This document shows positions 1-64,000 of a stretch of DNA of 64,000 nucleotides, piece after piece. The notes beneath the pieces were generated by a model. The model was not told the origin of the DNA. It made no database searches and saw only the letters and a list, made by a program, of their open reading frames with translations. Source of the stretch: Bacteroides sp. (GTDB taxonomy: Bacteria; Bacteroidota; Bacteroidia; Bacteroidales; Muribaculaceae). Made by a program: the position numbers and the translations under genes. The stretch's first letter is position 1. Each line of letters opens with the position of its first letter. The DNA lies in NCBI GenBank assembly GCA_014802325.1, contig JAAVCK010000005.1, positions 124,001-188,000 of the forward strand, in the 5' to 3' direction.

Positions 1-612
1 CGAGAAAAATTCTTCGGCCGAAAAATTCTTGGGCAGACTGAATGTATTGTCGGTCAGCTCCACATCCTCCAGTCGGTCAAGTCCGTATATCTTTATCTCA
101 TCGCGCTCGTTGTGGGCCAGCACATACCAGCGGTTGTCAAACAACCTTACGCAGTAAGGCTCGATGGAAAACGTATATCTGCGCTGACGATTGAAAGGAT
201 GGTATGTGATCCGCACCACGCGGTTGTCTTTCATAGCCTGAAGTATCGTGGTGAGATGGTCGCGTCCCGACGGGATTTCATCTACCATGATACGGTCTTT
301 AAGCGACATATGCTCATTGATCAGATTACCGGCGGCCATAGTGTCGAGCATCCATTTCCGCAGCCTGTCCTCGTCGATATCCTCGGGATTCTCGATATAG
401 TAGAGATAACCGCCGCTTTTCTGGCACGAGATAATTATGCCGAACTGCTCGAAGATTGCATCCTTCCAGCGGTTGAACGTAGCCCGGTGGAGCGGCTTGC
501 AGTCGCTCAGATCCTTGCAGCGTTCCAACCGCTCCGACAGCTCCCTATGCGAGATCTTCCCCGCACGCCGTATCGTGTCGATCAGCCATGTATATTTCTG
601 TAGTTGATTCAT
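1..612 (-). CDS. WYL-domain transcriptional regulator (partial, C-terminus outside window)
   Basis: The minus-strand frame from the ATG at 612 stays open to the window edge, giving 204 residues. The N-terminus (MNQLQKYTWLIDTIRRAGKI) looks like a winged helix-turn-helix. From about residue 115 a WYL-domain pattern follows, with alternating strands and the segment RWYVLAHN that carries the W-Y-L signature. WYL proteins are usually ligand-responsive DNA-binding regulators; no ligand can be read here. The start is supported by a -7 box TATATTTG at 643-636 upstream. The gene faces away from lpxH and is probably monocistronic at its 5' side. The rest of the WYL domain lies to the left of the window. 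Confidence 0.85.
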   Translation of the reverse strand, partial: MNQLQKYTWLIDTIRRAGKISHRELSERLERCKDLSDCKPLHRATFNRWKDAIFEQFGIIISCQKSGGYLYYIENPEDIDEDRLRKWMLDTMAAGNLINEHMSLKDRIMVDEIPSGRDHLTTILQAMKDNRVVRITYHPFNRQRRYTFSIEPYCVRLFDNRWYVLAHNERDEIKIYGLDRLEDVELTDNTFSLPKNFSAEEFFS

Positions 613-635
613 AGCACATGATGATTATTTATCCG

Positions 636-643
636 CAAATATA
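636..643 (-). promoter_or_regulatory. -7 box (TATATTTG) of the WYL regulator
   Basis: Matches the Bacteroidota -7 consensus TAnnTTTG on the minus strand, about 24 bp before the ATG at 612. Confidence 0.55.
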
Positions 644-650
644 GTGAAAA

Positions 651-702
651 GGTGTCGCATTTCGTGCGACACCCTTTAAGTTTTTCGCGCCCGTTTTCGG
701 GC
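651..702. other. Two perfect hairpins upstream of the WYL gene
   Basis: A 9-bp perfect inverted repeat (GGTGTCGCA at 651-659, TGCGACACC at 665-673, 5-nt loop) is followed by a 5-bp one (GCCCG/CGGGC, 689-702). With the terminator at 708-738 they make three hairpins in a row between the WYL promoter and the candidate small RNA. The first could terminate or be an operator; nothing decides between these. Confidence 0.4.
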
Positions 703-705
703 AAA

Positions 706-792
706 ATAAAAAGGAGCGACTTCACGTAGCTCCTTTTTATGAGTTTCCAATAGGTACAATTTCTAAGGTAAAAAAGATTGTTTTAGGTTCGT
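706..792 (-). ncRNA. Candidate small RNA (about 87 nt) with own promoter and terminator
   Basis: On the minus strand a canonical promoter (TTTG at 828-825, 20-bp spacer, TACCTTTG at 804-797) predicts transcription from about 792. The transcript would run without a convincing ORF into an intrinsic terminator: a 10-bp perfect stem (AAAAAGGAGC at 708-717 against GCTCCTTTTT at 729-738) ending in a U-tract. This is the standard layout of a trans-acting small RNA in Bacteroidota. It could instead be read-through downstream of lpxH, but lpxH ends 166 bp earlier and the promoter is complete. I cannot assign it to a named family. Confidence 0.62.
708..738 (-). terminator. Intrinsic terminator of the candidate small RNA
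   Basis: A perfect 10-bp stem with an 11-nt loop and terminal U-tract, read on the minus strand. It is the last terminator-like hairpin downstream of both lpxH and the small RNA. Confidence 0.7.
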
Positions 793-796
793 GATG

Positions 797-828
797 CAAA
801 GGTAAGGCCGAATGTGCACGGCAGCAAA
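797..828 (-). promoter_or_regulatory. Promoter of the candidate small RNA
   Basis: TTTG (828-825) and TACCTTTG (804-797) separated by 20 bp match both the -33 and -7 elements of Bacteroidota housekeeping promoters. Confidence 0.65.
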
Positions 829-835
829 TTAATTT

Positions 836-860
836 ATATGTTATCCAACATATTTTTTTA
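836..860 (+). other. Weak hairpin with T-tract
   Basis: ATATGTT and AACATAT (7-bp arms, 4-nt loop, 836-853) are followed on the plus strand by seven T. It resembles a weak terminator but no plus-strand gene precedes it. Otherwise I see nothing in 861-957. Confidence 0.25.
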
Positions 861-957
861 ACACCCCACCTCAACTTCGGCATTTCCGCACCCCAAACAC
901 GTATAATTCAACAATTTACCGAAATCAATAAGGAACCGCACCGATTGTTAAACAAAG

Positions 958-1734
958 TTAACACGAGGTACTTTCGCCTGATTCGTCGAATTTTTTGAGA
1001 GAAAACGACGTACCGTCCCACACTCCGTAAGAAAACTTATCGATCCAATCGCCAAGTACAATAACCCTTCCGCCGGCCTGCAATTCGCGGTCGAGCAGTA
1101 TGTGCTGATGGCCGAAAACGAAGTAGTCAACCTTGGCCTGCCTGTGGGTCATATTATACTCCTCGGCCCACTCCACAAGCGGATTGTCGGCCTGATCGGC
1201 GGGCAGTTTCATCTGTCCACCCTTGCGGCGGCTATGGCTCGACCATCCGTGGGCAAATCCTATGGTCAGCCGGGGCGGAAGGAAGCTGTAGAGCCATTGG
1301 GCGAATCGGTTGCGAAACAGGCGGCGCAATATTCTGAACGATGTCGGTAGTCGTCCCACGCCGTCGCCATGTTCGAGCAGGAAGCGTCGGCCGTCCCACT
1401 CGGCGGTCATTATACCATCGTGGAGAGTGAAGCCTATTTCATTCGGAAGATAATCGAATATCCATATATCATGATTACCCTTGAGCCAATGCAGCTCCAC
1501 ACCGCTGTCGGCCAGTTCGGCCAGCGCACCGAAAAAGCGCGTATAGCCGCGCGGCACCACCGTGGTGTATTCCCACCAGTAGTCAAGCACATCGCCGAGC
1601 AACACGAGCCGACGCGCCCGCGGAGCTATTGAGCGCAGAAAGTCCACCACCCGACGCTCATGCTCACGTGGCGACTCGATATACGATGCCCCCAGATGAA
1701 GGTCGGAAATGAAATATGTCAGGTCGCGGCTCAT
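958..1734 (-). CDS. lpxH: UDP-2,3-diacylglucosamine diphosphatase (LpxH-type metallophosphatase)
   Basis: A calcineurin-like phosphoesterase of 258 residues. LpxH enzymes cleave UDP-2,3-diacylglucosamine to lipid X in lipid A synthesis at the inner membrane. The metal-binding motifs appear in order: SDLHLG, GDVLDYWWEY, GNHDIW, a central HGDG and a late GHQH. I start it at ATG 1734 (MSRDLTYF), 13 bp after the upstream gene ends. A start at 1782 would overlap that gene and add residues not expected in the family. It follows the SufT-like gene on the same strand and probably shares its transcript. Other calcineurin-like hydrolases are possible, but the spacing and WWEY context fit LpxH. Confidence 0.85.
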   Translation of the reverse strand: MSRDLTYFISDLHLGASYIESPREHERRVVDFLRSIAPRARRLVLLGDVLDYWWEYTTVVPRGYTRFFGALAELADSGVELHWLKGNHDIWIFDYLPNEIGFTLHDGIMTAEWDGRRFLLEHGDGVGRLPTSFRILRRLFRNRFAQWLYSFLPPRLTIGFAHGWSSHSRRKGGQMKLPADQADNPLVEWAEEYNMTHRQAKVDYFVFGHQHILLDRELQAGGRVIVLGDWIDKFSYGVWDGTSFSLKKFDESGESTSC

Positions 1735-1747
1735 GGTCGGCGTGAAA

Positions 1748-2074
1748 TCAGAGAAATCCGAGTTCGAGTTTAGCTTCCTCACTCATCATATCCTTGTTCC
1801 ACTCAGGCTCAAATACTATACGGATGTCGACATTTTTCACACCCTCGATGCTTTCGAGCTTGATGCGGGCATCTTCCACAAGGAAATCGGCGGCCGGACA
1901 CGACGGTGCGGTCAGCGTCATGTCGATTTTCAGCTCGCCGTCGTCGTGAAGATCGATATTGTAGATAAGACCCAAATTATATATATCGACGGGGATTTCG
2001 GGATCGTAAACGGTGCGCAGCATATCCACGATGCGCTCCTCAATAGCTGATTTTTCTTCAGGAGTCATTTTCAA
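1748..2074 (-). CDS. MIP18/DUF59 iron-sulfur assembly factor (SufT-like)
   Basis: A 108-residue single-domain protein of the MIP18 (DUF59) family, which helps load Fe-S clusters onto target proteins. The sequence shows the family core YDPEIPVDIYNLGLIY near residues 23-38, the conserved TAPSCPAADFL with its cysteine around residue 59, and the late VFEPEWNKD. A -7 box TACTTTTG lies at 2096-2089. It heads a two-gene unit with lpxH. The Fe-S scaffold gene sufB lies about 5 kb further along on the same strand but in a different transcript. Confidence 0.88.
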   Translation of the reverse strand: MKMTPEEKSAIEERIVDMLRTVYDPEIPVDIYNLGLIYNIDLHDDGELKIDMTLTAPSCPAADFLVEDARIKLESIEGVKNVDIRIVFEPEWNKDMMSEEAKLELGFL

Positions 2075-2088
2075 TAAAATTGTGAATA

Positions 2089-2096
2089 CAAAAGTA
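2089..2096 (-). promoter_or_regulatory. -7 box (TACTTTTG) of the SufT-like gene
   Basis: TAnnTTTG on the minus strand 15 bp upstream of ATG 2074. Confidence 0.5.
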
Positions 2097-2177
2097 ATCG
2101 TAATTTTCCGAACTTACAATTCATAGATGATTTGATTGATCTTTTCCCTCCTACTTGCGTGACTTCAGCATCATTTC

Positions 2178-2217
2178 TATTACCAAAAAGTGTAGAATTC
2201 TACAGATTTTAGTAATA
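2178..2217. repeat. 40-bp palindromic repeat, copy 1
   Basis: An imperfect palindrome centred on GAATTC (2195-2200): outer arms TATTACCAAAA and TTTTAGTAATA, inner perfect arms TGTAGAA/TTCTACA, two unpaired bases between on each side. It is identical to copy 2 over all 40 bp and lies 146 bp before it. No gene sits between copies 1 and 2. Confidence 0.85.
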
Positions 2218-2292
2218 GATTGACTTATAAGAATACCATCCGAACAATATACGAAAGGGCACACACGTTCGTAAACCATTTTATACTACAAT

Positions 2293-2323
2293 TTTGACAT
2301 ACCGAAAATATAAATTATCTTTG
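2293..2323 (+). promoter_or_regulatory. Promoter of the AAA ATPase gene
   Basis: TTTG (2293-2296), 19-bp spacer, TATCTTTG (2316-2323). The predicted start of transcription, about 6 nt further on, lies inside palindrome copy 2, so nearly the whole leader would be palindrome. Confidence 0.65.
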
Positions 2324-2363
2324 TATTACCAAAAAGTGTAGAATTCTACAGATTTTAGTAATA
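2324..2363. repeat. 40-bp palindromic repeat, copy 2 (overlaps the start codon)
   Basis: Same sequence as copy 1, centred at 2343/2344. Its last base (2363) is the A of the ATPase ATG. Confidence 0.85.
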
Positions 2364-3619
2364 TGATTATTCCACGACCAACTTACCTCAATCAACTGAT
2401 CAAAGCGCAGGGCAACCGCATGATAAAGATTATCACCGGGATACGCCGTTGCGGGAAGTCTTTTCTTTTGTTTGATCTATTCCATAATTATCTCAGGTCA
2501 ACAGGAGTTAACGAGGCTCACATCATAGAAATTGCACTTGACGACAGAGCGAATATCGAATACCGCGATCCTGACAGAATACTTGCCTATATAAAGGAGC
2601 GCATTACCGATACGGAGCGATATTTTGTACTCATTGATGAAGTTCATATGATAAGAGACTTTGTAGAGGTGCTTAATAGCTTACTTCATATCAGCGACCT
2701 GGATATATATGTCACGGGGAGCAATTCACGCTTTCTTTCCAAAGATATAGTCACTGAATTCAGAGGACGCGGTCAGGATATACATATGTACCCGCTCTCA
2801 TTCTACGAGTATTATAATGCCGGAGGAGGTGATCGCTCGTTGCGCTGGAGGGAGTATTCAACCTACGGCGGATTACCTCAGATATTGTCATTGCCCGATG
2901 ATAAGATGAAACGTGACTATCTTATTCACCTTGCCGATACGGTGTATTTACAGGATGTCGTGGAACGCAACCATATCAGAAACAAACCGGAACTCGATGA
3001 ATTATTAAAGATTCTCGCTTCCTCCATCGGCTCTCCATGTAATCCCACCAAGTTATCAAATACTTTCAAGAGCGTAAAGAAAGTTACAATCAGCAACAAA
3101 ACCGTATCGAAATATCTGGAATACCTTTGTGATGCGTTTTTAGTGGAAAAGTCGCTACGATATGACATCAAAGGAAAAAAGTACATAAACACCTTATCCA
3201 AATATTATTTTACCGATGTTGGTATTCGAAACGCGGTGCTCGGTTTCCGTCAACTTGAGCCTACACATCTGATGGAAAACCTTATCTATAATGAATTGCT
3301 TTACCGAGGGTTTTCGGTCGATGTCGGGGTTGTCAGCTCGATTGATAAAAATGAATCCGGGAAATCTGTAAGGAGGGAATTTGAAGTTGACTTCGTAGCC
3401 AATGATGCCTATACCAAATACTACATCCAGTCAGCATACTCAATTCCTGATCATGACAAGATGATTCAGGAAACAAACTCATTCCGCAGGATAGACGATT
3501 CTTTTCATCGTATAATTATTGTCAGGGATGATGTCATGCCTCACCGAAATGATGACGGCATATTGATCATAGGCCTTTTTGACTTTATGTTAAAACCCGA
3601 AATCCTCAAGGAGGTATGA
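2363..3619 (+). CDS. AAA+ ATPase with DUF4143 domain, palindrome-bounded
   Basis: A 418-residue protein of the solitary ATPase/DUF4143 type. Walker A is GIRRCGKS (residues 26-33), Walker B is FVLIDEV (about 88-94), and a sensor-like TGSNSRFLS follows near 117. Towards the C-terminus the pattern EVDFVAN...YIQ resembles the PD-(D/E)XK-like fold of DUF4143, with glutamine where an active nuclease would have a Glu-Lys pair. Function is unknown for most members. Composition is clearly less GC-rich than the flanking housekeeping genes. The gene fits exactly between two palindromes: the start codon shares a base with copy 2, and copy 3 begins 5 bp after the stop. This suggests that gene plus palindromes form one unit inserted between the SufT-like gene and polA. 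Confidence 0.85.
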   Translation: MIIPRPTYLNQLIKAQGNRMIKIITGIRRCGKSFLLFDLFHNYLRSTGVNEAHIIEIALDDRANIEYRDPDRILAYIKERITDTERYFVLIDEVHMIRDFVEVLNSLLHISDLDIYVTGSNSRFLSKDIVTEFRGRGQDIHMYPLSFYEYYNAGGGDRSLRWREYSTYGGLPQILSLPDDKMKRDYLIHLADTVYLQDVVERNHIRNKPELDELLKILASSIGSPCNPTKLSNTFKSVKKVTISNKTVSKYLEYLCDAFLVEKSLRYDIKGKKYINTLSKYYFTDVGIRNAVLGFRQLEPTHLMENLIYNELLYRGFSVDVGVVSSIDKNESGKSVRREFEVDFVANDAYTKYYIQSAYSIPDHDKMIQETNSFRRIDDSFHRIIIVRDDVMPHRNDDGILIIGLFDFMLKPEILKEV

Positions 3620-3624
3620 TGTCC

Positions 3625-3664
3625 TATTACCAAAAAGTGTAGAATTCTACAGATTTTGGTAATA
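3625..3664. repeat. 40-bp palindromic repeat, copy 3
   Basis: Centred on GAATTC at 3642-3647. It differs from copies 1 and 2 by one base in the right arm (TTTTGGTAATA), which makes the outer arms pair fully. It lies between the ATPase stop and the 3' end of polA and could also act as a transcription terminator. Confidence 0.85.
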
Positions 3665-3689
3665 GAAATCGCAGCTTATGTATTGTTAA

Positions 3690-6413
3690 TCAGTGGGCTT
3701 CGAGCCAGTTGGTGGCTACGCCCATGGATACTTCGAGGGGTACGGCGCCGGAATAGGCTGACTCCATGCCGGTGCGCACTATTTCCTGAAGACGTGAGAG
3801 TTCGTCGGGGATGACGTTGAATATCAATTCGTCGTGTACCTGCATTATCATTGTAGAGCGCATGCCTTCGGCCGTCATTCGGGCTGCTATGGTGATCATC
3901 GCGGCCTTGATGATGTCGGCGGCAGTGCCTTGGATGGGGGCGTTGACAGCATTGCGCTCGGCGTAGCTGCGCACGGTGGCGTTGCGCGAATTGATGTCGG
4001 GCAGATAGCGGCGGCGACCCATGCGTGTGGTGACGTAGCCGTCGGTGCGAGCCGTGGCCACGGCCTCGTCAAGATAGCGGCGTATGCCGGGATAAGTGGC
4101 GAAATATCCGTCGATCAGGCGGCGCGCATCGGCGCGCGGTATGCCGAGGCGCTGCGAAAGGCCGAAAGCCGATATACCGTAGATTATGCCGAAATTAGCC
4201 GTCTTGGCATGGCGGCGCTGATCGTCGGTGACTTCTTCGAGAGGCACTTTATAGATTTTCGATGCCGTGACGCGGTGTATGTCGGCCCCCGAGTGGAAAG
4301 CCTCGATCATGTCGGTGTCACCGCTCAGGTCGGCTATGAGTCTGAGCTCGATCTGAGAGTAGTCGGCGCTCATGAGCAGGCAGCCTTCGTCGGGGATAAA
4401 TGCGCGGCGGATCTCGCGTCCGTCATCGGTGCGGATAGGTATGTTCTGAAGGTTAGGGTTGGTCGACGATATTCGTCCGGTGGCGGTGACGGTCTGATTA
4501 TACGAGGTGTGAATCTTGCCCGTCACGGGGTTGACCATGGCCGGAAGTGCTTCAAGATATGTGGTGAGCAGTTTTTTCAGACGGCGGTATTTGAGTATCA
4601 GACTCACTATAGGCACGGTGGCCTCATACTGCTCAAGAATCTGCTCGGTGGTGGAATATGAACCTCGGGCAGTGCGCTTGGCCTTGATACCGGCCTGCTC
4701 GTCGATCTTCATCTCCTCGAAAAGCACCGCTCCCACCTGCGAGGGCGAGCCGATGTTAAACGAATGTCCCGCCAGGGTGTATATCTCCTGCTCATACTGC
4801 GCCAGACGCAGACGCAGGCCTTCGGCCAGCTGGTCGAGGACGGAAGTGTCAATGCGCACTCCGGCCCACTCCATTGCGGCAAGGACGCCTATCAGTGGAA
4901 ACTCCACATCGTTCATCAGTGCCGACATGTGGCGGTTTTCCACTTCGGAGGCAAGCGGATCCATGAGCCTGAGCGCGGTGGCCGCCCTCAGGGCTGCGGC
5001 TGCCGAGGGCTCGGCGTCGGCAGGGAGTTCTATGCCGAGATAGCGCGAGGCGACAGACTGGAGAGTGTGTTTCATCTCCGGATCGATCACATAGTGAGCC
5101 ACCGAGGTGTCAAACACCTGAGCGGTCATCACTATGCCCATGCGCCGCAACAGGAGCATGTCGCGCTTCACATCGTGGCTCACCAGAGTGGTGAAGTCAC
5201 ATGTAAAAAGCGGGGCAAGTATCTCGGCCACCTCTGCACGGTTGGCCGCGGTGATCGACAGCGGTATCCACGAGGCTTCATCAGGGCCATAGGCTATGGC
5301 CAAACCGGATATCGAGGCAGTCATGGCGTCGTCGCCCGCAGCCTCTACAGCCACTCCCACCCTGCTCATGGCGCAGGCGCGCTCCACGGCGCGGGCTATA
5401 TCTTTTTCGGTGTCGAGTGTGGCGGTGCTGACAGCGGCGGCAGTCACCGGCTCGGGCACAGGGGCATCAAACAGTGAGCCCATGCCCGACGAATCGGCGG
5501 CCGGAGCTTCGGCCTGCTGCACGGCGCTCTCGGCTGTAAGGCGCGCATTCAGACGGGCTATGAATGTCTTGAATTCGAGTTCACGATATATGTCAATCAG
5601 CGCGTCGACATTGATATCGCGACGCTCCAGACTGTCTATCGTCACATCCACAGGCACATCAGTGATGATGGTGGCCAGATGTTTCGACAGACGGATTTTA
5701 TCTTCATTTTCCTCCACTTTTTTCTTAAGCGCGCCTTTGAGCGAGGCTGTGGAGGCAAGCAGATTTTCCACGCTACCAAACTCCGATATGAGTTTTACGG
5801 CAGTCTTCTCACCCACACCGGGGCAACCGGGAATATTGTCGGACGCATCACCTTCGAGAGCCAGCAGGTCAATCATCTGTCGGGGCGACGATATGCCGTA
5901 GCGCTCGCATATCTGCTCGGGGCCGCGAATCTCGAATCCCTGGCCGCGGAGCGAAGGCCGGTACATATACACACCGTCGGTCACCAGCTGTCCGTAATCC
6001 TTGTCAGGCGTCATCATATACACCTCATAACCCTCTGAACGGGCGCGGTGAGCCAGCGTGCCTATCACATCGTCGGCCTCATATCCGGGCATCTCCACCA
6101 CCGGTATGCGATACGCGGCGAGGATGCGCTTGATATACGGCACTGAAAGAGTGATATCCTCGGGCTGCTTCTCGCGCTGCGCCTTATACTCGGGATATTC
6201 CTCGTGGCGGAATGTAGGGCCGGAGGGGTCGAAACACACGGCTATATGCGTGGGATTTTCCTTACGAAGCACCTCATCGAGCGTATTGACAAATCCGAAA
6301 ACGGCCGAAGTGTTGAGCCCGCGGGTGGTGACGCGCGGATTGCCCAGCAGCGCATAGTAGGCGCGGTAGATCAGGGCATATGCGTCGAGAAGGAAAAGAC
6401 GTCGTGGAGTCAT
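3690..6413 (-). CDS. polA: DNA polymerase I, proofreading domain degenerate
   Basis: A 907-residue family A polymerase for gap filling and Okazaki fragment maturation. The 5' nuclease domain occupies about residues 1-290, with the acidic cluster YEADDVIGTL near 111 and GDASDNIPG near 188. The polymerase domain has motif A DYSQIELR (684-691), the O-helix RRHAKTANFGIIYG (733-746) and motif C VHDE (859-862). Between them the 3'-5' exonuclease-like domain (about 335-480) has lost its metal ligands: the expected FDTET is VAVEA (354-358), and the tyrosine/aspartate motif is replaced by an alanine-rich SAAAALRAATA. It should therefore lack proofreading. It is last in the cvpA-sufB-trmD-polA run, 30 bp after trmD. 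Confidence 0.96.
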   Translation of the reverse strand: MTPRRLFLLDAYALIYRAYYALLGNPRVTTRGLNTSAVFGFVNTLDEVLRKENPTHIAVCFDPSGPTFRHEEYPEYKAQREKQPEDITLSVPYIKRILAAYRIPVVEMPGYEADDVIGTLAHRARSEGYEVYMMTPDKDYGQLVTDGVYMYRPSLRGQGFEIRGPEQICERYGISSPRQMIDLLALEGDASDNIPGCPGVGEKTAVKLISEFGSVENLLASTASLKGALKKKVEENEDKIRLSKHLATIITDVPVDVTIDSLERRDINVDALIDIYRELEFKTFIARLNARLTAESAVQQAEAPAADSSGMGSLFDAPVPEPVTAAAVSTATLDTEKDIARAVERACAMSRVGVAVEAAGDDAMTASISGLAIAYGPDEASWIPLSITAANRAEVAEILAPLFTCDFTTLVSHDVKRDMLLLRRMGIVMTAQVFDTSVAHYVIDPEMKHTLQSVASRYLGIELPADAEPSAAAALRAATALRLMDPLASEVENRHMSALMNDVEFPLIGVLAAMEWAGVRIDTSVLDQLAEGLRLRLAQYEQEIYTLAGHSFNIGSPSQVGAVLFEEMKIDEQAGIKAKRTARGSYSTTEQILEQYEATVPIVSLILKYRRLKKLLTTYLEALPAMVNPVTGKIHTSYNQTVTATGRISSTNPNLQNIPIRTDDGREIRRAFIPDEGCLLMSADYSQIELRLIADLSGDTDMIEAFHSGADIHRVTASKIYKVPLEEVTDDQRRHAKTANFGIIYGISAFGLSQRLGIPRADARRLIDGYFATYPGIRRYLDEAVATARTDGYVTTRMGRRRYLPDINSRNATVRSYAERNAVNAPIQGTAADIIKAAMITIAARMTAEGMRSTMIMQVHDELIFNVIPDELSRLQEIVRTGMESAYSGAVPLEVSMGVATNWLEAH

Positions 6414-6443
6414 GGACGGTAGTATATGGAAAGGAATATGTGA

Positions 6444-7121
6444 CTAATCATCAAGAAGATCGGGACGCAGGCGGCGGGTGCGCTCCACGGCCTGCTCATG
6501 GCGCCAGGCGTCGATACGAGCCTTGTGACCCGACAGAAGTATCTCGGGCACCTCCCAGCCGTTGTAGACAGCCGGACGCGTATATACAGGCGGAGCGAGA
6601 AGATTGTCCTGAAACGAATCGCTCAGCGCGCTCTGTTCGTCGCCTATCACACCGGGAATGAGTCGCACCACGGCATCGGCTATCACCACGGCGGGTATCT
6701 CGCCACCGGTCAGCACGTAGTCGCCTATCGAAATCTCTCGGGTGATAAGATGCTCGCGTATGCGCCAGTCCACACCCTTGTAGTGACCGCAGAGTATTAT
6801 AATATTGTCGAGCAGCGACATGGCGTTGGCCATAGGCTGATTAAACGTCTCGCCGTCGGGCGAAGTGAATATCACCTCATCATAGTGACGCTCGGCTTTG
6901 AGAGCGGCTATACAACGGTCCACCGGCTCAACCTGCATCACCATTCCGGCCTCTCCGCCGAATGGATAGTCGTCGACCTTGCGATGGCGGTTGGTGGTAT
7001 ATTCGCGCAGGTTGTGCACCACTATCTGCGCCAGCCCCTTGTCCTGGGCGCGCTTAAGTATCGAGCAGTTGAGCGGCGACTCAATCATCTCGGGTAGCAC
7101 GGTAAGTATGTCGATTCTCAT
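6444..7121 (-). CDS. trmD: tRNA (guanine-N1)-methyltransferase TrmD
   Basis: A 225-residue SPOUT methyltransferase that makes m1G37 in tRNAs using S-adenosylmethionine. It carries the trefoil-knot signature at the cofactor site ([13 protein letters not shown], then [12 protein letters not shown]) and the N-terminal [12 protein letters not shown] usual for the family. Its ATG overlaps the sufB stop by 4 bp (ATGA type), so the two are translationally linked. In many bacteria trmD sits with ribosomal genes; its coupling to sufB here is less usual. Confidence 0.96.
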
Positions 7122-8596
7122 CCTACTGATCCTTCGAGTGTTATCTGTAAAAGTTTCTGAGCCTCAACGGCAAATTCCATCGGGAGCTTGCTCATCACCT
7201 CCTTAGCATAGCCATTGACTATCAGCGCTATGGCCTCCTCGGTAGGGATGCCGCGCTGATTACAGTAAAAGAGCTGGTCTTCAGAGATTTTCGATGTGGT
7301 GGCTTCGTGCTCCACTATGGCTGTATCGTTGAGTATGTCGATATAGGGGAATGTGTGAGCACCGCACTTGTCGCCCATAAGCAGCGAGTCACACTGCGTG
7401 TAGTTGCGGCATCCGGTAGCATTGGGGGCCACCTTCACCAGACCGCGGTAGGAATTCTGCGAGCGGCCGGCCGAGATACCTTTTGACACGATGGTCGACG
7501 ATGTGTTGGGGGCAAGATGTATCATCTTGGTGCCGGTGTCGGCCTGCTGGTAATTATTGGTCACGGCCACCGAGTAAAACTCGCCGCGCGAACCTTCGCC
7601 GGCAAGCACACACGAAGGATACTTCCATGTGATAGCCGAGCCGGTCTCCACCTGGGTCCACGACAGTTTCGAGTGGTCGCCGCGGCAGAGTCCGCGCTTT
7701 GTCACGAAGTTGTAGATACCTCCGCGGCCTTCCTTGTCGCCGGCCCACCAGTTCTGCACGGTAGAGTATTTCACCTCGGCGCGCTCCTCCACTATTATCT
7801 CCACTATAGCGGCGTGGAGCTGGTTTTCATCGCGCATCGGGGCGGTGCAACCTTCGAGATAGCTCACGTAGGCATCATCGTCGGCCACTATGAGCGTGCG
7901 CTCAAACTGTCCGGTGCCCGAAGCGTTGATACGGAAGTAGGTGGAGAGTTCCATAGGGCAACGCACTCCTTTGGGGATATAGACAAACGATCCGTCGGAG
8001 AACACCGCCGAGTTGAGAGCCGCATAGAAATTATCTTTATACGACACCACTTTGCCCAGATATTTCTTCACAAGATCGGGATAGTCCTTCACAGCCTCGG
8101 ATATGGAGCAGAATATTATGCCGAGCTCGGCCAGCTTCTCGCGGTGGGTGGTCTTGACGCTCACCGAGTCCATCACAGCGTCGACAGCCATGCCGGAGAG
8201 CACTTTCTGCTCGTCGAGCGGAATTCCCAGACGGTTGAATGTATCGAGCATCTGCGGATCCACCTCGTCAAGACTCTTCGGACCTTCCTTCTTCACAGGT
8301 TCGGCGTAGTAGCTTATATCCTGAAAGTCAATTTCGGGAATGTCGAGGTGGGCCCATGTGGGCGGCTCAAGAGTGAGCCAGTAGCGGAAAGCCTTCAGTC
8401 GGAACTCAAGCAGCCACTCGGGCTCCTGCTTGCGGGCCGAAATGTAGCGCACGGTATCCTCGTTGAGGCCGCGCTCAAGGATGTGGGTGTCGATGTCGCT
8501 CACGAATCCCCACTTATAATCGCTGCCGGTGACATCGCGGATTATGTCGCGCGACTCATCGGCTGCGTTATCGGGTGTAGTCTGATTTTTACTCAT
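7118..8596 (-). CDS. sufB: Fe-S cluster assembly protein SufB
   Basis: A 492-residue SufB, the scaffold subunit that with SufC and SufD builds Fe-S clusters in the cytoplasm. It shows the family landmarks [20 protein letters not shown], the beta-helical core with [10 protein letters not shown], and C-terminal motifs around [15 protein letters not shown] and the terminal [10 protein letters not shown]. No sufC, sufD or sufS follows: trmD overlaps its stop by 4 bp instead. cvpA ends 11 bp upstream. The partner subunits must be encoded elsewhere. Confidence 0.96.
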
Positions 8597-8607
8597 AGTA
8601 GGTCACA

Positions 8608-9096
8608 TTATTGAGTCACAGTGTTGATACCCACGCCCAAAAGCCACATAGCTCCGTCGCGCACACAGGCGGCAAGCGTGTCATGCTGAATCGCTGCGGC
8701 AGCCGACGGCTGCACAAAAGCCCACAGACCCAGAAGCACTCCGCCCAGAAACCACCACTTGAACACACCGAACACCGCACCGGCCAGACTGTCGAGCGGG
8801 CCCATAAAAGTAATTTTCAAGATGGTGCGCAGCAGGTACGCGGCTATCATCACTATTATATATACAACGATAAAGAGCACAATGTTGCATCCGCTCACCA
8901 CAAGCAGCGTGTCGGCCGTGTCGGGAGCTATTATCGGTCCGAGCCACGCGGCAAACTCATCGCCCTTGCAGCGACAGGCCACGACACCGGCTACCAATGC
9001 CGCCAACGAGGCTATCTGACCGATAAAGCCGCTCATCCAGCCCATAATGGCTCCGGCAGCTGCCATGACTATCAATACAATATCGAGTGTTTCCAT
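8608..9096 (-). CDS. CvpA family inner-membrane protein
   Basis: A 162-residue protein with four predicted membrane segments, including IVLIVMAAAGAIMGWMSGFI near the start and IVLFIVVYIIVMIAAYLL in the middle. It matches the CvpA (colicin V production) family, whose members have poorly defined envelope roles. I start it at ATG 9096. A TTG at 9108 is in frame but lies inside the -7 box. The gene begins 9 bp after TATCTTTG, so the mRNA would be almost leaderless. It leads the operon with sufB, trmD and polA. Confidence 0.85.
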   Translation of the reverse strand: METLDIVLIVMAAAGAIMGWMSGFIGQIASLAALVAGVVACRCKGDEFAAWLGPIIAPDTADTLLVVSGCNIVLFIVVYIIVMIAAYLLRTILKITFMGPLDSLAGAVFGVFKWWFLGGVLLGLWAFVQPSAAAAIQHDTLAACVRDGAMWLLGVGINTVTQ

Positions 9097-9105
9097 ATCG
9101 CTCTG

Positions 9106-9113
9106 CAAAGATA
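9106..9113 (-). promoter_or_regulatory. -7 box (TATCTTTG) of the cvpA-sufB-trmD-polA operon
   Basis: TAnnTTTG on the minus strand, ending 9 bp before the cvpA ATG, which implies a leader of only about 3-5 nt. No clear -33 element is visible. Confidence 0.5.
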
Positions 9114-9282
9114 GTAATAAAATCTCGATTCAGGAAGCAGGATTATTTAGGGTCAGTAGATATTTATAGTGGTTGCTGATGAAAATTATCGGGTCGGCGG
9201 ATTTTTCGGGTTGAGGAGTTAAAAATCATTACATAGGACTATTATTATCCATCGTCACTATTATGACCTGAGAAAACAGAAA

Positions 9283-9309
9283 GAGGCCGCTCAACCAATG
9301 AGCAGCCTC
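9283..9309 (-). terminator. Intrinsic terminator of the C10 protease gene
   Basis: On the minus strand, an 11-bp stem (GAGGCTGCTCA against TGAGCGGCCTC, one G-T pair) with a short loop and TTTCT after it, 56 bp past the protease stop. I see nothing else in 9114-9282. Confidence 0.7.
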
Positions 9310-9364
9310 CCCCATGCGTCAGCTCTCTGCTGACTTCTTATTCAATTCACATTATTCAATCCTA

Positions 9365-12300
9365 TCAAATTTTTACTTTAGTACCGGCTACGATGTAGAT
9401 ACCGTTGAGATCGAGGTGGAAATCATTGCGTCCGGCATTGAGAGCGAGAGCCTTCACGGCGCGGCCATCGGTGGAGTAGATGATTTCGGTGCGGGCCTCG
9501 GGCGAGTATACTACCAGAGTCTTGCCATAGATGGCTACGGTGAGCTCGGTGCCGTCCCATTCGATGTCGTCGATAGCAGTGGTCTGCTCGGCGTCGGGGA
9601 GGAGGGTGGGTATCTCGGCAACCTTCACGGGCGAGGTAGCGTAGACGGTGTTGGGAGCGATGGTCACGGTCTCATCGTCGGTGTCGACGGGGATGAAAGC
9701 CCAGGCGTCTTCGCTCAGCACGTATGTATCGGCGGCGGGCACTTCAGTGGCGGCGTAGGTGGCGTGCAGACCGTAGTCCTTGCCTTCGACTCCTACAGTG
9801 GCGGGGGTGGCGCTGACAGCCACACCGGTGGCAGAGAAGTGGTATACACCGCTTTCGGGAGCGTGGAAGAGGTAGGGAGTGTTGGCTTTTGCTGAAGCTA
9901 CGCTTGAGAGGTTTTCAGCGCCTTCGGCCAGAGTGTAGAGGTAGAAACCTTCGGCATTGCGGGCTTTGGGATCGTAGACGGTAACTTCCATTTCGTTGCC
10001 GGCTTCGTCAGTGATCTTCTCAACATCGAAGGGAGCTACAAGTGAGTTCCACTTTTCGTTTTCAACGCTCAGAGTGATCGAGGCATCCTCGGCGAGAGTG
10101 AAGTTGTAAGGTATGGCCAGAGGATTGGCAGAGTTGAAGTTAACCGAAGCGGCTGCAGTGTAGATGCGGCCTTCGCGGCGGGTGGGGTTGCCATCGGCAT
10201 CGATGTCGTCGATCATTCCGGTGGTGGTGTTGAGCACGTTGCGGCCGGCTACGGGGATGGTGACACCTTCGTCGAGTATTACGAAGCAGTTGGGGTTGAG
10301 ACCGCTGAATGAATCTTCAGTGATACCGGCAGCGCGGCGGGGCTTGCGGGCGGGAGCGTTGTGAGAGGCCGAACCTGCTGCATCGGCAAGGAGGGTGATG
10401 GTGGTGAGGTTGTCGCAGCCGTTGAATGCGCCTTCGCCTATCTCGGTCACACCGGTGAGGCTTACGGATGAGAGCGACGAGCAGCCTTCGAATGCACCGG
10501 CACCGATAGAGTTGACCGAAGCGGGGATGTCAACATTCTGGAGCGAAGAGCAGCCGCTGAACATATTGTCGGTGATGGTCTCTACTTCGGGGAGGGTCAC
10601 TGAGGTCAGAGCGGCCATGCCCTGGAATGCTCCGTCGGGGAGTTCGCCTTCGAGGTCGGAGAGGTCGAGGTTTTCGAGCGAGGGGAAGCATTCGATAGCC
10701 TGGGCGAGTGCTTCGGCCGACATTTCGCCGGTGAGTGCGATGTCAGTGATAGCTGCCGACTGTGCAGGGTCGAGCGATGCGATTTCCTCGGCATTGAGGG
10801 TAGCGCCGTTGGTGGGCACTGCAAAGATATCGATAGTCTTGCCTGCGGTGGCGATGTTGACAGTGTAGATTCCGTCGGCGTCGGCCATGATTTCCTGCTG
10901 GCCGTCCATCACGTGAGTCTCAAGAGCTGCATCGTGCTCGGAGTGGAAGTCGAGACGGAAGCGTGCGGTGGAGTTTTCTGCTACGCTTTTCAGCACGGGG
11001 GCGAGAGCGTCGGTGCGGTCAAAGGCGCCTGACTTGTATTCGCTGTCGTTGATCACTTCGGGTTCAGCTATGGTGAAGAGCGACGAGGTGGTTTTGAAAG
11101 CGAGGTCGCAGGTGTAGACTACGGTGATATTGTGGTTGCCTGCTGCGGCTGCATCCTTGGCGGGATTGAAGAACTCTACAGAGATCAGACCGTCTTCGGT
11201 GGGTTGGATGGGCTGGCCGTTGTCAAACACGAGGCAGGAAGCTTCGGGCTTAACGAGTTTCAGCACGTTCTCAGCCTTGATGCTGGTCAGGGGTACGTTT
11301 TCACCCAGGAAGGAAGCGAGCTTGGTGATGTCGGTGGAGGGATCTACGGGAGTCACACGCGAGGCGTCGAAGTTCACACCGTATACAGGGTCTTCCGAGA
11401 GGATATTGTAGTTATAAGCTACCCAGGGGTTGCCGTAATTGGCGTCGTTGTATTTAGTCTTGTAGACGCTGAGGTATTCGGCGGGAACTATGAGAGTGAT
11501 GTCAGATGCATTGGGCTTGCCATCCTGCCAGAAGCCGAGGTCATAGAGCTGAGTGGAGCCGTCGAATACTGTGAGACCGGAGTTGACACCGTTGGCATAA
11601 GATCCGTAGGGATCGGCGAAGCATACTACCTGGCGACCGTTTACTACACCGGGGGCGCAGGGGAGATAGATCTTCTTGAGCGAGGTGCAGCCTGCGAATG
11701 CTTTGCGGTCGATGGCGAAGCCTTTTCTTTCGCTACCGCTGGCGAAGTAGCCTACCACGCGCTTTTCGGTAGTGAGCGACGAGGGAAGTCTGATCTCTTT
11801 CAGATTAGCGCAGTTGGTGAATGCACCTTCGGCTATGGTCTGCACACCGTCGGGAAGGAGGATTTCCTCTACCACGGGCATCACTGCATTGACGCTTGTG
11901 GGATTGTAGAGCATGTTGGAGGGAATGAAGTCGGAGAAGCTGTCGTACTTATCAGTGGGACTGATCACATTGGCTACGATCTTCACACCCGAGAGGTCGA
12001 GTTTCTTGATGGTCTTGGCTGCGAAGTCCTGGCTGAAAGCGCGGGAGAGGTCCCTGCCGTAAACTTCGCCGGTCACTACCACATTAGGCATCACGGTGGC
12101 GGCGGTAACGGCCTTATAGAGTTCGCCGGGGCTTACGTTGTAGGTCACAGTGCCTTCCTGCTTGGGGTCAAAGACCTTGAGGTCGATGTCAACGTCGGCC
12201 ATCACTACGAAAGTGTGGTTGATCGATGCTGCACCCTGAGCCACGAGCTTGCCGTCGATAGTGAGATCCATGCGGTGGGCGGCAGAGGCGGGAGTAGCCT

Positions 12301-15300
12301 TTATGGTGATGTCGCGACCACGTACGGCGGTCTCGGGTACACCGGTTACCGATGCGTTGCCCTGAGTGTTGAGAGCGATATTGTAGACTTCGGTCTGATT
12401 GTTGAGAGCGGGGATGGCGTCGGTGATTTCAGACTTTGCACCGGTCACTACTGTCCAGTTGCGCTTGTTGACAGAGGTCACGAGGCGGATAGTGTTGCCT
12501 TCGCGAACTTTTGAATCTTTCACGCAGCATGTCACGTTCATCTTCATACCGTCGCCTGCACCGGCAGTCCAGAGGTTGACGGGAGAGATGAATTCCTTGA
12601 TGTTGCCTTCAGCATCGGTAAGAGCGGCTGCCCAGTAGAGCTGATCGTAGTACTGAGGTATGTTGAGAGCGTTGACGCGGATGGTGAAGTCCTGACCGGG
12701 GAGCACATTGACTGCATCGGTGAGCAGACCTACAGAGCCGTTCTTATCGGTGAGAGTCCATGCTGACTTGTATGATTCCACCTTAGTGGGCGACACCATG
12801 TTGAAGTGGATGATGGTGTTGGTGTTGAGAGTGGTAGTGTAGATACCGTTGGCGTCAGGAGTGAGAAGAGTGGAGTTGGCATATACCTCCATGCGGTTAT
12901 CGTTGTCGGGGATGAGGCTTGCGGCAAACGATACGGAAGCACCTTTCTCCATCTTGCCGGGGAGTATGTCTGATTCATATTTCACGTCGGCGTCGTCCAT
13001 TACAGCGAAGAGCACGTCGGTAGAAGACTCCACGATGGGATCCACGATGATATTTGCGATAGTGCCCCAGTTTTCAGCATTGCGGTAGTTGGTCACGGCG
13101 CGTTCGGTAGGTACGTGGAGTGTGACGAGGTCCACTTTCACGCCTGAGAGCACACACCAATTGATAAACTCGGCGCTTTCACGGCCTACGTAGATGTCGC
13201 GGAGGTTGGTGTCGCCTACAAACACGTTGTATTCGTAAGTCTTGACGCCGGAGGGGATAGTGATCGAAGAGATGCCGCACTGGAAGAAGCAGCCGTTGTT
13301 GAAGCGGTTGACTGACTTGGGAATGATAACTTCGTTGATGGTGCGGGCGCCGCGGAAAGCGTTGCGGGGCATGGCGTTGGCCTGGTCGGTGCCGTAGGCT
13401 GCGATATACACGCCCGAGAGGTCTACACGATTGAGCTGCATGCTGGTACGCATGAATTCAAAGTCGCGTGCGTCGATAGAGCCGAAGAGTGTGAGGTCCT
13501 TGATGGTTCCGGTCTCTGACTCGGCTATGAGGGTGGAGAGTGTACCGGGATTTTCTACCCAGATACTGCGCTTGGCTATTACGTCGGCGGCATTCTGCAC
13601 GAGCACTGTCACGTTCTGATCTTCACGCACATTGTTGATGACATAGGTGTAGTTGTTGCCGGGAGTGAGCACATAGCCGTTGGCCTTCACGGTTACTACG
13701 TTTTCAAGAGCGTTTTCGGGAGTTACCTGGAATGAGTAGTTCCAGCCGGGGATTACCGAAGGATCACCCGAGATGCTTACGCCGGTCACGCCGGTGGGAA
13801 GGGTGATGGCAAATGTCTTGGAGAATGAGCCGTTGGCTGCGAGTTCGTTGATGGTGGGGAGCTCTCCTGCTACGGGAAGCCATTCGGATGAACCGGCAGC
13901 CTGGGTGGCTATGCGTACTACATCGTCGTCAGCCACGGTAGCACCTGCGGGCAGCTTGCAGCCCGAGAGATCCATGTAGCCGTTGAGCAGCATGGCCATC
14001 GACTGCATGTTGAAGTTGGCGGGAGTGCTGAGGAGGGTCTTCATGGCGCCGTTGCTGCCATAGAGAGCCACAGCGATTTTGCCCGAGAAATCGTCGTAAG
14101 AAAGGTTCTTGAGGTTACCTACACGTACGGTGAAGGTCTTGCCGGAAGAGAGGTCGGTAAGATCGCTGCCCATACCTACCTGATTGCCGTCGGCTGTGAT
14201 GTGGATAGGCGACCACGAAGTGATAGCGCCGGAGCCGGGCTTGATATTGTAGATGATGGTGTTGAGATTATTGTAGTTGTGCTGACGGCTTACGGTAGGA
14301 TTGAGCGCGGTAGAGAGGAAGTAGCCGTTGGCGCTTCCGCCCCAGCCCCAGTTGAAGTGCAGATAGTTGCCCTGATAGCCGTCGCACACGAATGCGTGGC
14401 CGGCGGTAACATCCTGGCCACAGTAGATCACGGGGCGGCCGGCATCGATCTCATCCTTTACTATATCATCCCATTCCTGCTGGGTGGCCACTTCAGCGCG
14501 CTTCTTGTATGATACGCCGGGATCGTAGCCGAAATAAGTAGAGAGCGCTCCGGGCACGCGCACTTCATAAGCGCTTGAGCCGGACTTGGCATACTGGGTG
14601 TCGATGCTCTTCGAGGCGTGATACATCAGTGTGGCCACTGCTTCGCCTTCGGTCTGGGTGTAGCCCGAGCGATAGTTGTCGGCACGCATCGAATCCCAGT
14701 CGTAGTTTACATTGAAGTCAACTCCGCCGAACGAGCCGCTGCCGCTTTCGGGGAAGTTGTGATATTTCATCACGGTAGCCATGGCAGTGCCTACGCAACC
14801 TACCAGAGGCTGGCCGGGGATCATCGAGTTGAAGGGACCTTCCTGGCTCCAGGAGGGAGTGCTGAGAAGTTTTTCAGCCGCACGCTGGCCGGCGCTACGG
14901 GCCATACGGCGAAGTTCGGCTGTGGTATTGGCGGTCTGCATTGAGGGAGCGGCCTTGATCTCGCGCTCGATTCCGCTCATGACCCACTGCATGGGCTCGG
15001 GAAGCGATGCTGCGGCGGGATAGCTGCCGTCAAACGAATAGCCCAACACGGGAGTTGCGCTCGCCTCAGCTGCGATGATCACAAATCCTGCATTGTCGGC
15101 AGTATTAAACACATAATAAAGAGGAGCTGACGTCGATTCGGATGTCGGGACCTGATTCAATCGTATTGCTTCAGGGGCTTTACCTTTCTTCGAGCTCATG
15201 AATTCTGCAGCGAGAGCGCGAGCTTCATCTACAGTGAGTGTTCCTGAATAGGAAGTGATGGCGGTACCCATCATAAGCGTGGCAGTAGCCAGCAGACCAA

Positions 15301-15313
15301 TGTGCTTAGACAT
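9365..15313 (-). CDS. Secreted C10 (streptopain-type) cysteine protease with BspA-type leucine-rich repeats
   Basis: A 1982-residue secreted protein. After a signal peptide (about 1-23) comes a Spi/C10 propeptide-like region (about 25-120). The peptidase domain has the catalytic cysteine in LVGCVGTAM (C173), the histidine in AGHAFVCDGY (H306) and NWGWGG (321-326). A long middle part of beta-sandwich-like modules follows. There are leucine-rich repeats of the BspA/LRR_5 type, clearest in the block with GAFEGCSSLSSV and GAFNGCDNLTTI. The last 70 residues resemble a type IX secretion sorting domain, ending GIYIVAGTKVKI. C10 enzymes include streptopain; the target here is unknown, and outer-surface or secreted location is inferred. 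It is monocistronic, with a leader of about 105 nt. Confidence 0.9.
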   Translation of the reverse strand: MSKHIGLLATATLMMGTAITSYSGTLTVDEARALAAEFMSSKKGKAPEAIRLNQVPTSESTSAPLYYVFNTADNAGFVIIAAEASATPVLGYSFDGSYPAAASLPEPMQWVMSGIEREIKAAPSMQTANTTAELRRMARSAGQRAAEKLLSTPSWSQEGPFNSMIPGQPLVGCVGTAMATVMKYHNFPESGSGSFGGVDFNVNYDWDSMRADNYRSGYTQTEGEAVATLMYHASKSIDTQYAKSGSSAYEVRVPGALSTYFGYDPGVSYKKRAEVATQQEWDDIVKDEIDAGRPVIYCGQDVTAGHAFVCDGYQGNYLHFNWGWGGSANGYFLSTALNPTVSRQHNYNNLNTIIYNIKPGSGAITSWSPIHITADGNQVGMGSDLTDLSSGKTFTVRVGNLKNLSYDDFSGKIAVALYGSNGAMKTLLSTPANFNMQSMAMLLNGYMDLSGCKLPAGATVADDDVVRIATQAAGSSEWLPVAGELPTINELAANGSFSKTFAITLPTGVTGVSISGDPSVIPGWNYSFQVTPENALENVVTVKANGYVLTPGNNYTYVINNVREDQNVTVLVQNAADVIAKRSIWVENPGTLSTLIAESETGTIKDLTLFGSIDARDFEFMRTSMQLNRVDLSGVYIAAYGTDQANAMPRNAFRGARTINEVIIPKSVNRFNNGCFFQCGISSITIPSGVKTYEYNVFVGDTNLRDIYVGRESAEFINWCVLSGVKVDLVTLHVPTERAVTNYRNAENWGTIANIIVDPIVESSTDVLFAVMDDADVKYESDILPGKMEKGASVSFAASLIPDNDNRMEVYANSTLLTPDANGIYTTTLNTNTIIHFNMVSPTKVESYKSAWTLTDKNGSVGLLTDAVNVLPGQDFTIRVNALNIPQYYDQLYWAAALTDAEGNIKEFISPVNLWTAGAGDGMKMNVTCCVKDSKVREGNTIRLVTSVNKRNWTVVTGAKSEITDAIPALNNQTEVYNIALNTQGNASVTGVPETAVRGRDITIKATPASAAHRMDLTIDGKLVAQGAASINHTFVVMADVDIDLKVFDPKQEGTVTYNVSPGELYKAVTAATVMPNVVVTGEVYGRDLSRAFSQDFAAKTIKKLDLSGVKIVANVISPTDKYDSFSDFIPSNMLYNPTSVNAVMPVVEEILLPDGVQTIAEGAFTNCANLKEIRLPSSLTTEKRVVGYFASGSERKGFAIDRKAFAGCTSLKKIYLPCAPGVVNGRQVVCFADPYGSYANGVNSGLTVFDGSTQLYDLGFWQDGKPNASDITLIVPAEYLSVYKTKYNDANYGNPWVAYNYNILSEDPVYGVNFDASRVTPVDPSTDITKLASFLGENVPLTSIKAENVLKLVKPEASCLVFDNGQPIQPTEDGLISVEFFNPAKDAAAAGNHNITVVYTCDLAFKTTSSLFTIAEPEVINDSEYKSGAFDRTDALAPVLKSVAENSTARFRLDFHSEHDAALETHVMDGQQEIMADADGIYTVNIATAGKTIDIFAVPTNGATLNAEEIASLDPAQSAAITDIALTGEMSAEALAQAIECFPSLENLDLSDLEGELPDGAFQGMAALTSVTLPEVETITDNMFSGCSSLQNVDIPASVNSIGAGAFEGCSSLSSVSLTGVTEIGEGAFNGCDNLTTITLLADAAGSASHNAPARKPRRAAGITEDSFSGLNPNCFVILDEGVTIPVAGRNVLNTTTGMIDDIDADGNPTRREGRIYTAAASVNFNSANPLAIPYNFTLAEDASITLSVENEKWNSLVAPFDVEKITDEAGNEMEVTVYDPKARNAEGFYLYTLAEGAENLSSVASAKANTPYLFHAPESGVYHFSATGVAVSATPATVGVEGKDYGLHATYAATEVPAADTYVLSEDAWAFIPVDTDDETVTIAPNTVYATSPVKVAEIPTLLPDAEQTTAIDDIEWDGTELTVAIYGKTLVVYSPEARTEIIYSTDGRAVKALALNAGRNDFHLDLNGIYIVAGTKVKI

Positions 15314-15423
15314 GGAGTAAATAAGATTGATGTATAATGTGATTAAATAAGTTTATTGAGTAAGAATAACAAAGTTGTCAGAGGTTAATCGGGCAAAGAT
15401 TGCTATTGTTTCTTTTCGTGTTA

Positions 15424-15431
15424 CAAAGGTA
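15424..15431 (-). promoter_or_regulatory. -7 box (TACCTTTG) of the protease gene
   Basis: TAnnTTTG on the minus strand, 110 bp upstream of the protease ATG. There is no TTTG at the usual spacing. Confidence 0.45.
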
Positions 15432-15533
15432 TGGCAGAAATTAATTTCAACTGCCGAAGTAATTGCATTTTTTATTACAAAATTTTAATATTTATTGATT
15501 TTCAACCGTTTAGATATATTACAATCAGAAAAC

Positions 15534-15563
15534 ATTGTTACAAATTGTTACAAATTGTTACAA
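15534..15563. repeat. Three tandem 10-bp repeats (ATTGTTACAA)
   Basis: Three perfect copies of ATTGTTACAA in the 528-bp gap between the divergent protease and gltX genes. The 10-bp period puts each copy on the same face of the helix. The rest of the gap (15564-15785) contains no ORF or strong hairpin that I can see. Confidence 0.7.
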
Positions 15564-15785
15564 CCGTAAAGTCTACTACCGACTCACGTCGGCTCAGCGT
15601 CGGCCATTGAAAAAAGAACATGTATACTACATTATTATATATACGCTCCCCGCCACCGTAAAAGATTGCAGGCGAATATAGCGCTTGGCCTAAAATAAGA
15701 AAAACACTTCTGATGGACTTTTTTGGTTCATCTCAGCTGTTTTCGGGGAATTTTAGCCACCGTCCGGTGACGGGTAACGATAGTT

Positions 15786-15816
15786 TTTGTCATGTCGTTT
15801 TTTATAATTAACTTTG
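15786..15816 (+). promoter_or_regulatory. Promoter of the gltX operon
   Basis: TTTG (15786-15789), 19-bp spacer, TAACTTTG (15809-15816), 26 bp upstream of the gltX ATG. Confidence 0.65.
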
Positions 15817-15841
15817 TGGCGGAAATACATATATAATAAAA

Positions 15842-17368
15842 ATGGATCGCAAAGTAAGAGTAAGATTTGCCCCGTCGCCCACGGGCCCTTTACATATAGG
15901 TGGTGTGCGCACCGCTCTCTACAATTATCTTTTTGCCCGCCGCAACGGTGGTGACATGATACTCCGCATCGAGGACACTGATTCTCACCGTTTCGTGCCG
16001 GGTGCCGAGGATTATATCAACGAATCGCTGGCTTGGCTCGGCATTAAGATCGACGAAGGTGTAAGAGAGGGCGGAGCCTATGGCCCCTATAAGCAGAGCG
16101 AACGTCGCGACATTTACCGCGAGCACGTGAAGATGCTGCTCGATGCCGGCAAAGCCTATATAGCATTTGACACCCCCGAGGAACTTGAGGCCGCCCGCGC
16201 TGCCAAGCCTAATTTCCAATATGATGCGACGACACGCATGTCGATGCGCAACTCGCTTTCCATGCCTGCCGAAGAGGTCAAGCGCCTGATCGACGAGGGC
16301 ACTCCCTACGTGGTGCGTTTTCTCATCGAGCCCGGTCGCGACGTGGAGGTCAATGACCTGCTGCGTGGCAAAGTGGTGATCAATTCGTCGATTCTCGATG
16401 ACAAAGTGCTCTACAAGAGCGCCGACGACCTGCCTACTTATCACCTCGCCAATATAGTCGACGACCATCTGATGGAAGTGTCACACGTGATCCGCGGCGA
16501 GGAATGGCTTCCCTCTGCCCCGCTCCACTATCTGCTCTACGAGGCTTTCGGCTGGAGCGACACCCGTCCGGAGTTTGTCCACCTGCCGCTGCTGCTCAAG
16601 CCCGACGGTAAAGGCAAGCTTTCGAAGCGCGACGGCGACCGTCTCGGTTTCCCCGTATTTCCCCTTGAGTGGCACGATCCTGCAAGCGGCGCCATATCGG
16701 CCGGATACCGCGAGAGCGGCTATCTACCCGAAGCCGTAATCAACTTCCTCGCTCTGCTGGGCTGGAATCCCGGCGACGACAGCGAGATGATGTCGATGGA
16801 TGAGCTTATCGAGAAATTCTCGTTTGACCACTGCTCGCGCTCGGGTGCGAAGTTTGCTTTCGACAAAGGTCGCTGGTTTAACCACGAGTATCTTCAGAAG
16901 ATGGACGACGCCCAACTGGCCGAGCTGTTCATACCTGTGCTCGAAGCCCACGGAGTAGACACCTCGAAATTCAGCAAAGACTACATCACCCGCGCAGTGT
17001 CGCTGGTTAAAAACCGCATCAACTTCGTGGCCGACCTCTGGGACCAGGCCCGCTACTTCTTCGTAGCCCCTACCGAATACAGCGAGAAAGACATAAAGAA
17101 ACGCTGGAAAGAAGACACCCCTGAGATACTGCGCGGTCTGATAGAGCAGCTCAAGGCTCTCCCCTCGTTCAAGGGCACAGAGGCCGAACCCATTATTCTG
17201 GCGTGGGTTGCCGACAAGGGCTATCACCTTGGCAATGTGATGAATGCATTCCGCCTCACACTCGTGGGCGAATGTAAAGGTCCCCACATATTTGACATCA
17301 CCGAACTCCTTGGACGCGACGAGACCATAGCCCGCATAGAGCGTGGCATCGACACCATCAAGGCCTGA
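15842..17368 (+). CDS. gltX: Glutamate--tRNA ligase
   Basis: A class I aminoacyl-tRNA synthetase of 508 residues that charges tRNA-Glu. The HIGH-type motif is PLHIGG (about 16-21) and the KMSKS-type motif is KLSKRDGDR (about 258-266). Length is normal for the bacterial enzyme. It is the first gene of a close run (gaps of 33, 26 and 3 bp) with waaA, argC and gtrA, downstream of a canonical promoter. Confidence 0.97.
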
Positions 17369-17401
17369 GCCACCGCTTTTTCCCATCCTATCCGAAAAGC
17401 G

Positions 17402-18652
17402 ATGACTCCGCTATATAATCTTGCTATCAATCTCTACGGTCTGGCCGTGCGACTGGCCGGACGCACAGGTAATGTCAAGGCTGCCAAAATGGTGGCCGGG
17501 CATCACGATACATTCTCCATACTCGAAGGCCGCATTGAGAAAGGGCGGCGCTATGTGTGGATTCACGCCGCATCGCTCGGCGAATTCGAGCAGGGGCGTC
17601 CGCTGATAGAGCGCCTGCGTGCCGAGCGTCCCGAACTCGGCATCATACTATCGTTTTTCTCTCCCTCGGGCTACGAAGTGCGACGCAATTACGACAAGGT
17701 CGACGCCGTGGTGTATCTGCCGTTTGACACTCCTTCGGCAGCCCGACGATGGGTGGAGACCGTCGATCCGGTCATGGCAATATTCGTCAAATACGAATTC
17801 TGGGGCAACTATCTTTCGCAGCTCGCCTCGCGCCATATACCCACCTATCTCATATCAGCCATATTCCGCAAAGGGCAGATATTCTTCCGTCCCTGGGGCG
17901 CGGAGTTTCGCAAGATACTCGGCTGCTTCACCACCATATTCGTGCAGGACGAAAACTCGCGCCTGCTGCTTGAGTCAATCGGTATCGACAATGTGATAGT
18001 GGCCGGCGACACGCGCTTTGACCGCGTGACCGACATCATGAAGACCACCCGCACGGTAGACGCGATAGAGCGTCTGGCGTCATCACATCGCCCGCTCATG
18101 GTGTTCGGCAGCAGCTGGCCGGCCGATGAAGGAAAATACATCCCTTGGCTCAAATCACATCCCGAAGTAGTGGCCGTGATAGCACCTCATGAGTTTGACA
18201 GTCAACGGCTCGAAACCATGCGCCGCAACCTGTCGCTATCGCAGGGCGACACACTGCTGCTCTCGGAAATCACACCCGACACTGATCTCACTAATGTACG
18301 CGCAGTAATCGTCGACTCATTCGGTCTGCTCTCAAGCCTCTACCGCTACGGACAGATAGCTTACGTGGGTGGAGGATTCGGAGTCAGCATCCATAACATC
18401 AACGAAGCTGCCGTATACGGTATACCCGTCATCTTCGGCCCCCGACACCAGAAATTCCGCGAAGCCTACGGACTAATTGACTGCGGCGGAGGCCACACTG
18501 TAGCCTCAACTGAAGAGTTTGACCGCATAGCCACGTCGCTGCTTACCGATACCGCCCTGCGCGAGCGCTCAGGCAAAGCTGCCGGTAAATACATCCGCGA
18601 CAATCTCGGCGCCACCGACACCGTCTATTCCCACATCTTTCCTCATAAATAA
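17402..18652 (+). CDS. waaA: 3-deoxy-D-manno-octulosonic acid (Kdo) transferase
   Basis: A 416-residue GT-B glycosyltransferase of the KdtA/WaaA family, which adds Kdo to lipid IVA at the inner membrane. Recognisable features are the hydrophobic N-terminus (LYNLAINLYGLAVRLAG), WIHAASLGEFEQG, the conserved VKYEFWGNYL, and the C-terminal half with YVGGGFGVSIHNINEAAVYG and PVIFGPRHQKFREA. It is cotranscribed with gltX. Together with lpxH it shows that lipid A-Kdo synthesis occurs in this organism. Confidence 0.95.
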   Translation: MTPLYNLAINLYGLAVRLAGRTGNVKAAKMVAGHHDTFSILEGRIEKGRRYVWIHAASLGEFEQGRPLIERLRAERPELGIILSFFSPSGYEVRRNYDKVDAVVYLPFDTPSAARRWVETVDPVMAIFVKYEFWGNYLSQLASRHIPTYLISAIFRKGQIFFRPWGAEFRKILGCFTTIFVQDENSRLLLESIGIDNVIVAGDTRFDRVTDIMKTTRTVDAIERLASSHRPLMVFGSSWPADEGKYIPWLKSHPEVVAVIAPHEFDSQRLETMRRNLSLSQGDTLLLSEITPDTDLTNVRAVIVDSFGLLSSLYRYGQIAYVGGGFGVSIHNINEAAVYGIPVIFGPRHQKFREAYGLIDCGGGHTVASTEEFDRIATSLLTDTALRERSGKAAGKYIRDNLGATDTVYSHIFPHK

Positions 18653-18678
18653 TCCCTACCTCACTTCATCTGATCACC

Positions 18679-19650
18679 ATGCTAAAGGCCGGTATAATTG
18701 GCGGCTCCGGATATGCCGCAGGAGAACTAATGAGAATACTCATCAATCACCCCGACGTGATTATCGCCTGGGTCAACTCGCGCACCGTAGCCGGAATGCG
18801 CGTAGCCGACGTGCATCCGGGTCTTATCGGAGAGACCGACATGGTGTTCACCTCCGATATCGACCTCGAAGACATCGACGTGCTCTTCTGCTGCCGTCCG
18901 GCAGGAAAGACCCGCGAATTTCTTGAGACTCACGACATTCCCGAAAATCTGCGCATCATCGATCTGGCCCGCGACTATCGCATAGAAAGTCCCGACCACG
19001 ACTTCGTATACGGACTGCCCGAACTCAACCGCAAGCCTATGGTGCGCGGCGCCCGCCACGTGGCCAATCCAGGCTGCATAGCTATGGCGATAGAGCTATC
19101 GCTGGCGCCTCTGGCCAAAAACATGCTCCTCAACAGCGAGATACACTCCACCGTAATCACCGGAAGCACTTCAGCCGGGGCCGAACATCGCCCGTCGTCG
19201 CACTACTCGTGGCGCAACGACAATATGGTAGTATACCGACCCTTTTCCCACCAGCAGCTCCCCGAGATACGGCAGACTCTTCTGGCCATGCAGCCCAGCT
19301 TCAATGCCCGGCTCAACCTCATACCCATGCGAGGACCTTTCTCGCGCGGTATCATTGCCGTCACTTATCTCGACTGCCCCATAAGCCTCGAAGAAATCAT
19401 CAGACTTTACGACGAATACTACGACGATCACAACTTCACATTCATATCGTCGAAAATACCTGACCTGAAAGACGTGGTCAACACCAACAAGTGTATCATC
19501 CACCTCGATCATATTGACGGCAAACTGATCATAACCACCGTAATCGACAATCTTCTTAAAGGAGGAGCCGGAACGGCCGTACACAACATGAACCTCCTTT
19601 TCGGACTTCAGGAGACCACCGGACTCACAATGAAAGCCTCGGCATACTAA
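18679..19650 (+). CDS. argC: N-acetyl-gamma-glutamyl-phosphate reductase
   Basis: A 323-residue ArgC, the third step of arginine synthesis, reducing N-acetylglutamyl phosphate with NADPH. The nucleotide-binding GIIGGSGYAAGELMR is at the N-terminus, the catalytic cysteine is in VANPGCIAM, and the C-terminal NLLKGGAGTAVHNMNLLFG is typical. It stands apart from other arginine genes, between waaA and gtrA, which is unusual compared with clustered arg genes in many relatives. The residue after NPGC is isoleucine, where many relatives have Phe or Tyr. Confidence 0.94.
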   Translation: MLKAGIIGGSGYAAGELMRILINHPDVIIAWVNSRTVAGMRVADVHPGLIGETDMVFTSDIDLEDIDVLFCCRPAGKTREFLETHDIPENLRIIDLARDYRIESPDHDFVYGLPELNRKPMVRGARHVANPGCIAMAIELSLAPLAKNMLLNSEIHSTVITGSTSAGAEHRPSSHYSWRNDNMVVYRPFSHQQLPEIRQTLLAMQPSFNARLNLIPMRGPFSRGIIAVTYLDCPISLEEIIRLYDEYYDDHNFTFISSKIPDLKDVVNTNKCIIHLDHIDGKLIITTVIDNLLKGGAGTAVHNMNLLFGLQETTGLTMKASAY

Positions 19651-19653
19651 ACC

Positions 19654-20091
19654 ATGAGCGCACACCTCGACAATAAAGACATCTACCAGTTTGCCCGCTA
19701 CATAGTGGTGGGTGTGCTCAACACACTCGTCACCCTTCTGGTGATCTACCTCTGCAAATCATGGCTCGGTATCAACCTTTGGATTTCCAACGCACTGGGC
19801 TACATAGCCGGAGTAATCAACTCGTTTCTTTGGAATAAGATTTGGGTATTCCGCTCTCGCGACACCGGCTATCGCAGCGAAGCCCTCCGATTCGCTGTAG
19901 GGTTTGCCGTATGCTACGCCCTGCAATTCGGTGTCACATGGATGCTCAACGCCATGATAGGCCACATCGAATGGGATATCACACCCTCATTCACCATCAG
20001 CGGCTACGGCATCGCCACCATCATAGGCATGGGCGTCTACACCGTTGCCAACTTCATCTTCAACCGCCTCATCACCTTCCGCACCTCCTGA
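19654..20091 (+). CDS. GtrA-family membrane protein
   Basis: A 145-residue protein with four predicted membrane helices (for example YIVVGVLNTLVTLLVIYL and FAVGFAVCYALQFGVTWML) and the GtrA pattern RY.VVGVLNT...NSFLWNKIWVF. Family members are thought to help move polyprenyl-linked sugars across the inner membrane during glycan modification. It starts 3 bp after argC stops. No partner glycosyltransferase is adjacent. Confidence 0.85.
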   Translation: MSAHLDNKDIYQFARYIVVGVLNTLVTLLVIYLCKSWLGINLWISNALGYIAGVINSFLWNKIWVFRSRDTGYRSEALRFAVGFAVCYALQFGVTWMLNAMIGHIEWDITPSFTISGYGIATIIGMGVYTVANFIFNRLITFRTS

Positions 20092-20172
20092 CCCGACGGC
20101 TACGCGAAGACAATGCGCTTATTTTACGCAACTTTTTTCATCGAGATAGTAAGATAATCAGCAATTTTTATC

Positions 20173-20180
20173 TATCTTTG
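20173..20180 (+). promoter_or_regulatory. -7 box (TATCTTTG) of the GH13 gene
   Basis: TAnnTTTG 78 bp upstream of the ATG at 20259, in the AT-richer gap after gtrA. Confidence 0.5.
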
Positions 20181-20258
20181 CAACCAGGCGTGGTGACATT
20201 GCGCCTTGAATTTTCATATCATACTTTTTACCTAATTTATTTTTTACATTTACTCCTG

Positions 20259-23063
20259 ATGAAGTTTCCTTTTTTCCGACTGATGCTGATGGCCGCATTG
20301 TGGTGCGTGGCCCCGGCTTTGGCCGCACAGGTGGTGACTACCACTCCGCCCATCGTGCAGACCAACTCTACCGACATCGTGATCACATTTCACGCCGACC
20401 GTGGCAACAAGGGGCTGATGAATCAACCCTCCACTGCCAAAATCTATGCCCACACCGGTGTGATCACCTCCAAATCCTCTTCGACAAGCGACTGGAAATA
20501 TGCCACGAGCTGGTCAACCAACCTGCCAAAATATGAGATGAAATATGTGGCTGCCAACACCTGGGAGCTTACCATACCGTCGATCGACTCTTTCTATGGC
20601 ATCACCGATGCTTCGGAAGTGGTGCAGAAACTCGCATTCGTGTTCCGCAACGCCGACGGCTCAAAGGAGGGCAAGGGCGACGGCAACAGTGATATTTTTG
20701 TCGACGTGCTTCCGGCCGGATTCCAGCTTGAGATCGTATCGTCGGCCGCCAACGGCGTGGTCATGACCTCCGCCCCCGTCACTTTCACCGCCTCTACCAC
20801 TGATAAAGCTGAGATCAATCTGTATCTCAACTCCACTTCGGGTACTCCTCTGAAAAGTGCTTCGGGTGTGACGTCGCTTGCCGTCGACCAGACATTCACC
20901 GCTCCCGGCACTTACCGCATCATAGCCACAGCCAAAAATTCGGCCGGCACTCTGCTCACCGAGGAAGCAGTGGTGACCCGTATCGAGGCCGCAGTTGAGT
21001 CGCCTTATCCCGGCGGCACTCCCAAACCAGGTCCCGTGGAAAATGCCGACGGATCAGTTACATTCTGCTTCCCCACTGTCAAAGACCGCACATCGTCGAT
21101 GGTGATCGTACCCTCATGGACAGGCTACGCCGTGACTGAGGAGTGCGTGATGAAACGCCACACCGTAGGCAACAACGTGTATTTCTGGACCACTATGACA
21201 GGTATTGACAAGAATACCGACAATCTCTATTACTACCTGGCCGACGGTGTGACTAAAGTGGGCGACCCCTACGCGCGTCTGATTCTCGACCCCTACTACG
21301 ACCAGTATATCTCGTCGGAAGTTTTCCCCGACCTGCCCGCATATCCCACCGCAAATGTGCAGAACGTGCCTTTAGGCATATACAATCCATCGCGCGAGGC
21401 TTACGACTGGAAAGTGAAATCATTTAAAGGCGTAGCGCAGGACGACCTGCTCGTCTACGAGCTGCTTATACGCGACTTTACCGGCACTGAAGGTCAGGCC
21501 AATGGCGAAGGTACCGTAGCAGGCGTGATTGAGAAGCTCGACTACATAAAAAGCCTCAACGTCAACGCTGTAGAGCTGCTTCCCATAATGGAATTCAACG
21601 GTAATCTCTCGTGGGGCTACAACACCAATTTCTATTTTGCACCCGACAAGGCCTACGGCACTCCCGCCGACTACCGCCGCCTTATCGACGAGTGCCACGC
21701 ACGCGGTCTTGCCGTGATACTCGACATCGTATTCAACCAGAGCGACGGTCTGCATCCCTGGTATCAGCTCTATCCCATCGCTTCCAATCCCTTCTACAAC
21801 GGCTCGGCTCCACATGCCTACAGTGTGCTCAACGACTGGAATCAAGACTGCGAACTTGTGCAGAAACAATGGGAAGACTGCCTCAAATATTGGCTTACCG
21901 AGTATAAGGTTGACGGCTTCCGCTTCGACCTCGTGAAAGGTCTGGGCGACAACTCAAGCTACGATAACACCTACAATGCCGCCACCAATACATTCGGCAC
22001 TCCCAGCGACGCCAACACCAACCGCTACAACGCGTCGCGTATCGCCCGCATGAAGACTCTTCACGCCGCCATGCGTACCGTGAACCCTGACGCTTATTTC
22101 ATCAACGAAAATCTCGCCGGGGCTGAAGAAGAAAACGCTATGGCCACCGACGGCGAGATCAACTGGGCCAATATCAACAACGAGTCATGCCAGTTTGCCA
22201 TGGGATTTAACACCAACGCATCGCTCAACCGCTTCTATGCACCGCTCGACAACCGCACCTGGGGCTCGACCGTAAGTTACGCCGAGAGCCACGACGAGGA
22301 GCGCATGGCCTACAAGCAGCGCATCTACGGCACACAGGGTGTACGCGGAAACACTGCCATGATGATGCGCCGACTCGGCTCCGTAGCCGCACAGATGATT
22401 CTCACTCCCGGCGCCCACATGCTATGGCAGTTCCAGGAATTCGGCGCCGACCAGACCACTAAAAATTCTGATGGCGGCAACAATACCGACAACAAGCGCA
22501 TTATCTGGTCATATCTTGACAATGCCGACCGCGCAGGGCTCAAGGAATCGTACACCGAACTGATGGGCATACGCGCCAATGCGCCCGAACTGTTTGACAA
22601 CAGCGCCACCGTCACCAACGTCAACCTCTCGGGATGGGACAACGGCCGCTCAGTAGCCCTCAAGTCGGCCGACGGTAAGGAACTCTACCTCTTTGTCAAT
22701 CCTAAGGTAAGCGACGCCGTGAGCATATCCACGCCCACTAATCTCAATACAGCCTCTTACCACCTCGTATCGGCCAGCTATGGCGTGACACCCACCCTCA
22801 ACGCCACATCCGTCACTCTTCCTGCCGGAGCGTTTGCCGTCTACGCCACCACCAACGTTTCAGGTATCGAAGAAGCCACCGTCGACACCGAAGCCGCTCC
22901 TATGATTTACGTCGATGGCCACAGCATAAAGGTGGAAGGCTACGCACTAGGTGAATACCCGGTATATAATCTCGCCGGAATCAAGGTTAACCCCGATGCC
23001 GTGACACCCGGTATCTACATCGTCACCGCCGGCACCCACACCGCCAAGATAGCCGTGCGCTGA
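20259..23063 (+). CDS. Secreted GH13 alpha-amylase-type glycoside hydrolase
   Basis: A 934-residue protein. I start it at ATG 20259, where a signal peptide begins (MKFPFFRLMLMAALWCVAPA, cleavage after ALAA). An upstream in-frame extension would run back through gtrA. The N-terminal third consists of beta domains that may bind starch. GH13 regions follow: ILDIVFNQ (about 488), GFRFDLVKG with the nucleophile Asp (about 555), the acid Glu in FINENL (about 615) and ESHDEE (about 675). The C-terminus (IYVDGHSIKVEG...PGIYIVTAGTHTAKIAVR) resembles a type IX secretion sorting domain, so it is probably exported to the surface. Alpha-glucan is the likely substrate; bond specificity is uncertain. Confidence 0.9.
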   Translation: MKFPFFRLMLMAALWCVAPALAAQVVTTTPPIVQTNSTDIVITFHADRGNKGLMNQPSTAKIYAHTGVITSKSSSTSDWKYATSWSTNLPKYEMKYVAANTWELTIPSIDSFYGITDASEVVQKLAFVFRNADGSKEGKGDGNSDIFVDVLPAGFQLEIVSSAANGVVMTSAPVTFTASTTDKAEINLYLNSTSGTPLKSASGVTSLAVDQTFTAPGTYRIIATAKNSAGTLLTEEAVVTRIEAAVESPYPGGTPKPGPVENADGSVTFCFPTVKDRTSSMVIVPSWTGYAVTEECVMKRHTVGNNVYFWTTMTGIDKNTDNLYYYLADGVTKVGDPYARLILDPYYDQYISSEVFPDLPAYPTANVQNVPLGIYNPSREAYDWKVKSFKGVAQDDLLVYELLIRDFTGTEGQANGEGTVAGVIEKLDYIKSLNVNAVELLPIMEFNGNLSWGYNTNFYFAPDKAYGTPADYRRLIDECHARGLAVILDIVFNQSDGLHPWYQLYPIASNPFYNGSAPHAYSVLNDWNQDCELVQKQWEDCLKYWLTEYKVDGFRFDLVKGLGDNSSYDNTYNAATNTFGTPSDANTNRYNASRIARMKTLHAAMRTVNPDAYFINENLAGAEEENAMATDGEINWANINNESCQFAMGFNTNASLNRFYAPLDNRTWGSTVSYAESHDEERMAYKQRIYGTQGVRGNTAMMMRRLGSVAAQMILTPGAHMLWQFQEFGADQTTKNSDGGNNTDNKRIIWSYLDNADRAGLKESYTELMGIRANAPELFDNSATVTNVNLSGWDNGRSVALKSADGKELYLFVNPKVSDAVSISTPTNLNTASYHLVSASYGVTPTLNATSVTLPAGAFAVYATTNVSGIEEATVDTEAAPMIYVDGHSIKVEGYALGEYPVYNLAGIKVNPDAVTPGIYIVTAGTHTAKIAVR

Positions 23064-23068
23064 TCTTT

Positions 23069-23169
23069 AAGGACAAATAGGACTATTGGGACAATTAGGA
23101 CATTTTTAACTTGCCCTAATTGTCCCATTTGTCTTAATTGTCCCATTTGTCTTAATTGTCCTAATAATC
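23069..23169. repeat. 9-bp repeats in both orientations forming a long hairpin
   Basis: Downstream of the amylase stop a run of 9-bp units (AGGACAAAT, AGGACTATT, GGGACAATT, AGGACATTT) is followed at 23117-23169 by units of opposite sense (AATTGTCCC, ATTTGTCTT, repeated). The two halves can pair into a hairpin of roughly 35 bp. It sits directly before the four-helix-bundle gene. Confidence 0.75.
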
Positions 23170-23190
23170 CCTCACCTCAATTATTCTATC

Positions 23191-23760
23191 ATGAAATCTT
23201 TCCTTCCGCCCTCCGGTGGGTATCGAAATCTTAAAGCCTATAAATACGCTGAGATTATACATGACTTAACAGTAATTTTCGTAGATAAATTCATTGAACG
23301 AGGCAGTCGCACACGTGACCAAATGGTGCAGGCGGCCAGAAGTGGCAAACAAAATATAGCAGAAGGTAGTATGGCTTCTATGACTTCCAAAGAGACCGAA
23401 ATCAAACTAACTAACGTTGCAAAAGCTTCGCTCGAAGAGCTTAAGATTGATTACGAGGACTTTATAAGACAACATAATCTGCCCCTATGGGGAAATAATC
23501 ATCAACGCACTGCCAAGCTGAAACATTATATTGAAAATAATGATTTTATCAATCAGCCGACAAAATACATTGCTCAGATGAATGGCGAAGAGTTTGCCAA
23601 TATGTGCATCACACTGATATATAAAACTACATATATGCTTGCCCGTCTTTTAGTAAAGCAGCAGGAACAATTTCTTGCTACGGGAGGCATAAAAGAGCAA
23701 ATGTATCGGGTCCGAATACAATACCGCAGCTCAAGTCATGCAACAGTTCAGGACAACTAA
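23191..23760 (+). CDS. Four-helix-bundle protein (23S rRNA intervening-sequence-protein family)
   Basis: A 189-residue protein of the family named after ORFs in 23S rRNA intervening sequences. The core is YKYAEIIHDLTVIFVDKF, then RDQMVQAARSGKQNIAEGS (about 43-61), the most conserved stretch of this family, then ETEIKLTNVAKASLEEL. Its molecular role is unknown. Composition is more AT-rich than its neighbours, and a 9-bp repeat hairpin lies just upstream, which suggests a mobile or frequently exchanged cassette. The C-terminal extension (from about residue 150) is longer than in minimal family members. Confidence 0.85.
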   Translation: MKSFLPPSGGYRNLKAYKYAEIIHDLTVIFVDKFIERGSRTRDQMVQAARSGKQNIAEGSMASMTSKETEIKLTNVAKASLEELKIDYEDFIRQHNLPLWGNNHQRTAKLKHYIENNDFINQPTKYIAQMNGEEFANMCITLIYKTTYMLARLLVKQQEQFLATGGIKEQMYRVRIQYRSSSHATVQDN

Positions 23761-23784
23761 ATGTAGAATTATTCAATCACCCTT

Positions 23785-25875
23785 TCACTTGCTCTTTTCC
23801 TCTACGAGTTCTTCCATCTTCATGATTTCGTCGCGCAGGCGGGCGGCTTCGATAAAGTCCATGCGCTTGGCCGCATCGACCATCTCTGTTCGCCGCTTGG
23901 TGATAAGCCTCTGCAACTCCTCAGCCCCCATATAACCTACCACCGGATCAGCGGCAAGGTCAACCTTCGTGCTGTATTCCTGCTCATAGGGTACGGGCTG
24001 ACGCGCATCGCCTCGCTTGGCGGCAGCCGGCTTGGTGGCTCCGCCTCCCTTGCGTCGCGGAGCAGCATCGTCGGCATCATCGTCTATACCGATTATGCGG
24101 TTGCGTGCCTTGACGATGGCCTGTGGAGTGATACCGTGCTCTTCATTATAAGCAAGCTGGATGGAGCGGCGGCGTGCCGTCTCGTCGATGGTGAGCTGCA
24201 TCGAGTCGGTAATCTTGTCGGCATACATGATTACGGTGCCGTTGAGGTTTCGGGCCGCACGTCCCACCGTCTGGGTCAGCGATCGGTGGCTGCGCAGAAA
24301 TCCCTCCTTGTCAGCATCGAGAATAGCCACAAGCGACACTTCGGGCAAGTCAAGACCTTCGCGAAGCAGATTGACGCCTATGAGCACGTCAAACACTCCC
24401 GAGCGAAGATCGTCGAGAATACGTATGCGGTCGAGCGTCTCCACGTCAGAATGAATATACGCAGTCTTGATACGCAGCTTCGACAAGTACTCGTTGAGCT
24501 CCTCGGCCATACGCTTGGTGAGAGTGGTGACCAGCACACGCTCGTCGCGATCTATGCGCTCGTTGATTTCATGCAGCAGATCGTCGATCTGATTCAGCGA
24601 CGGACGCACCTCTATCACCGGATCGAGCAGACCGGTAGGGCGGATCACCTGCTCCACCACCACTCCCTCGGAGCGCTCAAGCTCATAATCGGCAGGCGTG
24701 GCGCTGACATACATCACCTGAGGCGTCAGCCGCTCGAATTCCTCGAATTTCAGCGGGCGATTGTCAAGTGCGGCCGGGAGGCGAAATCCATACTCCACCA
24801 GATTGAGCTTACGCGATAGGTCGCCGCCATACATCGCTCTGACCTGCGGTATGGTGACATGGCTCTCGTCGATGATAGTGAGAAAATCCTTAGGAAAATA
24901 GTCGAGCAGACAGAACGGGCGCATACCCGGTTCGCGACCGTCGAAATACCGGCTGTAGTTCTCTATACCCGAGCAGTGACCCACCTCGCGAAGCATCTCC
25001 ACATCGTAGGTCACACGTTCGAGCAAGCGCTTGGCCTCAAGCTCCTTGCCCTCGCGGGTGAGAAATTCCACCTGAGTACCCAGGTCAAGCTCGATCTGAG
25101 CGATAGCGTTGCCCAGACGAGCCGGCGACGTCACAAACAGATTGGCAGGATAGATCTTAAACGAGTCGTGTGACCCGAGCGAGGTATTATCCTCTGACCT
25201 AATGGTCTTTATCGACTCTATCTCGTCGCCCCAGAAAGTCACACGCACGGTGATTTCCTCGTAGGCCAGACGGATGTCGACCGTGTCGCCCTTCACGCGG
25301 AAATTCCCGCGGCGGAGTTCGATCTCGTTGCGCGAGTAGAGCGAATTGACAAGGTCGCGCAGAAACTTGTTCCGCGAGATTTTCTGCCCCTGATGAATGT
25401 CTATCACATTCACCTCGAAGTCCTCCGGATTGCCCATACCGTAGAGACATGACACTGACGACACCACTATCACATCCTTTCGGCCTGACATAAGAGCCGA
25501 GATGGTAGCCAGACGCAACTTCTCGATTTCATCATTGATCATCAGGTCTTTCTCGATATACTTGTCGACCGACGGAATGTAGGCTTCGGGCTGATAATAG
25601 TCGTAATACGACACGAAATACTGCACCGAATTGTCGGGAAAAAACTGCTTGAACTCGCTGTAGAGCTGCGCGGCAAGAGTCTTGTTGTGACTGAGTATAA
25701 GCGTGGGCTTGTTGACACGCTCTATCACGTTGGCCATCGTAAACGTCTTGCCCGAGCCCGTCACACCGAGCAGAGTCTGAGCAGGATTGCCCGCATTGAC
25801 ACCGGCCGCAAGCGCGTCTATAGCCTGCGGCTGGTCGCCCGTAGGGCTGTATGCTGAGGAAAGTTTAAATTTCAT
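23785..25875 (-). CDS. uvrB: Excinuclease ABC subunit B
   Basis: A 696-residue UvrB, the damage-verifying helicase-like subunit of nucleotide excision repair. Walker A is GVTGSGKT (37-44), the beta-hairpin region contains YYDYYQPEAYIP (about 93), and the DEAD-like motif is IDESHVT. The helicase C domain contains QTVGRAARN, and the C-terminal UVR domain (about 650-690) binds UvrC. A Lys/Arg/Ala-rich linker (residues about 605-640) precedes the UVR domain. It is divergent from metG with separate -7 boxes. Confidence 0.97.
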   Translation of the reverse strand: MKFKLSSAYSPTGDQPQAIDALAAGVNAGNPAQTLLGVTGSGKTFTMANVIERVNKPTLILSHNKTLAAQLYSEFKQFFPDNSVQYFVSYYDYYQPEAYIPSVDKYIEKDLMINDEIEKLRLATISALMSGRKDVIVVSSVSCLYGMGNPEDFEVNVIDIHQGQKISRNKFLRDLVNSLYSRNEIELRRGNFRVKGDTVDIRLAYEEITVRVTFWGDEIESIKTIRSEDNTSLGSHDSFKIYPANLFVTSPARLGNAIAQIELDLGTQVEFLTREGKELEAKRLLERVTYDVEMLREVGHCSGIENYSRYFDGREPGMRPFCLLDYFPKDFLTIIDESHVTIPQVRAMYGGDLSRKLNLVEYGFRLPAALDNRPLKFEEFERLTPQVMYVSATPADYELERSEGVVVEQVIRPTGLLDPVIEVRPSLNQIDDLLHEINERIDRDERVLVTTLTKRMAEELNEYLSKLRIKTAYIHSDVETLDRIRILDDLRSGVFDVLIGVNLLREGLDLPEVSLVAILDADKEGFLRSHRSLTQTVGRAARNLNGTVIMYADKITDSMQLTIDETARRRSIQLAYNEEHGITPQAIVKARNRIIGIDDDADDAAPRRKGGGATKPAAAKRGDARQPVPYEQEYSTKVDLAADPVVGYMGAEELQRLITKRRTEMVDAAKRMDFIEAARLRDEIMKMEELVEEKSK

Positions 25876-25897
25876 ATTTCAAGCGATCTGTAACTTG

Positions 25898-25905
25898 CAA
25901 AGTTA
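25898..25905 (-). promoter_or_regulatory. -7 box (TAACTTTG) of uvrB
   Basis: TAnnTTTG on the minus strand, 22 bp before the uvrB ATG. Confidence 0.55.
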
Positions 25906-26008
25906 CGAAAATTCCCGGTCTGTCCCACCTCCCTCTAAGAAAATTTAACCATTGCATAGTCACCAAGCGCGATAGCCAATCAATATCAATCAATATCTCA
26001 CTTATATA

Positions 26009-26040
26009 TTTGCTTTCGCCGGGGAAATTTGTTAATTTTG
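26009..26040 (+). promoter_or_regulatory. Promoter of metG-ansA
   Basis: TTTG (26009-26012), 20-bp spacer, TAATTTTG (26033-26040). It supports the metG start at 26087 rather than at 26045, where the leader would be almost absent. Confidence 0.6.
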
Positions 26041-26086
26041 CACTTTGATACATAACAGGTTCGACAAAAATATATTCACTTCATAC

Positions 26087-28129
26087 ATGGAAAAGAATTT
26101 CAAACGTACACTTATAACCACCGCTCTCCCCTACGCCAACGGCCCGGTCCACATAGGTCACCTGGCCGGTGTATATGTTCCCGCCGACATCTATGCCCGC
26201 TATCTGCGCCTGCGCGGCGAAGATGTGATAATGATAGGCGGCAGCGATGAGCATGGTGTGCCCATCACTCTGCGCGCCCGCAAGGAAGGCATCACCCCTC
26301 AGCAGGTGGTTGACCGCTATCATACCATCATCAAGGACTCGCTCGAAGAACTGGGCGTGTCGTTTGACATATATTCCCGCACCACATCGGCCATACATCA
26401 CGACACCGCATCGGAATTTTTCCGCCATCTCTATGACAAGGGTGAGTTTACGGTGATGACCGAGGAGCAACCCTACGACGAGGCTACCGGCGAATTTCTG
26501 GCTGACCGCTATGTGGTGGGCACGTGTCCGCGCTGCGGCAACGAAAATGCCTATGGCGACCAGTGCGAGAAGTGCGGCTCGACCCTCTCGGTGAGCGAGC
26601 TTATCAATCCGCGCTCGGCCATGACCGGACTGCCCGTCAAGATGAAACCCACCACTCACTGGTATCTTCCCCTCGACAAGTGGGAGCCGGCTCTGCGCAG
26701 CTGGATTCTCGACGGTCACAAGGAGTGGAAGACCAACGTATATGGCCAGTGCAAATCATGGCTCGACGGCGGCTTGCAGCCGCGCGCCGTGAGCCGCGAC
26801 CTGAAGTGGGGCGTGCCCGTGCCCGTAGAGGGTGCCGAGGGCAAGGTGCTCTACGTGTGGTTTGACGCTCCAATCGGCTATATCTCCAATACCAAGGAGC
26901 TGCTCCCCGACTCGTGGGAGAAGTACTGGAAAGATCCCGAGACCCGTATCATCAACTTTATCGGCAAGGATAATATCGTGTTTCACTGCATCGTGTTCCC
27001 CGCCATGCTGATGGCTTACGGCGACGGATTCCAGCTGCCCGAGAATGTGCCCGCCAATGAGTTTCTGAATCTCGAAGGCGACAAAATTTCCACCTCGCGC
27101 AACTGGGCCGTATGGCTCCACGAATATCTCAAGGAGTTTCCCGGCAAGCAGGACGTGCTCCGCTACGTGCTCACAGCCAACGCTCCCGAGACAAAAGACA
27201 ATGACTTCACATGGGCCGACTTTCAGGCTCGCAATAATAATGAGCTCGTGGCCGTGCTCGGCAACTTCGTCAACCGCGCCGTGGTGCTCACCCACAAGTA
27301 TTTCGGCGGCGTGATTCCGGCCCCCGGTGCCGACACTCAGGCCGAGACCGAGCTGTGGGCCGAGGTGGCCCGTCTGAAAGAAGCTGTCAGCGAAAGCCTT
27401 GACAACTTCCGCTTCCGCGAAGCTCTCAAGGAAGCTATGGACATGGCCCGCGCCGGCAATAAATATCTTCAGGACACCGAACCCTGGAAGGTGGCCAAGA
27501 CCGACATGGCGCGCACTGCCACAATACTCTACAACGCGCTCAATCTCTGCGCCAATCTCGCTATCGTATTCGAGCCGTTCCTGCCCTTCTCAGCCGACCG
27601 TCTGGCCAAGATGGTAGGACTCAACGAAATGAGCTGGAACATACTCGGCGACCGCACACTGCTTCACCCCGAAGGCAAGGTGGCAGCAGCCGAACTACTT
27701 TTCGACAAAATAGAAGACGACGCCGTGGCCGCTCAGCTCAAGAAACTTTCCGACGCCCGCGAGGCCAACAAGATAGCCGCATGGCGTCCGGAGCCTCAGG
27801 CAGCCGATGTTGACATCGACACCTTCGGTCTGTGCGATCTTCGCGTAGGCACGGTGGTGGAATGTGAGAAAGTGCCCAAGGCCGACAAGCTGCTCCGCTT
27901 CCTCATCGACGACGGCATGGAAAAGCGCACCATCGTGTCGGGCATAGCCAAATACTATAACCCCGAGGAACTCGTGGGCCGTCAGGTATGCTTCATAGCC
28001 AACCTCCCGCCCCGCAAGCTGCGCGGCATCACGTCGCAGGGCATGATACTCTCGGTGGTCAATTCCGACGGCTCGCTCGTGCTCCTCCAGCCCTCAGCCG
28101 AAGTGGCTCCCGGCTCAAAAATAGGCTAA
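26087..28129 (+). CDS. metG: Methionine--tRNA ligase with C-terminal tRNA-binding domain
   Basis: A 680-residue class I synthetase that charges tRNA-Met. The HIGH motif is in [11 protein letters not shown], the zinc knuckle is CPRCG...CEKCG (about 145-165), and the KMSKS-type motif is KISTS. A C-terminal OB-fold tRNA-binding domain follows (about 580-680; [17 protein letters not shown]). I use ATG 26087 ([12 protein letters not shown]). An upstream in-frame ATG at 26045 would lie only a few bases after the -7 box. It is followed by ansA after 38 bp. Confidence 0.96.
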
Positions 28130-28167
28130 TACGTAAGTTATCATCACCTCTCATCATCTCTCTGGTC

Positions 28168-29199
28168 ATGACAGCCCAACCACGCATCCTCATCATCTAC
28201 ACCGGCGGCACTATCGGAATGATTGAAAATCCCGATACGAAAGCCCTGCAACCATTTGATTTCAGCCATCTTATCGACAATGTGCCTAAAATCAAGATGC
28301 TCGACTACCGTATCGACAATATCCAGTTTGTGCCTATCGACTCAAGCGATATGGATCAGAACGGCTGGGCGCAGATAGCCACCGCCATCCGCGATAATTA
28401 CGACAATTACGATGGCTTCATGGTGCTCCACGGCACTGACACGATGGCCTATACGGCATCGGCGCTGTCGTTTATGCTCGGCAATCTGAGCAAGCCCGTA
28501 ATCATCACCGGCTCACAGCTCCCCATAGGCGAAGTGCGCACCGACGGTGAGGAAAATCTCATCACCGCACTCCAGATAGCCGCCGCACGCAATAGCGATG
28601 GCAAACCCATGGTGCAGGAGGTGGCGATACTGTTTGAAAACTATCTGTGGCGTGGCAACCGCTCCACAAAGATGAGCGCTGATAACTTCAACGCATTCAA
28701 GAGCAACAATTACCCGCGCCTGGCCCGCATAGGTCTGGGCATAAACTACGAGGAAGACCATCTGCTCCGCCGGAAGGAGCACCTGCCCCTCGATGTGCGC
28801 ACGGTGATGGATCAGGCCGTAATGTTTATCGAACTCAACCCCGGCATGACCCACGCCACACTCCGCCATCTGCTTGCCACCCCCGGCATAAAGGGCATAG
28901 TGCTGCGCACATTCGGCGCCGGCAACGGCCCCACGGCCGAATGGTTTCTCGACGAGATACGCTCAGCCGTGGAGCGCGGTATAGTGATAGTCAACGTGAC
29001 ACAGTGTGTCAACGGCGGCGTGCACTCGAAGCGCTACGTGTCAGGCGACCGTCTGCTGTCGGCCGGCGTAATATCAGGTCACGATATGACCTCCGAAGCG
29101 GCCATCACCAAACTGATGTATCTCTTCGGTCTCGGCCTGAGTCCCGCCGAAGTATCCTGCCGGATGGAAGAAAACATCTGTGGTGAGATCACCGTCTGA
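28168..29199 (+). CDS. ansA: Type I L-asparaginase
   Basis: A 343-residue enzyme that hydrolyses asparagine to aspartate and ammonia. The first catalytic threonine is in IYTGGTIGM (about residue 15), and the second is in the VLHGTDTMAYTASALSFM block. No signal peptide is present, so it is cytoplasmic as expected for type I. I start at ATG 28168: longer frames run back into metG. It ends near a 21-bp inverted repeat that probably terminates its transcript. Confidence 0.93.
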   Translation: MTAQPRILIIYTGGTIGMIENPDTKALQPFDFSHLIDNVPKIKMLDYRIDNIQFVPIDSSDMDQNGWAQIATAIRDNYDNYDGFMVLHGTDTMAYTASALSFMLGNLSKPVIITGSQLPIGEVRTDGEENLITALQIAAARNSDGKPMVQEVAILFENYLWRGNRSTKMSADNFNAFKSNNYPRLARIGLGINYEEDHLLRRKEHLPLDVRTVMDQAVMFIELNPGMTHATLRHLLATPGIKGIVLRTFGAGNGPTAEWFLDEIRSAVERGIVIVNVTQCVNGGVHSKRYVSGDRLLSAGVISGHDMTSEAAITKLMYLFGLGLSPAEVSCRMEENICGEITV

Positions 29200-29252
29200 C
29201 CCTCAAGATCTACACCCCTCCACATAAGAGGCTGTGTCGTAATTAAGGTTTA

Positions 29253-29300
29253 TGAACTGCCCCCTAAAAGTTAGACAAATAACTTTTAGGGGGCAGTTCA
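29253..29300. repeat. Perfect 21-bp inverted repeat resembling facing IS3-type ends, likely bidirectional terminator
   Basis: TGAACTGCCCCCTAAAAGTT plus A (29253-29273) is repeated exactly inverted at 29280-29300, with a 6-nt spacer. The motif resembles terminal inverted repeats of IS3/IS150-group elements from memory, but no transposase lies between. It sits between the convergent ansA and barrel-protein genes, where it would fold as a strong terminator in both directions. Confidence 0.7.
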
Positions 29301-29338
29301 ATGGTATGAAACGCATCCTCACACTTTTGCTGATATCA

Positions 29339-32170
29339 TCATCTCGGGGGTCGGCCGCCACCGGGTCCGCCGGGTCCTCCGAAACCGCGGCCGGGACCGC
29401 CGGGTCCCATATCGCCACCCTCTACCGAGGGAGTATTACTCTTGCCGAAGGTATTGAACTTCCACGTCAGGGTCACCATAAAGTAGCGCGTGAGCGAGTT
29501 ATATTCAGTGTCGTCGATATAGTTGGCCGTCACGTTGCGGCGTATGTTGGATGTCTGGTTGAGGAGGTCGTGCACCTTGAGCGCGATGGTGAGCGACTTG
29601 TCGCGGAGCACCTGCTGCGAGATCTGCGCATTCCACATGAGGGTATTGGTGTTATATCCGGCCGCCATACCCGATGTGGCCGAGTAGCGGAGATCGGTCT
29701 GAAGGCTGAAGCCCCATGAGGTGTAATACGTTCCGTCGAATCGGCCGCCATAAGTGTGGACGGTCTGATTGCGCTGCTGCGGCAGCGAGTTGGTGGTAAG
29801 TTGCAGGCGGTACTCGGGGCGAAGCTCCAGCTCGAAGTGATCGGGGCGGAAAGTGATACCCGGGCTTTCCATCACGGAGAATGAGAGCGAATTGTTGCGG
29901 GCGCCGTTGTTGAAACCCACGTTGTGGTTAACGTTGGCGAAGATATGGTTAGATATATTCCACTTCTTGTTGCGCAGAGGCTGGTTAAACATATTCATGA
30001 GTCGGGCATTCCACACACCGTTGACATTGGTATATGTGGTGGTGCGCACAGCCGTGACAGGGTCTACCGTAGTGAGCGACACGATGGAATTCTGCGTGAA
30101 CGAACCGTTGAGCATGAGCATTATCGAGCGCTGGCTGTCGGCATTATAGTCCTGGAAACGGATATTGAAGTTGTGGGTGAACGACGGATCAAGGTCGGGA
30201 TTACCCTGCTTGATATTCATGGGGTCGGAAATATCGGCCACGGGCTGCAGCTGGGTCATGCTCGGCTGCGATGAGCGGCCACGGTAGAATACCTGAAACG
30301 ACGACTGCTTATCCATCTTGTAGCGCAGACGCAGATAGGGAGCGTAGTTCCATACCCAGCGGGTAGGGATAGTCTTGGCATCGTCGATAAGATTCTCGCT
30401 CTTCGACATCTGAGGCACAAACTGAAGTCCGCCCTCGAAGTTGAGCTTTTTACCCGACTTTTTGTAACCTACCTGTATGCTCTGGTTTGATGATTCGTTG
30501 CGGAACGAATTGGAGTAGTCTGGATCGGGGTCCACACCGAGGGGCGGAAGCACACCTTCATAGCCTTCGGGCAGATTGTAGGTAAGTTTGTCGGCATTGT
30601 TCCAGCGGTAGTTCACACGATAGGCAAACACGAGCGCATGACCGTTTTCGGGGTTTCCCAGAGGCTCGGTATAGGTCAGGCGGGCGTTTACGCTGTTGCT
30701 CCACGTGTGGTTGTTGCCATATTGATCGAGGTTGATATCTTCATTCATCAGATCCTCGTCAGTAGGCATGTACTGCTGATTATATATCGTGTTGGAAATC
30801 GACTTCTCGGTCTCGCGCACATTTGACATCTGATACTGAGCGCTCACAGAGAATGAGCGGCCCTTACGCTCCTTAAACATATGAGAGTATATCAGTCGGC
30901 CTGCGGCTTCCCACGAATTACCGCGCGAACGGTCCACATTGTCGGCCGTATACACCTCCTGCATGTTGCGGTCAAGATACTGCGACCACTCGCTGTTGAA
31001 TGAATTATTATGATTATACGAGAAGTTGGGGCGGAACTCAAGAGTGTTATAATCGTTGGGCTTCCAGAGCAGTCGGAACTGGCCGCTGACATTATTGCCG
31101 CGGTTGCGCGAATACTTCGTGGAGTTGGTATAGGTCGAATAGTCCTCGAAGAGTTCCTGACGATTCTGTCGGGTCTCGGAAATATTGTCGGTGTTGGTGA
31201 AGATGATATTACCGCCCACACGCAGTATCTCGCCATTGCCAACATTGAAATTCAATCCCGCCGCGCGCGACACAGTTATACCGTTGTCACCGCCGAATCT
31301 GCGGAATCTGCTTCCGTTTGAATCGGTAAATCCCATCTCGTTGATATTATTGAGATTGCCGAGAAATGTAATCTGATTGCCATTCCAGAAGCGGTTGACG
31401 TTGAACGATCCGGCATAACGGTCGTCGGTGCCGTAGCCACCGGTCACGGTGCCAAACCAACCCTGATTCATACCCTTCTTTACCGAAAGATTAATCACGG
31501 TCTCATCCTCGCCGTCGTCCACGCCGGTCAGACGGGCTTCGTCGCTCTTACGGTCAACCACCTGAAGCTTATCGATCATCGACGCGGGCAGGTTTTTTGA
31601 CGCCACCTTGGGGTCGTCGGCAAAAAACTCCTTGCCGTCGACGAGTATTTTCGTGATGGTCTTGCCGTTGGCCGTAATCGATCCGTCAGAGCCTACCTCC
31701 ACACCGGGCAGACGCTTGAGCAGGTCCTCTACCACGGCATTTGGCTGCGTGCGGTAGGAGTCGGCATTATATTCCACCGTGTCTTCCATCACCTTGATGG
31801 GAGTCTTCACGGCCACTACCTGCACTTCGCCGAGCAGCGTCGACGACTCTTTGAGCTTAATCTCGCCCAGACGCAGATTTTTCGTGCCCACAGTCACGGG
31901 CGCTTCATAGTCGGAGTAGCCTATGTAGGCTATGGAGATTATGTATTTTCCGGCTTCGAGATCGGTGATGCGGAAGCGTCCGCTGTCATCGGTGGTGACG
32001 CCTTTCACGAAAGCGCTGTCGCGCGCCGTGATCAATTTCACAGCCGCTTCGATCAGCGGTTCGGATGTATCGGCGTCTATCACCATACCGGTGATGTTGA
32101 CTGCGCCGGCCAGCAACGGCATCAGCGCCATAAGCAGCGGTAGGAAGATGTATTTCCCTGCAAGTCTCAT
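29339..32170 (-). CDS. Outer membrane beta-barrel protein with carboxypeptidase-regulatory-like domain (TonB-receptor-like)
   Basis: A 943-residue outer membrane protein. After a signal peptide (ending near LLAGAVN) a CarboxypepD_reg-like domain covers about 25-105 (GMVIDADTSEPLIEAAVKL). A plug-like region contains VEDLLKRLPGVEV and KILVDGKEFF (about 150-190), and a long barrel of aromatic-rich strands runs to about 910. The C-terminus is an unusual Gly/Pro/Arg-rich tail of about 25 residues instead of a final barrel strand. It matches the OMP_b-brl_3 group rather than SusC, and no SusD partner is adjacent. The ligand is unknown. Confidence 0.88.
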   Translation of the reverse strand: MRLAGKYIFLPLLMALMPLLAGAVNITGMVIDADTSEPLIEAAVKLITARDSAFVKGVTTDDSGRFRITDLEAGKYIISIAYIGYSDYEAPVTVGTKNLRLGEIKLKESSTLLGEVQVVAVKTPIKVMEDTVEYNADSYRTQPNAVVEDLLKRLPGVEVGSDGSITANGKTITKILVDGKEFFADDPKVASKNLPASMIDKLQVVDRKSDEARLTGVDDGEDETVINLSVKKGMNQGWFGTVTGGYGTDDRYAGSFNVNRFWNGNQITFLGNLNNINEMGFTDSNGSRFRRFGGDNGITVSRAAGLNFNVGNGEILRVGGNIIFTNTDNISETRQNRQELFEDYSTYTNSTKYSRNRGNNVSGQFRLLWKPNDYNTLEFRPNFSYNHNNSFNSEWSQYLDRNMQEVYTADNVDRSRGNSWEAAGRLIYSHMFKERKGRSFSVSAQYQMSNVRETEKSISNTIYNQQYMPTDEDLMNEDINLDQYGNNHTWSNSVNARLTYTEPLGNPENGHALVFAYRVNYRWNNADKLTYNLPEGYEGVLPPLGVDPDPDYSNSFRNESSNQSIQVGYKKSGKKLNFEGGLQFVPQMSKSENLIDDAKTIPTRWVWNYAPYLRLRYKMDKQSSFQVFYRGRSSQPSMTQLQPVADISDPMNIKQGNPDLDPSFTHNFNIRFQDYNADSQRSIMLMLNGSFTQNSIVSLTTVDPVTAVRTTTYTNVNGVWNARLMNMFNQPLRNKKWNISNHIFANVNHNVGFNNGARNNSLSFSVMESPGITFRPDHFELELRPEYRLQLTTNSLPQQRNQTVHTYGGRFDGTYYTSWGFSLQTDLRYSATSGMAAGYNTNTLMWNAQISQQVLRDKSLTIALKVHDLLNQTSNIRRNVTANYIDDTEYNSLTRYFMVTLTWKFNTFGKSNTPSVEGGDMGPGGPGRGFGGPGGPGGGRPPR

Positions 32171-32227
32171 ATCAGTATTGTTGGGGGGTTGAAAGTAATT
32201 AAGTGTGATAACTGATTATTCTGACTG

Positions 32228-32235
32228 CAAAGTTA
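32228..32235 (-). promoter_or_regulatory. -7 box (TAACTTTG) of the barrel protein gene
   Basis: TAnnTTTG on the minus strand, 57 bp before the ATG at 32170. Confidence 0.5.
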
Positions 32236-32352
32236 AGCATAGGTTTAAAACATTTCCAAAATTAGACAACCATAATCGACATTCAGGCCGATTTATCCGA
32301 CGAATCACGTCACTCGCCCTGGTCAAAGTTTCGTAAAGTCGAAGTTTTTCGT

Positions 32353-32360
32353 TACTTTTG
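32353..32360 (+). promoter_or_regulatory. -7 box (TACTTTTG) of the 32382-34856 gene cluster
   Basis: TAnnTTTG 21 bp before ATG 32382. A start at 32358 would fall inside the box, so 32382 is preferred. Confidence 0.55.
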
Positions 32361-32381
32361 TGGCACAAAAACATATCGACT

Positions 32382-32759
32382 ATGGATCAGGAACTGAAAA
32401 AGCAGCTCACCGCCGATCCCGACGGCCTGCTTACTTATGAATATATCGCCAATCATATCGGCGCATGCGACGACATTATGGACGAACTCGTCGACAACAT
32501 GATACTCGTCGACACCTCCGGCCAGTTTACCGTAAGTTCGGCTCGCTATCTCAGCGCCATCGATGCCGAAAAATACCGTGACCAGATCAGCCGCCTGATT
32601 GCAGGCGCTATCGAGAAAGACCGCGAGCGCCGCTATATAGCCGACCTCCTTCCCGCTATCTGGGGACCCGACTACGAGTCGCGTGCATGCGAACTCTCCG
32701 CTACCGACGACAACTTCCGTCGCATTTACAAGCGGCTCTTCCCCTCCTCAACCATCTGA
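32382..32759 (+). CDS. Conserved hypothetical protein, 125 aa
   Basis: A small soluble, acidic protein without signal peptide or membrane segment. It begins MDQELKKQLTADPDGLLTYE and seems mostly helical. I recognise no catalytic motif. It reads like a cytoplasmic helical protein with a possible winged-helix-like first half (YEYIANHIGACDDIMDELVD), which is only an impression. It is first in a tight cluster with a cyclophilin (17 bp later) and an M16 peptidase. Confidence 0.75.
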   Translation: MDQELKKQLTADPDGLLTYEYIANHIGACDDIMDELVDNMILVDTSGQFTVSSARYLSAIDAEKYRDQISRLIAGAIEKDRERRYIADLLPAIWGPDYESRACELSATDDNFRRIYKRLFPSSTI

Positions 32760-32776
32760 CAACCATCATACTGAAA

Positions 32777-33628
32777 ATGCGCAGACTATATTTTATCTTT
32801 ACCGCCATGCTCGCCGCTCTCTGCATGCATGCGGCCAATGACAATATCGGTATAAATATGACTAACCCCACCTCTACCACCGACGCCCGGGTGCTCATCC
32901 ACACCTCTATGGGCGACATCACCGTGGCTCTCTACGGCGATACCCCGCTTCATCGCGCCAACTTCCTCCGTCTCGCACGCGAAGGATATTATGACGGCGT
33001 GCTCTTTCACCGCGTGATCAAAAACTTCATGATCCAGACCGGCGACCCCGACTCCAAGACAGCCGGCCCTGACGCCATGCTCGGTGCCGGAGGCCCCGAC
33101 TACACCATCGAAGCCGAGATCGTATATCCCCGCCACTTCCACAAGCGCGGCGTCCTTGCAGCCGCCCGCACAGGCGACAACGTAAATCCCGAGCGCCGCT
33201 CGTCGGGCAGCCAGTTTTATATCGTGACTGGCAATGTATATTCCGAAGGTCAGATGAAGGGCCTCGAACACAATCTTGAGATGCAGAATCTTCAGAACAT
33301 CTTCAACTCCCTGGCCGCTCAGCACAACGATACCATCATGGCCATGCGCCGCAGCCGCGACCGCGAGGGTCTCATGGCTCTTCAGGAGCAGCTTGCCGCC
33401 GAAGCCGAGAAGATCGCAGCCGAAAATCCCGTTAAGCTCACCCCCGAGCAGATCGACATTTACACTACTGTAGGCGGTGCGCCTCATCTCGACGGCACTT
33501 ACACCGTGTTCGGTGAAGTCACCGAGGGTCTTGAAGTGGTGGAAAAAATCGAAAACGTAGCCACCGGCCGCGCCGACCGTCCTACCGAGGATGTGAAAAT
33601 CATCTCAATGGAGATACTTGATGAATAA
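32777..33628 (+). CDS. Secreted/periplasmic cyclophilin-type peptidyl-prolyl isomerase
   Basis: A 283-residue cyclophilin-fold isomerase that catalyses cis-trans isomerisation of proline bonds. A signal peptide (MRRLYFIFTAMLAALCMHA) points to the periplasm. The core has the classical blocks VLIHTSMGDITVALYGDTP, DGVLFHRVIKNFMIQTGDP, and SGSQFYIVTGN; a helical insertion of about 65 residues comes before the last strand block (YTVFGEVTEGLEVVEKI). I start at ATG 32777, since the upstream in-frame extension overlaps the previous gene. It overlaps the M16 gene by 8 bp. Confidence 0.93.
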   Translation: MRRLYFIFTAMLAALCMHAANDNIGINMTNPTSTTDARVLIHTSMGDITVALYGDTPLHRANFLRLAREGYYDGVLFHRVIKNFMIQTGDPDSKTAGPDAMLGAGGPDYTIEAEIVYPRHFHKRGVLAAARTGDNVNPERRSSGSQFYIVTGNVYSEGQMKGLEHNLEMQNLQNIFNSLAAQHNDTIMAMRRSRDREGLMALQEQLAAEAEKIAAENPVKLTPEQIDIYTTVGGAPHLDGTYTVFGEVTEGLEVVEKIENVATGRADRPTEDVKIISMEILDE

Positions 33629-34856
33629 TACCACTTTCACCCTCGGCAACGGCCTGAGGGTTATTCACAATTACGATCCGGCCACCGCTATGGTGGCCGT
33701 TGACGTGATGTATAATGTAGGCGCACGCGATGAAAACCCGAATCTGACCGGTATGGCTCACCTGTTTGAGCACCTGATGTTTGCCGGATCGGAAAATGTG
33801 AGCGATTTCGACGGTGCTCTCGAACGTGTGGGAGGTATCAGCAATGCATGGACTTCCAACGACTTCACCAATTTCTACGACGTAGCGCCTGCTGCCAATG
33901 CCGAAACTCTTTTCTGGCTTGAGAGCGACCGCATGCTATCGCTCTCATTTTCCGAGAAGTCACTTGAGGTGCAGCGCAGCGTGGTGATCGAGGAGTTTAA
34001 GCAAACCCACCTCAACCGTCCCTACGGCGACCTTTCACACCACCTCCGCGCCTTGCTCTACAGTGTGCATCCCTACCGCTACCCTACTATCGGTAAAGAG
34101 ATTGACCACCTGCGCCGAGTCACGCTCGATGATCTGCGCAGCTTTTATTTCTCACACTACGCGCCCAACAATGCAGTGCTTGCCGTAAGCGGCAATATCA
34201 CCTCCGACCGCGTCCGTGAGCTGGCCGAAAAATGGTTCGGGTCAATCCCCCGTCGCGACATTGCGCCACGCCTCTATGAGCAGGAGCCCCCCGTCACGTC
34301 TCCCCGTCAGGAGCGGCTGGTGCGCGACGTGCCCAGGGCCATGGTTACCATCGCGTATCCTATGCCCGGCTACGGCCAGCCCGGCTACATAGAGTGTGAC
34401 CTCATAACCGACATTCTTGCCAACGGCCGCTCGTCGCGTTTCTATCGCCAACTTGTGATGCAGGGCGATCTGTTCAGCGACGCCGACGCATCTATATCCG
34501 GCTCTGACGAACCGGGCTTCCTGATGCTCAACGGGCGCCTCAACCGCAGCGATGACGCCTCTGTAGCCGAAGCCCGAAGCATACTTACCGAAGCCGCTTC
34601 CATGCTGGCAACGCCCGGCAACGTGAGCGAACACGAGCTCACTCGCGCCGTCAACCGCTATGAGAGTCAGGCCACATTCTCGTCCATGAACTATCTCAAC
34701 AAGGCCCAGACTCTTGCCATGGCCGAGATGCACGGCGAGGACGTCAATTCCATTATCCCCGCCTACCGCAGCGTCACCACGTCGGACATCACAGCCACCG
34801 CAGCACGCATACTCAATCCCGACAGTTCGGTGACCATAGAATACTTACCCCGCTAA
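33621..34856 (+). CDS. M16 family zinc metallopeptidase
   Basis: A 411-residue pitrilysin-family peptidase. The inverted zinc motif HLFEH lies at residues 47-51, and a later glutamate in VVIEEF is the likely third ligand. The length fits one pair of M16 domains. No signal peptide is visible, so it is probably cytoplasmic. The ATG at 33621 overlaps the cyclophilin stop by 8 bp, indicating coupled translation. A perfect 18-bp palindrome 10 bp after the stop should terminate the cluster. Confidence 0.92.
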   Translation: MNNTTFTLGNGLRVIHNYDPATAMVAVDVMYNVGARDENPNLTGMAHLFEHLMFAGSENVSDFDGALERVGGISNAWTSNDFTNFYDVAPAANAETLFWLESDRMLSLSFSEKSLEVQRSVVIEEFKQTHLNRPYGDLSHHLRALLYSVHPYRYPTIGKEIDHLRRVTLDDLRSFYFSHYAPNNAVLAVSGNITSDRVRELAEKWFGSIPRRDIAPRLYEQEPPVTSPRQERLVRDVPRAMVTIAYPMPGYGQPGYIECDLITDILANGRSSRFYRQLVMQGDLFSDADASISGSDEPGFLMLNGRLNRSDDASVAEARSILTEAASMLATPGNVSEHELTRAVNRYESQATFSSMNYLNKAQTLAMAEMHGEDVNSIIPAYRSVTTSDITATAARILNPDSSVTIEYLPR

Positions 34857-34866
34857 AGCATCCTCA

Positions 34867-34902
34867 TTTACAAAAACTGCCAATATTGGCAGTTTTTGTA
34901 AA
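34867..34902. terminator. Perfect 36-bp palindrome, likely terminator
   Basis: TTTACAAAAACTGCCAAT and its exact reverse complement are joined without a spacer. A-tract and T-tract arms suit termination on both strands, though only the plus strand has a gene ending here. Confidence 0.7.
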
Positions 34903-34923
34903 TGGCGACGCCTGCGGCCGAAA

Positions 34924-34958
34924 AAAATCCGGCATGTCTTCGCGACCTGCCGGATTTT
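34924..34958 (-). terminator. Intrinsic terminator of the PurF-like gene
   Basis: An 11-bp stem (AAAATCCGGCA against TGCCGGATTTT, 13-nt loop) is followed on the minus strand by a run of T, 39 bp past the gene's stop. Confidence 0.7.
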
Positions 34959-34996
34959 CACTACCTTAAAAAATATGTACCTTATCGTTTCTTCTA

Positions 34997-36406
34997 TTAA
35001 AAGTGGCTTGAACCGTCGAAGCAGTGGGTGCAAACCTTGCACTTGGGCAAGCCGATGGCCTTGATAAGATCTTCGATGGTGTTGAACTTCAGCGAAGTCA
35101 GGCCGAAATGCTGACGCATACGCTCCACGAGAGCATTATATTCGGGCGAACCGGTGGTGGTGTATGCTTCAAGATTCTTATTGGGATCGCCTTCCATCTC
35201 TTCGATAAGTCGGCGGGTGAGGAGCTCCATATCACTCTTCGATGAGGTGAAGCCCACGTAGCGGCAACCATAGATAAGTGGCGGACAGGCTATGCGCATG
35301 TGCACTTCCTTGGCTCCACAATCATAGAGCACCTTTACATTATCGTTGAGCTGAGTGCCGCGTACTATCGAGTCGTCGCAAAACAGTGCGCGCTGGCCTT
35401 TGAGCAGAGCCTTGTTGGGTACGAGCTTCATCTTGGCCACGAGATCGCGCATTGACTGATCGGCGGGCATGAAGCTGCGCGGCCATGTAGGCGTATATTT
35501 TGAAATCAGTCGGCGGTAAGGCACGCCCTTACCGGCAGCATATCCGAGCGCCATGCCTACACCCGAGTCAGGTATACCGCAGGCACAGTCTACTTCGTTC
35601 TCATCGGTAATTGCCATCTCGTATCCCGACTTAAAGCGCACATCCTCCACGTTGGCACCTTCGTAGGTAGAGGTGGGAAATCCGTAATATACCCAGAGAA
35701 ATGCGCATATCTGCATATCTTTTCCGGGAGGAGTGAGCTGACGGACCTCGTCGGCGGTCACTTCCACCACTTCACCGGGGCCGAGATCACGCACCACTTC
35801 ATAACCGAGATTGGGCAGTGAGGTCGACTCGGAGCAAAGTGCATATGCACCGTCCTTATGGCCGAGTATGATAGGCGTACGGCCGAGGCGGTCGCGGGCG
35901 GCTATCACGGAGTGCTCAGTGAGAATAAGCATGGAGCATGAGCCTTTGATCTTGTCATAGACATGCTTTATGCCTTCTTCAAAAGTCTTTCCATGGGTAA
36001 TGAGGAGTGCTATGAGTTCAGTCTGGTTGGTGTAGCCGGAGCTTAGCTCGGCAAAATGCTTTCCGTCTTCAAGGAGTTCCATTTCCAGCTCGTCAAGATT
36101 GCATATCTTGGCTATGGTCACTATGGCAAAGCGTCCGAGATGCGAATTAATGATGATAGGCTGTGGGTCTGTGTCGCTGATCACGCCTATTCCCATGTTG
36201 CCTTTGAACTTCGACAACTCCTTCTCAAACTTAGTGCGGAAATAAGTGCTCTCCAGACTGTGAATGGAGCGACAGAACTTTTTATCGACGTTGTCGTACG
36301 TGGCCATGCCACCGCGACGGGTACCGAGGTGTGAATTGTAGTCCACACCATAAAACAGGTCATTGCGGCAAGCATCCTTGGATGCTACTCCGAAAAATCC
36401 TCCCAT
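34997..36406 (-). CDS. PurF-like amidophosphoribosyltransferase paralogue lacking the catalytic N-terminal cysteine
   Basis: A 469-residue protein with the two PurF domains. The N-terminal Ntn-type glutamine amidotransferase domain (about 1-235) begins MGGFFGV, so the residue after Met is glycine rather than the catalytic cysteine that starts active PurF. The phosphoribosyltransferase domain has the PRPP loop ALFCDDSIVRGTQL. Cysteines in VDCACGIPDSG, RIACPPL and the C-terminal CKVCTHCFDG resemble the Fe-S cluster ligands of Bacillus-type PurF. It may use free ammonia or have another role; a standard PurF is expected elsewhere. It is monocistronic, with -7 box TAACTTTG at 36449-36442. The start is fixed by MGGFFG. 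Confidence 0.85.
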   Translation of the reverse strand: MGGFFGVASKDACRNDLFYGVDYNSHLGTRRGGMATYDNVDKKFCRSIHSLESTYFRTKFEKELSKFKGNMGIGVISDTDPQPIIINSHLGRFAIVTIAKICNLDELEMELLEDGKHFAELSSGYTNQTELIALLITHGKTFEEGIKHVYDKIKGSCSMLILTEHSVIAARDRLGRTPIILGHKDGAYALCSESTSLPNLGYEVVRDLGPGEVVEVTADEVRQLTPPGKDMQICAFLWVYYGFPTSTYEGANVEDVRFKSGYEMAITDENEVDCACGIPDSGVGMALGYAAGKGVPYRRLISKYTPTWPRSFMPADQSMRDLVAKMKLVPNKALLKGQRALFCDDSIVRGTQLNDNVKVLYDCGAKEVHMRIACPPLIYGCRYVGFTSSKSDMELLTRRLIEEMEGDPNKNLEAYTTTGSPEYNALVERMRQHFGLTSLKFNTIEDLIKAIGLPKCKVCTHCFDGSSHF

Positions 36407-36441
36407 AGTTTTATGTGTAAAAATTTAGAAATTTTAAGGCG

Positions 36442-36449
36442 CAAAGTTA
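36442..36449 (-). promoter_or_regulatory. -7 box (TAACTTTG) of the PurF-like gene
   Basis: TAnnTTTG on the minus strand, 35 bp before the ATG. Confidence 0.5.
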
Positions 36450-36525
36450 GACAAAAAATCCGACAATTTCACCAATTCGGGCAGGATTTTTTCAACAAAA
36501 TATCAGCACTCTGTAGTTCAATGCC

Positions 36526-37428
36526 TTAGCGTGACATCGTGGCCGGTATTTCGATCATCTCGCCGAGCTGACGGTAATAGTCGGCGGTGTAATATGTATC
36601 GAAACCGGGGGTAAACGTCAGTTCTCCGAATTTGGGCTGACCGTCGATGATATAGAAATCCACTCTGAGATATGGAAAGTCACGCGAAAACGTCGCGGCA
36701 AGTTCTTTAAGTCTGTCGAAACAGGCCGGACGCTCCATAGGCTTGGCAAGAGTAAGATTCTCACACGATGTGTCGAGCACCTCAGGCATGGGATTCCAGT
36801 CCATGTCATAGACCATATAGCTCTTGCGGTGAGTACCGGCCACGCGGTCAGAGTAGACCGTCACCGAGCGGGGCACACCGTTGAAGCAATTGAATTTATA
36901 ATCGATAAGCGACGAGCCGGGATGCTCGTGGTCCACAAGCATCTCCTCGCAGATGAGCTTCGGCTGGATGAGCGAATAGTGTCTCTCGCCGGTGAGATTG
37001 CCGTATTTGAGCGTAAGCCACGAATTAAGCAGGCGGCGCGTGGCGGCAATGTCGAGCTTCGACTTGTCCGGCACTATCAGATTGGTGGTGCAGCCGTTGT
37101 TGGTCTTCAGCACAAATGACTGCGGGAGCGAATCGAAATCGATTTCGTCGGCGTTGTCATACACCCCGTAGAGTTGAGGCAGGAGATCTTCGCCACCCAC
37201 GCGGGCCACATAGTCGCGCACGCGATACTTATCGGCTCTCCAGGCCCACTCCTTAAGATCGCTGTGAAGAAGCAGCCACAGCACCTTCTCGTGATATGTC
37301 ACCGGATTCTTTTCAGGCAGAAAGCGATGATAGGCCTTAAGATAGCGCAGCTTTATGATCTGTCGCCAGCAAGGCCCGAGAAGATTCTGAAAGGGTCGGA
37401 GCAGATGAAATTTATATGTCAACGCCAT
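36526..37428 (-). CDS. TupA-like ATP-grasp protein
   Basis: A 300-residue protein of the TupA-like ATP-grasp family, found in polysaccharide and teichuronopeptide gene clusters and thought to form amide bonds on glycans. Recognisable parts are the N-terminal YHEKVLWLLLHSDL and ADKYRVRDYVA, the nucleotide-binding strand SFVLKTNNGC, and IDYKFNCFNG; the late VDFYIIDGQPKFGELTFTP carries the metal-binding acidic residues. Its ATG lies 17 bp inside the preceding glycosyltransferase gene, so both form one unit. The glycan they act on is unknown. Confidence 0.85.
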   Translation of the reverse strand: MALTYKFHLLRPFQNLLGPCWRQIIKLRYLKAYHRFLPEKNPVTYHEKVLWLLLHSDLKEWAWRADKYRVRDYVARVGGEDLLPQLYGVYDNADEIDFDSLPQSFVLKTNNGCTTNLIVPDKSKLDIAATRRLLNSWLTLKYGNLTGERHYSLIQPKLICEEMLVDHEHPGSSLIDYKFNCFNGVPRSVTVYSDRVAGTHRKSYMVYDMDWNPMPEVLDTSCENLTLAKPMERPACFDRLKELAATFSRDFPYLRVDFYIIDGQPKFGELTFTPGFDTYYTADYYRQLGEMIEIPATMSR

Positions 37429-38458
37429 AGCGGGAATAAATCTTGGAAAGAGTGTTATGAACTTGCCGGAGGGAATAACGCGACGCCATCTCGCGCGACC
37501 GGCGTCCCATCTCCCTGCCGAGATCCTTGCGGGTTACGATCGCAGCCATAGCGTCGGCGAGCGCCGCTATGTCACCCGGCTTGAAAAGAATACCGTTGAC
37601 GCCGTCGGTCACCACCGACGGGATACCTCCCACTTCGGTAGCTATCACGGGCATCTCCCAAGCCATAGCCTCAAGTATCGATACCGGAAGCCCCTCGAAA
37701 TACGACGGTAGCACATAGCAGTCGCAACTGCTCAGCAGCCTTGTCTTATCGGCACCGGTCACCCAACCTTCGAGCACGATGTTGCTTTCGAGATGACGGG
37801 AGGATATGAAATCCTTCAGAGCCTGCTCTTCGACGCCGGCACCACCTATGTGCACCACTGTAGCGGCACGCACCTCGGCGGGAAGCGAGGCCACAGCCTC
37901 AGCCAGATCCATCACTCCCTTAGCCCGGTCAAGTACGCCAAGAAACAAAAAGTGAGTCTTACCGTCACCTGCCTGACGGGTCACCTCGGCGGGATAGTCC
38001 ACAGGATTAGGCACTACATTGACGTGCTTCACTCCCTGCGAAGTGAAATAGTCGCCCCACTGATCGGAAAGGCATATCACTTCGTCGCAACTGTTGAGTG
38101 CGGCTATGATACCATCATGATCCGTGGCAAGAAAATCGCGGAAGCCTCCGCCGTGTATGTGCATCACCACCTTGCGGCCCATACGGCGCGCCATGCGGGC
38201 AAAGTACATCTTGCGGCGAAAACTTGCATTGGAAGCCGTGTGAATATGTACGATCTTAATAGACGGATGCGTGAGCAGCAGCCATGCAGCGCGGGCATAA
38301 CCGGCTGCGAAGTCGGCCACCTTGCGCCCAACCGAGCCTCCACGGTAGCTGGTGACAAAGCGTGCCCCCGGCATCATCGAGCCATAGGCTTCGAGCACGG
38401 CATCCATACCCCCACGCGAGCGAGGACCTATTACGAGTATTTCTTCTTTTTCGGTCAT
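37412..38458 (-). CDS. GT4 family glycosyltransferase
   Basis: A 348-residue GT-B glycosyltransferase. The nucleotide-sugar site is in the C-terminal half: VLEGWVTGADKTRLLSSCD, then YFEGLPVSILEAMAWEMPVIATEVGG with the EX7E-type pattern. I start at ATG 38458 (MTEKEEILVIG): an in-frame upstream start at 38497 lies before the -7 box TATCTTTG (38475-38468) and would not be transcribed from it. The leader would then be only about 3-5 nt. It overlaps the ATP-grasp gene by 17 bp, suggesting a shared role in decorating a cell-surface glycan. Confidence 0.88.
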   Translation of the reverse strand: MTEKEEILVIGPRSRGGMDAVLEAYGSMMPGARFVTSYRGGSVGRKVADFAAGYARAAWLLLTHPSIKIVHIHTASNASFRRKMYFARMARRMGRKVVMHIHGGGFRDFLATDHDGIIAALNSCDEVICLSDQWGDYFTSQGVKHVNVVPNPVDYPAEVTRQAGDGKTHFLFLGVLDRAKGVMDLAEAVASLPAEVRAATVVHIGGAGVEEQALKDFISSRHLESNIVLEGWVTGADKTRLLSSCDCYVLPSYFEGLPVSILEAMAWEMPVIATEVGGIPSVVTDGVNGILFKPGDIAALADAMAAIVTRKDLGREMGRRSREMASRYSLRQVHNTLSKIYSRYGVDI

Positions 38459-38467
38459 AGCGGACTG

Positions 38468-38475
38468 CAAAGATA
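38468..38475 (-). promoter_or_regulatory. -7 box (TATCTTTG) of the GT4/ATP-grasp pair
   Basis: TAnnTTTG on the minus strand ending 9 bp before the ATG, the same spacing as at cvpA. Confidence 0.5.
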
Positions 38476-38729
38476 ATAATAAAAACCGATAAATCACCTC
38501 ATTTTAACACTCATTTCCGCTTCCGTCAAGCCTCTGCTCGACTCCGCCCGACAACTATAAATCGAGTGAAATGATATAATTTTGGCGCATCATTAACTTT
38601 TTTTTGGGTAATTGCGTAAAAATAACTATATTCGTGGAATTAAATCCAGACCATGACAAAAGTGCCATACCAAGATCTGATTACCGGAATTAATTAACAT
38701 CTACATATACCTTACTTCAACTATTTGAC

Positions 38730-40676
38730 ATGAGCTATCTCAAGTTTGATAAAAACCTCATGATTAATCTGGAGCAGTCTCTACCCAAGGAGATACTCCG
38801 CACTAATCAGTCGGGCGCCTATCACTGCACCACGATAGTGGACTGCAACACCCGCAAGCAGCATGGCCTGCTTGTGGTGCCGGTTCCCGAGATGGGTAAT
38901 TCATGGCATGTGCTGTTGTCGTCGCTCGATGTGACGGTGTATCAGCACGGCGCACCCTTCAATCTTGCCCTTCACCGCTACAGCGGAGGCGTGATGAATC
39001 CCAACGGACACAAATATATCCGTGAGTTTGACTGCGATAATGTGCCTCGCACCACCTACCGCGTCGGAGGTGTGATCCTCACTAAAGAGAAAATCTTCAT
39101 ATCCAACGAAAACCGCATTCTCATCCGCTATACCCTCGTCGACGCCCACTCAGCCACCACACTCCGATTCCGCCCCATACTGGCGTTTCGCGATGCCAAC
39201 GAGCTATGCGTGGCCAACGATGCTCTCAACACCGAGACCCCTGAGGTGTCAAACGGCATAAGCGCATGTCTCTACAACGGCTACCCCTCGCTTTTCATGC
39301 AGTTCTCCCGCAAGCCGCAATGGACCTACGATCCCCACTGGTACAACGGATTTGAATACGTGAAAGACCTTGAGCGCGGTGTGCCCTACACCGAAGACCT
39401 CTGGGTGCCCGGATATTTCGATGTGCCCATCAAGAAAGGTGAGTCTATCATCTTCTCGGCAGGTCTGTCGGAAGTGTCGCCCCGATCACTGGCGTCGATG
39501 TATGAGAAAGAGATAGCCCAGCGCACATGTCGCTCGTCATTTTTCAACTGCCTGAAAAACGCCGTAAAGCAGTGCTACCTCAACGAACCCGACGGCATGT
39601 ACCTCCTGTCAGGTTATCCCTGGGGTAAAGTACTGGCGCGCAATACATTCATGGCCCTTCCCGGCGCCACCATCGCCATCAATCACAAAGAAGATTTCGA
39701 GCGCATAGCCGAGTCAGGCCTCAAAGCCCTGCGCGACTATTTCGAGACCGGCAATATGCACGACCGTCTGCTCGGCATTGACCTCCCCGACGTGCCCCTG
39801 TGGGCTGTATGGGCCATCCAGCAGTACTCCAAGGCCTACGGCAAAGATGCTGCCCGTGAGCGCTACATGGCTGTAGTGAAGGAAATTATCGATTTCATAT
39901 CCGACAACCGCCATCCACGCATGAAAGTCGATGGCGACGGCATGGTGTGGATCGACGGCACCGACCGTCCGCTCTCGTGGATGAACGCCGCTCTGGGCGG
40001 CAATCCCATAGTGCCCCGCACCGGCTATCTGGTAGAGTTCAACGCACTGTGGTACAACGCTCTGATGTTTGCCTCCAAACTGGCCGAAGACGATCCCAAA
40101 CACGCCTCGGAAGTGGAGCGCTGGAAAGCTACCGCCGAAAAGATGGCGCCTAAATACATCAGCACATTCCTCAACGACTACGGCTATCTCTACGACTATG
40201 TGACCGGCAACTACTCCGATCCCTCCGTGCGCCCCAACATGGCAGTGGCCATAGGACTCGACTACTCGCCGCTTGACCGCCGCCAGCGCAAGGGTGTGCT
40301 CGACGTAGTGACCCGCGAACTGCTCACACCCAAGGGCCTGCGCACACTTTCGCCCAAAAGCTACGGCTACCGTCCGTTCTACCTCGGTTCGCCCGAAGAG
40401 CGCGAGATGGCGCTTCACAACGGCCCCGCCCGTCCGTGGCTCATGGGATTCTATGCCGATGCCTATCTGAAAGTGTTCGGAGCAAGCGGCGTAGGCTACA
40501 TCGACCGAATGCTCATAGGCTTCGAGGAGGAGATGGGCCAAGGCTGCATAGGCTCGCTGTCGCAACTCTACGACGGTAATCCGCCATTCAACGGCCGAGG
40601 TGCCATCAGCCACGTGACCAATGTGGCCGAAGTGCTCCGCACGCTCACTACGCTCAAGAAATTCAACATGGATTAA
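38730..40676 (+). CDS. Glycogen debranching enzyme (amylo-alpha-1,6-glucosidase)
   Basis: A 648-residue protein with the N-terminal GDE domain (about 20-230; GAYHCTTIVDCNTRKQHGLL) and the (alpha/alpha)6 glucosidase domain (about 280-640; YPWGKVLARNTFMALPGATI, DGMVWIDGTDRPLSWMNA, and the late MGFYADAYLKVFG). It hydrolyses alpha-1,6 branch points in the cytoplasm. It is first of three genes for storage glucan, followed by a GT4 synthase after 22 bp and a GH57 enzyme. Confidence 0.93.
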   Translation: MSYLKFDKNLMINLEQSLPKEILRTNQSGAYHCTTIVDCNTRKQHGLLVVPVPEMGNSWHVLLSSLDVTVYQHGAPFNLALHRYSGGVMNPNGHKYIREFDCDNVPRTTYRVGGVILTKEKIFISNENRILIRYTLVDAHSATTLRFRPILAFRDANELCVANDALNTETPEVSNGISACLYNGYPSLFMQFSRKPQWTYDPHWYNGFEYVKDLERGVPYTEDLWVPGYFDVPIKKGESIIFSAGLSEVSPRSLASMYEKEIAQRTCRSSFFNCLKNAVKQCYLNEPDGMYLLSGYPWGKVLARNTFMALPGATIAINHKEDFERIAESGLKALRDYFETGNMHDRLLGIDLPDVPLWAVWAIQQYSKAYGKDAARERYMAVVKEIIDFISDNRHPRMKVDGDGMVWIDGTDRPLSWMNAALGGNPIVPRTGYLVEFNALWYNALMFASKLAEDDPKHASEVERWKATAEKMAPKYISTFLNDYGYLYDYVTGNYSDPSVRPNMAVAIGLDYSPLDRRQRKGVLDVVTRELLTPKGLRTLSPKSYGYRPFYLGSPEEREMALHNGPARPWLMGFYADAYLKVFGASGVGYIDRMLIGFEEEMGQGCIGSLSQLYDGNPPFNGRGAISHVTNVAEVLRTLTTLKKFNMD

Positions 40677-40698
40677 TCACTCTCTCATTTCCTGATAC

Positions 40699-41958
40699 AT
40701 GAAAGCTTTAATGTTCGGATGGGAATTCCCACCTCATATCCTCGGCGGTCTCGGCACCGCCAGCTACGGTCTCACTAAGGGAATGTGGGAGTGTGGCGAC
40801 ATGGACATTACATTTGTCATCCCCAAGCCTTTCGGCGACGAAGAAAAGCACTTCGCCAATATAATCGGCATGTCGCAAGTGCCCATCGCCTGGCGCGATG
40901 TGGACCGTGACTATGTGGAGCAGCGCATAGGCAAGCTCATGAACCCCGATCTATACTACCGTCTGCGCGACCATATCTACGCCGACTTCAACTATATGCG
41001 CACCAACGATCTGGGCTGTCTGGAATTTTCAGGCCGCTACCCTGATAATCTGGTGGAGGAAATCAACAATTACTCCATCTGCGCAGGCGTGATAGCCCGC
41101 ACACTCGACTTCGACGTGATCCACTCACACGACTGGCTCACCTACCCCGCCGGCATCCATGCCAAGCAGGTCACAGGCAAGCCGCTGGTAATACATGTTC
41201 ACGCCACCGAGTTTGACCGCTCTCGCGGCAAACCCAACCCAACGGTGTTCGGCATAGAAAAAGACGGCATGAACAATGCCGACCACATCATCACCGTGTC
41301 AAATCTCACGCGCGACACCGTGATCAACAATTACGGTATCGACCCCGCCAAGGTCACCACGGTACACAATGCCGTCACTCCGCTCACTCCCGAGCAGATG
41401 GACGTGCATCCCACAAAGCCAAAAGAAAAGGTGGTGACGTTCCTGGGACGAATCACCATGCAGAAAGGTCCGGAATACTTCGTGGAAGCTGCCGCCAAGG
41501 TGCTTAAAAACAATCACAACGTTCGCTTCGTGATGGCAGGCAGCGGCGACATGATGGACAAGATGATCAATCTCGCCGCCGAGCGTGGCATAGCCGACCG
41601 ATTCCACTTCCCCGGATTCCAGAAAGGCAAGCAGGTATACGAGATGCTCAAAGCATCGGATGTGTATGTGATGCCCTCGGTATCGGAGCCATTCGGCATT
41701 TCGCCCCTCGAAGCCATGCAGATGGGAGTGCCATCTATCATCTCCAAGCAGAGCGGCTGCGCCGAGATCCTCAACAACGTAATCAAGACCGACTACTGGG
41801 ACATCGACGCCATGGCCGACGCCATCAACTCGATAGTCACCTACCCCGCCATGTATAATCAGCTGCGCGAGGACGGTCTGGCCGAAGTCAATCAGATCAC
41901 ATGGGACAAGGCCGGCAAAAAGGTCATCGACATCTACAATAAAGTAATCAACAAGTAA
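40699..41958 (+). CDS. GT4 glycosyltransferase, glycogen-synthase-like
   Basis: A 419-residue GT-B enzyme. The N-terminus MKALMFGWEFPPHILGGLGT has the Gly-Gly-Leu-Gly loop of glycogen/starch synthases, DVIHSHDWLTYPAG follows, and the C-terminal half has GRITMQKGPEYFVEAAA and SVSEPFGISPLEAMQMGVPS (EX7E). With the debranching enzyme and the GH57 gene on either side, it probably elongates a storage alpha-glucan. Other donors are possible for GT4 enzymes, so the assignment leans on context. Confidence 0.88.
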   Translation: MKALMFGWEFPPHILGGLGTASYGLTKGMWECGDMDITFVIPKPFGDEEKHFANIIGMSQVPIAWRDVDRDYVEQRIGKLMNPDLYYRLRDHIYADFNYMRTNDLGCLEFSGRYPDNLVEEINNYSICAGVIARTLDFDVIHSHDWLTYPAGIHAKQVTGKPLVIHVHATEFDRSRGKPNPTVFGIEKDGMNNADHIITVSNLTRDTVINNYGIDPAKVTTVHNAVTPLTPEQMDVHPTKPKEKVVTFLGRITMQKGPEYFVEAAAKVLKNNHNVRFVMAGSGDMMDKMINLAAERGIADRFHFPGFQKGKQVYEMLKASDVYVMPSVSEPFGISPLEAMQMGVPSIISKQSGCAEILNNVIKTDYWDIDAMADAINSIVTYPAMYNQLREDGLAEVNQITWDKAGKKVIDIYNKVINK

Positions 41959-42022
41959 TCCATACAACAAAAAAAACATCCACCCGGTGGCCCGGTCACC
42001 ACATTAATATATATCAGAAATC

Positions 42023-43537
42023 ATGAAAGCAATTTGTTTCTATTTTCAGATTCATCAGCCATTCCGCCTGAAAAGATACCGCTTCTTCGATATAGGCAAT
42101 GATCATTACTACTATGATGATTTTGCCAACGACGACATCATAACCCGCATAGCCCACCGCAGCTACATCCCCGCAGCCGAAACTCTGTTGCAGATGATCG
42201 AGGAGAGTCAGGGCAAATTCAAGTGCGCCATCTCGGTGACCGGTACTGCCCTCGAACAGTTCGAGCAGTTTGTACCCGAATTTATCGACCTGCTCAAGAA
42301 GCTCGCCGATACCGGATGCGTGGAATTTCTCGCCGAGACCAACAGCCACTCGCTGGCTTCGCTCGTCGACCCCGAGGAATTTGCCATTCAGGTTAAGGCT
42401 CACGACATGAAGATCATGCGCCTCTTCGGCCAGAAGACTAAAGTGCTCCGCAACACAGAGCTTATCTACTGTGACGAGATGGCACCGCAGATTCTCAATC
42501 TCGGCTACAAAGGCGTGATCACCGAAGGAGCCAAGCATATCCTCGGATGGAAGTCACCCAACTATGTATATAATGCCGCGTCAGCTCCCAAGCTGAAGAT
42601 TCTGCTGAAAAACGACAAGTTCAGCGACGACATCTCGCTCCGCTTCAGCAACCCCCAGTGGGATCAGTATCCTCTCAACGCCGATACATATATCAACTGG
42701 ATAGCCGACACCCCCGCCGAAGAGCAGATCATCAACCTCTTCATGAACATGGAGGTATTCGGTGACTTCCAGCCCCGCGAGACAGGTATATTCCAGTTCC
42801 TCGCCGCTCTACCCCGCTTCGCCCAGGAACGCGGCGTAGAGTTCTGGACTCCCTCCACCGCCATAGCCAAACTCAAACCCGTGGCCGAACTCTCGGTGAT
42901 GCACCCCATCTCGTGGGCCGACGAAGCTCGCGACACCTCGGCATGGCTCGGCAATAAGCTCCAGAACGAGGCCTTCAACAAGCTCTACTCCGTGGCCGAA
43001 CGCGTGCATCTGTGCGACGACCGCCGACTGAAACTCGACTACGAGCGTCTCCAGTCGTCTGACCACTTCTTCTATATGTCGACCAAACACATGGCCGACG
43101 GCTCGGCCCACGCATCGTTCTCGCCCTACGAGTCGCCTTTCCAGGCATTTACCAACTATATGAACGTGCTTGCCGACTTCATAGTCCGCGTCGAGGAGCA
43201 GTATCCTCTTTCTATCGAAAACGAAGAGCTCAACGCCCTGCTCACCACCATACGCAATCAGGCCACCGAAATCGAGGCTCTCACCAAGGAGACCGAGTCG
43301 ATGCGCAAGAATATCGAGCACTTCAACGACGAGCATAAAGCCCCTGCTGCCGAGCTGCCTGCCGAAAAGACTGAAAAAGCAGAAAAGAAAGCTGCCAAAA
43401 AGCCTGCCTCCAAGAAAGCTAAGGCCAATAAAGCCGATAAAAAGCCGGCTGTGAAGAAGACCGAAGCCAAGAAAGCCGAGAAGACCGAAGCTCCCGCTGC
43501 CGACGTCAAGGAAGCCAAAGCCGAGGAGACTAAATAA
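42023..43537 (+). CDS. GH57 alpha-glucan-active enzyme with a Lys/Ala-rich C-terminal tail
   Basis: A 504-residue protein. Residues about 1-400 are a GH57 domain: CFYFQIHQPFRLKRYRF at the N-terminus, the NTELIYCDEMAPQI block and the MNMEVFGDFQ region. GH57 includes amylases, branching enzymes and related activities; cytoplasmic action on glycogen is inferred from the operon. A helical stretch leads into a tail of about 65 residues made almost only of Lys, Ala, Glu and Pro with KKPA-type units, like histone H1 or AlgP tails. The tail is the odd feature. Confidence 0.9.
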   Translation: MKAICFYFQIHQPFRLKRYRFFDIGNDHYYYDDFANDDIITRIAHRSYIPAAETLLQMIEESQGKFKCAISVTGTALEQFEQFVPEFIDLLKKLADTGCVEFLAETNSHSLASLVDPEEFAIQVKAHDMKIMRLFGQKTKVLRNTELIYCDEMAPQILNLGYKGVITEGAKHILGWKSPNYVYNAASAPKLKILLKNDKFSDDISLRFSNPQWDQYPLNADTYINWIADTPAEEQIINLFMNMEVFGDFQPRETGIFQFLAALPRFAQERGVEFWTPSTAIAKLKPVAELSVMHPISWADEARDTSAWLGNKLQNEAFNKLYSVAERVHLCDDRRLKLDYERLQSSDHFFYMSTKHMADGSAHASFSPYESPFQAFTNYMNVLADFIVRVEEQYPLSIENEELNALLTTIRNQATEIEALTKETESMRKNIEHFNDEHKAPAAELPAEKTEKAEKKAAKKPASKKAKANKADKKPAVKKTEAKKAEKTEAPAADVKEAKAEETK

Positions 43538-43600
43538 GTATAATCCCGTAATCATACGTGAGGGCCTGCCGCGCACCGACAGGCTCTCATTTTTACACAT

Positions 43601-44371
43601 ATGGACTCTAAGAAAGTTATCTTCATCACCGGAGGCGCCACCGGCATAGGCGCGGCCACGGTCAGACTGTTTATAGAGCGCGGATGGAATGTGGCGTTTA
43701 TGGATATAGACCGTGAAGAAGCCACCGGGCTCACCAATGACATAGCCCGGCCGGAAAGCATACTGTTCGTAGGCGGCAACACCCGGTCGCGAGCCGACAT
43801 CGACGCCGCCGTCGACGCCACCATATCGCGCTGGGGACATCTCGACAGCGTGTTTGCCAACGCCGGCATACACCGCCGCAATACCTTGCTCGACATCACC
43901 GACGAAGAGCTCGACCTGATGATCGACACCAACATCCGCGGCACGGTCAATACACTCCGCTCGGCCGTGCCTCACATCATTGCCTCGGGCGGAGGCTCGG
44001 TGGTGATCAATGTCAGCGACCAGTGGTATATAGGCAAGCCCCACAGCTTCGGCTACGGACTCACCAAAGGCGCTCTCGGACAGATCACCCGCTCGCTTGC
44101 TCTCGACCTCGGGGAGCAGGGCGTGAGGGTCAACGCTGTGTGCGCCGGCACTGTGCGCACGCCCCTCGTTGACAACCTTTTCCGCAAATACGAAGCCGAA
44201 GGCCGCGGCACCGCAGCCCGATACTGGGAGGAGGAGAATGCACTGTATATGCGCGGCCGCGTAGGCGAACCCGACGAGATAGCTCGTCTGGTATATTTCC
44301 TGGCATCCGACGAGTCATCATTCTGTACCGGCGGTCACTTCCTTGCCGACGGCGGTCTGGTGGCCGGCTGA
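43601..44371 (+). CDS. Short-chain dehydrogenase/reductase
   Basis: A 256-residue classical SDR. The dinucleotide-binding motif is GGATGIGAATV (about 10-20), followed by a NAG-type strand VFANAGIH. The catalytic set is a serine in VINVSDQWY and tyrosine/lysine in YGLTKGAL. The C-terminal TGGHFLADGGLVAG is typical. Substrate cannot be told from sequence. It stands 63 bp after the GH57 gene. Confidence 0.9.
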   Translation: MDSKKVIFITGGATGIGAATVRLFIERGWNVAFMDIDREEATGLTNDIARPESILFVGGNTRSRADIDAAVDATISRWGHLDSVFANAGIHRRNTLLDITDEELDLMIDTNIRGTVNTLRSAVPHIIASGGGSVVINVSDQWYIGKPHSFGYGLTKGALGQITRSLALDLGEQGVRVNAVCAGTVRTPLVDNLFRKYEAEGRGTAARYWEEENALYMRGRVGEPDEIARLVYFLASDESSFCTGGHFLADGGLVAG

Positions 44372-44408
44372 TAAAATATTATTAATTCTTTCCATGCAAT
44401 CTTCAATT

Positions 44409-45272
44409 ATGAAAAAAATTTCGCTTCTCTCAATCCTCACCCTGCTTCTCATCACTATCGCATCGTGCAGCCACTCGGAGCGCTACGACGCCCGCCTCTT
44501 TTCGGTGGAGGTGCCCGATGGTCTTGAACCGGACGAGGATTCAGAAAACAATTACACCCTCATCAACTACGTTCAGCTCACCGATACGGCCGACAACAAT
44601 ACGTATGTCATCATGGCATTTCCCTTCGAGGGCAATCCCGAGGCCGTGCTCCACAATCAGACCGTAGGGGGCGGCAACCCGGCTCTGGCAGCTATGCATT
44701 ACCCTGCAAGCCGTCCCGAACCGTTCAAATTCGGCCGCCGCGAGGGCTATGAGATAGCCATGAGCGGAGTGATCGAAGGCATCGATGTAGTCGGCACCGG
44801 ATACTGCTTCAACACCGACGGCTGCACGTTTTTCGTATACAACCTCACCAAAGAGGCGACTCCTGACGCCAAGATGAGCCGCAAAATTATCGAGAGCATC
44901 AGCGTCAACACCGATGAAATCGAATCCTACGACGCAGAAAGGCTTGTGGAAGGCGTGGCCGATATGGCCCGACTTAACATCCCGCTCCGTATCGACGAAC
45001 TCACCACATGGTCAGGTATCACCACCGATCACAATAAGCGCGAGGTGGTGATGGTGATGACTCTCGACGGGGAGGCATCAGACTACGCCGGTATCGACGA
45101 GCACCTCGCAAGTCTGCGCGGCGCCATGGTGGAAAATCTGCGCGAAGGCCGCGACACCGACTGGCTCATACTCGTAGCCACCGACCAGGGCTACAGCCTC
45201 GGCTACGACTACGTGCTCACCGACGGTACTCCTCTGGCCTCGCTACGCGTTTCGCCCGATGAAGTGAAATAA
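44409..45272 (+). CDS. Hypothetical lipoprotein
   Basis: A 287-residue protein with a lipoprotein signal peptide (MKKISLLSILTLLLITIASC, acylated cysteine after TIAS). I start at ATG 44409; an in-frame ATG at 44394 is also possible. The mature part appears to contain two similar alpha/beta halves (roughly 30-165 and 175-287). I do not recognise a family. Envelope location is inferred from the lipobox. Confidence 0.75.
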   Translation: MKKISLLSILTLLLITIASCSHSERYDARLFSVEVPDGLEPDEDSENNYTLINYVQLTDTADNNTYVIMAFPFEGNPEAVLHNQTVGGGNPALAAMHYPASRPEPFKFGRREGYEIAMSGVIEGIDVVGTGYCFNTDGCTFFVYNLTKEATPDAKMSRKIIESISVNTDEIESYDAERLVEGVADMARLNIPLRIDELTTWSGITTDHNKREVVMVMTLDGEASDYAGIDEHLASLRGAMVENLREGRDTDWLILVATDQGYSLGYDYVLTDGTPLASLRVSPDEVK

Positions 45273-45321
45273 TCATCCCAGAGTCTCTCCTCATATTTTT
45301 CTTCTATTCGTAATTTATTGC

Positions 45322-45329
45322 TATCTTTG
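45322..45329 (+). promoter_or_regulatory. -7 box (TATCTTTG) of the tsaC-clc pair
   Basis: TAnnTTTG 34 bp upstream of ATG 45364. Confidence 0.5.
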
Positions 45330-45363
45330 TAGCGTAGCTCCGCATATATTACGACCAATCAGC

Positions 45364-45936
45364 ATGACCTATTCACAAGCCGACTTTCAAGCCGCCCTGT
45401 CAGCGCTAAGACGCGGGGGTGTCATACTCTACCCCACCGATACGGTCTGGGGCATAGGGTGTGACGCTACTTCACAGGAGGCCGTAGAGCGCATATTCCG
45501 CATCAAGCGCAGGGCCGACAGCAAAGCCATGCTGTCGCTGATCGACAGCGCCGAATCGCTGATGCGCTATGTGGACACAGCCGCCGTAGAGGCAGCTGCC
45601 GCCGTGATCGACCCCGTGCGTCCCACCACGGTAATCTATCCCGGGGTGACAGGCATATCGCCGGGACTTATAGCTCCCGACGGCACGGCCGGATTTCGCA
45701 TAAGCCGGGCTGATTTCTCGCGCGACCTATGCCGCGAACTCGGCCACCCGCTGGTATCAACGTCGGCCAACATAAGCGGCCACCCGGCACCCGCATCATT
45801 TTCTGATATCGACTCCCAAATCCGGGAGGCCGTAGATTATGTGGTGATCCACGATCGTGACGCCGACGTGGAAGCAGCCCCTTCGCGAATAGTGACCCTT
45901 AACCCTGACGGCACGTCGACCGTGATACGCCCATGA
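45364..45936 (+). CDS. L-threonylcarbamoyladenylate synthase (Sua5/YwlC/YrdC family)
   Basis: A 190-residue YrdC-domain protein that makes threonylcarbamoyl-AMP for the universal t6A37 tRNA modification. The signature LYPTDTVWGIGCDATS is at about 20-35, KRRADSKAM follows, and the conserved PLVSTSANISGHPAP is near 130. It has no C-terminal Sua5 domain, so it is the short TsaC-like form. Its stop overlaps the ClC gene by 4 bp. Confidence 0.94.
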   Translation: MTYSQADFQAALSALRRGGVILYPTDTVWGIGCDATSQEAVERIFRIKRRADSKAMLSLIDSAESLMRYVDTAAVEAAAAVIDPVRPTTVIYPGVTGISPGLIAPDGTAGFRISRADFSRDLCRELGHPLVSTSANISGHPAPASFSDIDSQIREAVDYVVIHDRDADVEAAPSRIVTLNPDGTSTVIRP

Positions 45937-47744
45937 ACGCTGCAACACTACGACTGCGGAAGTGTGGCCGCGCATTCCACACTCTCTTTCTGAGCTTCCT
46001 GCTCTGGCGTCAGCGCCACGTGAAGGAGCGCACTCTCGTGATGATACTCGCCCTCTTCGTGGGTATAGCCTGCGGATTTGCCGCACTTATACTCAAATGG
46101 CTCATCCACTTGATAGCCACATTTCTCACCAGCCATCTGGCTGTAGCCACGGGCAACTGGCTGCTGCTCGTGTACCCGCTCGCCGGTATCACCATCACGA
46201 GCATGTATGTCAGATATGTGGTGCGCGACAATATTTCCCACGGTGTAACACGCGTGCTCTATGCCATTTCTCAGAACAAAAGCCGGCTCAAGCCACATAA
46301 TATCTACACCTCGGTCATAGCCTCGTCCATCACCATAGGATTCGGCGGATCGGTGGGAGCGGAAGGTCCAATCGTATACACCGGCGCGGCCATAGGCTCC
46401 AATATCGGACGTGTGTTCCGACTGTCGCCCCGCATCCTGATGATACTCGTAGGCTGTGGAGCCGCCGCCGGTATAGCCGGAATCTTCAAGGCACCCATCG
46501 CCGGCATGCTTTTCACGCTTGAGGTGCTGATGATCGACCTCACCACTGTATCGGTGATGCCTCTGCTCATATCATCTATAAGCGCCGCCACGGTGGCCTA
46601 CGTATTTACAGGCTACACACCCGAATTCTCCTTTATGCAGAGCGAAATATTCCTCACCCAGCGCATCCCGTTCGTGATACTGCTCGGCATCTTCCTCGGA
46701 TTCGTGTCGCTCTACTTCACCCGAGTGACAGGCTACATGGAAGGAATGTTCAAGCGCATCACATCGGTGTGGGGTAAGATACTCGCCGGCGGCAGCATAA
46801 TAGCGTTGCTCGTATTTCTCTTCCCGCCGCTCTACGGTGAAGGCTACTCGTCGATTACGGCCCTTATCAATGGCCATACGGCCGACATAGTCGACCGCTC
46901 GATATTCTACAGCGACCGCAATGACGTGTGGTTCATCATCTTCTTCGTAAGTGCCATAGTTCTCCTAAAGGCCTTCGCCACATCGGCCACCAACGGGGCC
47001 GGCGGTGTGGGAGGTACGTTTGCACCGTCGCTCTACGTGGGAGCCATGGCGGGATTCCTCTTCGCCTACACCATCAACGCCATTTTCGACCTCGACCTGT
47101 CGACCAAAAACTACGCGCTGATGGGCATGGCCGGAGTGATGAGCGGTGTGATGCACGCTCCGCTCATGGGCATCTTCCTCACTGCGGAAATGACGGGCGG
47201 CTATCAGTTGTTTCTACCGCTGCTCATCGTATCGACTATCTCCTACGGCACCATACGCATCTTCGAGCCATACAGCATCTACACCCGCCGCCTCGCCCGT
47301 CAAGGCAAGCTCCTCACCCACCATAAAGACCGCGCCGTGCTCACTCTGCTGAAGATGGACAATGTGATTGAGACCGACTTCGTGCCTGTGCATCCCAAAA
47401 TGAACCTCAAGCAGATGGTCGACGCCATATCGCGAAGCTCGCGCAACCTCTTTCCGGTACTTAATTCCGACGGCACTCTCTTAGGAGTGGTGATTCTCGA
47501 CGAGATACGCAATATCATGTTCCGTCCCGACCTATACAAGCGCATGTATGTCAATCAGTTCATGTCAATGCCCCCTGCCAAAATCGAGGTCGGACAGAGC
47601 ATGGAGAGCGTAATGAAAGCATTTGACGATACCGGAGCTTGGAATCTGCCTGTGGTTGAAAACGGCCGCTACGTAGGATTCGTATCCAAATCAAAGATTT
47701 TCAATTCCTACCGCCGCGTACTCCGCCACTACTGCGAGGATTAA
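45933..47744 (+). CDS. ClC-type chloride channel/antiporter with CBS domains
   Basis: A 603-residue membrane protein. About ten helices in the first 430 residues carry ClC hallmarks: GFGGSVGAEGPIVYTGAAIG with the gating glutamate, GCGAAAGIAGIFKAPIAG, and NGAGGVGGTFAPSLYVGAM. Two CBS domains follow (about 450-600; FPVLNSDGTLLGVV and LPVVENGRYVGFVSK), which usually sense adenine nucleotides. It exchanges or conducts chloride or a related anion at the inner membrane. It is translationally coupled to the Sua5-like gene through an ATGA overlap. Confidence 0.94.
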   Translation: MNAATLRLRKCGRAFHTLFLSFLLWRQRHVKERTLVMILALFVGIACGFAALILKWLIHLIATFLTSHLAVATGNWLLLVYPLAGITITSMYVRYVVRDNISHGVTRVLYAISQNKSRLKPHNIYTSVIASSITIGFGGSVGAEGPIVYTGAAIGSNIGRVFRLSPRILMILVGCGAAAGIAGIFKAPIAGMLFTLEVLMIDLTTVSVMPLLISSISAATVAYVFTGYTPEFSFMQSEIFLTQRIPFVILLGIFLGFVSLYFTRVTGYMEGMFKRITSVWGKILAGGSIIALLVFLFPPLYGEGYSSITALINGHTADIVDRSIFYSDRNDVWFIIFFVSAIVLLKAFATSATNGAGGVGGTFAPSLYVGAMAGFLFAYTINAIFDLDLSTKNYALMGMAGVMSGVMHAPLMGIFLTAEMTGGYQLFLPLLIVSTISYGTIRIFEPYSIYTRRLARQGKLLTHHKDRAVLTLLKMDNVIETDFVPVHPKMNLKQMVDAISRSSRNLFPVLNSDGTLLGVVILDEIRNIMFRPDLYKRMYVNQFMSMPPAKIEVGQSMESVMKAFDDTGAWNLPVVENGRYVGFVSKSKIFNSYRRVLRHYCED

Positions 47745-47835
47745 AGCACCGCGATACACCATTTCTCCGGTGTTCTTAACGAACAACTGGGAGTCATCAT
47801 CCCAGTCCCAATATAATTATTATTTGTAAAAAGGC

Positions 47836-47864
47836 TTGACAATTAAAATATTTTACTAAATTTG
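47836..47864 (+). promoter_or_regulatory. Promoter of candidate structured RNA 1
   Basis: TTG (47836-47838), 18-bp spacer, TAAATTTG (47857-47864). A 7-bp hairpin (ACGTTCA/TGAACGT, 47869-47886) begins where transcription should start. Confidence 0.6.
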
Positions 47865-47868
47865 CAAT

Positions 47869-48099
47869 ACGTTCAGGAGTGAACGTACATAAATTAGAAA
47901 GAGCATTTGAAAATTATCCCTGTTATGGAATCTGGACAATTCTGAAACGACACAAGGATAATAGCAAGTCGCTCATGCTTTTGTAGTGTATATATTGAAA
48001 TATTTACATTATTGAAGCATGGGCTATTGTCTATTACTTGTGTCAAGCAGTCCAGAGCTTCATAACGGTAATAGTCAATAGCTTCATGCTTTTTCTATT
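47869..48099 (+). ncRNA. Candidate structured RNA 1: long imperfect hairpin with a competing third arm
   Basis: A promoter just upstream predicts a transcript of about 230 nt. It opens with a 7-bp hairpin, then an imperfect inverted repeat with arms of roughly 70 bp (47922-47995 against 47999-48067, apical loop GAAA). A third segment (48068-48091) resembles part of the left arm and can pair with the middle arm instead (48015-48037), forming a stem of about 22 bp followed by T-rich sequence (48090-48099). The two folds exclude each other, as in attenuators. An orphan gene begins at 48124. It may be a stand-alone RNA or a regulatory leader. No family is recognised. Confidence 0.5.
48015..48099 (+). 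terminator. Terminator-like fold of structured RNA 1
   Basis: Arms AAGCATG..CTATTAC (48015-48037) and GTAATAG..CATGCTT (48068-48091) with two mismatches and one bulge, a 30-nt loop, and TTTTTCTATTTT after it. Confidence 0.5.
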
Positions 48100-48123
48100 T
48101 TGTGTAAAGCTTATTCCATTAAA

Positions 48124-48666
48124 ATGCTTCATTGGGGCTATGAAGCAATAATTCATAATCTTATGAATCAAATAGATTTTATAAAATTAGTTTCCGAAAT
48201 TCGTAATAATTGCGGATTAGATTGTTTCGGTCCAACCTATTATGTATTTATACATAAAGGATTAAAAATGGCAACTGTAAATAAGACGGGATATTGTTGT
48301 ATGGATAATATCGAATATGTAATCGTAGTATGTGCATACAGATGGGAAAATTTGGGTTATACTAATGCTTCATTAACTCAACTTCTAATGGTTGATCACG
48401 ATTTTAATCCTGTCGAATATATTCCTTTTGGTAATTGGGCTTTCAAAGAATTAGGATTTACCACCCGTCCTAACGATTGGTACAATAAATACATGCCTTA
48501 CCCTCATCTAGAATTAATATCTGATCCTTCCGTAAATAATTATAAGCCAAAGACTATGGAAGAGCATGAAAAGGCACCTAAATGGAACTCTAAATGTCAA
48601 GACATCGAGGATTTTAATACATTTTTGAATGATATTCACGAGTTTTCTCGCTTAAATCCATTATAA
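48124..48666 (+). CDS. Orphan hypothetical protein in the AT-rich island
   Basis: Up to 180 residues from ATG 48124; an ATG at 48163 (MNQIDFIKLVSEIRNNCGLD) is equally possible and gives 167. I do not recognise a family. The protein is soluble, without signal peptide or membrane segment, and rich in aromatic residues and asparagine. It has cysteines in the first half (CGLDCFG, GYCCMD). It lies about 25 bp after the terminator-like fold of structured RNA 1, so its expression could depend on read-through. Codon use is strongly AT-biased compared with the genes on either side of the island, which suggests acquisition by transfer. Confidence 0.65.
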   Translation: MLHWGYEAIIHNLMNQIDFIKLVSEIRNNCGLDCFGPTYYVFIHKGLKMATVNKTGYCCMDNIEYVIVVCAYRWENLGYTNASLTQLLMVDHDFNPVEYIPFGNWAFKELGFTTRPNDWYNKYMPYPHLELISDPSVNNYKPKTMEEHEKAPKWNSKCQDIEDFNTFLNDIHEFSRLNPL

Positions 48667-48751
48667 TCAGTTTTCGTTATTCATTCTCTCTTAGTGTTAA
48701 ATAAATTATTCCATAATTTTTCTTCAAAGGAGTAATAAAACAAAAAAACGT

Positions 48752-49183
48752 ATGAAGATAGGCAGATTTTTGTTTATGATATGTATAGTTTGCTCTCTTA
48801 CATCATGTGATGAGATTGCAAAGAAATTCGGGTATGTGTCGGCGGATGCAATTCCAGAAACGCCCACAGAAACAGATGCCCAAAAAGCCCAAAAAGAAAA
48901 GGCAAAAATTAAAGAGAATATCGCGAATTATGTGAAAATAATTTGGCAGAATGGCTCATATTGCATTGAAAACAATACTGATTATACATTAGAAAAAGTA
49001 TCAGTAATGACTGCATGGACGCAATATGTAGATTATGAAAAAAGGGGCTTTCAAGAGCCTCGGCAATTTACATATATTCCAGCACACTCTAAGAGTACTT
49101 CTATAGAGTACGACAATATCAGAATGCATGATATGAAAGGGCAGATATATGAAATAAAGTGCTCGGCATTAGGGCTATATTAA
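48752..49183 (+). CDS. Small hypothetical lipoprotein
   Basis: A 143-residue protein with a lipoprotein signal peptide (MKIGRFLFMICIVCSLTSC, lipobox SLTSC). A short Lys/Glu/Ala-rich helix follows (about 45-60), then a beta-rich domain with NGSYCIENNTDYTLEKVSVM, which looks like a small immunoglobulin-like or adhesion-type sandwich. No family is recognised. Envelope location is inferred. It shares the low GC of the island and has no recognisable -7 box in front. Confidence 0.65.
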   Translation: MKIGRFLFMICIVCSLTSCDEIAKKFGYVSADAIPETPTETDAQKAQKEKAKIKENIANYVKIIWQNGSYCIENNTDYTLEKVSVMTAWTQYVDYEKRGFQEPRQFTYIPAHSKSTSIEYDNIRMHDMKGQIYEIKCSALGLY

Positions 49184-49417
49184 AAGACAATTCTAATAAG
49201 TATTAAATACGGAGGTTGTATCAAAATAGACTCTTTCAAAAACAGCATATCGTTCCCGGGTCGCCGAAGCTCTGCGTAGGCGTCTCGGGTAAAATAAGAA
49301 TGGCCAAAAGGTATCCGAGATTGGTGAATAAAAAAACAATCAATAAGTTATATAGTCGGGGGCTTTACGGATTCCAAAGTTAATTTAGCATATAGCATCA
49401 ATTTTTAATTAGAATAA
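49184..49417. other. Decayed sequence with a GC-rich hairpin
   Basis: No gene is visible. GGAGGTTGTATCAAAATAG (49211-49229) resembles the outer end of some Bacteroidota insertion elements from memory. A GC-rich hairpin (CCCGGGTCGCC/GGCGTCTCGGG, 49255-49289, 10 of 11 pairs) stands out in otherwise AT-rich DNA. Confidence 0.35.
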
Positions 49418-49663
49418 TTCCATTACCACTCACCTATAAATATCAGGGAAAAAGATAGCAAAATTCATTGGACTTATAGTAATGGGTTAGTGTACTTTCA
49501 TGGATGTCCGGTAACTAACTAAAACGGTGAATTATTAACTTATGAAGAATTTATGCAACTAAAGTCTAGTGATATTATAAAGATGGAAGAACGTATAAAG
49601 TTAAAGCAAAATAATGCATCCGAAACTCAGTCCGATCGTGCTCAAGTCATTACTCAGGATTAA
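49418..49663 (+). pseudogene. Remnant reading frame with internal stop
   Basis: One frame reads as protein-like on both sides of a TAA at 49520-49522: upstream it gives WTYSNGLVYFHGCPVTN, downstream NGELLTYEEFMQLKSSDI and on to a stop at 49661-49663. There is no start codon in the first part. It looks like the degraded 3' end of a gene. The second part alone could encode a peptide of 36 residues from ATG 49553, but nothing supports that. Confidence 0.35.
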
Positions 49664-49685
49664 CTCTATTTAAAACGCATTATTG

Positions 49686-49716
49686 TTGCAACGATAAAAT
49701 CTTTATTGTAAATTTG
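49686..49716 (+). promoter_or_regulatory. Promoter of the small-ORF cassette
   Basis: TTG (49686-49688), 20-bp spacer, TAAATTTG (49709-49716), 34 bp before the small ORF. Confidence 0.6.
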
Positions 49717-49750
49717 CCGTTATAATTACGAACCCTTATTTATAGTCAAT

Positions 49751-49891
49751 ATGAAAGTATCGAAAAAACAACCGCCGATAACCTCCATGACTACTGATGG
49801 AGGTCGTAAGCAAACTATAAAGCTTCAAGCTGTAAAAGCTGAAGATCGCGTGAAACTTCGCATAAGTTCATATCAGTATCTTCTTCCGTAA
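49751..49891 (+). CDS. Small basic protein, 46 aa, first gene of a two-gene cassette
   Basis: ATG 49751 to TAA 49889-49891. The peptide (MKVSKKQPPITSMTTDGGRK and 26 more residues) has ten Lys/Arg in 46 positions and no membrane segment. A canonical promoter lies directly upstream, and the next frame begins 2 bp after the stop, which argues for a real coupled gene. No family is recognised. The order small gene then larger gene is common in toxin-antitoxin pairs, but nothing in the sequence shows such a role. Confidence 0.5.
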   Translation: MKVSKKQPPITSMTTDGGRKQTIKLQAVKAEDRVKLRISSYQYLLP

Positions 49892-49893
49892 CT

Positions 49894-50448
49894 TTGTCAC
49901 CGGAATTTTATACTCCATCATTCGTAATGCGAAGCAGAGACATATACTCGCTTCGCATTACAGATATATGGACCTTCAGGTCTTTAAAAAGCAACAAACG
50001 CTATATTATAGAAGTAGAAGGATTTGAAAATGAATTCTTCGGGCTCAAGTTTTATTGGAAGGGTGTTGAAAAAAGCAAAAACCGATATTCACTGCTTACT
50101 GACGATTATGAACCGCGAAGAATAATTCGTTCGTGTATCGAAATCATGCTGGAATATTATCGAAAGAATCCCTTTATATCATTTGGATTCGTAGCAGCTC
50201 CTGATCTTGAAAAAGACTTAGTGGGAAAAAGTTTCGATCAAAAAAATGGCAGCCGCAGATTCCGATTCTATCAACGCATGATGATAACATTATTCGGTCC
50301 TGAGACATTTCTTCAGGTTTCTGACACCACTCATACTATATATCTAATGGTGAACAGACAACAACTTATCCAAAATAACTTTACGATTAAAAATATCGAA
50401 GATAAACTAAATCAGATATATTCCGGTGGATATGTATTGGATAACTAA
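49894..50448 (+). CDS. Orphan hypothetical protein, second gene of the cassette
   Basis: 184 residues if started at TTG 49894, 2 bp after the small ORF; 173 if started at ATG 49927 (MRSRDIYSLRITDIWTF). Close coupling favours the first. It is soluble, with an N-terminal beta-rich part and a central FGFVAAPDLEKD segment. A conserved-looking RRFRFYQRMMITLFGPETFL (about 133-152) is followed by strand TIYLMVNRQ. Many uncharacterised Bacteroidota proteins of this size have a similar plan, with a strand ending in FG.. and then an Arg-rich FRFYxR helix, but I cannot name the family. AT-rich codon use matches the island. Confidence 0.65.
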   Translation: MSPEFYTPSFVMRSRDIYSLRITDIWTFRSLKSNKRYIIEVEGFENEFFGLKFYWKGVEKSKNRYSLLTDDYEPRRIIRSCIEIMLEYYRKNPFISFGFVAAPDLEKDLVGKSFDQKNGSRRFRFYQRMMITLFGPETFLQVSDTTHTIYLMVNRQQLIQNNFTIKNIEDKLNQIYSGGYVLDN

Positions 50449-50507
50449 TATGCACCATTCGTGAAAACTGGCAATCGTTTCCGATACACGTTTTTCTTGT
50501 CGGAAAA

Positions 50508-50539
50508 TTTGGAAAATTGAACCATTAGGATTAACTTTG
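50508..50539 (+). promoter_or_regulatory. Promoter of candidate structured RNA 2
   Basis: TTTG (50508-50511), 20-bp spacer, TAACTTTG (50532-50539). Transcription is predicted from about 50545. Confidence 0.65.
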
Positions 50540-50544
50540 TGTTA

Positions 50545-50777
50545 TAAAATCAAACGCAAGGCGAGAGAGCCACATCGCGATAAAGACATTAAGCCGCATC
50601 AAAGCAGATTGGGAAACTCTACAAGTTTTATCGAAATACCGAGACAAGCTTAGCCGACCAATGGCGGGCCTCATCCCCGAAAGGGGAGGCCACCGTGCCC
50701 GGAGGATTACAAAGGCCGGCGAGCACTCAAATCCTGTCATTCGGAGTTTCACCACATTCTTTGGTGCGGTGATTTTT
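50545..50777 (+). ncRNA. Candidate structured RNA 2, about 230 nt, upstream of mscS
   Basis: A canonical promoter starts a transcript whose ends pair: AAAATCA (50546-50552) with TGATTTT (50770-50776), and CGCA (50555-50558) with TGCG (50765-50768). Inside are a 7-bp helix (50578-50584 with 50627-50633), a GC-rich hairpin capped by a GAAA tetraloop (50662-50699), and AGGATT/AATCCT (50703-50708 with 50730-50735). The 3' end is an intrinsic terminator that competes with the end-pairing helix. Its GC content is well above the adjoining island. It could be a stand-alone RNA such as a 6S-type RNA, or a leader controlling mscS 72 bp further on. I cannot assign an Rfam family by eye. Confidence 0.6.
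50749..50777 (+). terminator. Intrinsic terminator of structured RNA 2
   Basis: TCACC (50749-50753) pairs with GGTGA (50768-50772), extended by two further pairs past a mismatch, and followed by TTTTT. Confidence 0.6.
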
Positions 50778-50848
50778 GTGACATGATGAACACTTCTGCC
50801 GCAGGAATTGTTAAAAAAGTATATTTACCCATATAAATATACATCATT

Positions 50849-52183
50849 ATGCTCTGCGACATTATCCCTACCCATACAGTTGCCGTCTGGCTGCTTGAGT
50901 CGATCTATAAAATACTCGACTGGTTTGGCCTGCGTCACGACAAGACCACTGAAGAAATAATCTATGTAGCCGTGATTGTGCTACTGGCGCTTGCCATCGG
51001 CTGGCTACTCAAGCTCGCCATAGTGTGGCTCGTGAGAAAAATCATAGCCGTGAAGCGACCCAATACGGCAGCGTTACTTACTCAGTATCACGTCTTTACC
51101 CGCACGTCAAGAGTGATACCCCCGCTCGTGATTCTCACTCTCCTGCCATTCGCCTTCACCAAGACCTCAACACTGCTTGACATAGCCGAACGACTCGTGT
51201 GGTGCTATACCATCATAGTGTTCACCATAGCCCTCACGTCGATAGTCACCATGGTATGGGTGGGATACAACAACAAACGCAATACCCGCAATCTACCGCT
51301 CAACGGTGTGCTCAACACCATCGTGGGCCTGATATGGATCATCACAGCCATCGTAGTGGTATCGGTGCTCATCAACAAATCTCCGGCCATGCTGCTCACC
51401 GGCCTGGGTGCCTTTGCGGCGGCTCTGATGCTGGTGTTTAAAGACAGTATTCTCGGATTTGTGGCCGGCATACAGCTCTCGCAAAACGACATGCTGCGCG
51501 TGGGCGACTGGATTGTGGTGCCATCCACCATTGCCAACGGTATAGTAATCGACGTGTCGCTCTCGGCCGTTAAGGTTCAGAACTGGGACAACACTATAGT
51601 TACCCTCCCGCCCTACACGCTTATCTCCACTTCTTTTCAAAACTGGCGAGGCATGACTCAGAGCGGATGCCGACAGATAGCCCGCTCTATACTTGTCGAC
51701 ACCAACTCCATCACTCCCGTGAGCGATGAGACGACCGACCAACTCGCGACACGCTACCCCCTCCTCAAACCGTGGGTCGACAAGACCCGCGCCGCCGGTC
51801 ACAATACGTTTGACCCCGGACTGGCCACCGTCAACGGCTCACTTGAGACCAACCTCGGACTGCTCCGCGCTTACCTCTGCGCCTATCTGCTCGACAGCGC
51901 GGCGATCGACCACAACCAGCAGATTCTCGTCCGCACCATGGCACCTACGGCTCAGGGTATACCCTTGCAGATATGGGCGTTTACCGCCACCACGGCATGG
52001 ACAGCTTACGAAGCTATACAGAGCGCCCTGTTTGAGCACATCGTAGCCATCGCTCCCGACTTCGGCCTCGAAATCTACAACGAGGAGAGCGGCAAGGACG
52101 CCGTATCGCCCGTATCGGTAAGCATGCTCAATGCCGGTTCCGACACTTCATCAACTACCTCAACTCCCTCAGCCAAACAATGA
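50849..52183 (+). CDS. Mechanosensitive ion channel, MscS family
   Basis: A 444-residue inner-membrane protein with about five membrane segments in the first 220 residues and the MscS pore/beta-domain signature LVFKDSILGFVAGIQLSQND, then VGDWIVVPS. A larger cytoplasmic alpha/beta part follows, longer than in minimal MscS, and a Ser/Thr-rich tail. It should release solutes on hypo-osmotic shock. It starts 72 bp after structured RNA 2 and overlaps the following outer membrane gene by 4 bp. GC-rich codon use returns here. Confidence 0.9.
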   Translation: MLCDIIPTHTVAVWLLESIYKILDWFGLRHDKTTEEIIYVAVIVLLALAIGWLLKLAIVWLVRKIIAVKRPNTAALLTQYHVFTRTSRVIPPLVILTLLPFAFTKTSTLLDIAERLVWCYTIIVFTIALTSIVTMVWVGYNNKRNTRNLPLNGVLNTIVGLIWIITAIVVVSVLINKSPAMLLTGLGAFAAALMLVFKDSILGFVAGIQLSQNDMLRVGDWIVVPSTIANGIVIDVSLSAVKVQNWDNTIVTLPPYTLISTSFQNWRGMTQSGCRQIARSILVDTNSITPVSDETTDQLATRYPLLKPWVDKTRAAGHNTFDPGLATVNGSLETNLGLLRAYLCAYLLDSAAIDHNQQILVRTMAPTAQGIPLQIWAFTATTAWTAYEAIQSALFEHIVAIAPDFGLEIYNEESGKDAVSPVSVSMLNAGSDTSSTTSTPSAKQ

Positions 52184-52854
52184 AACGAATCACCCGCCTC
52201 TTAGCCTTGTGTGCTCTCGCGATGGCAGCCGTCGTTCAGGCACACGCCCAATATTATCAGCTCGCTAATCAAGTGCGCGACCTCATCACCCCCGCGCTTA
52301 CGGGCGGATCGTCCTACAAAGGGTCTATCGAAGCATCCGTGCTCCCCGGCATAGGCACTAACCGAGCCACGATCTACGGCATCTCCACGTCGCAGGGTTA
52401 TCAATACACCTCATGATTTTACATGGGCGCCGGCATAGGTGTCGATGTAGCTACCTCTGTGCTCCCCACAGCTCCCGACGGCGACATGGTCCGCCCCTCA
52501 TACTTCGGCCACTCTACGGCGTCGACCAAAGCCATGATACCAATCTTCACCGACTTCCGCTTTAATTTAGGCAAACCGTCGGGCACGTCGGTCTACATCG
52601 ACCTCAAGCTCGGAGCCACGTGGCTTATAGGCGGCAGCTACCTCGAACTTGCTGAAAAATGCCTCGGCTCGTCGGCTCAGTTCTACCTGAAGCCTTCGTT
52701 GGGAGTACGCATACCTGTCAGTGCCACTTCGTCGAAACAGGCCATAGACATAGGTTTGACCTATCAGCTCATCACCTCCGACCGCAACTATGCACCGTTT
52801 TCGTCTACCGTGTCGCTCAACAACATAGGCGTGACTCTCGCTTATGAATGGTAG
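52180..52854 (+). pseudogene. Small outer membrane beta-barrel protein interrupted by one in-frame TGA
   Basis: One continuous frame of 225 codons encodes a signal peptide (MKRITRLLALCALAMAAVVQ, cleavage after AHA) and a barrel-like protein ending in a typical strand (LNNIGVTLAYEW). A TGA at 52414-52416 interrupts it between YTS and FYMGAGIG. In barrel proteins of this type a tryptophan (TGG) would fit there, so a single G-to-A change would explain it. The rest is intact, so the mutation is recent, a sequencing error, or read through. The start overlaps the mscS stop (ATGA). Confidence 0.75.
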
Positions 52855-52890
52855 GAAATTATCCATCTCTTATCCCCACTCCTTCTCATC

Positions 52891-53196
52891 ATGTTTATCA
52901 TCAGCTTCTTGCGTAAGATTCTCAACCTGCTTACAGGAGGTCCGGCTATCTCAGGAGATACCGCCGGCAACAATAATAGTAGTATCGATTCAACCAAAAT
53001 TGATCACGGCTCATCTATTGCCATGACACGCTTTGAACAAATTGAACGTGAAGAAAGAGAAGAAAGATTGCGGGCTATAGAAGAAAGGATGAAAAATACT
53101 CGCCACATCTATCGCAGATGCGACGATGACGACTATTTTCACGACTCTTACGACGACTTTGCCCACACTTCCGACGACTTTGACGACGATTATTGA
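52891..53196 (+). CDS. Small hypothetical protein with acidic, Asp-rich C-terminus
   Basis: 101 residues. The N-terminus is hydrophobic (MFIISFLRKILNLLTGG) and may be a membrane anchor. The middle is a charged helix (RFEQIEREEREERLRAIEER, about 47-66). The C-terminal 25 residues contain about a dozen Asp in DD and DDD clusters, suggesting cation binding. No family is recognised. A start at 52844 in another frame was not used. It lies between the broken barrel gene and nadB on the same strand. Confidence 0.6.
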   Translation: MFIISFLRKILNLLTGGPAISGDTAGNNNSSIDSTKIDHGSSIAMTRFEQIEREEREERLRAIEERMKNTRHIYRRCDDDDYFHDSYDDFAHTSDDFDDDY

Positions 53197-53289
53197 TTAT
53201 CATAGCAGAAAATAATACGGTCAGAACTCCGGCTCGCTGCCATGCCATTTTTATCTCGTCAATGATTTTGTGAGACGTTGTGCCTGAAT

Positions 53290-53317
53290 ACCGCAAATAT
53301 TTTCGTAAATTTGCGGT
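53290..53317 (+). promoter_or_regulatory. nadB -7 box within a 9-bp inverted repeat (possible operator)
   Basis: ACCGCAAAT (53290-53298) and ATTTGCGGT (53309-53317) form a perfect inverted repeat with a 10-bp spacer, and the -7 box TAAATTTG (53306-53313) lies inside it. A protein bound here would block RNA polymerase. Confidence 0.5.
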
Positions 53318-53346
53318 CAATAACATTTCAGCCGTATTCTCACGTA

Positions 53347-54930
53347 ATGACCCGTCAATATGATTTTCTGGTGATCGGTTCCGGAATAGCCGGAATGAGT
53401 TTCGCCCTGAAAGTGGCACGCCACGGCCGCGTAGCCCTTATATGCAAGACCACCCTCGACGAAGCCAACACGGCTCTCGCTCAGGGAGGTGTGGCCTCGG
53501 TGACCAACCTTGAAGTAGACGATTTCGACAAGCACATCCATGACACTATGGTGGCCGGCGACTGGCTCTCAGATCCCGCCGCCGTGGAGCTCGTAGTCAA
53601 GAATGCCCCCGAGCAGATACGCGAGCTCATAGGTTGGGGTGTGGATTTCGACCGCAACGACAAGGGCGATTTCGACCTTCACCGCGAAGGCGGACACTCG
53701 GAATTCCGCATACTCCACCATGCCGACAATACCGGCTTCGAGATCCAGCAGTCGCTCATCGAGGCCGTAAGGAAGTGTGACAACATCGATATTTTCGAGC
53801 ATCACTTCGCCATCGAAATCATCACCCAGCACCACCTGGGCAAAATCGTCACCCGACGCACCCCCGACATCACATGCTACGGCGCCTATGTGCTCGACAC
53901 CGAGACCGGACATGTCGACACATTCCTCTCGCGTATCACTCTCATGGCCACCGGAGGAGCCGGAGCGGTATATCTCACCACCACCAATCCTCTCGTAGCC
54001 ACGGGCGACGGCATAGCAATGGTATATCGCGCCAAAGGCACGGTGAAAGACATGGAGTTTATCCAGTTTCACCCCACCGCACTGTTTCATCCAGGCGACC
54101 GCCCATCATTTCTCATCACCGAGGCCATGCGCGGCTACGGAGGTGTGCTCCGCAACCTCAAAGGCGAGGAGTTCATGCATAAATATGACCCGCGCCTGTC
54201 GCTCGCTCCGCGCGACATAGTGGCCCGCGCCATCGACTCTGAAATGAAACTCAACGGCGACGACCACGTATATCTCGACGTCACTCACAAAGATCCCGAG
54301 GAGACGCGCCGCCATTTCCCCAACATCTACGCCAAATGCCTCTCGCTGGGCATCGACATCACCCGCGATTACATACCCGTGGCACCCGCAGCCCACTATC
54401 TGTGCGGCGGCATAAAGGTCGACACCAACGCCGAGTCGTCGATCAAGCGGCTCTATGCCGTGGGCGAATGCTCTTGCACCGGACTCCACGGCGGCAACCG
54501 TCTGGCATCCAACTCACTGATCGAGGCCGTGGTATATGCCGACGCCGCCGCCCGCCACGTGATAGAGCATGCGCCCGGCTACCAGTTCCGCACCGATGTG
54601 CCCGAATGGAACGACGAAGGCACGAGCATGCCCGAAGAGATGGTGCTTATCACTCAGAGCCTAAAGGAAGTGAACCAGATCATGGGCACATACGTTGGTA
54701 TAGTAAGAAGCAATCTGCGTCTTGACCGCGCCTGGAACCGCCTCGATATTCTCTACGAGGAGACGGAGCGGCTTTTCAAGCGCTCTAAAGCCTCACGCGA
54801 GATATGCGAGTTGCGCAATCTCATCAACGTGGCATATCTTATCATGCGTCAAGCCAAGGAACGTAAGGAATCGCGCGGACTGCACTTCTCAATCGACTAT
54901 CCACGTGATCCATCTCTCCCCGTAACCTGA
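53347..54930 (+). CDS. nadB: L-aspartate oxidase
   Basis: A 527-residue flavoprotein that oxidises aspartate to iminoaspartate, the first step of de novo NAD synthesis. The FAD-binding motif is VIGSGIAGMSFAL near the N-terminus. Family blocks follow: QGGVASVTNLEVDDFDKHI, DMEFIQFHPTALFHPG, APAAHYLCGGIKVD and GLHGGNRLASNSLIEAVVY; the C-terminal helical domain is complete. I start at ATG 53347 (MTRQYDFLVIG). A longer in-frame start at 53278 would lie before the -7 box. nadA and nadC are not adjacent. Confidence 0.95.
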   Translation: MTRQYDFLVIGSGIAGMSFALKVARHGRVALICKTTLDEANTALAQGGVASVTNLEVDDFDKHIHDTMVAGDWLSDPAAVELVVKNAPEQIRELIGWGVDFDRNDKGDFDLHREGGHSEFRILHHADNTGFEIQQSLIEAVRKCDNIDIFEHHFAIEIITQHHLGKIVTRRTPDITCYGAYVLDTETGHVDTFLSRITLMATGGAGAVYLTTTNPLVATGDGIAMVYRAKGTVKDMEFIQFHPTALFHPGDRPSFLITEAMRGYGGVLRNLKGEEFMHKYDPRLSLAPRDIVARAIDSEMKLNGDDHVYLDVTHKDPEETRRHFPNIYAKCLSLGIDITRDYIPVAPAAHYLCGGIKVDTNAESSIKRLYAVGECSCTGLHGGNRLASNSLIEAVVYADAAARHVIEHAPGYQFRTDVPEWNDEGTSMPEEMVLITQSLKEVNQIMGTYVGIVRSNLRLDRAWNRLDILYEETERLFKRSKASREICELRNLINVAYLIMRQAKERKESRGLHFSIDYPRDPSLPVT

Positions 54931-55595
54931 TGAAGCATCTTTTCCTCGTCATACTTGCCGCTCTGATGACTGTATCCGCCCTCCATGCGGCGAAGCCGAT
55001 AGTGGTCGGCATAGAGTCAACATTTCCCTCGGCCGAACAGGTCGAGGCGCAGGGTGGTCGCATCAAGCCTATTCAGGGATATTACTTCATCACCGACGAG
55101 ATCGACAACGAGCCGTCGTTTATGCTCGTGCTCAGCGAAGTGGTGGTGTATCCCGAACTGAAGTTCAAGAATAAAAAAGACGAGGAATTTTACTGGAAGA
55201 CCGTGCGCGACGTTAAGAAGACTCTCCCCTACGCCAAGCTCATCTGCGAAACTCTGATAGAGACCTACGAATATATCGAGACGTTTCCCACTCAGGAGGA
55301 GCGCGAGGCTCACCTCAAGGCTATGGAGAGCGCAGTGTTTGACCAATACAAACCTGTGCTGAAAAAATTCACCAAGTCGCAGGCTCAGATGCTCATTAAG
55401 CTCATCAACCGCGAGACCAACCAGTCAAGCTACTCTATACTCAAGGCTTTTCTCGGATCATTCCGTGCCGGATTCTGGCAGACGTTCGGACGCTTTTTCG
55501 GCGTTAATCTCAAGACGTCGTACAAGCCTGATTCCGATAAGAAAGATGCCGTAATAGAGCGCGTGGCCAGTCTGGTGGAGCGGGGGATGCTCTGA
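54930..55595 (+). CDS. DUF4294 domain protein, exported
   Basis: A 221-residue protein with a signal peptide (MKHLFLVILAALMTVSALHA). The DUF4294 core is EEFYWKTVRDVKKTLPYAKL (about 88-107) and MLIKLINRETNQSSYSILKAFLGSFRAGFWQ (about 152-182, quoted in parts: INRETNQSSY and FRAGFWQ). The family is typical of Bacteroidota and has no known function. Its ATG shares one base with the nadB stop, so it is translationally coupled to nadB, though no functional link is evident. Confidence 0.85.
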   Translation: MKHLFLVILAALMTVSALHAAKPIVVGIESTFPSAEQVEAQGGRIKPIQGYYFITDEIDNEPSFMLVLSEVVVYPELKFKNKKDEEFYWKTVRDVKKTLPYAKLICETLIETYEYIETFPTQEEREAHLKAMESAVFDQYKPVLKKFTKSQAQMLIKLINRETNQSSYSILKAFLGSFRAGFWQTFGRFFGVNLKTSYKPDSDKKDAVIERVASLVERGML

Positions 55596-55601
55596 ATTCG
55601 G

Positions 55602-55677
55602 GATCATGATTCAGGATTCAGGATTCATGATTTATGATTCAGGATTCATGATTTATGATTCATGATTTTTGATCGAT
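55602..55677. repeat. Heptamer microsatellite (GATTCAG / GATTCAT / GATTTAT)
   Basis: About ten consecutive 7-bp units of the pattern GATTYAK, with a higher-order 21-bp repeat (GATTCAG-GATTCAT-GATTTAT twice). It fills most of the gap between the DUF4294 gene and the alcohol dehydrogenase gene. Confidence 0.85.
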
Positions 55678-55724
55678 AATTTTACAATAACTAATTTTTT
55701 TTAACCATAAATCTTTGACCATTT

Positions 55725-56879
55725 ATGATTCATCGTTTTATTCTCAATGAAGTATCTTACTTCGGCCCGGGATCACGCAAGGAACTCCCCGAAGTGCTCG
55801 GCCGTCTCGGCAAATCTAAAGCTCTTATCGTGACCGATAAAGACCTGGTGCGTTTCGGCGTGGCTGCTAAAGTGACCGAAGTTCTTGATAATGCCGGTTT
55901 CCCCTACGAGATTTTCTCGGATGTTAAGCCCAATCCCACCGTCACCAACGTGCTCGACGGTATAGAAGCTTTCAAAAAGGCTCAGGCCGACGTGCTCATT
56001 GCCATAGGCGGTGGCTCGTCGATGGATACGGCCAAGGCCGTGGGCATCGTGATAGCCAACCCCGAGTTTTCTGACATCGTATCACTCGAAGGCTGCGCTC
56101 CTACCCGCAACAAGAGCGTGCCCATGATAGCCCTGCCCACTACCGCCGGCACTGCCGCCGAGACCACTATCAACTATGTGATCATCGACGAGGAGAAACA
56201 TAAGAAGATGGTGTGTGTTGACCCCAACGACATCCCTGCCGTGGCTATCATCGACGCCGAACTCATGTATACCCTCCCCCGCAGCCTCACCGCAGCTACC
56301 GGTATGGATGCGCTCACTCACGCTATCGAAGGCTACATCACCCGCGGAGCTTGGGCTATGAGCGATATGATGGAGATCGAGGCCATCCGCATGATAGCCC
56401 GTCATCTCCCCGTAGCCGTAGAGCATCCTGACAACGTGGAGGCCCGCGAAGGCATGGCTCTGGCTCAGTATATAGCAGGTATGGCTTTCTCAAATGTAGG
56501 TCTCGGTCTCGTACACGGTATGGCTCACCCGATGGGCTCGCTCCACGATGTGCCTCACGGTGTAGCCAACGCTCTGCTGCTCCCCACCATCATGGAATTT
56601 AACCGCGAGTCGAGCCTCGACAAATACCGCTCGATAGCCGAAGCTATGGGTGTGGACACCTCCCGCATGAGCCGTGAGGAAGCAGCTATGGCTGCCGTAA
56701 AGGCTGTGCGCGACCTCGCTATAAAGGTTGGCATACCCCAGCACCTCACCGACCTCGGCATAACGGCTGACGACATACCCGCTCTCGCCGCTCAGGCTTT
56801 CGAGGACGTATGTACTCCGGGCAATCCCCGCGACGTGACACTCGAAGAAATTGTAGAACTCTACAATAAGGTTCTCTAA
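55725..56879 (+). CDS. Iron-containing (group III) alcohol dehydrogenase
   Basis: A 384-residue enzyme of the Fe-ADH family, NAD(P)H-linked. The nucleotide site is GGGSSMDTAKAVG (about 95-107). The metal ligands lie in GMDALTHAIEGY (Asp and His, about 195-206) and in LVHGMAHPMGSLHDVPHG (two His, about 263-280). Substrates in the family range from butanol and ethanol to lactaldehyde and propanediol; this cannot be settled here. A heptamer repeat tract lies directly upstream of its promoter region. Confidence 0.92.
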   Translation: MIHRFILNEVSYFGPGSRKELPEVLGRLGKSKALIVTDKDLVRFGVAAKVTEVLDNAGFPYEIFSDVKPNPTVTNVLDGIEAFKKAQADVLIAIGGGSSMDTAKAVGIVIANPEFSDIVSLEGCAPTRNKSVPMIALPTTAGTAAETTINYVIIDEEKHKKMVCVDPNDIPAVAIIDAELMYTLPRSLTAATGMDALTHAIEGYITRGAWAMSDMMEIEAIRMIARHLPVAVEHPDNVEAREGMALAQYIAGMAFSNVGLGLVHGMAHPMGSLHDVPHGVANALLLPTIMEFNRESSLDKYRSIAEAMGVDTSRMSREEAAMAAVKAVRDLAIKVGIPQHLTDLGITADDIPALAAQAFEDVCTPGNPRDVTLEEIVELYNKVL

Positions 56880-56941
56880 AATCACCGTATCAACTTCATT
56901 TCGCAGGCCGGGACCGATTCCCTCGTTCCCGGCCTTGATAT

Positions 56942-58078
56942 ATGCGATACTTTGCCGCAACACTCATCTTATTGCTGTCGACTCTGATTTCAAGAGCCGA
57001 CTCTATTACCGTGCAGCTCCTCACTATAGGACAAGGAGAGGTGTTTTTCCAGCTTCACGGTCATGCTGCCCTACGCCTGATATGTCAGGACAGCGACAGT
57101 GTCTACTCCTTCGAGACCGATCCGGAGCGGTCGGCGGTAATGCAATATCTGGCCGGCAACTCCGGCTCGATCATAGCGCTCCCGAGCCGGCAGCTTATCG
57201 ACAGCATCGGCGCGTCGGGTCGCGGACTCAAAGCCTACACTCTCGGGCTGACATCGGCCGAAGCATACCGGCTGCTCAGCCTGCTGCGTAATAGCTCCGG
57301 GCAAATGCATGACCGCTTCAACATGAGGTCGGCCAACTGCACCACTCAACTTTTCGATCTGATAGACTCGGCAGTAGCTCCGTCGAAGATTTCGCCGGGA
57401 CTATCACCGGTTTTCGCGCTACCGGCCGCGCGGTTCTACACCGACACTCTCCGTCAAGACGCTCCGTGGGTTTCGGCACTCATCACACTTGCCCTCGGAT
57501 CGGCGTCAGACGAGCCTGTAGCGGGAGCGCGCTCGGTGTCGCCGCTAATATTTGATGACCAGTACCGATACTTTACCATCATGCCCGAAGGGCGCCCGCT
57601 TGTGACACACGCCGTCGAGATCCATCGACGCACCTCTTCCGTATCGCCGCCGGCAGTCACACCCGTCGACCTCTCCATTGCCCTTGCCGCGATACTTCTT
57701 ATTGCGACAGTATTGTCAGTCAGCGGCATCAAACCTGATATCACCACCGCCCTCGACCGACTCTCATTCGGTTTCATATTTCTCCTCGGCTCACTGATAG
57801 CCTTCGCCACATTCACCCCCTACAGCGTAGGCAGCGGCTTCTCATGGTCGCTCACGGTGCTTAATCCGCTCATCATCTTCCTTCCGACGCTGCGGCGTCA
57901 CGCCACGGCACTGCGAATCATCACTGCCGCGTGGAGCGCCTGGCTGCTGACGTTCGCTATCTTCAGCCCCGCATTCACCGCCGAATCCCTCGCGGCCGTG
58001 CGCATACTTGCAGCGGCCCTCGCCCTGCGGCTGCTGACGCTTAGACACACAAATTCAGCACTAAATTTGGCTGGTTGA
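56942..58078 (+). CDS. DUF4105 domain membrane protein
   Basis: A 378-residue protein with a signal peptide (ending near ISRAD), a DUF4105-type periplasmic domain (about 22-190) and a C-terminal membrane part with about five helices from residue 230 on. The domain includes FFQLHGHAALRL near residue 35 and the conserved FNMRSANCTTQLFDLID near 125, with a Cys that could be catalytic in a NlpC/P60-like arrangement. That last point is inference. Function is unknown. It stands alone between the alcohol dehydrogenase gene and purL. Confidence 0.82.
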   Translation: MRYFAATLILLLSTLISRADSITVQLLTIGQGEVFFQLHGHAALRLICQDSDSVYSFETDPERSAVMQYLAGNSGSIIALPSRQLIDSIGASGRGLKAYTLGLTSAEAYRLLSLLRNSSGQMHDRFNMRSANCTTQLFDLIDSAVAPSKISPGLSPVFALPAARFYTDTLRQDAPWVSALITLALGSASDEPVAGARSVSPLIFDDQYRYFTIMPEGRPLVTHAVEIHRRTSSVSPPAVTPVDLSIALAAILLIATVLSVSGIKPDITTALDRLSFGFIFLLGSLIAFATFTPYSVGSGFSWSLTVLNPLIIFLPTLRRHATALRIITAAWSAWLLTFAIFSPAFTAESLAAVRILAAALALRLLTLRHTNSALNLAG

Positions 58079-58115
58079 GGCTAAATGCGTAACTTTGTGT
58101 CCTAATTTAACTTTG
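58066..58115 (+). promoter_or_regulatory. purL promoter with two TAACTTTG boxes
   Basis: TTTG (58066-58069), 20-bp spacer, TAACTTTG (58090-58097) is a complete promoter. A second TAACTTTG lies at 58108-58115, 18 bp further on, without its own -33 element. Confidence 0.55.
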
Positions 58116-58136
58116 ACTCACCATACCTGATCAAAA

Positions 58137-61100
58137 ATGGTTGTACTATTTCAAAAAGGAGCCGACAAGTTTTTCGCCGTCGAGACAGATCACCGTTTCG
58201 CTGCCGATGAAGTGGAAAAACTCACGTGGCTCTTCGACGGCGCTGTTCCCGTCAATCAAGCTTCAGTCAAGGGCACTTTTATAGGCCCCCGCAAGGAAAT
58301 GATAACCCCCTGGAGCACCAATGCAGTGGAAATCACCCAAAACATGGGACTGAAGGGCATAACCCGCATCGAGGAGTTCACACTCAGCTCCGACGCCGAG
58401 CCTAAATTTGACAAGATGCTCAACCGTGTCTACGACTCTCTCGACGACACCGTGTTCACCACTTCGATGACAGCTGCTCCGATAGTGTATATCGACGACA
58501 TCAGCGAATATAACCGAGCCGAAGGTCTGGCTCTGAGCAAAGAGGAGGAGGATTACCTCCGCGAACTCTCAGCCCGCCTGGGGCGCAAGCTCACTGACAG
58601 CGAGGTATTCGGATTCTCGCAGGTCAACAGCGAACACTGCCGTCATAAGATATTCAACGGCTCATTTGTGATCGATGGCGAAGAGAAACCTCTATCGCTC
58701 TTCAAGCTCATCAAGAAGACATCGCAGGAAAACCCCAACGGCCTCGTATCGGCCTATAAAGACAACGTGGCTTTCGTAAAAGGCCCCGTGATAGAGCAAT
58801 TCTATCCCGTCAATCCCGACCGCCCCGACTACTTCGAGGTGCGCGACCTGCCCACAGTGCTGTCGCTCAAGGCCGAGACCCACAACTTCCCCACCACCGT
58901 AGAACCCTTCAACGGCGCCGCCACCGGTACCGGCGGTGAAATCCGCGACCGTCTGGGTGGCGGACGCGCATCGCTCCCCCTGGCCGGTACGGCAGTATAC
59001 ATGACGTCTTATCCCCGCATGAGCGAGCGTCATCGCTGGGAGCTGATGATGGATCCCCGCGTATGGCTCTATCAGACTCCGTGCGAGATACTTATCAAGG
59101 CATCAAATGGCGCATCAGACTTCGGCAACAAGTTCGGCCAGCCGCTCATCTGCGGTTCGCTGCTCACCTTCGAGCACGATGAAAACGGCCGCATGTATGC
59201 CTACGACAAGGTCATCATGCTTGCCGGAGGTGTAGGCTACGCCGCATCAAAAGATGCTATCAAAGCTGTGCCCGAGGAGCATCAGGCCGTAGTGGTGATG
59301 GGCGGCGACAACTACCGCATCGGCATGGGCGGCGGTGCAGTATCGTCGGTCGAGACCGGACAATACGCATCGGGTATCGAGCTCAACGCCGTGCAGCGCG
59401 CCAACCCCGAGATGCAGAAGCGTGTATCGAACGTGATACGTGCCCTTGCTGAAAACGACAACAATCCCATCGTGTCAATTCACGACCACGGCGCCGGAGG
59501 CCATCTCAACGCCTTGTCGGAACTCGTGGAAGAGACCGGAGGTATAATCCATATCGACAAGCTCCCCGTAGGCGACAAGACCCTTTCGTCGCGCGAGATC
59601 ATAGGCAACGAGTCGCAGGAGCGCATGGGTATGGTGATGGATAAAAAAGATGTGGACTACGTAGGCCGCATAGCCGAGCGCGAACGCGCTCCCATGTATG
59701 TGGTGGGCGAGACCACGGGCGACGACCGCTTTGTGTTTGAGCAGGCCGACGGTGTGCGCCCCATCGATCTGGCTATGAGCGATATGTTCGGCTCATCGCC
59801 CAAGACCACTCTTACCGACAATACCGTAATCACCCGATATGCCGACGTAGACTACGACCTGTCGGAGCTTGAGCAGTCGATAGCCGACGTGCTCGCGCTT
59901 GAAGCCGTGGCTTGCAAAGACTGGCTCACCAACAAGGTCGACCGCTCGGTTACCGGCAAGATCGCCCGTCAGCAGTGCCAGGGCGAAATACAGCTCCCGC
60001 TGTCAGACTGCGGCGTGGTGGCTCTCGACTACACCGGCACGCGAGGCATAGCCACCTCAATAGGCCACGCTCCGCAGGTAGCGCTCATCGATGCTGCACG
60101 TGGCAGCCGCCTGGCTATAGCCGAATCGCTCACCAATATCGTGGGCACTCCCCTTGCCGAAGGCCTCAAATCGGTATCGCTCAGCGCCAACTGGATGTGG
60201 CCCTGCAAAAATCCCGGCGAAGATGCAGCCCTCTACTCAGCCGTGCAGGCCTGCAGCGACTACGCTTGCGCCCTCGGCATCAACATCCCTACCGGTAAAG
60301 ACTCTCTGTCGATGACCCAGAAATACGGCGACCGCAAGGTATATGCTCCCGGCACCGTAATCATATCGGCCGCCGGTGAAGTGAGCGACGTGAAAAAGAC
60401 TCTCTCTCCCGTGCTCGCCTACAAGGATTCACGACTTTACTACATATCATTCGCCGACGGCAGCCTGGTGCTCGGAGGTTCGGCCTTCGCCCAGACCCGC
60501 AACCGCCTCGGCGCTGAAGCACCCGAAGCAGCCTCGCCCGAGAAATTCGCGGCTACATTCAATGCCGTGCAGCAGCTCGTGGCCGACGGCAAACTCCTTG
60601 CCGCTCACGACGTATCGGCCGGAGGTCTGGTGACCACTCTTCTCGAAATGGCGTTTGCCGACACCACCGTCGGTATCGACTTCGACGCCGACGCATTCAA
60701 GGCTATCGGCGAGACTGACCTCATGAAGATACTCTTCGCCGAAAATCCCGCTCTCGTGGTGCAGCTCTATGAAGATGACGTCAAAGCTCTTGACCAAGTG
60801 CTCAAAGCTGCCGGTGCCACATACTTCGAGATAGGCTCTGTAACCACCGAACGCACCATGATAATCAACCACGGAGGCACCCAGCGCTGGATATCTATCG
60901 ACGCCATGCGCGACGTGTGGTTCCACACCTCATATCTCATGGATGCCGTACAGAGCGGCGAAGACTGCGCCCGCAAGCGCTTTGAAAACTACAAGCACCA
61001 GCCCATCGAATACTGTCTGCCAGAAAACTTCGACGGCTCGCTGGCCTCGCGAGGCATAGCGCTCCGTCATAGCGGCGAGGCTCCCCGCGTCAAGGCCGCC

Positions 61101-61841
61101 ATTATCCGCGAGAAGGGCGTCAACGGCGACCGCGAGATGGCCTATTCGCTCTATCTCGCCGGATTTGACGTGAAAGACGTGCACATGACCGACCTCATGA
61201 GCGGCCGCGAGACACTCGACGATGTGAACATGATAGTATTCTGCGGCGGATTCTCCAACTCCGACGTACTCGGATCGGCCAAAGGCTGGGCCGGAGGATT
61301 CCTCTGGAACGAGACCGCACAGGCCACCATCAAGCGCTTCTACAGCCGTCCCGACACACTCTCGCTGGGTATATGCAACGGTTGCCAGCTCATGATCGAG
61401 CTTAATCTCATCAACCCCGAGCACCCCGAGCGCACCCGCATGCTCCACAACGACAGCCACAAATTCGAGTCGCAGTTCCTTGGCGTCACCATCCCGGCCA
61501 ACAATTCGGTGATGTTCTCGTCGCTCGCCGGCTCTACCCTCGGCATATGGGTAGCCCACGGCGAAGGCAAGTTCTCGATGCCTATGGATGAAGACAAATA
61601 CTGCGTAGTGGCCAAGTATGCCTACGACAGTTATCCGGCCAACCCCAACGGCTCTGACTACAACGTGGCAGGTATCTGCTCGGCCGACGGCCGTCATCTC
61701 GCCATGATGCCCCACATTGAGCGCGCCATATTCCCCTGGCAGTGCGGTTACTGGCCTTCGGAAGTCAGCGCCGAAGTCACTCCCTGGATTGACGCATTCA
61801 TCAATGCCCGCCGCTGGATAGAAAATTGCGCCGGAAAGTGA
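58137..61841 (+). CDS. purL: Phosphoribosylformylglycinamidine synthase, single-chain form
   Basis: A 1234-residue PurL that converts FGAR to FGAM with glutamine and ATP, the fourth step of purine synthesis. The N-terminal PurS-like domain is about 1-150. The two AIRS-like synthetase halves follow (for example SQVNSEHCRHKIFNG, KAETHNFPTTVEPFNGAATGTGGEIRD, IHDHGAGGHLNALSEL, PTGKDSLSMTQK). The C-terminal class I glutaminase domain (about 985-1234) has the nucleophile cysteine in LGICNGCQLM and the late PHIERAIFPWQ. It is complete and monocistronic. Confidence 0.97.
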   Translation: MVVLFQKGADKFFAVETDHRFAADEVEKLTWLFDGAVPVNQASVKGTFIGPRKEMITPWSTNAVEITQNMGLKGITRIEEFTLSSDAEPKFDKMLNRVYDSLDDTVFTTSMTAAPIVYIDDISEYNRAEGLALSKEEEDYLRELSARLGRKLTDSEVFGFSQVNSEHCRHKIFNGSFVIDGEEKPLSLFKLIKKTSQENPNGLVSAYKDNVAFVKGPVIEQFYPVNPDRPDYFEVRDLPTVLSLKAETHNFPTTVEPFNGAATGTGGEIRDRLGGGRASLPLAGTAVYMTSYPRMSERHRWELMMDPRVWLYQTPCEILIKASNGASDFGNKFGQPLICGSLLTFEHDENGRMYAYDKVIMLAGGVGYAASKDAIKAVPEEHQAVVVMGGDNYRIGMGGGAVSSVETGQYASGIELNAVQRANPEMQKRVSNVIRALAENDNNPIVSIHDHGAGGHLNALSELVEETGGIIHIDKLPVGDKTLSSREIIGNESQERMGMVMDKKDVDYVGRIAERERAPMYVVGETTGDDRFVFEQADGVRPIDLAMSDMFGSSPKTTLTDNTVITRYADVDYDLSELEQSIADVLALEAVACKDWLTNKVDRSVTGKIARQQCQGEIQLPLSDCGVVALDYTGTRGIATSIGHAPQVALIDAARGSRLAIAESLTNIVGTPLAEGLKSVSLSANWMWPCKNPGEDAALYSAVQACSDYACALGINIPTGKDSLSMTQKYGDRKVYAPGTVIISAAGEVSDVKKTLSPVLAYKDSRLYYISFADGSLVLGGSAFAQTRNRLGAEAPEAASPEKFAATFNAVQQLVADGKLLAAHDVSAGGLVTTLLEMAFADTTVGIDFDADAFKAIGETDLMKILFAENPALVVQLYEDDVKALDQVLKAAGATYFEIGSVTTERTMIINHGGTQRWISIDAMRDVWFHTSYLMDAVQSGEDCARKRFENYKHQPIEYCLPENFDGSLASRGIALRHSGEAPRVKAAIIREKGVNGDREMAYSLYLAGFDVKDVHMTDLMSGRETLDDVNMIVFCGGFSNSDVLGSAKGWAGGFLWNETAQATIKRFYSRPDTLSLGICNGCQLMIELNLINPEHPERTRMLHNDSHKFESQFLGVTIPANNSVMFSSLAGSTLGIWVAHGEGKFSMPMDEDKYCVVAKYAYDSYPANPNGSDYNVAGICSADGRHLAMMPHIERAIFPWQCGYWPSEVSAEVTPWIDAFINARRWIENCAGK

Positions 61842-61862
61842 GCTATATTGCAGAATTTTTGT

Positions 61863-61870
61863 TAACTTTG
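61863..61870 (+). promoter_or_regulatory. -7 box (TAACTTTG) of the etf operon
   Basis: TAnnTTTG 44 bp before ATG 61915; no clear -33 element. Confidence 0.5.
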
Positions 61871-61914
61871 TCGCATAAACACCCCTATAGTAACTAATTT
61901 AACATTTATCGTAT

Positions 61915-62787
61915 ATGAGTCTTAACATCATTGTGCTCGCCAAGCAGGTACCCGATACCCGCAACGTGGGCAAAGATGCAATGAAAGAAGATGGCACCAT
62001 CAACCGTGCAGCTCTGCCCGCCATCTTCAATCCCGAGGACCTCAACGCCCTCGAGCAGGCACTCCGCCTCAAGGACGCCAATCCCGGCTCCACCGTCACA
62101 CTGCTCACCATGGGTCTTCCCCGTGCAGCCGAGATTATCCGCGAAGCCATGTATCGCGGTGCAGATACCGGTATCGTTCTCACTGACCGCACATTAGGTG
62201 GTGCCGACACTCTGGCCACTTCCTACTCGCTGGCTCAGGCCGTGAAGAAATTCGGTAATTTCGACATCATCCTCGGCGGCCGTCAGGCTATCGACGGTGA
62301 CACCGCTCAGGTAGGTCCTCAGATTGCCGAGAAGCTCGGTATACCTCAGGTGACTTACGCCGAAGAAATCCTCGATCTCAGCAATGGCCACGTGACCGTG
62401 AAGCGCCGCCTCGAAAACGGCGTGGAGACTGTCAAGGCTCCTCTGCCCTGCGTAGTTACAGTCAACGGCTCTGCCGCCGACTGCCGTCCGCGCAACGCCA
62501 TGCTCGTACAGAAATACAAATATGCAGCATCGCCCTCTGAAGTAGCCAAGCTCGACGATGCCCGCAAGGCTCTCCTTGAGAAGCGTCCCTATCTCAACCT
62601 CCAGGAGTGGAGCGCTGCTTTTGTTGAGGCCGATCCCGAACAGATAGGTCTTCCCGGCTCTCCCACTAAGGTGAAAAATGTAGAAAACGTAGTGTTCACC
62701 GCCAAGGAAAGCCTCCGCCTCGACGACAACGACCAGCAGATCGAAGACCTCGTCAAGGAACTCATCGCCAACCACACTATCGGCTAA
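61915..62787 (+). CDS. etfB: Electron transfer flavoprotein subunit beta
   Basis: A 290-residue EtfB/FixA protein. It has the N-terminal IIVLAKQVPDT, EDLNALEQALRLKD, and the nucleotide-binding DIILGGRQAIDGDTAQVGPQIAEKLG (about 118-143, quoted in parts: GGRQAIDGDT and VGPQIAEKLG). With EtfA it carries electrons from acyl-CoA dehydrogenases, or takes part in flavin bifurcation in anaerobes. The order etfB-etfA-acyl-CoA dehydrogenase supports a complex with the downstream dehydrogenase. Confidence 0.95.
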   Translation: MSLNIIVLAKQVPDTRNVGKDAMKEDGTINRAALPAIFNPEDLNALEQALRLKDANPGSTVTLLTMGLPRAAEIIREAMYRGADTGIVLTDRTLGGADTLATSYSLAQAVKKFGNFDIILGGRQAIDGDTAQVGPQIAEKLGIPQVTYAEEILDLSNGHVTVKRRLENGVETVKAPLPCVVTVNGSAADCRPRNAMLVQKYKYAASPSEVAKLDDARKALLEKRPYLNLQEWSAAFVEADPEQIGLPGSPTKVKNVENVVFTAKESLRLDDNDQQIEDLVKELIANHTIG

Positions 62788-62810
62788 CCCCTCATCCCCA
62801 CACTCACACA

Positions 62811-63836
62811 ATGGACAAGAACAATCTTATAGTATATCTCGAAATCGAAGACGGAAAGGTTGCCGACGTCAGCCTTGAACTCCTCACCAAAGGCCGCGTG
62901 CTCGCTTCACGCTTAGGCGTGAAACTCGAAGCTGTGGTGCTCGGCGACAAGCTCGACAATGTAGAGGAGCAGGTATTCCCCTACGGTGTCGACACCCTCT
63001 ATAAAGTGCAGGACAACCGCCTCTCGCCCTATACCTCCAACCCCCACTCGGCAGTGCTGATCAACCTCTTCAAGGAAATCAAGCCCCAGATCTGCCTCAT
63101 GGGTGCCACCTGCATAGGCCGCGACCTCGGTCCCCGCGTAAGCTCATGCCTCCACAGCGGTCTTACAGCTGACTGTACCGCTCTGGAAATCGGCGACCAC
63201 ACCGATCCCAAGACCGGCAAGGAATACAAGGATCTTCTCTTTCAGATCCGCCCCGCATTCGGCGGCAACATCGTGGCTACGATCGTCAATCCCGAGTGCC
63301 GTCCGCAGATGGCCACCGTGCGCGAAGGCGTGATGAAGAAAGAAGTGTTCGATCCCGCCCACAAGGGTGAGGTTATCAACCTCGACGCCAAAAACTACGT
63401 ATCCGACGAAGACTTCGTAGTGGAAATCCTCGACCGTCACATCGAAAAGTCGAAGATCAACATCAAGAACTCGCCCATCATCGTGGCCGGCGGCTACGGC
63501 GTAGGTTCTAAAGAAAACTTCCAGCTTCTCCACGAGCTTGCCGAAACTCTGGGCGCTGAAGTAGGTGCTTCGCGTGCGGCTGTCGATGCCGGATTCACCG
63601 AACATGCCCGCCAGATCGGCCAGACCGGTGTCACCGTCCGTCCGAAACTCTACATCGCCTGCGGTATATCAGGTCAGATCCAGCACATCGCCGGTATGCA
63701 GGACAGCTCTATCATCATCTCCATCAACAACGACCCCAACGCTCCCATCAACACCATAGCTGACTATGTGATCACTGGCAACGTGGAGGATGTAGTGCCC
63801 AAACTCATCAAATATTACAAGAAGAACTCTAAATAA
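62811..63836 (+). CDS. etfA: Electron transfer flavoprotein subunit alpha
   Basis: A 341-residue EtfA/FixB protein, 23 bp after etfB. The N-terminal domain includes LMGATCIGRDLGPRVSSCL. The C-terminal FAD domain carries VAGGYGVGSKENFQLLHEL, GASRAAVDAGF, and YIACGISGQIQHIAGM, then INNDPNAPINTIADYVITGN. It is 12 bp ahead of the acyl-CoA dehydrogenase gene in the same operon. Confidence 0.96.
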   Translation: MDKNNLIVYLEIEDGKVADVSLELLTKGRVLASRLGVKLEAVVLGDKLDNVEEQVFPYGVDTLYKVQDNRLSPYTSNPHSAVLINLFKEIKPQICLMGATCIGRDLGPRVSSCLHSGLTADCTALEIGDHTDPKTGKEYKDLLFQIRPAFGGNIVATIVNPECRPQMATVREGVMKKEVFDPAHKGEVINLDAKNYVSDEDFVVEILDRHIEKSKINIKNSPIIVAGGYGVGSKENFQLLHELAETLGAEVGASRAAVDAGFTEHARQIGQTGVTVRPKLYIACGISGQIQHIAGMQDSSIIISINNDPNAPINTIADYVITGNVEDVVPKLIKYYKKNSK

Positions 63837-63848
63837 TAGAGAAACAAA

Positions 63849-64000
63849 ATGGCAAATTTTTATACTGACAATCCCGATCTCAAGCACCATCTCACCCATC
63901 CTATGATGGAGAAGATCGTTGCTATGAAAGAGCGCAACTATACTGACGCCGAGAAATACGACTACGCTCCCCTCGACTACGCCGATGCCATGGACAGCTA
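63849..64000 (+). CDS. Acyl-CoA dehydrogenase (5' end only)
   Basis: ATG 63849 opens a frame that continues to the window edge, giving 50 complete residues. The start MANFYTDNPDLKHHLTHPMM and the following YDYAPLDYADAMDSY match the N-terminus of large acyl-CoA dehydrogenases encoded after etfBA in Bacteroidota. The flavin and catalytic regions lie outside the window, so the call rests on the N-terminus and on the operon. Confidence 0.8.
   Translation, partial: MANFYTDNPDLKHHLTHPMMEKIVAMKERNYTDAEKYDYAPLDYADAMDS

Follow-up and report, generated by a model that had tools for sequence, protein, structure and literature searches.

A solitary ATPase gene of a Bacteroides sp., a member of the candidate defence family PDC-S01, lies between direct copies of a 40-bp palindrome, and about half of the related genes tested are accompanied by different palindromes of their own. 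We consider it probable that the PDC-S01 ATPase represses its own gene through these private palindromic operators, which would double as boundaries for deletion and transfer of the gene. The evidence comes from the window (the whole stretch of 64,000 nucleotides that was analysed), from paralogues in the same genome, and from relatives in the genus and beyond. The locus contains the following features:

2178-2217, + strand: palindrome copy 1, distal upstream, 146 bp start-to-start from copy 2
2218-2323, + strand: 106-bp spacer with the presumed promoter (from sequence; relatives show a matching layout)
2324-2363, + strand: palindrome copy 2, proximal, the presumed operator, reaching from the promoter box as far as the A of the ATG
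2363-3619, + strand: AAA_14-DUF4143 ATPase gene, 418 aa, PADLOC family PDC-S01 (Pfam, PADLOC, AlphaFold2 model)
3625-3664, + strand: palindrome copy 3, downstream, direct orientation, separated from the stop codon by 5 bp

The first-pass annotation of this DNA, made from the letters alone, had described the gene as boxed in by three copies of one palindrome that was noticed nowhere else in the window, and as less GC-rich than its neighbours. These descriptions were borne out. Copies 1 and 2 are identical over 40 bp, copy 3 differs at one base, and all three have the same orientation. Copies 1 and 2 are separated by 106 bp, the last base of copy 2 is the A of the ATG at 2363, and copy 3 follows the stop codon after 5 bp. 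The assembly comprises 27 contigs (2.34 Mb, completeness 91), and exact matches to the core, TGTAGAATTCTACA, were found in it at these three sites only, with one further core carrying a single mismatch at window position 56852; the chance expectation for the window palindrome, from 100 dinucleotide shuffles, was a mean of 0 matches. GC content is 41% in the ATPase gene versus 58% in the neighbouring gene that we take to be polA, 48% in the SufT-like gene (a name backed by NCBIfam matches below cut-off) and 53% in the window. In addition, TATCTTTG at 2316-2323 directly abuts copy 2. It fits the Bacteroidota -7 consensus TAnnTTTG, and TTTG at 2293-2296 is a possible -33 element.

The window genome contains seven DUF4143 matches, one of them in a broken frame; the six intact genes, including that of the window, each have different repeats beside them. 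Palindromic repeats accompany L001, and three tandem repeats spaced by 33 bp lie just upstream of both L002 (L002:2688-2773) and L003 (L003:677-775). L005 is flanked on both sides by a 113-bp repeat, and L006 has three repeats 40 bp apart. A homologue is present in 18 of the 27 genomes of the genus, including the window genome; a single Bacteroidales genome, G399, has 29 DUF4143 matches. Eight of the 30 genus loci (L021, L024, L025, L029 and L038-L041), which were fragments or more distant, were kept out of the gene set, and further relatives were represented by 80 loci kept of at least 586 found in a search of genome contigs.

Many of these relatives have palindromes built of a 12-bp arm, a centre of about 16 bp and a second 12-bp arm, with centres that differ among genes. 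A palindrome scoring at least 10 within -150 to +10 of the start was present in 52 of 100 genes and absent in 48, compared with 13% of 315 other ORFs at those loci and 4% among 500 shuffles; the count took 100 of 102 genes, two with less than 120 bp upstream being left out. Because the loci share descent, significance tests on such counts overstate independence. One record was entered twice, as L015 and L076, and both entries were counted in the start-palindrome, flank-repeat and mismatch tests; L015 was dropped from the second-copy and promoter-box counts, and neither entry is among the 13 flank-repeat genes described below. In a broader family set (L211 had no ORF and L236 was not entered), repeats scored at least 12 in 18 of 32 genes versus 2.3% of 128 shuffles, but 6 of 15 control ORFs did likewise. 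For this reason only the repeat period of 31-33 bp was used from this set; it was seen in 10 of the 32 genes, two of which score only 11.

TGTAGA-N2-TCTACA, the class of the window palindrome, occurred in 10 of 397 genomes and its reversed control in none. The TGTGACAAGGCACA class was found in 6 of 397 genomes (control, 0), four times with a gene and twice with remnants, and a looser pattern with a free centre matched 18 of 149 genomes versus 2 of 149 for the control. The first-pass annotation had held that palindromes lying mostly away from such genes would refute its idea of a gene-palindrome unit. On this point the result was mixed, as the ten window-class genomes comprise six with the palindrome beside an intact gene, one with it beside a 5′ remnant and three in which it stands alone.

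Position relative to the promoter is one argument for an operator. In 42 of 60 genes an exact TAnnTTTG (21 genes) or TATAAT (21 genes) box, the -7 and -10 promoter consensus sequences, directly adjoins the proximal palindrome on its outer side; 18 genes have no exact box, and among control windows placed 40-160 bp further upstream the count was 5 of 240. At its other end, the proximal palindrome finishes near the start codon in relatives. A clear second upstream copy (at least 23 of 36 matches) was detected in 27 of the 72 genes with a proximal palindrome, versus a mean of 2.7 and a maximum of 5 when palindromes were swapped; the remaining 45 genes have no clear second copy. Distances are concentrated, 18 of the 27 second copies lying at -78 to -72 and the other nine at 63 to 150 bp, and the mean second-copy profile peaks at -75 (14.46 vs 10.97, sd 0.68). 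At the window locus the spacing is 146 bp and not 75; it is about twice 73. Judged from sequence, this layout is as expected of paired operators around a promoter. By position only, the proximal palindrome is a candidate operator overlapping the promoter or start of its own gene, as in autoregulated repressors, and it is from this position that we infer autorepression.

Palindromes at these places might instead act in RNA, as hairpins at transcript ends that control stability or translation. The proximal copy starts at the promoter box and should thus be mostly transcribed, and the 3′ copy sits just past the stop codon, both of which would suit such a role. However, mismatched arm pairs in 61 palindromes comprised 34 GT and 44 AC, and this lack of a G.U excess favours a DNA site over an RNA hairpin. 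The second upstream copy, moreover, is located beyond the promoter, and lone copies persist without the gene. An RNA role therefore appears very improbable.

Features of the protein are consistent with self-repression at a DNA site. Both Pfam domains of the window protein, AAA_14 (E 5.4e-32) and DUF4143 (E 1.6e-19), score above cut-off, and it matches PADLOC model PDLC04787 (E 4.9e-117), which assigns it to the PDC-S01 family models; all five scanned paralogues also match PDC-S01 models. An AlphaFold2 model (pLDDT 92.6, pTM 0.91) contains helices and strands compatible with a winged helix at about residues 208-283, and among the closest solved structures are archaeal ATPase_2 proteins and DNA-bound Orc1/Cdc6. 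Identity to the archaeal ATPases PAB2304 (2qen) and SSO1545 (2fna) is 16-17%, and the alignment to them ends at about residue 294, ahead of the nuclease-fold domain. Archaeal Orc1/Cdc6 initiators (2qby, 2v1u) mark replication origins, whereas no sign of an origin was seen at the window locus. With the predicted winged helix, the abutment of the palindrome on the promoter box and the private nature of the palindromes, recognition of the palindrome by the ATPase is plausible. In a test of covariation between protein and palindrome, residues 205-275 contributed 9 of the 30 top-ranking columns versus 5.7 expected, a weak signal that we regard as only suggestive.

The C-terminal domain has the PD-(D/E)XK nuclease fold, which also occurs in Holliday-junction resolvases. 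The canonical D...(D/E)xK residues are incomplete in the window subfamily, in which EVDF is kept and the second motif reads IQSA or IQVA; where McrC, Can2/Card1 and Hjc nucleases have (D/E)xK, this subfamily reads QSA. Paralogues L001, L002, L003 and L005 keep E(I/V)K at the second motif, and a migrated lysine, K366, could conceivably take over in the window protein.

In the parts of PMC12988326 that concern it, PDC-S01 is described as an ATPase fused to the PD-(D/E)XK superfamily and is ranked fourth by frequency among the defences of prokaryotes as a whole, most candidates of this kind still awaiting validation as defence. A rumen survey gives PDC-S01 as the individual locus found most often (PMC13356809). 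The same parts of PMC12988326 do not mention DNA repeats; the present analysis adds private operators, their 75-bp pairing and the palindrome scars. We found no account of such palindromes in what we examined of the open-licence PMC literature on DUF4143, COG1373 or PDC-S01.

Comparison of orthologous sites suggested that the palindromes also bound the gene. The first-pass annotation had proposed a comparison of empty sites between polA and the SufT-like gene, and among the 27 genomes of the genus this junction holds the gene in G000, the window genome, and one palindrome without a gene in G020 and G021. No palindrome was present in the 15 other junctions inspected (13-89 bp); of the remaining genomes, four have a longer junction (726-1077 bp) and five had no SufT match in the stretch retrieved. 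Among the 27 genomes the exact core is limited to G000, G020 and G021, with 3, 1 and 1 copies, and so does not multiply. A second such locus adjoins genes that we take to be queD/queE. In G020 the gene is present, its sequence divided between contigs C37 and C101; three palindromes precede it and one follows it. In G021 a single palindrome marks the joint, the upstream spacer and a second palindrome remain, and the third is missing; a search of this G021 contig for DUF4143 homologues found none. At a third locus, presumably topA-like, G000 and G020 carry an L005-type gene at the same site (87% identical, 473 aa) with repeats on both sides, and G021 has one repeat and no gene match. Flank identity is 92.6% between G020 and G021 versus 86.8% and 87.3% for the other pairs, implying that G020 and G021 are sisters. 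Parsimony on these sequences thus favours loss as the simplest account of the absence at the topA-like locus. At all three loci, each with a different repeat, the gene is absent from G021 and one repeat is left at the joint.

The lone palindromes at the polA-SufT junction are better conserved than their surroundings: palindrome and flank matches are 40/40 vs 86/141 between window and G021, 38/40 vs 98/138 between G020 and G021, and 38/40 vs 110/140 between window and G020. Palindromes that outlast their flanks without the gene speak against pure scars, unless the loss was recent. Of 18 pattern loci checked for a gene, eight had a match and ten did not, and three of these ten (L151, L157 and L159) were then found to hold remnants. 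Altogether, remnants of the gene lie at the palindrome in 4 of 13 lone-palindrome loci: 13 codons in L151, 25 codons followed by the C-terminal end (by eye) in L157, the gene start fused to the last 14 residues in L159, and 19 residues at 68% in L172. Other weak remnant matches were rejected as spurious, the best of them (L170, E 6.7e-4) being distant from the palindrome, and L165 and L168 were discarded by eye as chance matches. L154, L162, L166 and L167 are lone sites without a gene match. All three lone TGTAGA palindromes adjoin a SufT-like gene, in two genera. Palindromes of this class at L155, at L180 and at window 2178-2217 lie upstream of a SufT-like gene, one of them seemingly decayed. 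In genus g28 (five genomes, four with a sufT match) one genome has a lone palindrome upstream of the SufT-like gene, one sister species has a seemingly decayed copy at the matching place, and two species have none.

Repeats common to the 350 bp before and the 350 bp after the gene, at a score of at least 16, were detected in 13 of 97 genes and in 0 of 194 cross-locus pairs, and all 13 pairs are direct. In seven (window, L020, L144, L073, L079, L139 and L092) they are palindrome copies at, overlapping or close behind the stop; in the other six they are repeats other than the palindrome. Since palindrome copies precede the gene, and in some cases also follow it, as direct repeats, it is bounded by short homologies. 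The flank repeats of L020 and L081 were considered as proof of insertion by duplication of host flank and set aside; that of L020 is not relied on because most of it is dispersed. This hairpin-bearing repeat matches 27 times in G019, and all 27 genus genomes contain one match or more.

These data might also be explained by an ordinary autorepressed accessory gene whose flanking copies and losses reflect incidental recombination between short repeats, with no selected role. Short direct repeats can recombine unaided, the 3′ palindrome copy is absent in 90 of 97 genes, and remnants with internal deletions exist. However, 3′ copies recur in seven genes with different palindromes, a both-sided repeat occurs in another subfamily too (L005), and lone palindromes are conserved beyond their flanks. 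We consider this explanation unlikely.

One pair points to transfer as a unit. L084 (Butyrivibrio sp.) and L098 (Lachnospiraceae bacterium) are 98.0% identical along a 1,327-bp segment that begins 3 bp outside the palindrome and ends 12 bp past the stop codon; beyond the palindrome copies nothing else is common to them in about 4 kb on either side. As the common segment in L098 stops at the palindrome, its promoter is not common with L084. An AbiEi-like gene (below the Pfam cut-off) and a Fic gene lie between the distal and proximal palindromes of L098 (L098:1741-3983). In one Phocaeicola massiliensis strain, the match between two plasmid records is confined to -55 to stop, at 77%. Homologues were found in plasmid records (242) and phage records (18), and COG1373 figures among the transferred genes listed in PMC10782964. 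A 2,630-bp circular plasmid of Prevotella nigrescens with the gene (L207, NZ_CP133466.1) was considered as an excision circle and rejected, no palindrome being present at its joint. It is a segment of another strain's large replicon (L208:4658-7288), in which a PDC-S01 gene lies along with a TaqI-like specificity domain, and the first 30 bp at its joint recur inside the neighbouring N-6 methylase gene near an Mpi-family invertase. The circle is probably a product of restriction-modification gene shuffling.

A stronger interpretation is that palindrome, gene and palindrome form an element that is truly mobile or homing, in which the ATPase/nuclease-fold protein would insert its gene at palindromic targets. 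Such an element would fit the repeat-to-repeat presence and absence at three loci, the unrelated flanks of L084 and L098, the lone window-class palindromes next to SufT-like genes in two genera and a C-terminal fold that includes Holliday-junction resolvases. Remnants L157 (its 3′ end by eye) and L159 keep both gene ends and recall internally deleted transposons. However, domain matches between the palindromes of the window are limited to AAA_14, DUF4143 and a weak ATPase_2, with no transposase or recombinase gene, and the second catalytic motif in the window subfamily is QSA or QVA instead of (D/E)xK. The three copies are direct and do not form inverted terminal repeats, and the empty-site alignment contains no target-site duplication beyond the palindrome. 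Homing insertion destroys its site, whereas here the palindromes are intact on both sides of the gene. Absence at the topA-like locus is a loss by parsimony, genes on plasmids, phage records and the restriction-modification island could have travelled with those carriers, and the 3, 1 and 1 core copies argue against multiplication. In RAYT/REP systems, too, a gene is flanked by palindromes, but RAYTs are Y1 transposases and REPs occur in many copies; here the gene encodes an ATPase, no Y1 (HUH) transposase domain was found in the Pfam search, and genomes have 1-3 core copies. A true mobile element is therefore unlikely. The first-pass annotation had suggested a unit that moves or is maintained together. 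This idea held in that gene and palindromes are absent together, leaving one repeat, at three loci; autonomous movement was not supported, considering the lack of a transposase or recombinase gene, the loss at the topA-like locus and the remnants at 4 of 13 lone loci.

Self-repression through private, boundary-forming operators could work as follows. A solitary, horizontally spread ATPase with AAA+, winged-helix and PD-(D/E)XK-fold parts would bind its own private 40-bp palindromes. The operator would run from the -7/-10 promoter box towards the start codon, and with a second upstream copy usually about 75 bp (about 7 helical turns) away, the bound protein could clamp or loop the promoter. The gene would then be shut off by its own product until a signal, conceivably a phage-related one, releases the promoter, and different palindromes would insulate paralogues from each other within one cell. 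Clean deletion between direct repeats would leave one palindrome, and the palindrome-gene segment could be exchanged as a unit. A partial parallel is RptR, a defence-island repressor that is reported to repress its own promoter by binding to three direct repeats, with a palindromic minimal site (PMC12255303). RptR is a small dedicated regulator, whereas at the window locus the regulator would be the ATPase itself.

It is possible, if doubtful, that PDC-S01 is best viewed as a single-gene cassette, in which one private palindrome serves as operator and swap boundary and a resolvase-like domain perhaps reads the palindrome as a junction. The link of this family to defence islands would then partly reflect cassette movement and loss, and not defence as such. 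For PDC-S01 proteins in general, private palindromes would point to a candidate DNA target of each protein, make an autorepression circuit open to testing and offer a reason why the genes turn over rapidly. They suggest that the substrate or sensor of the protein is a DNA site adjoining its own gene, and lone palindromes may mark places from which the gene was formerly lost.
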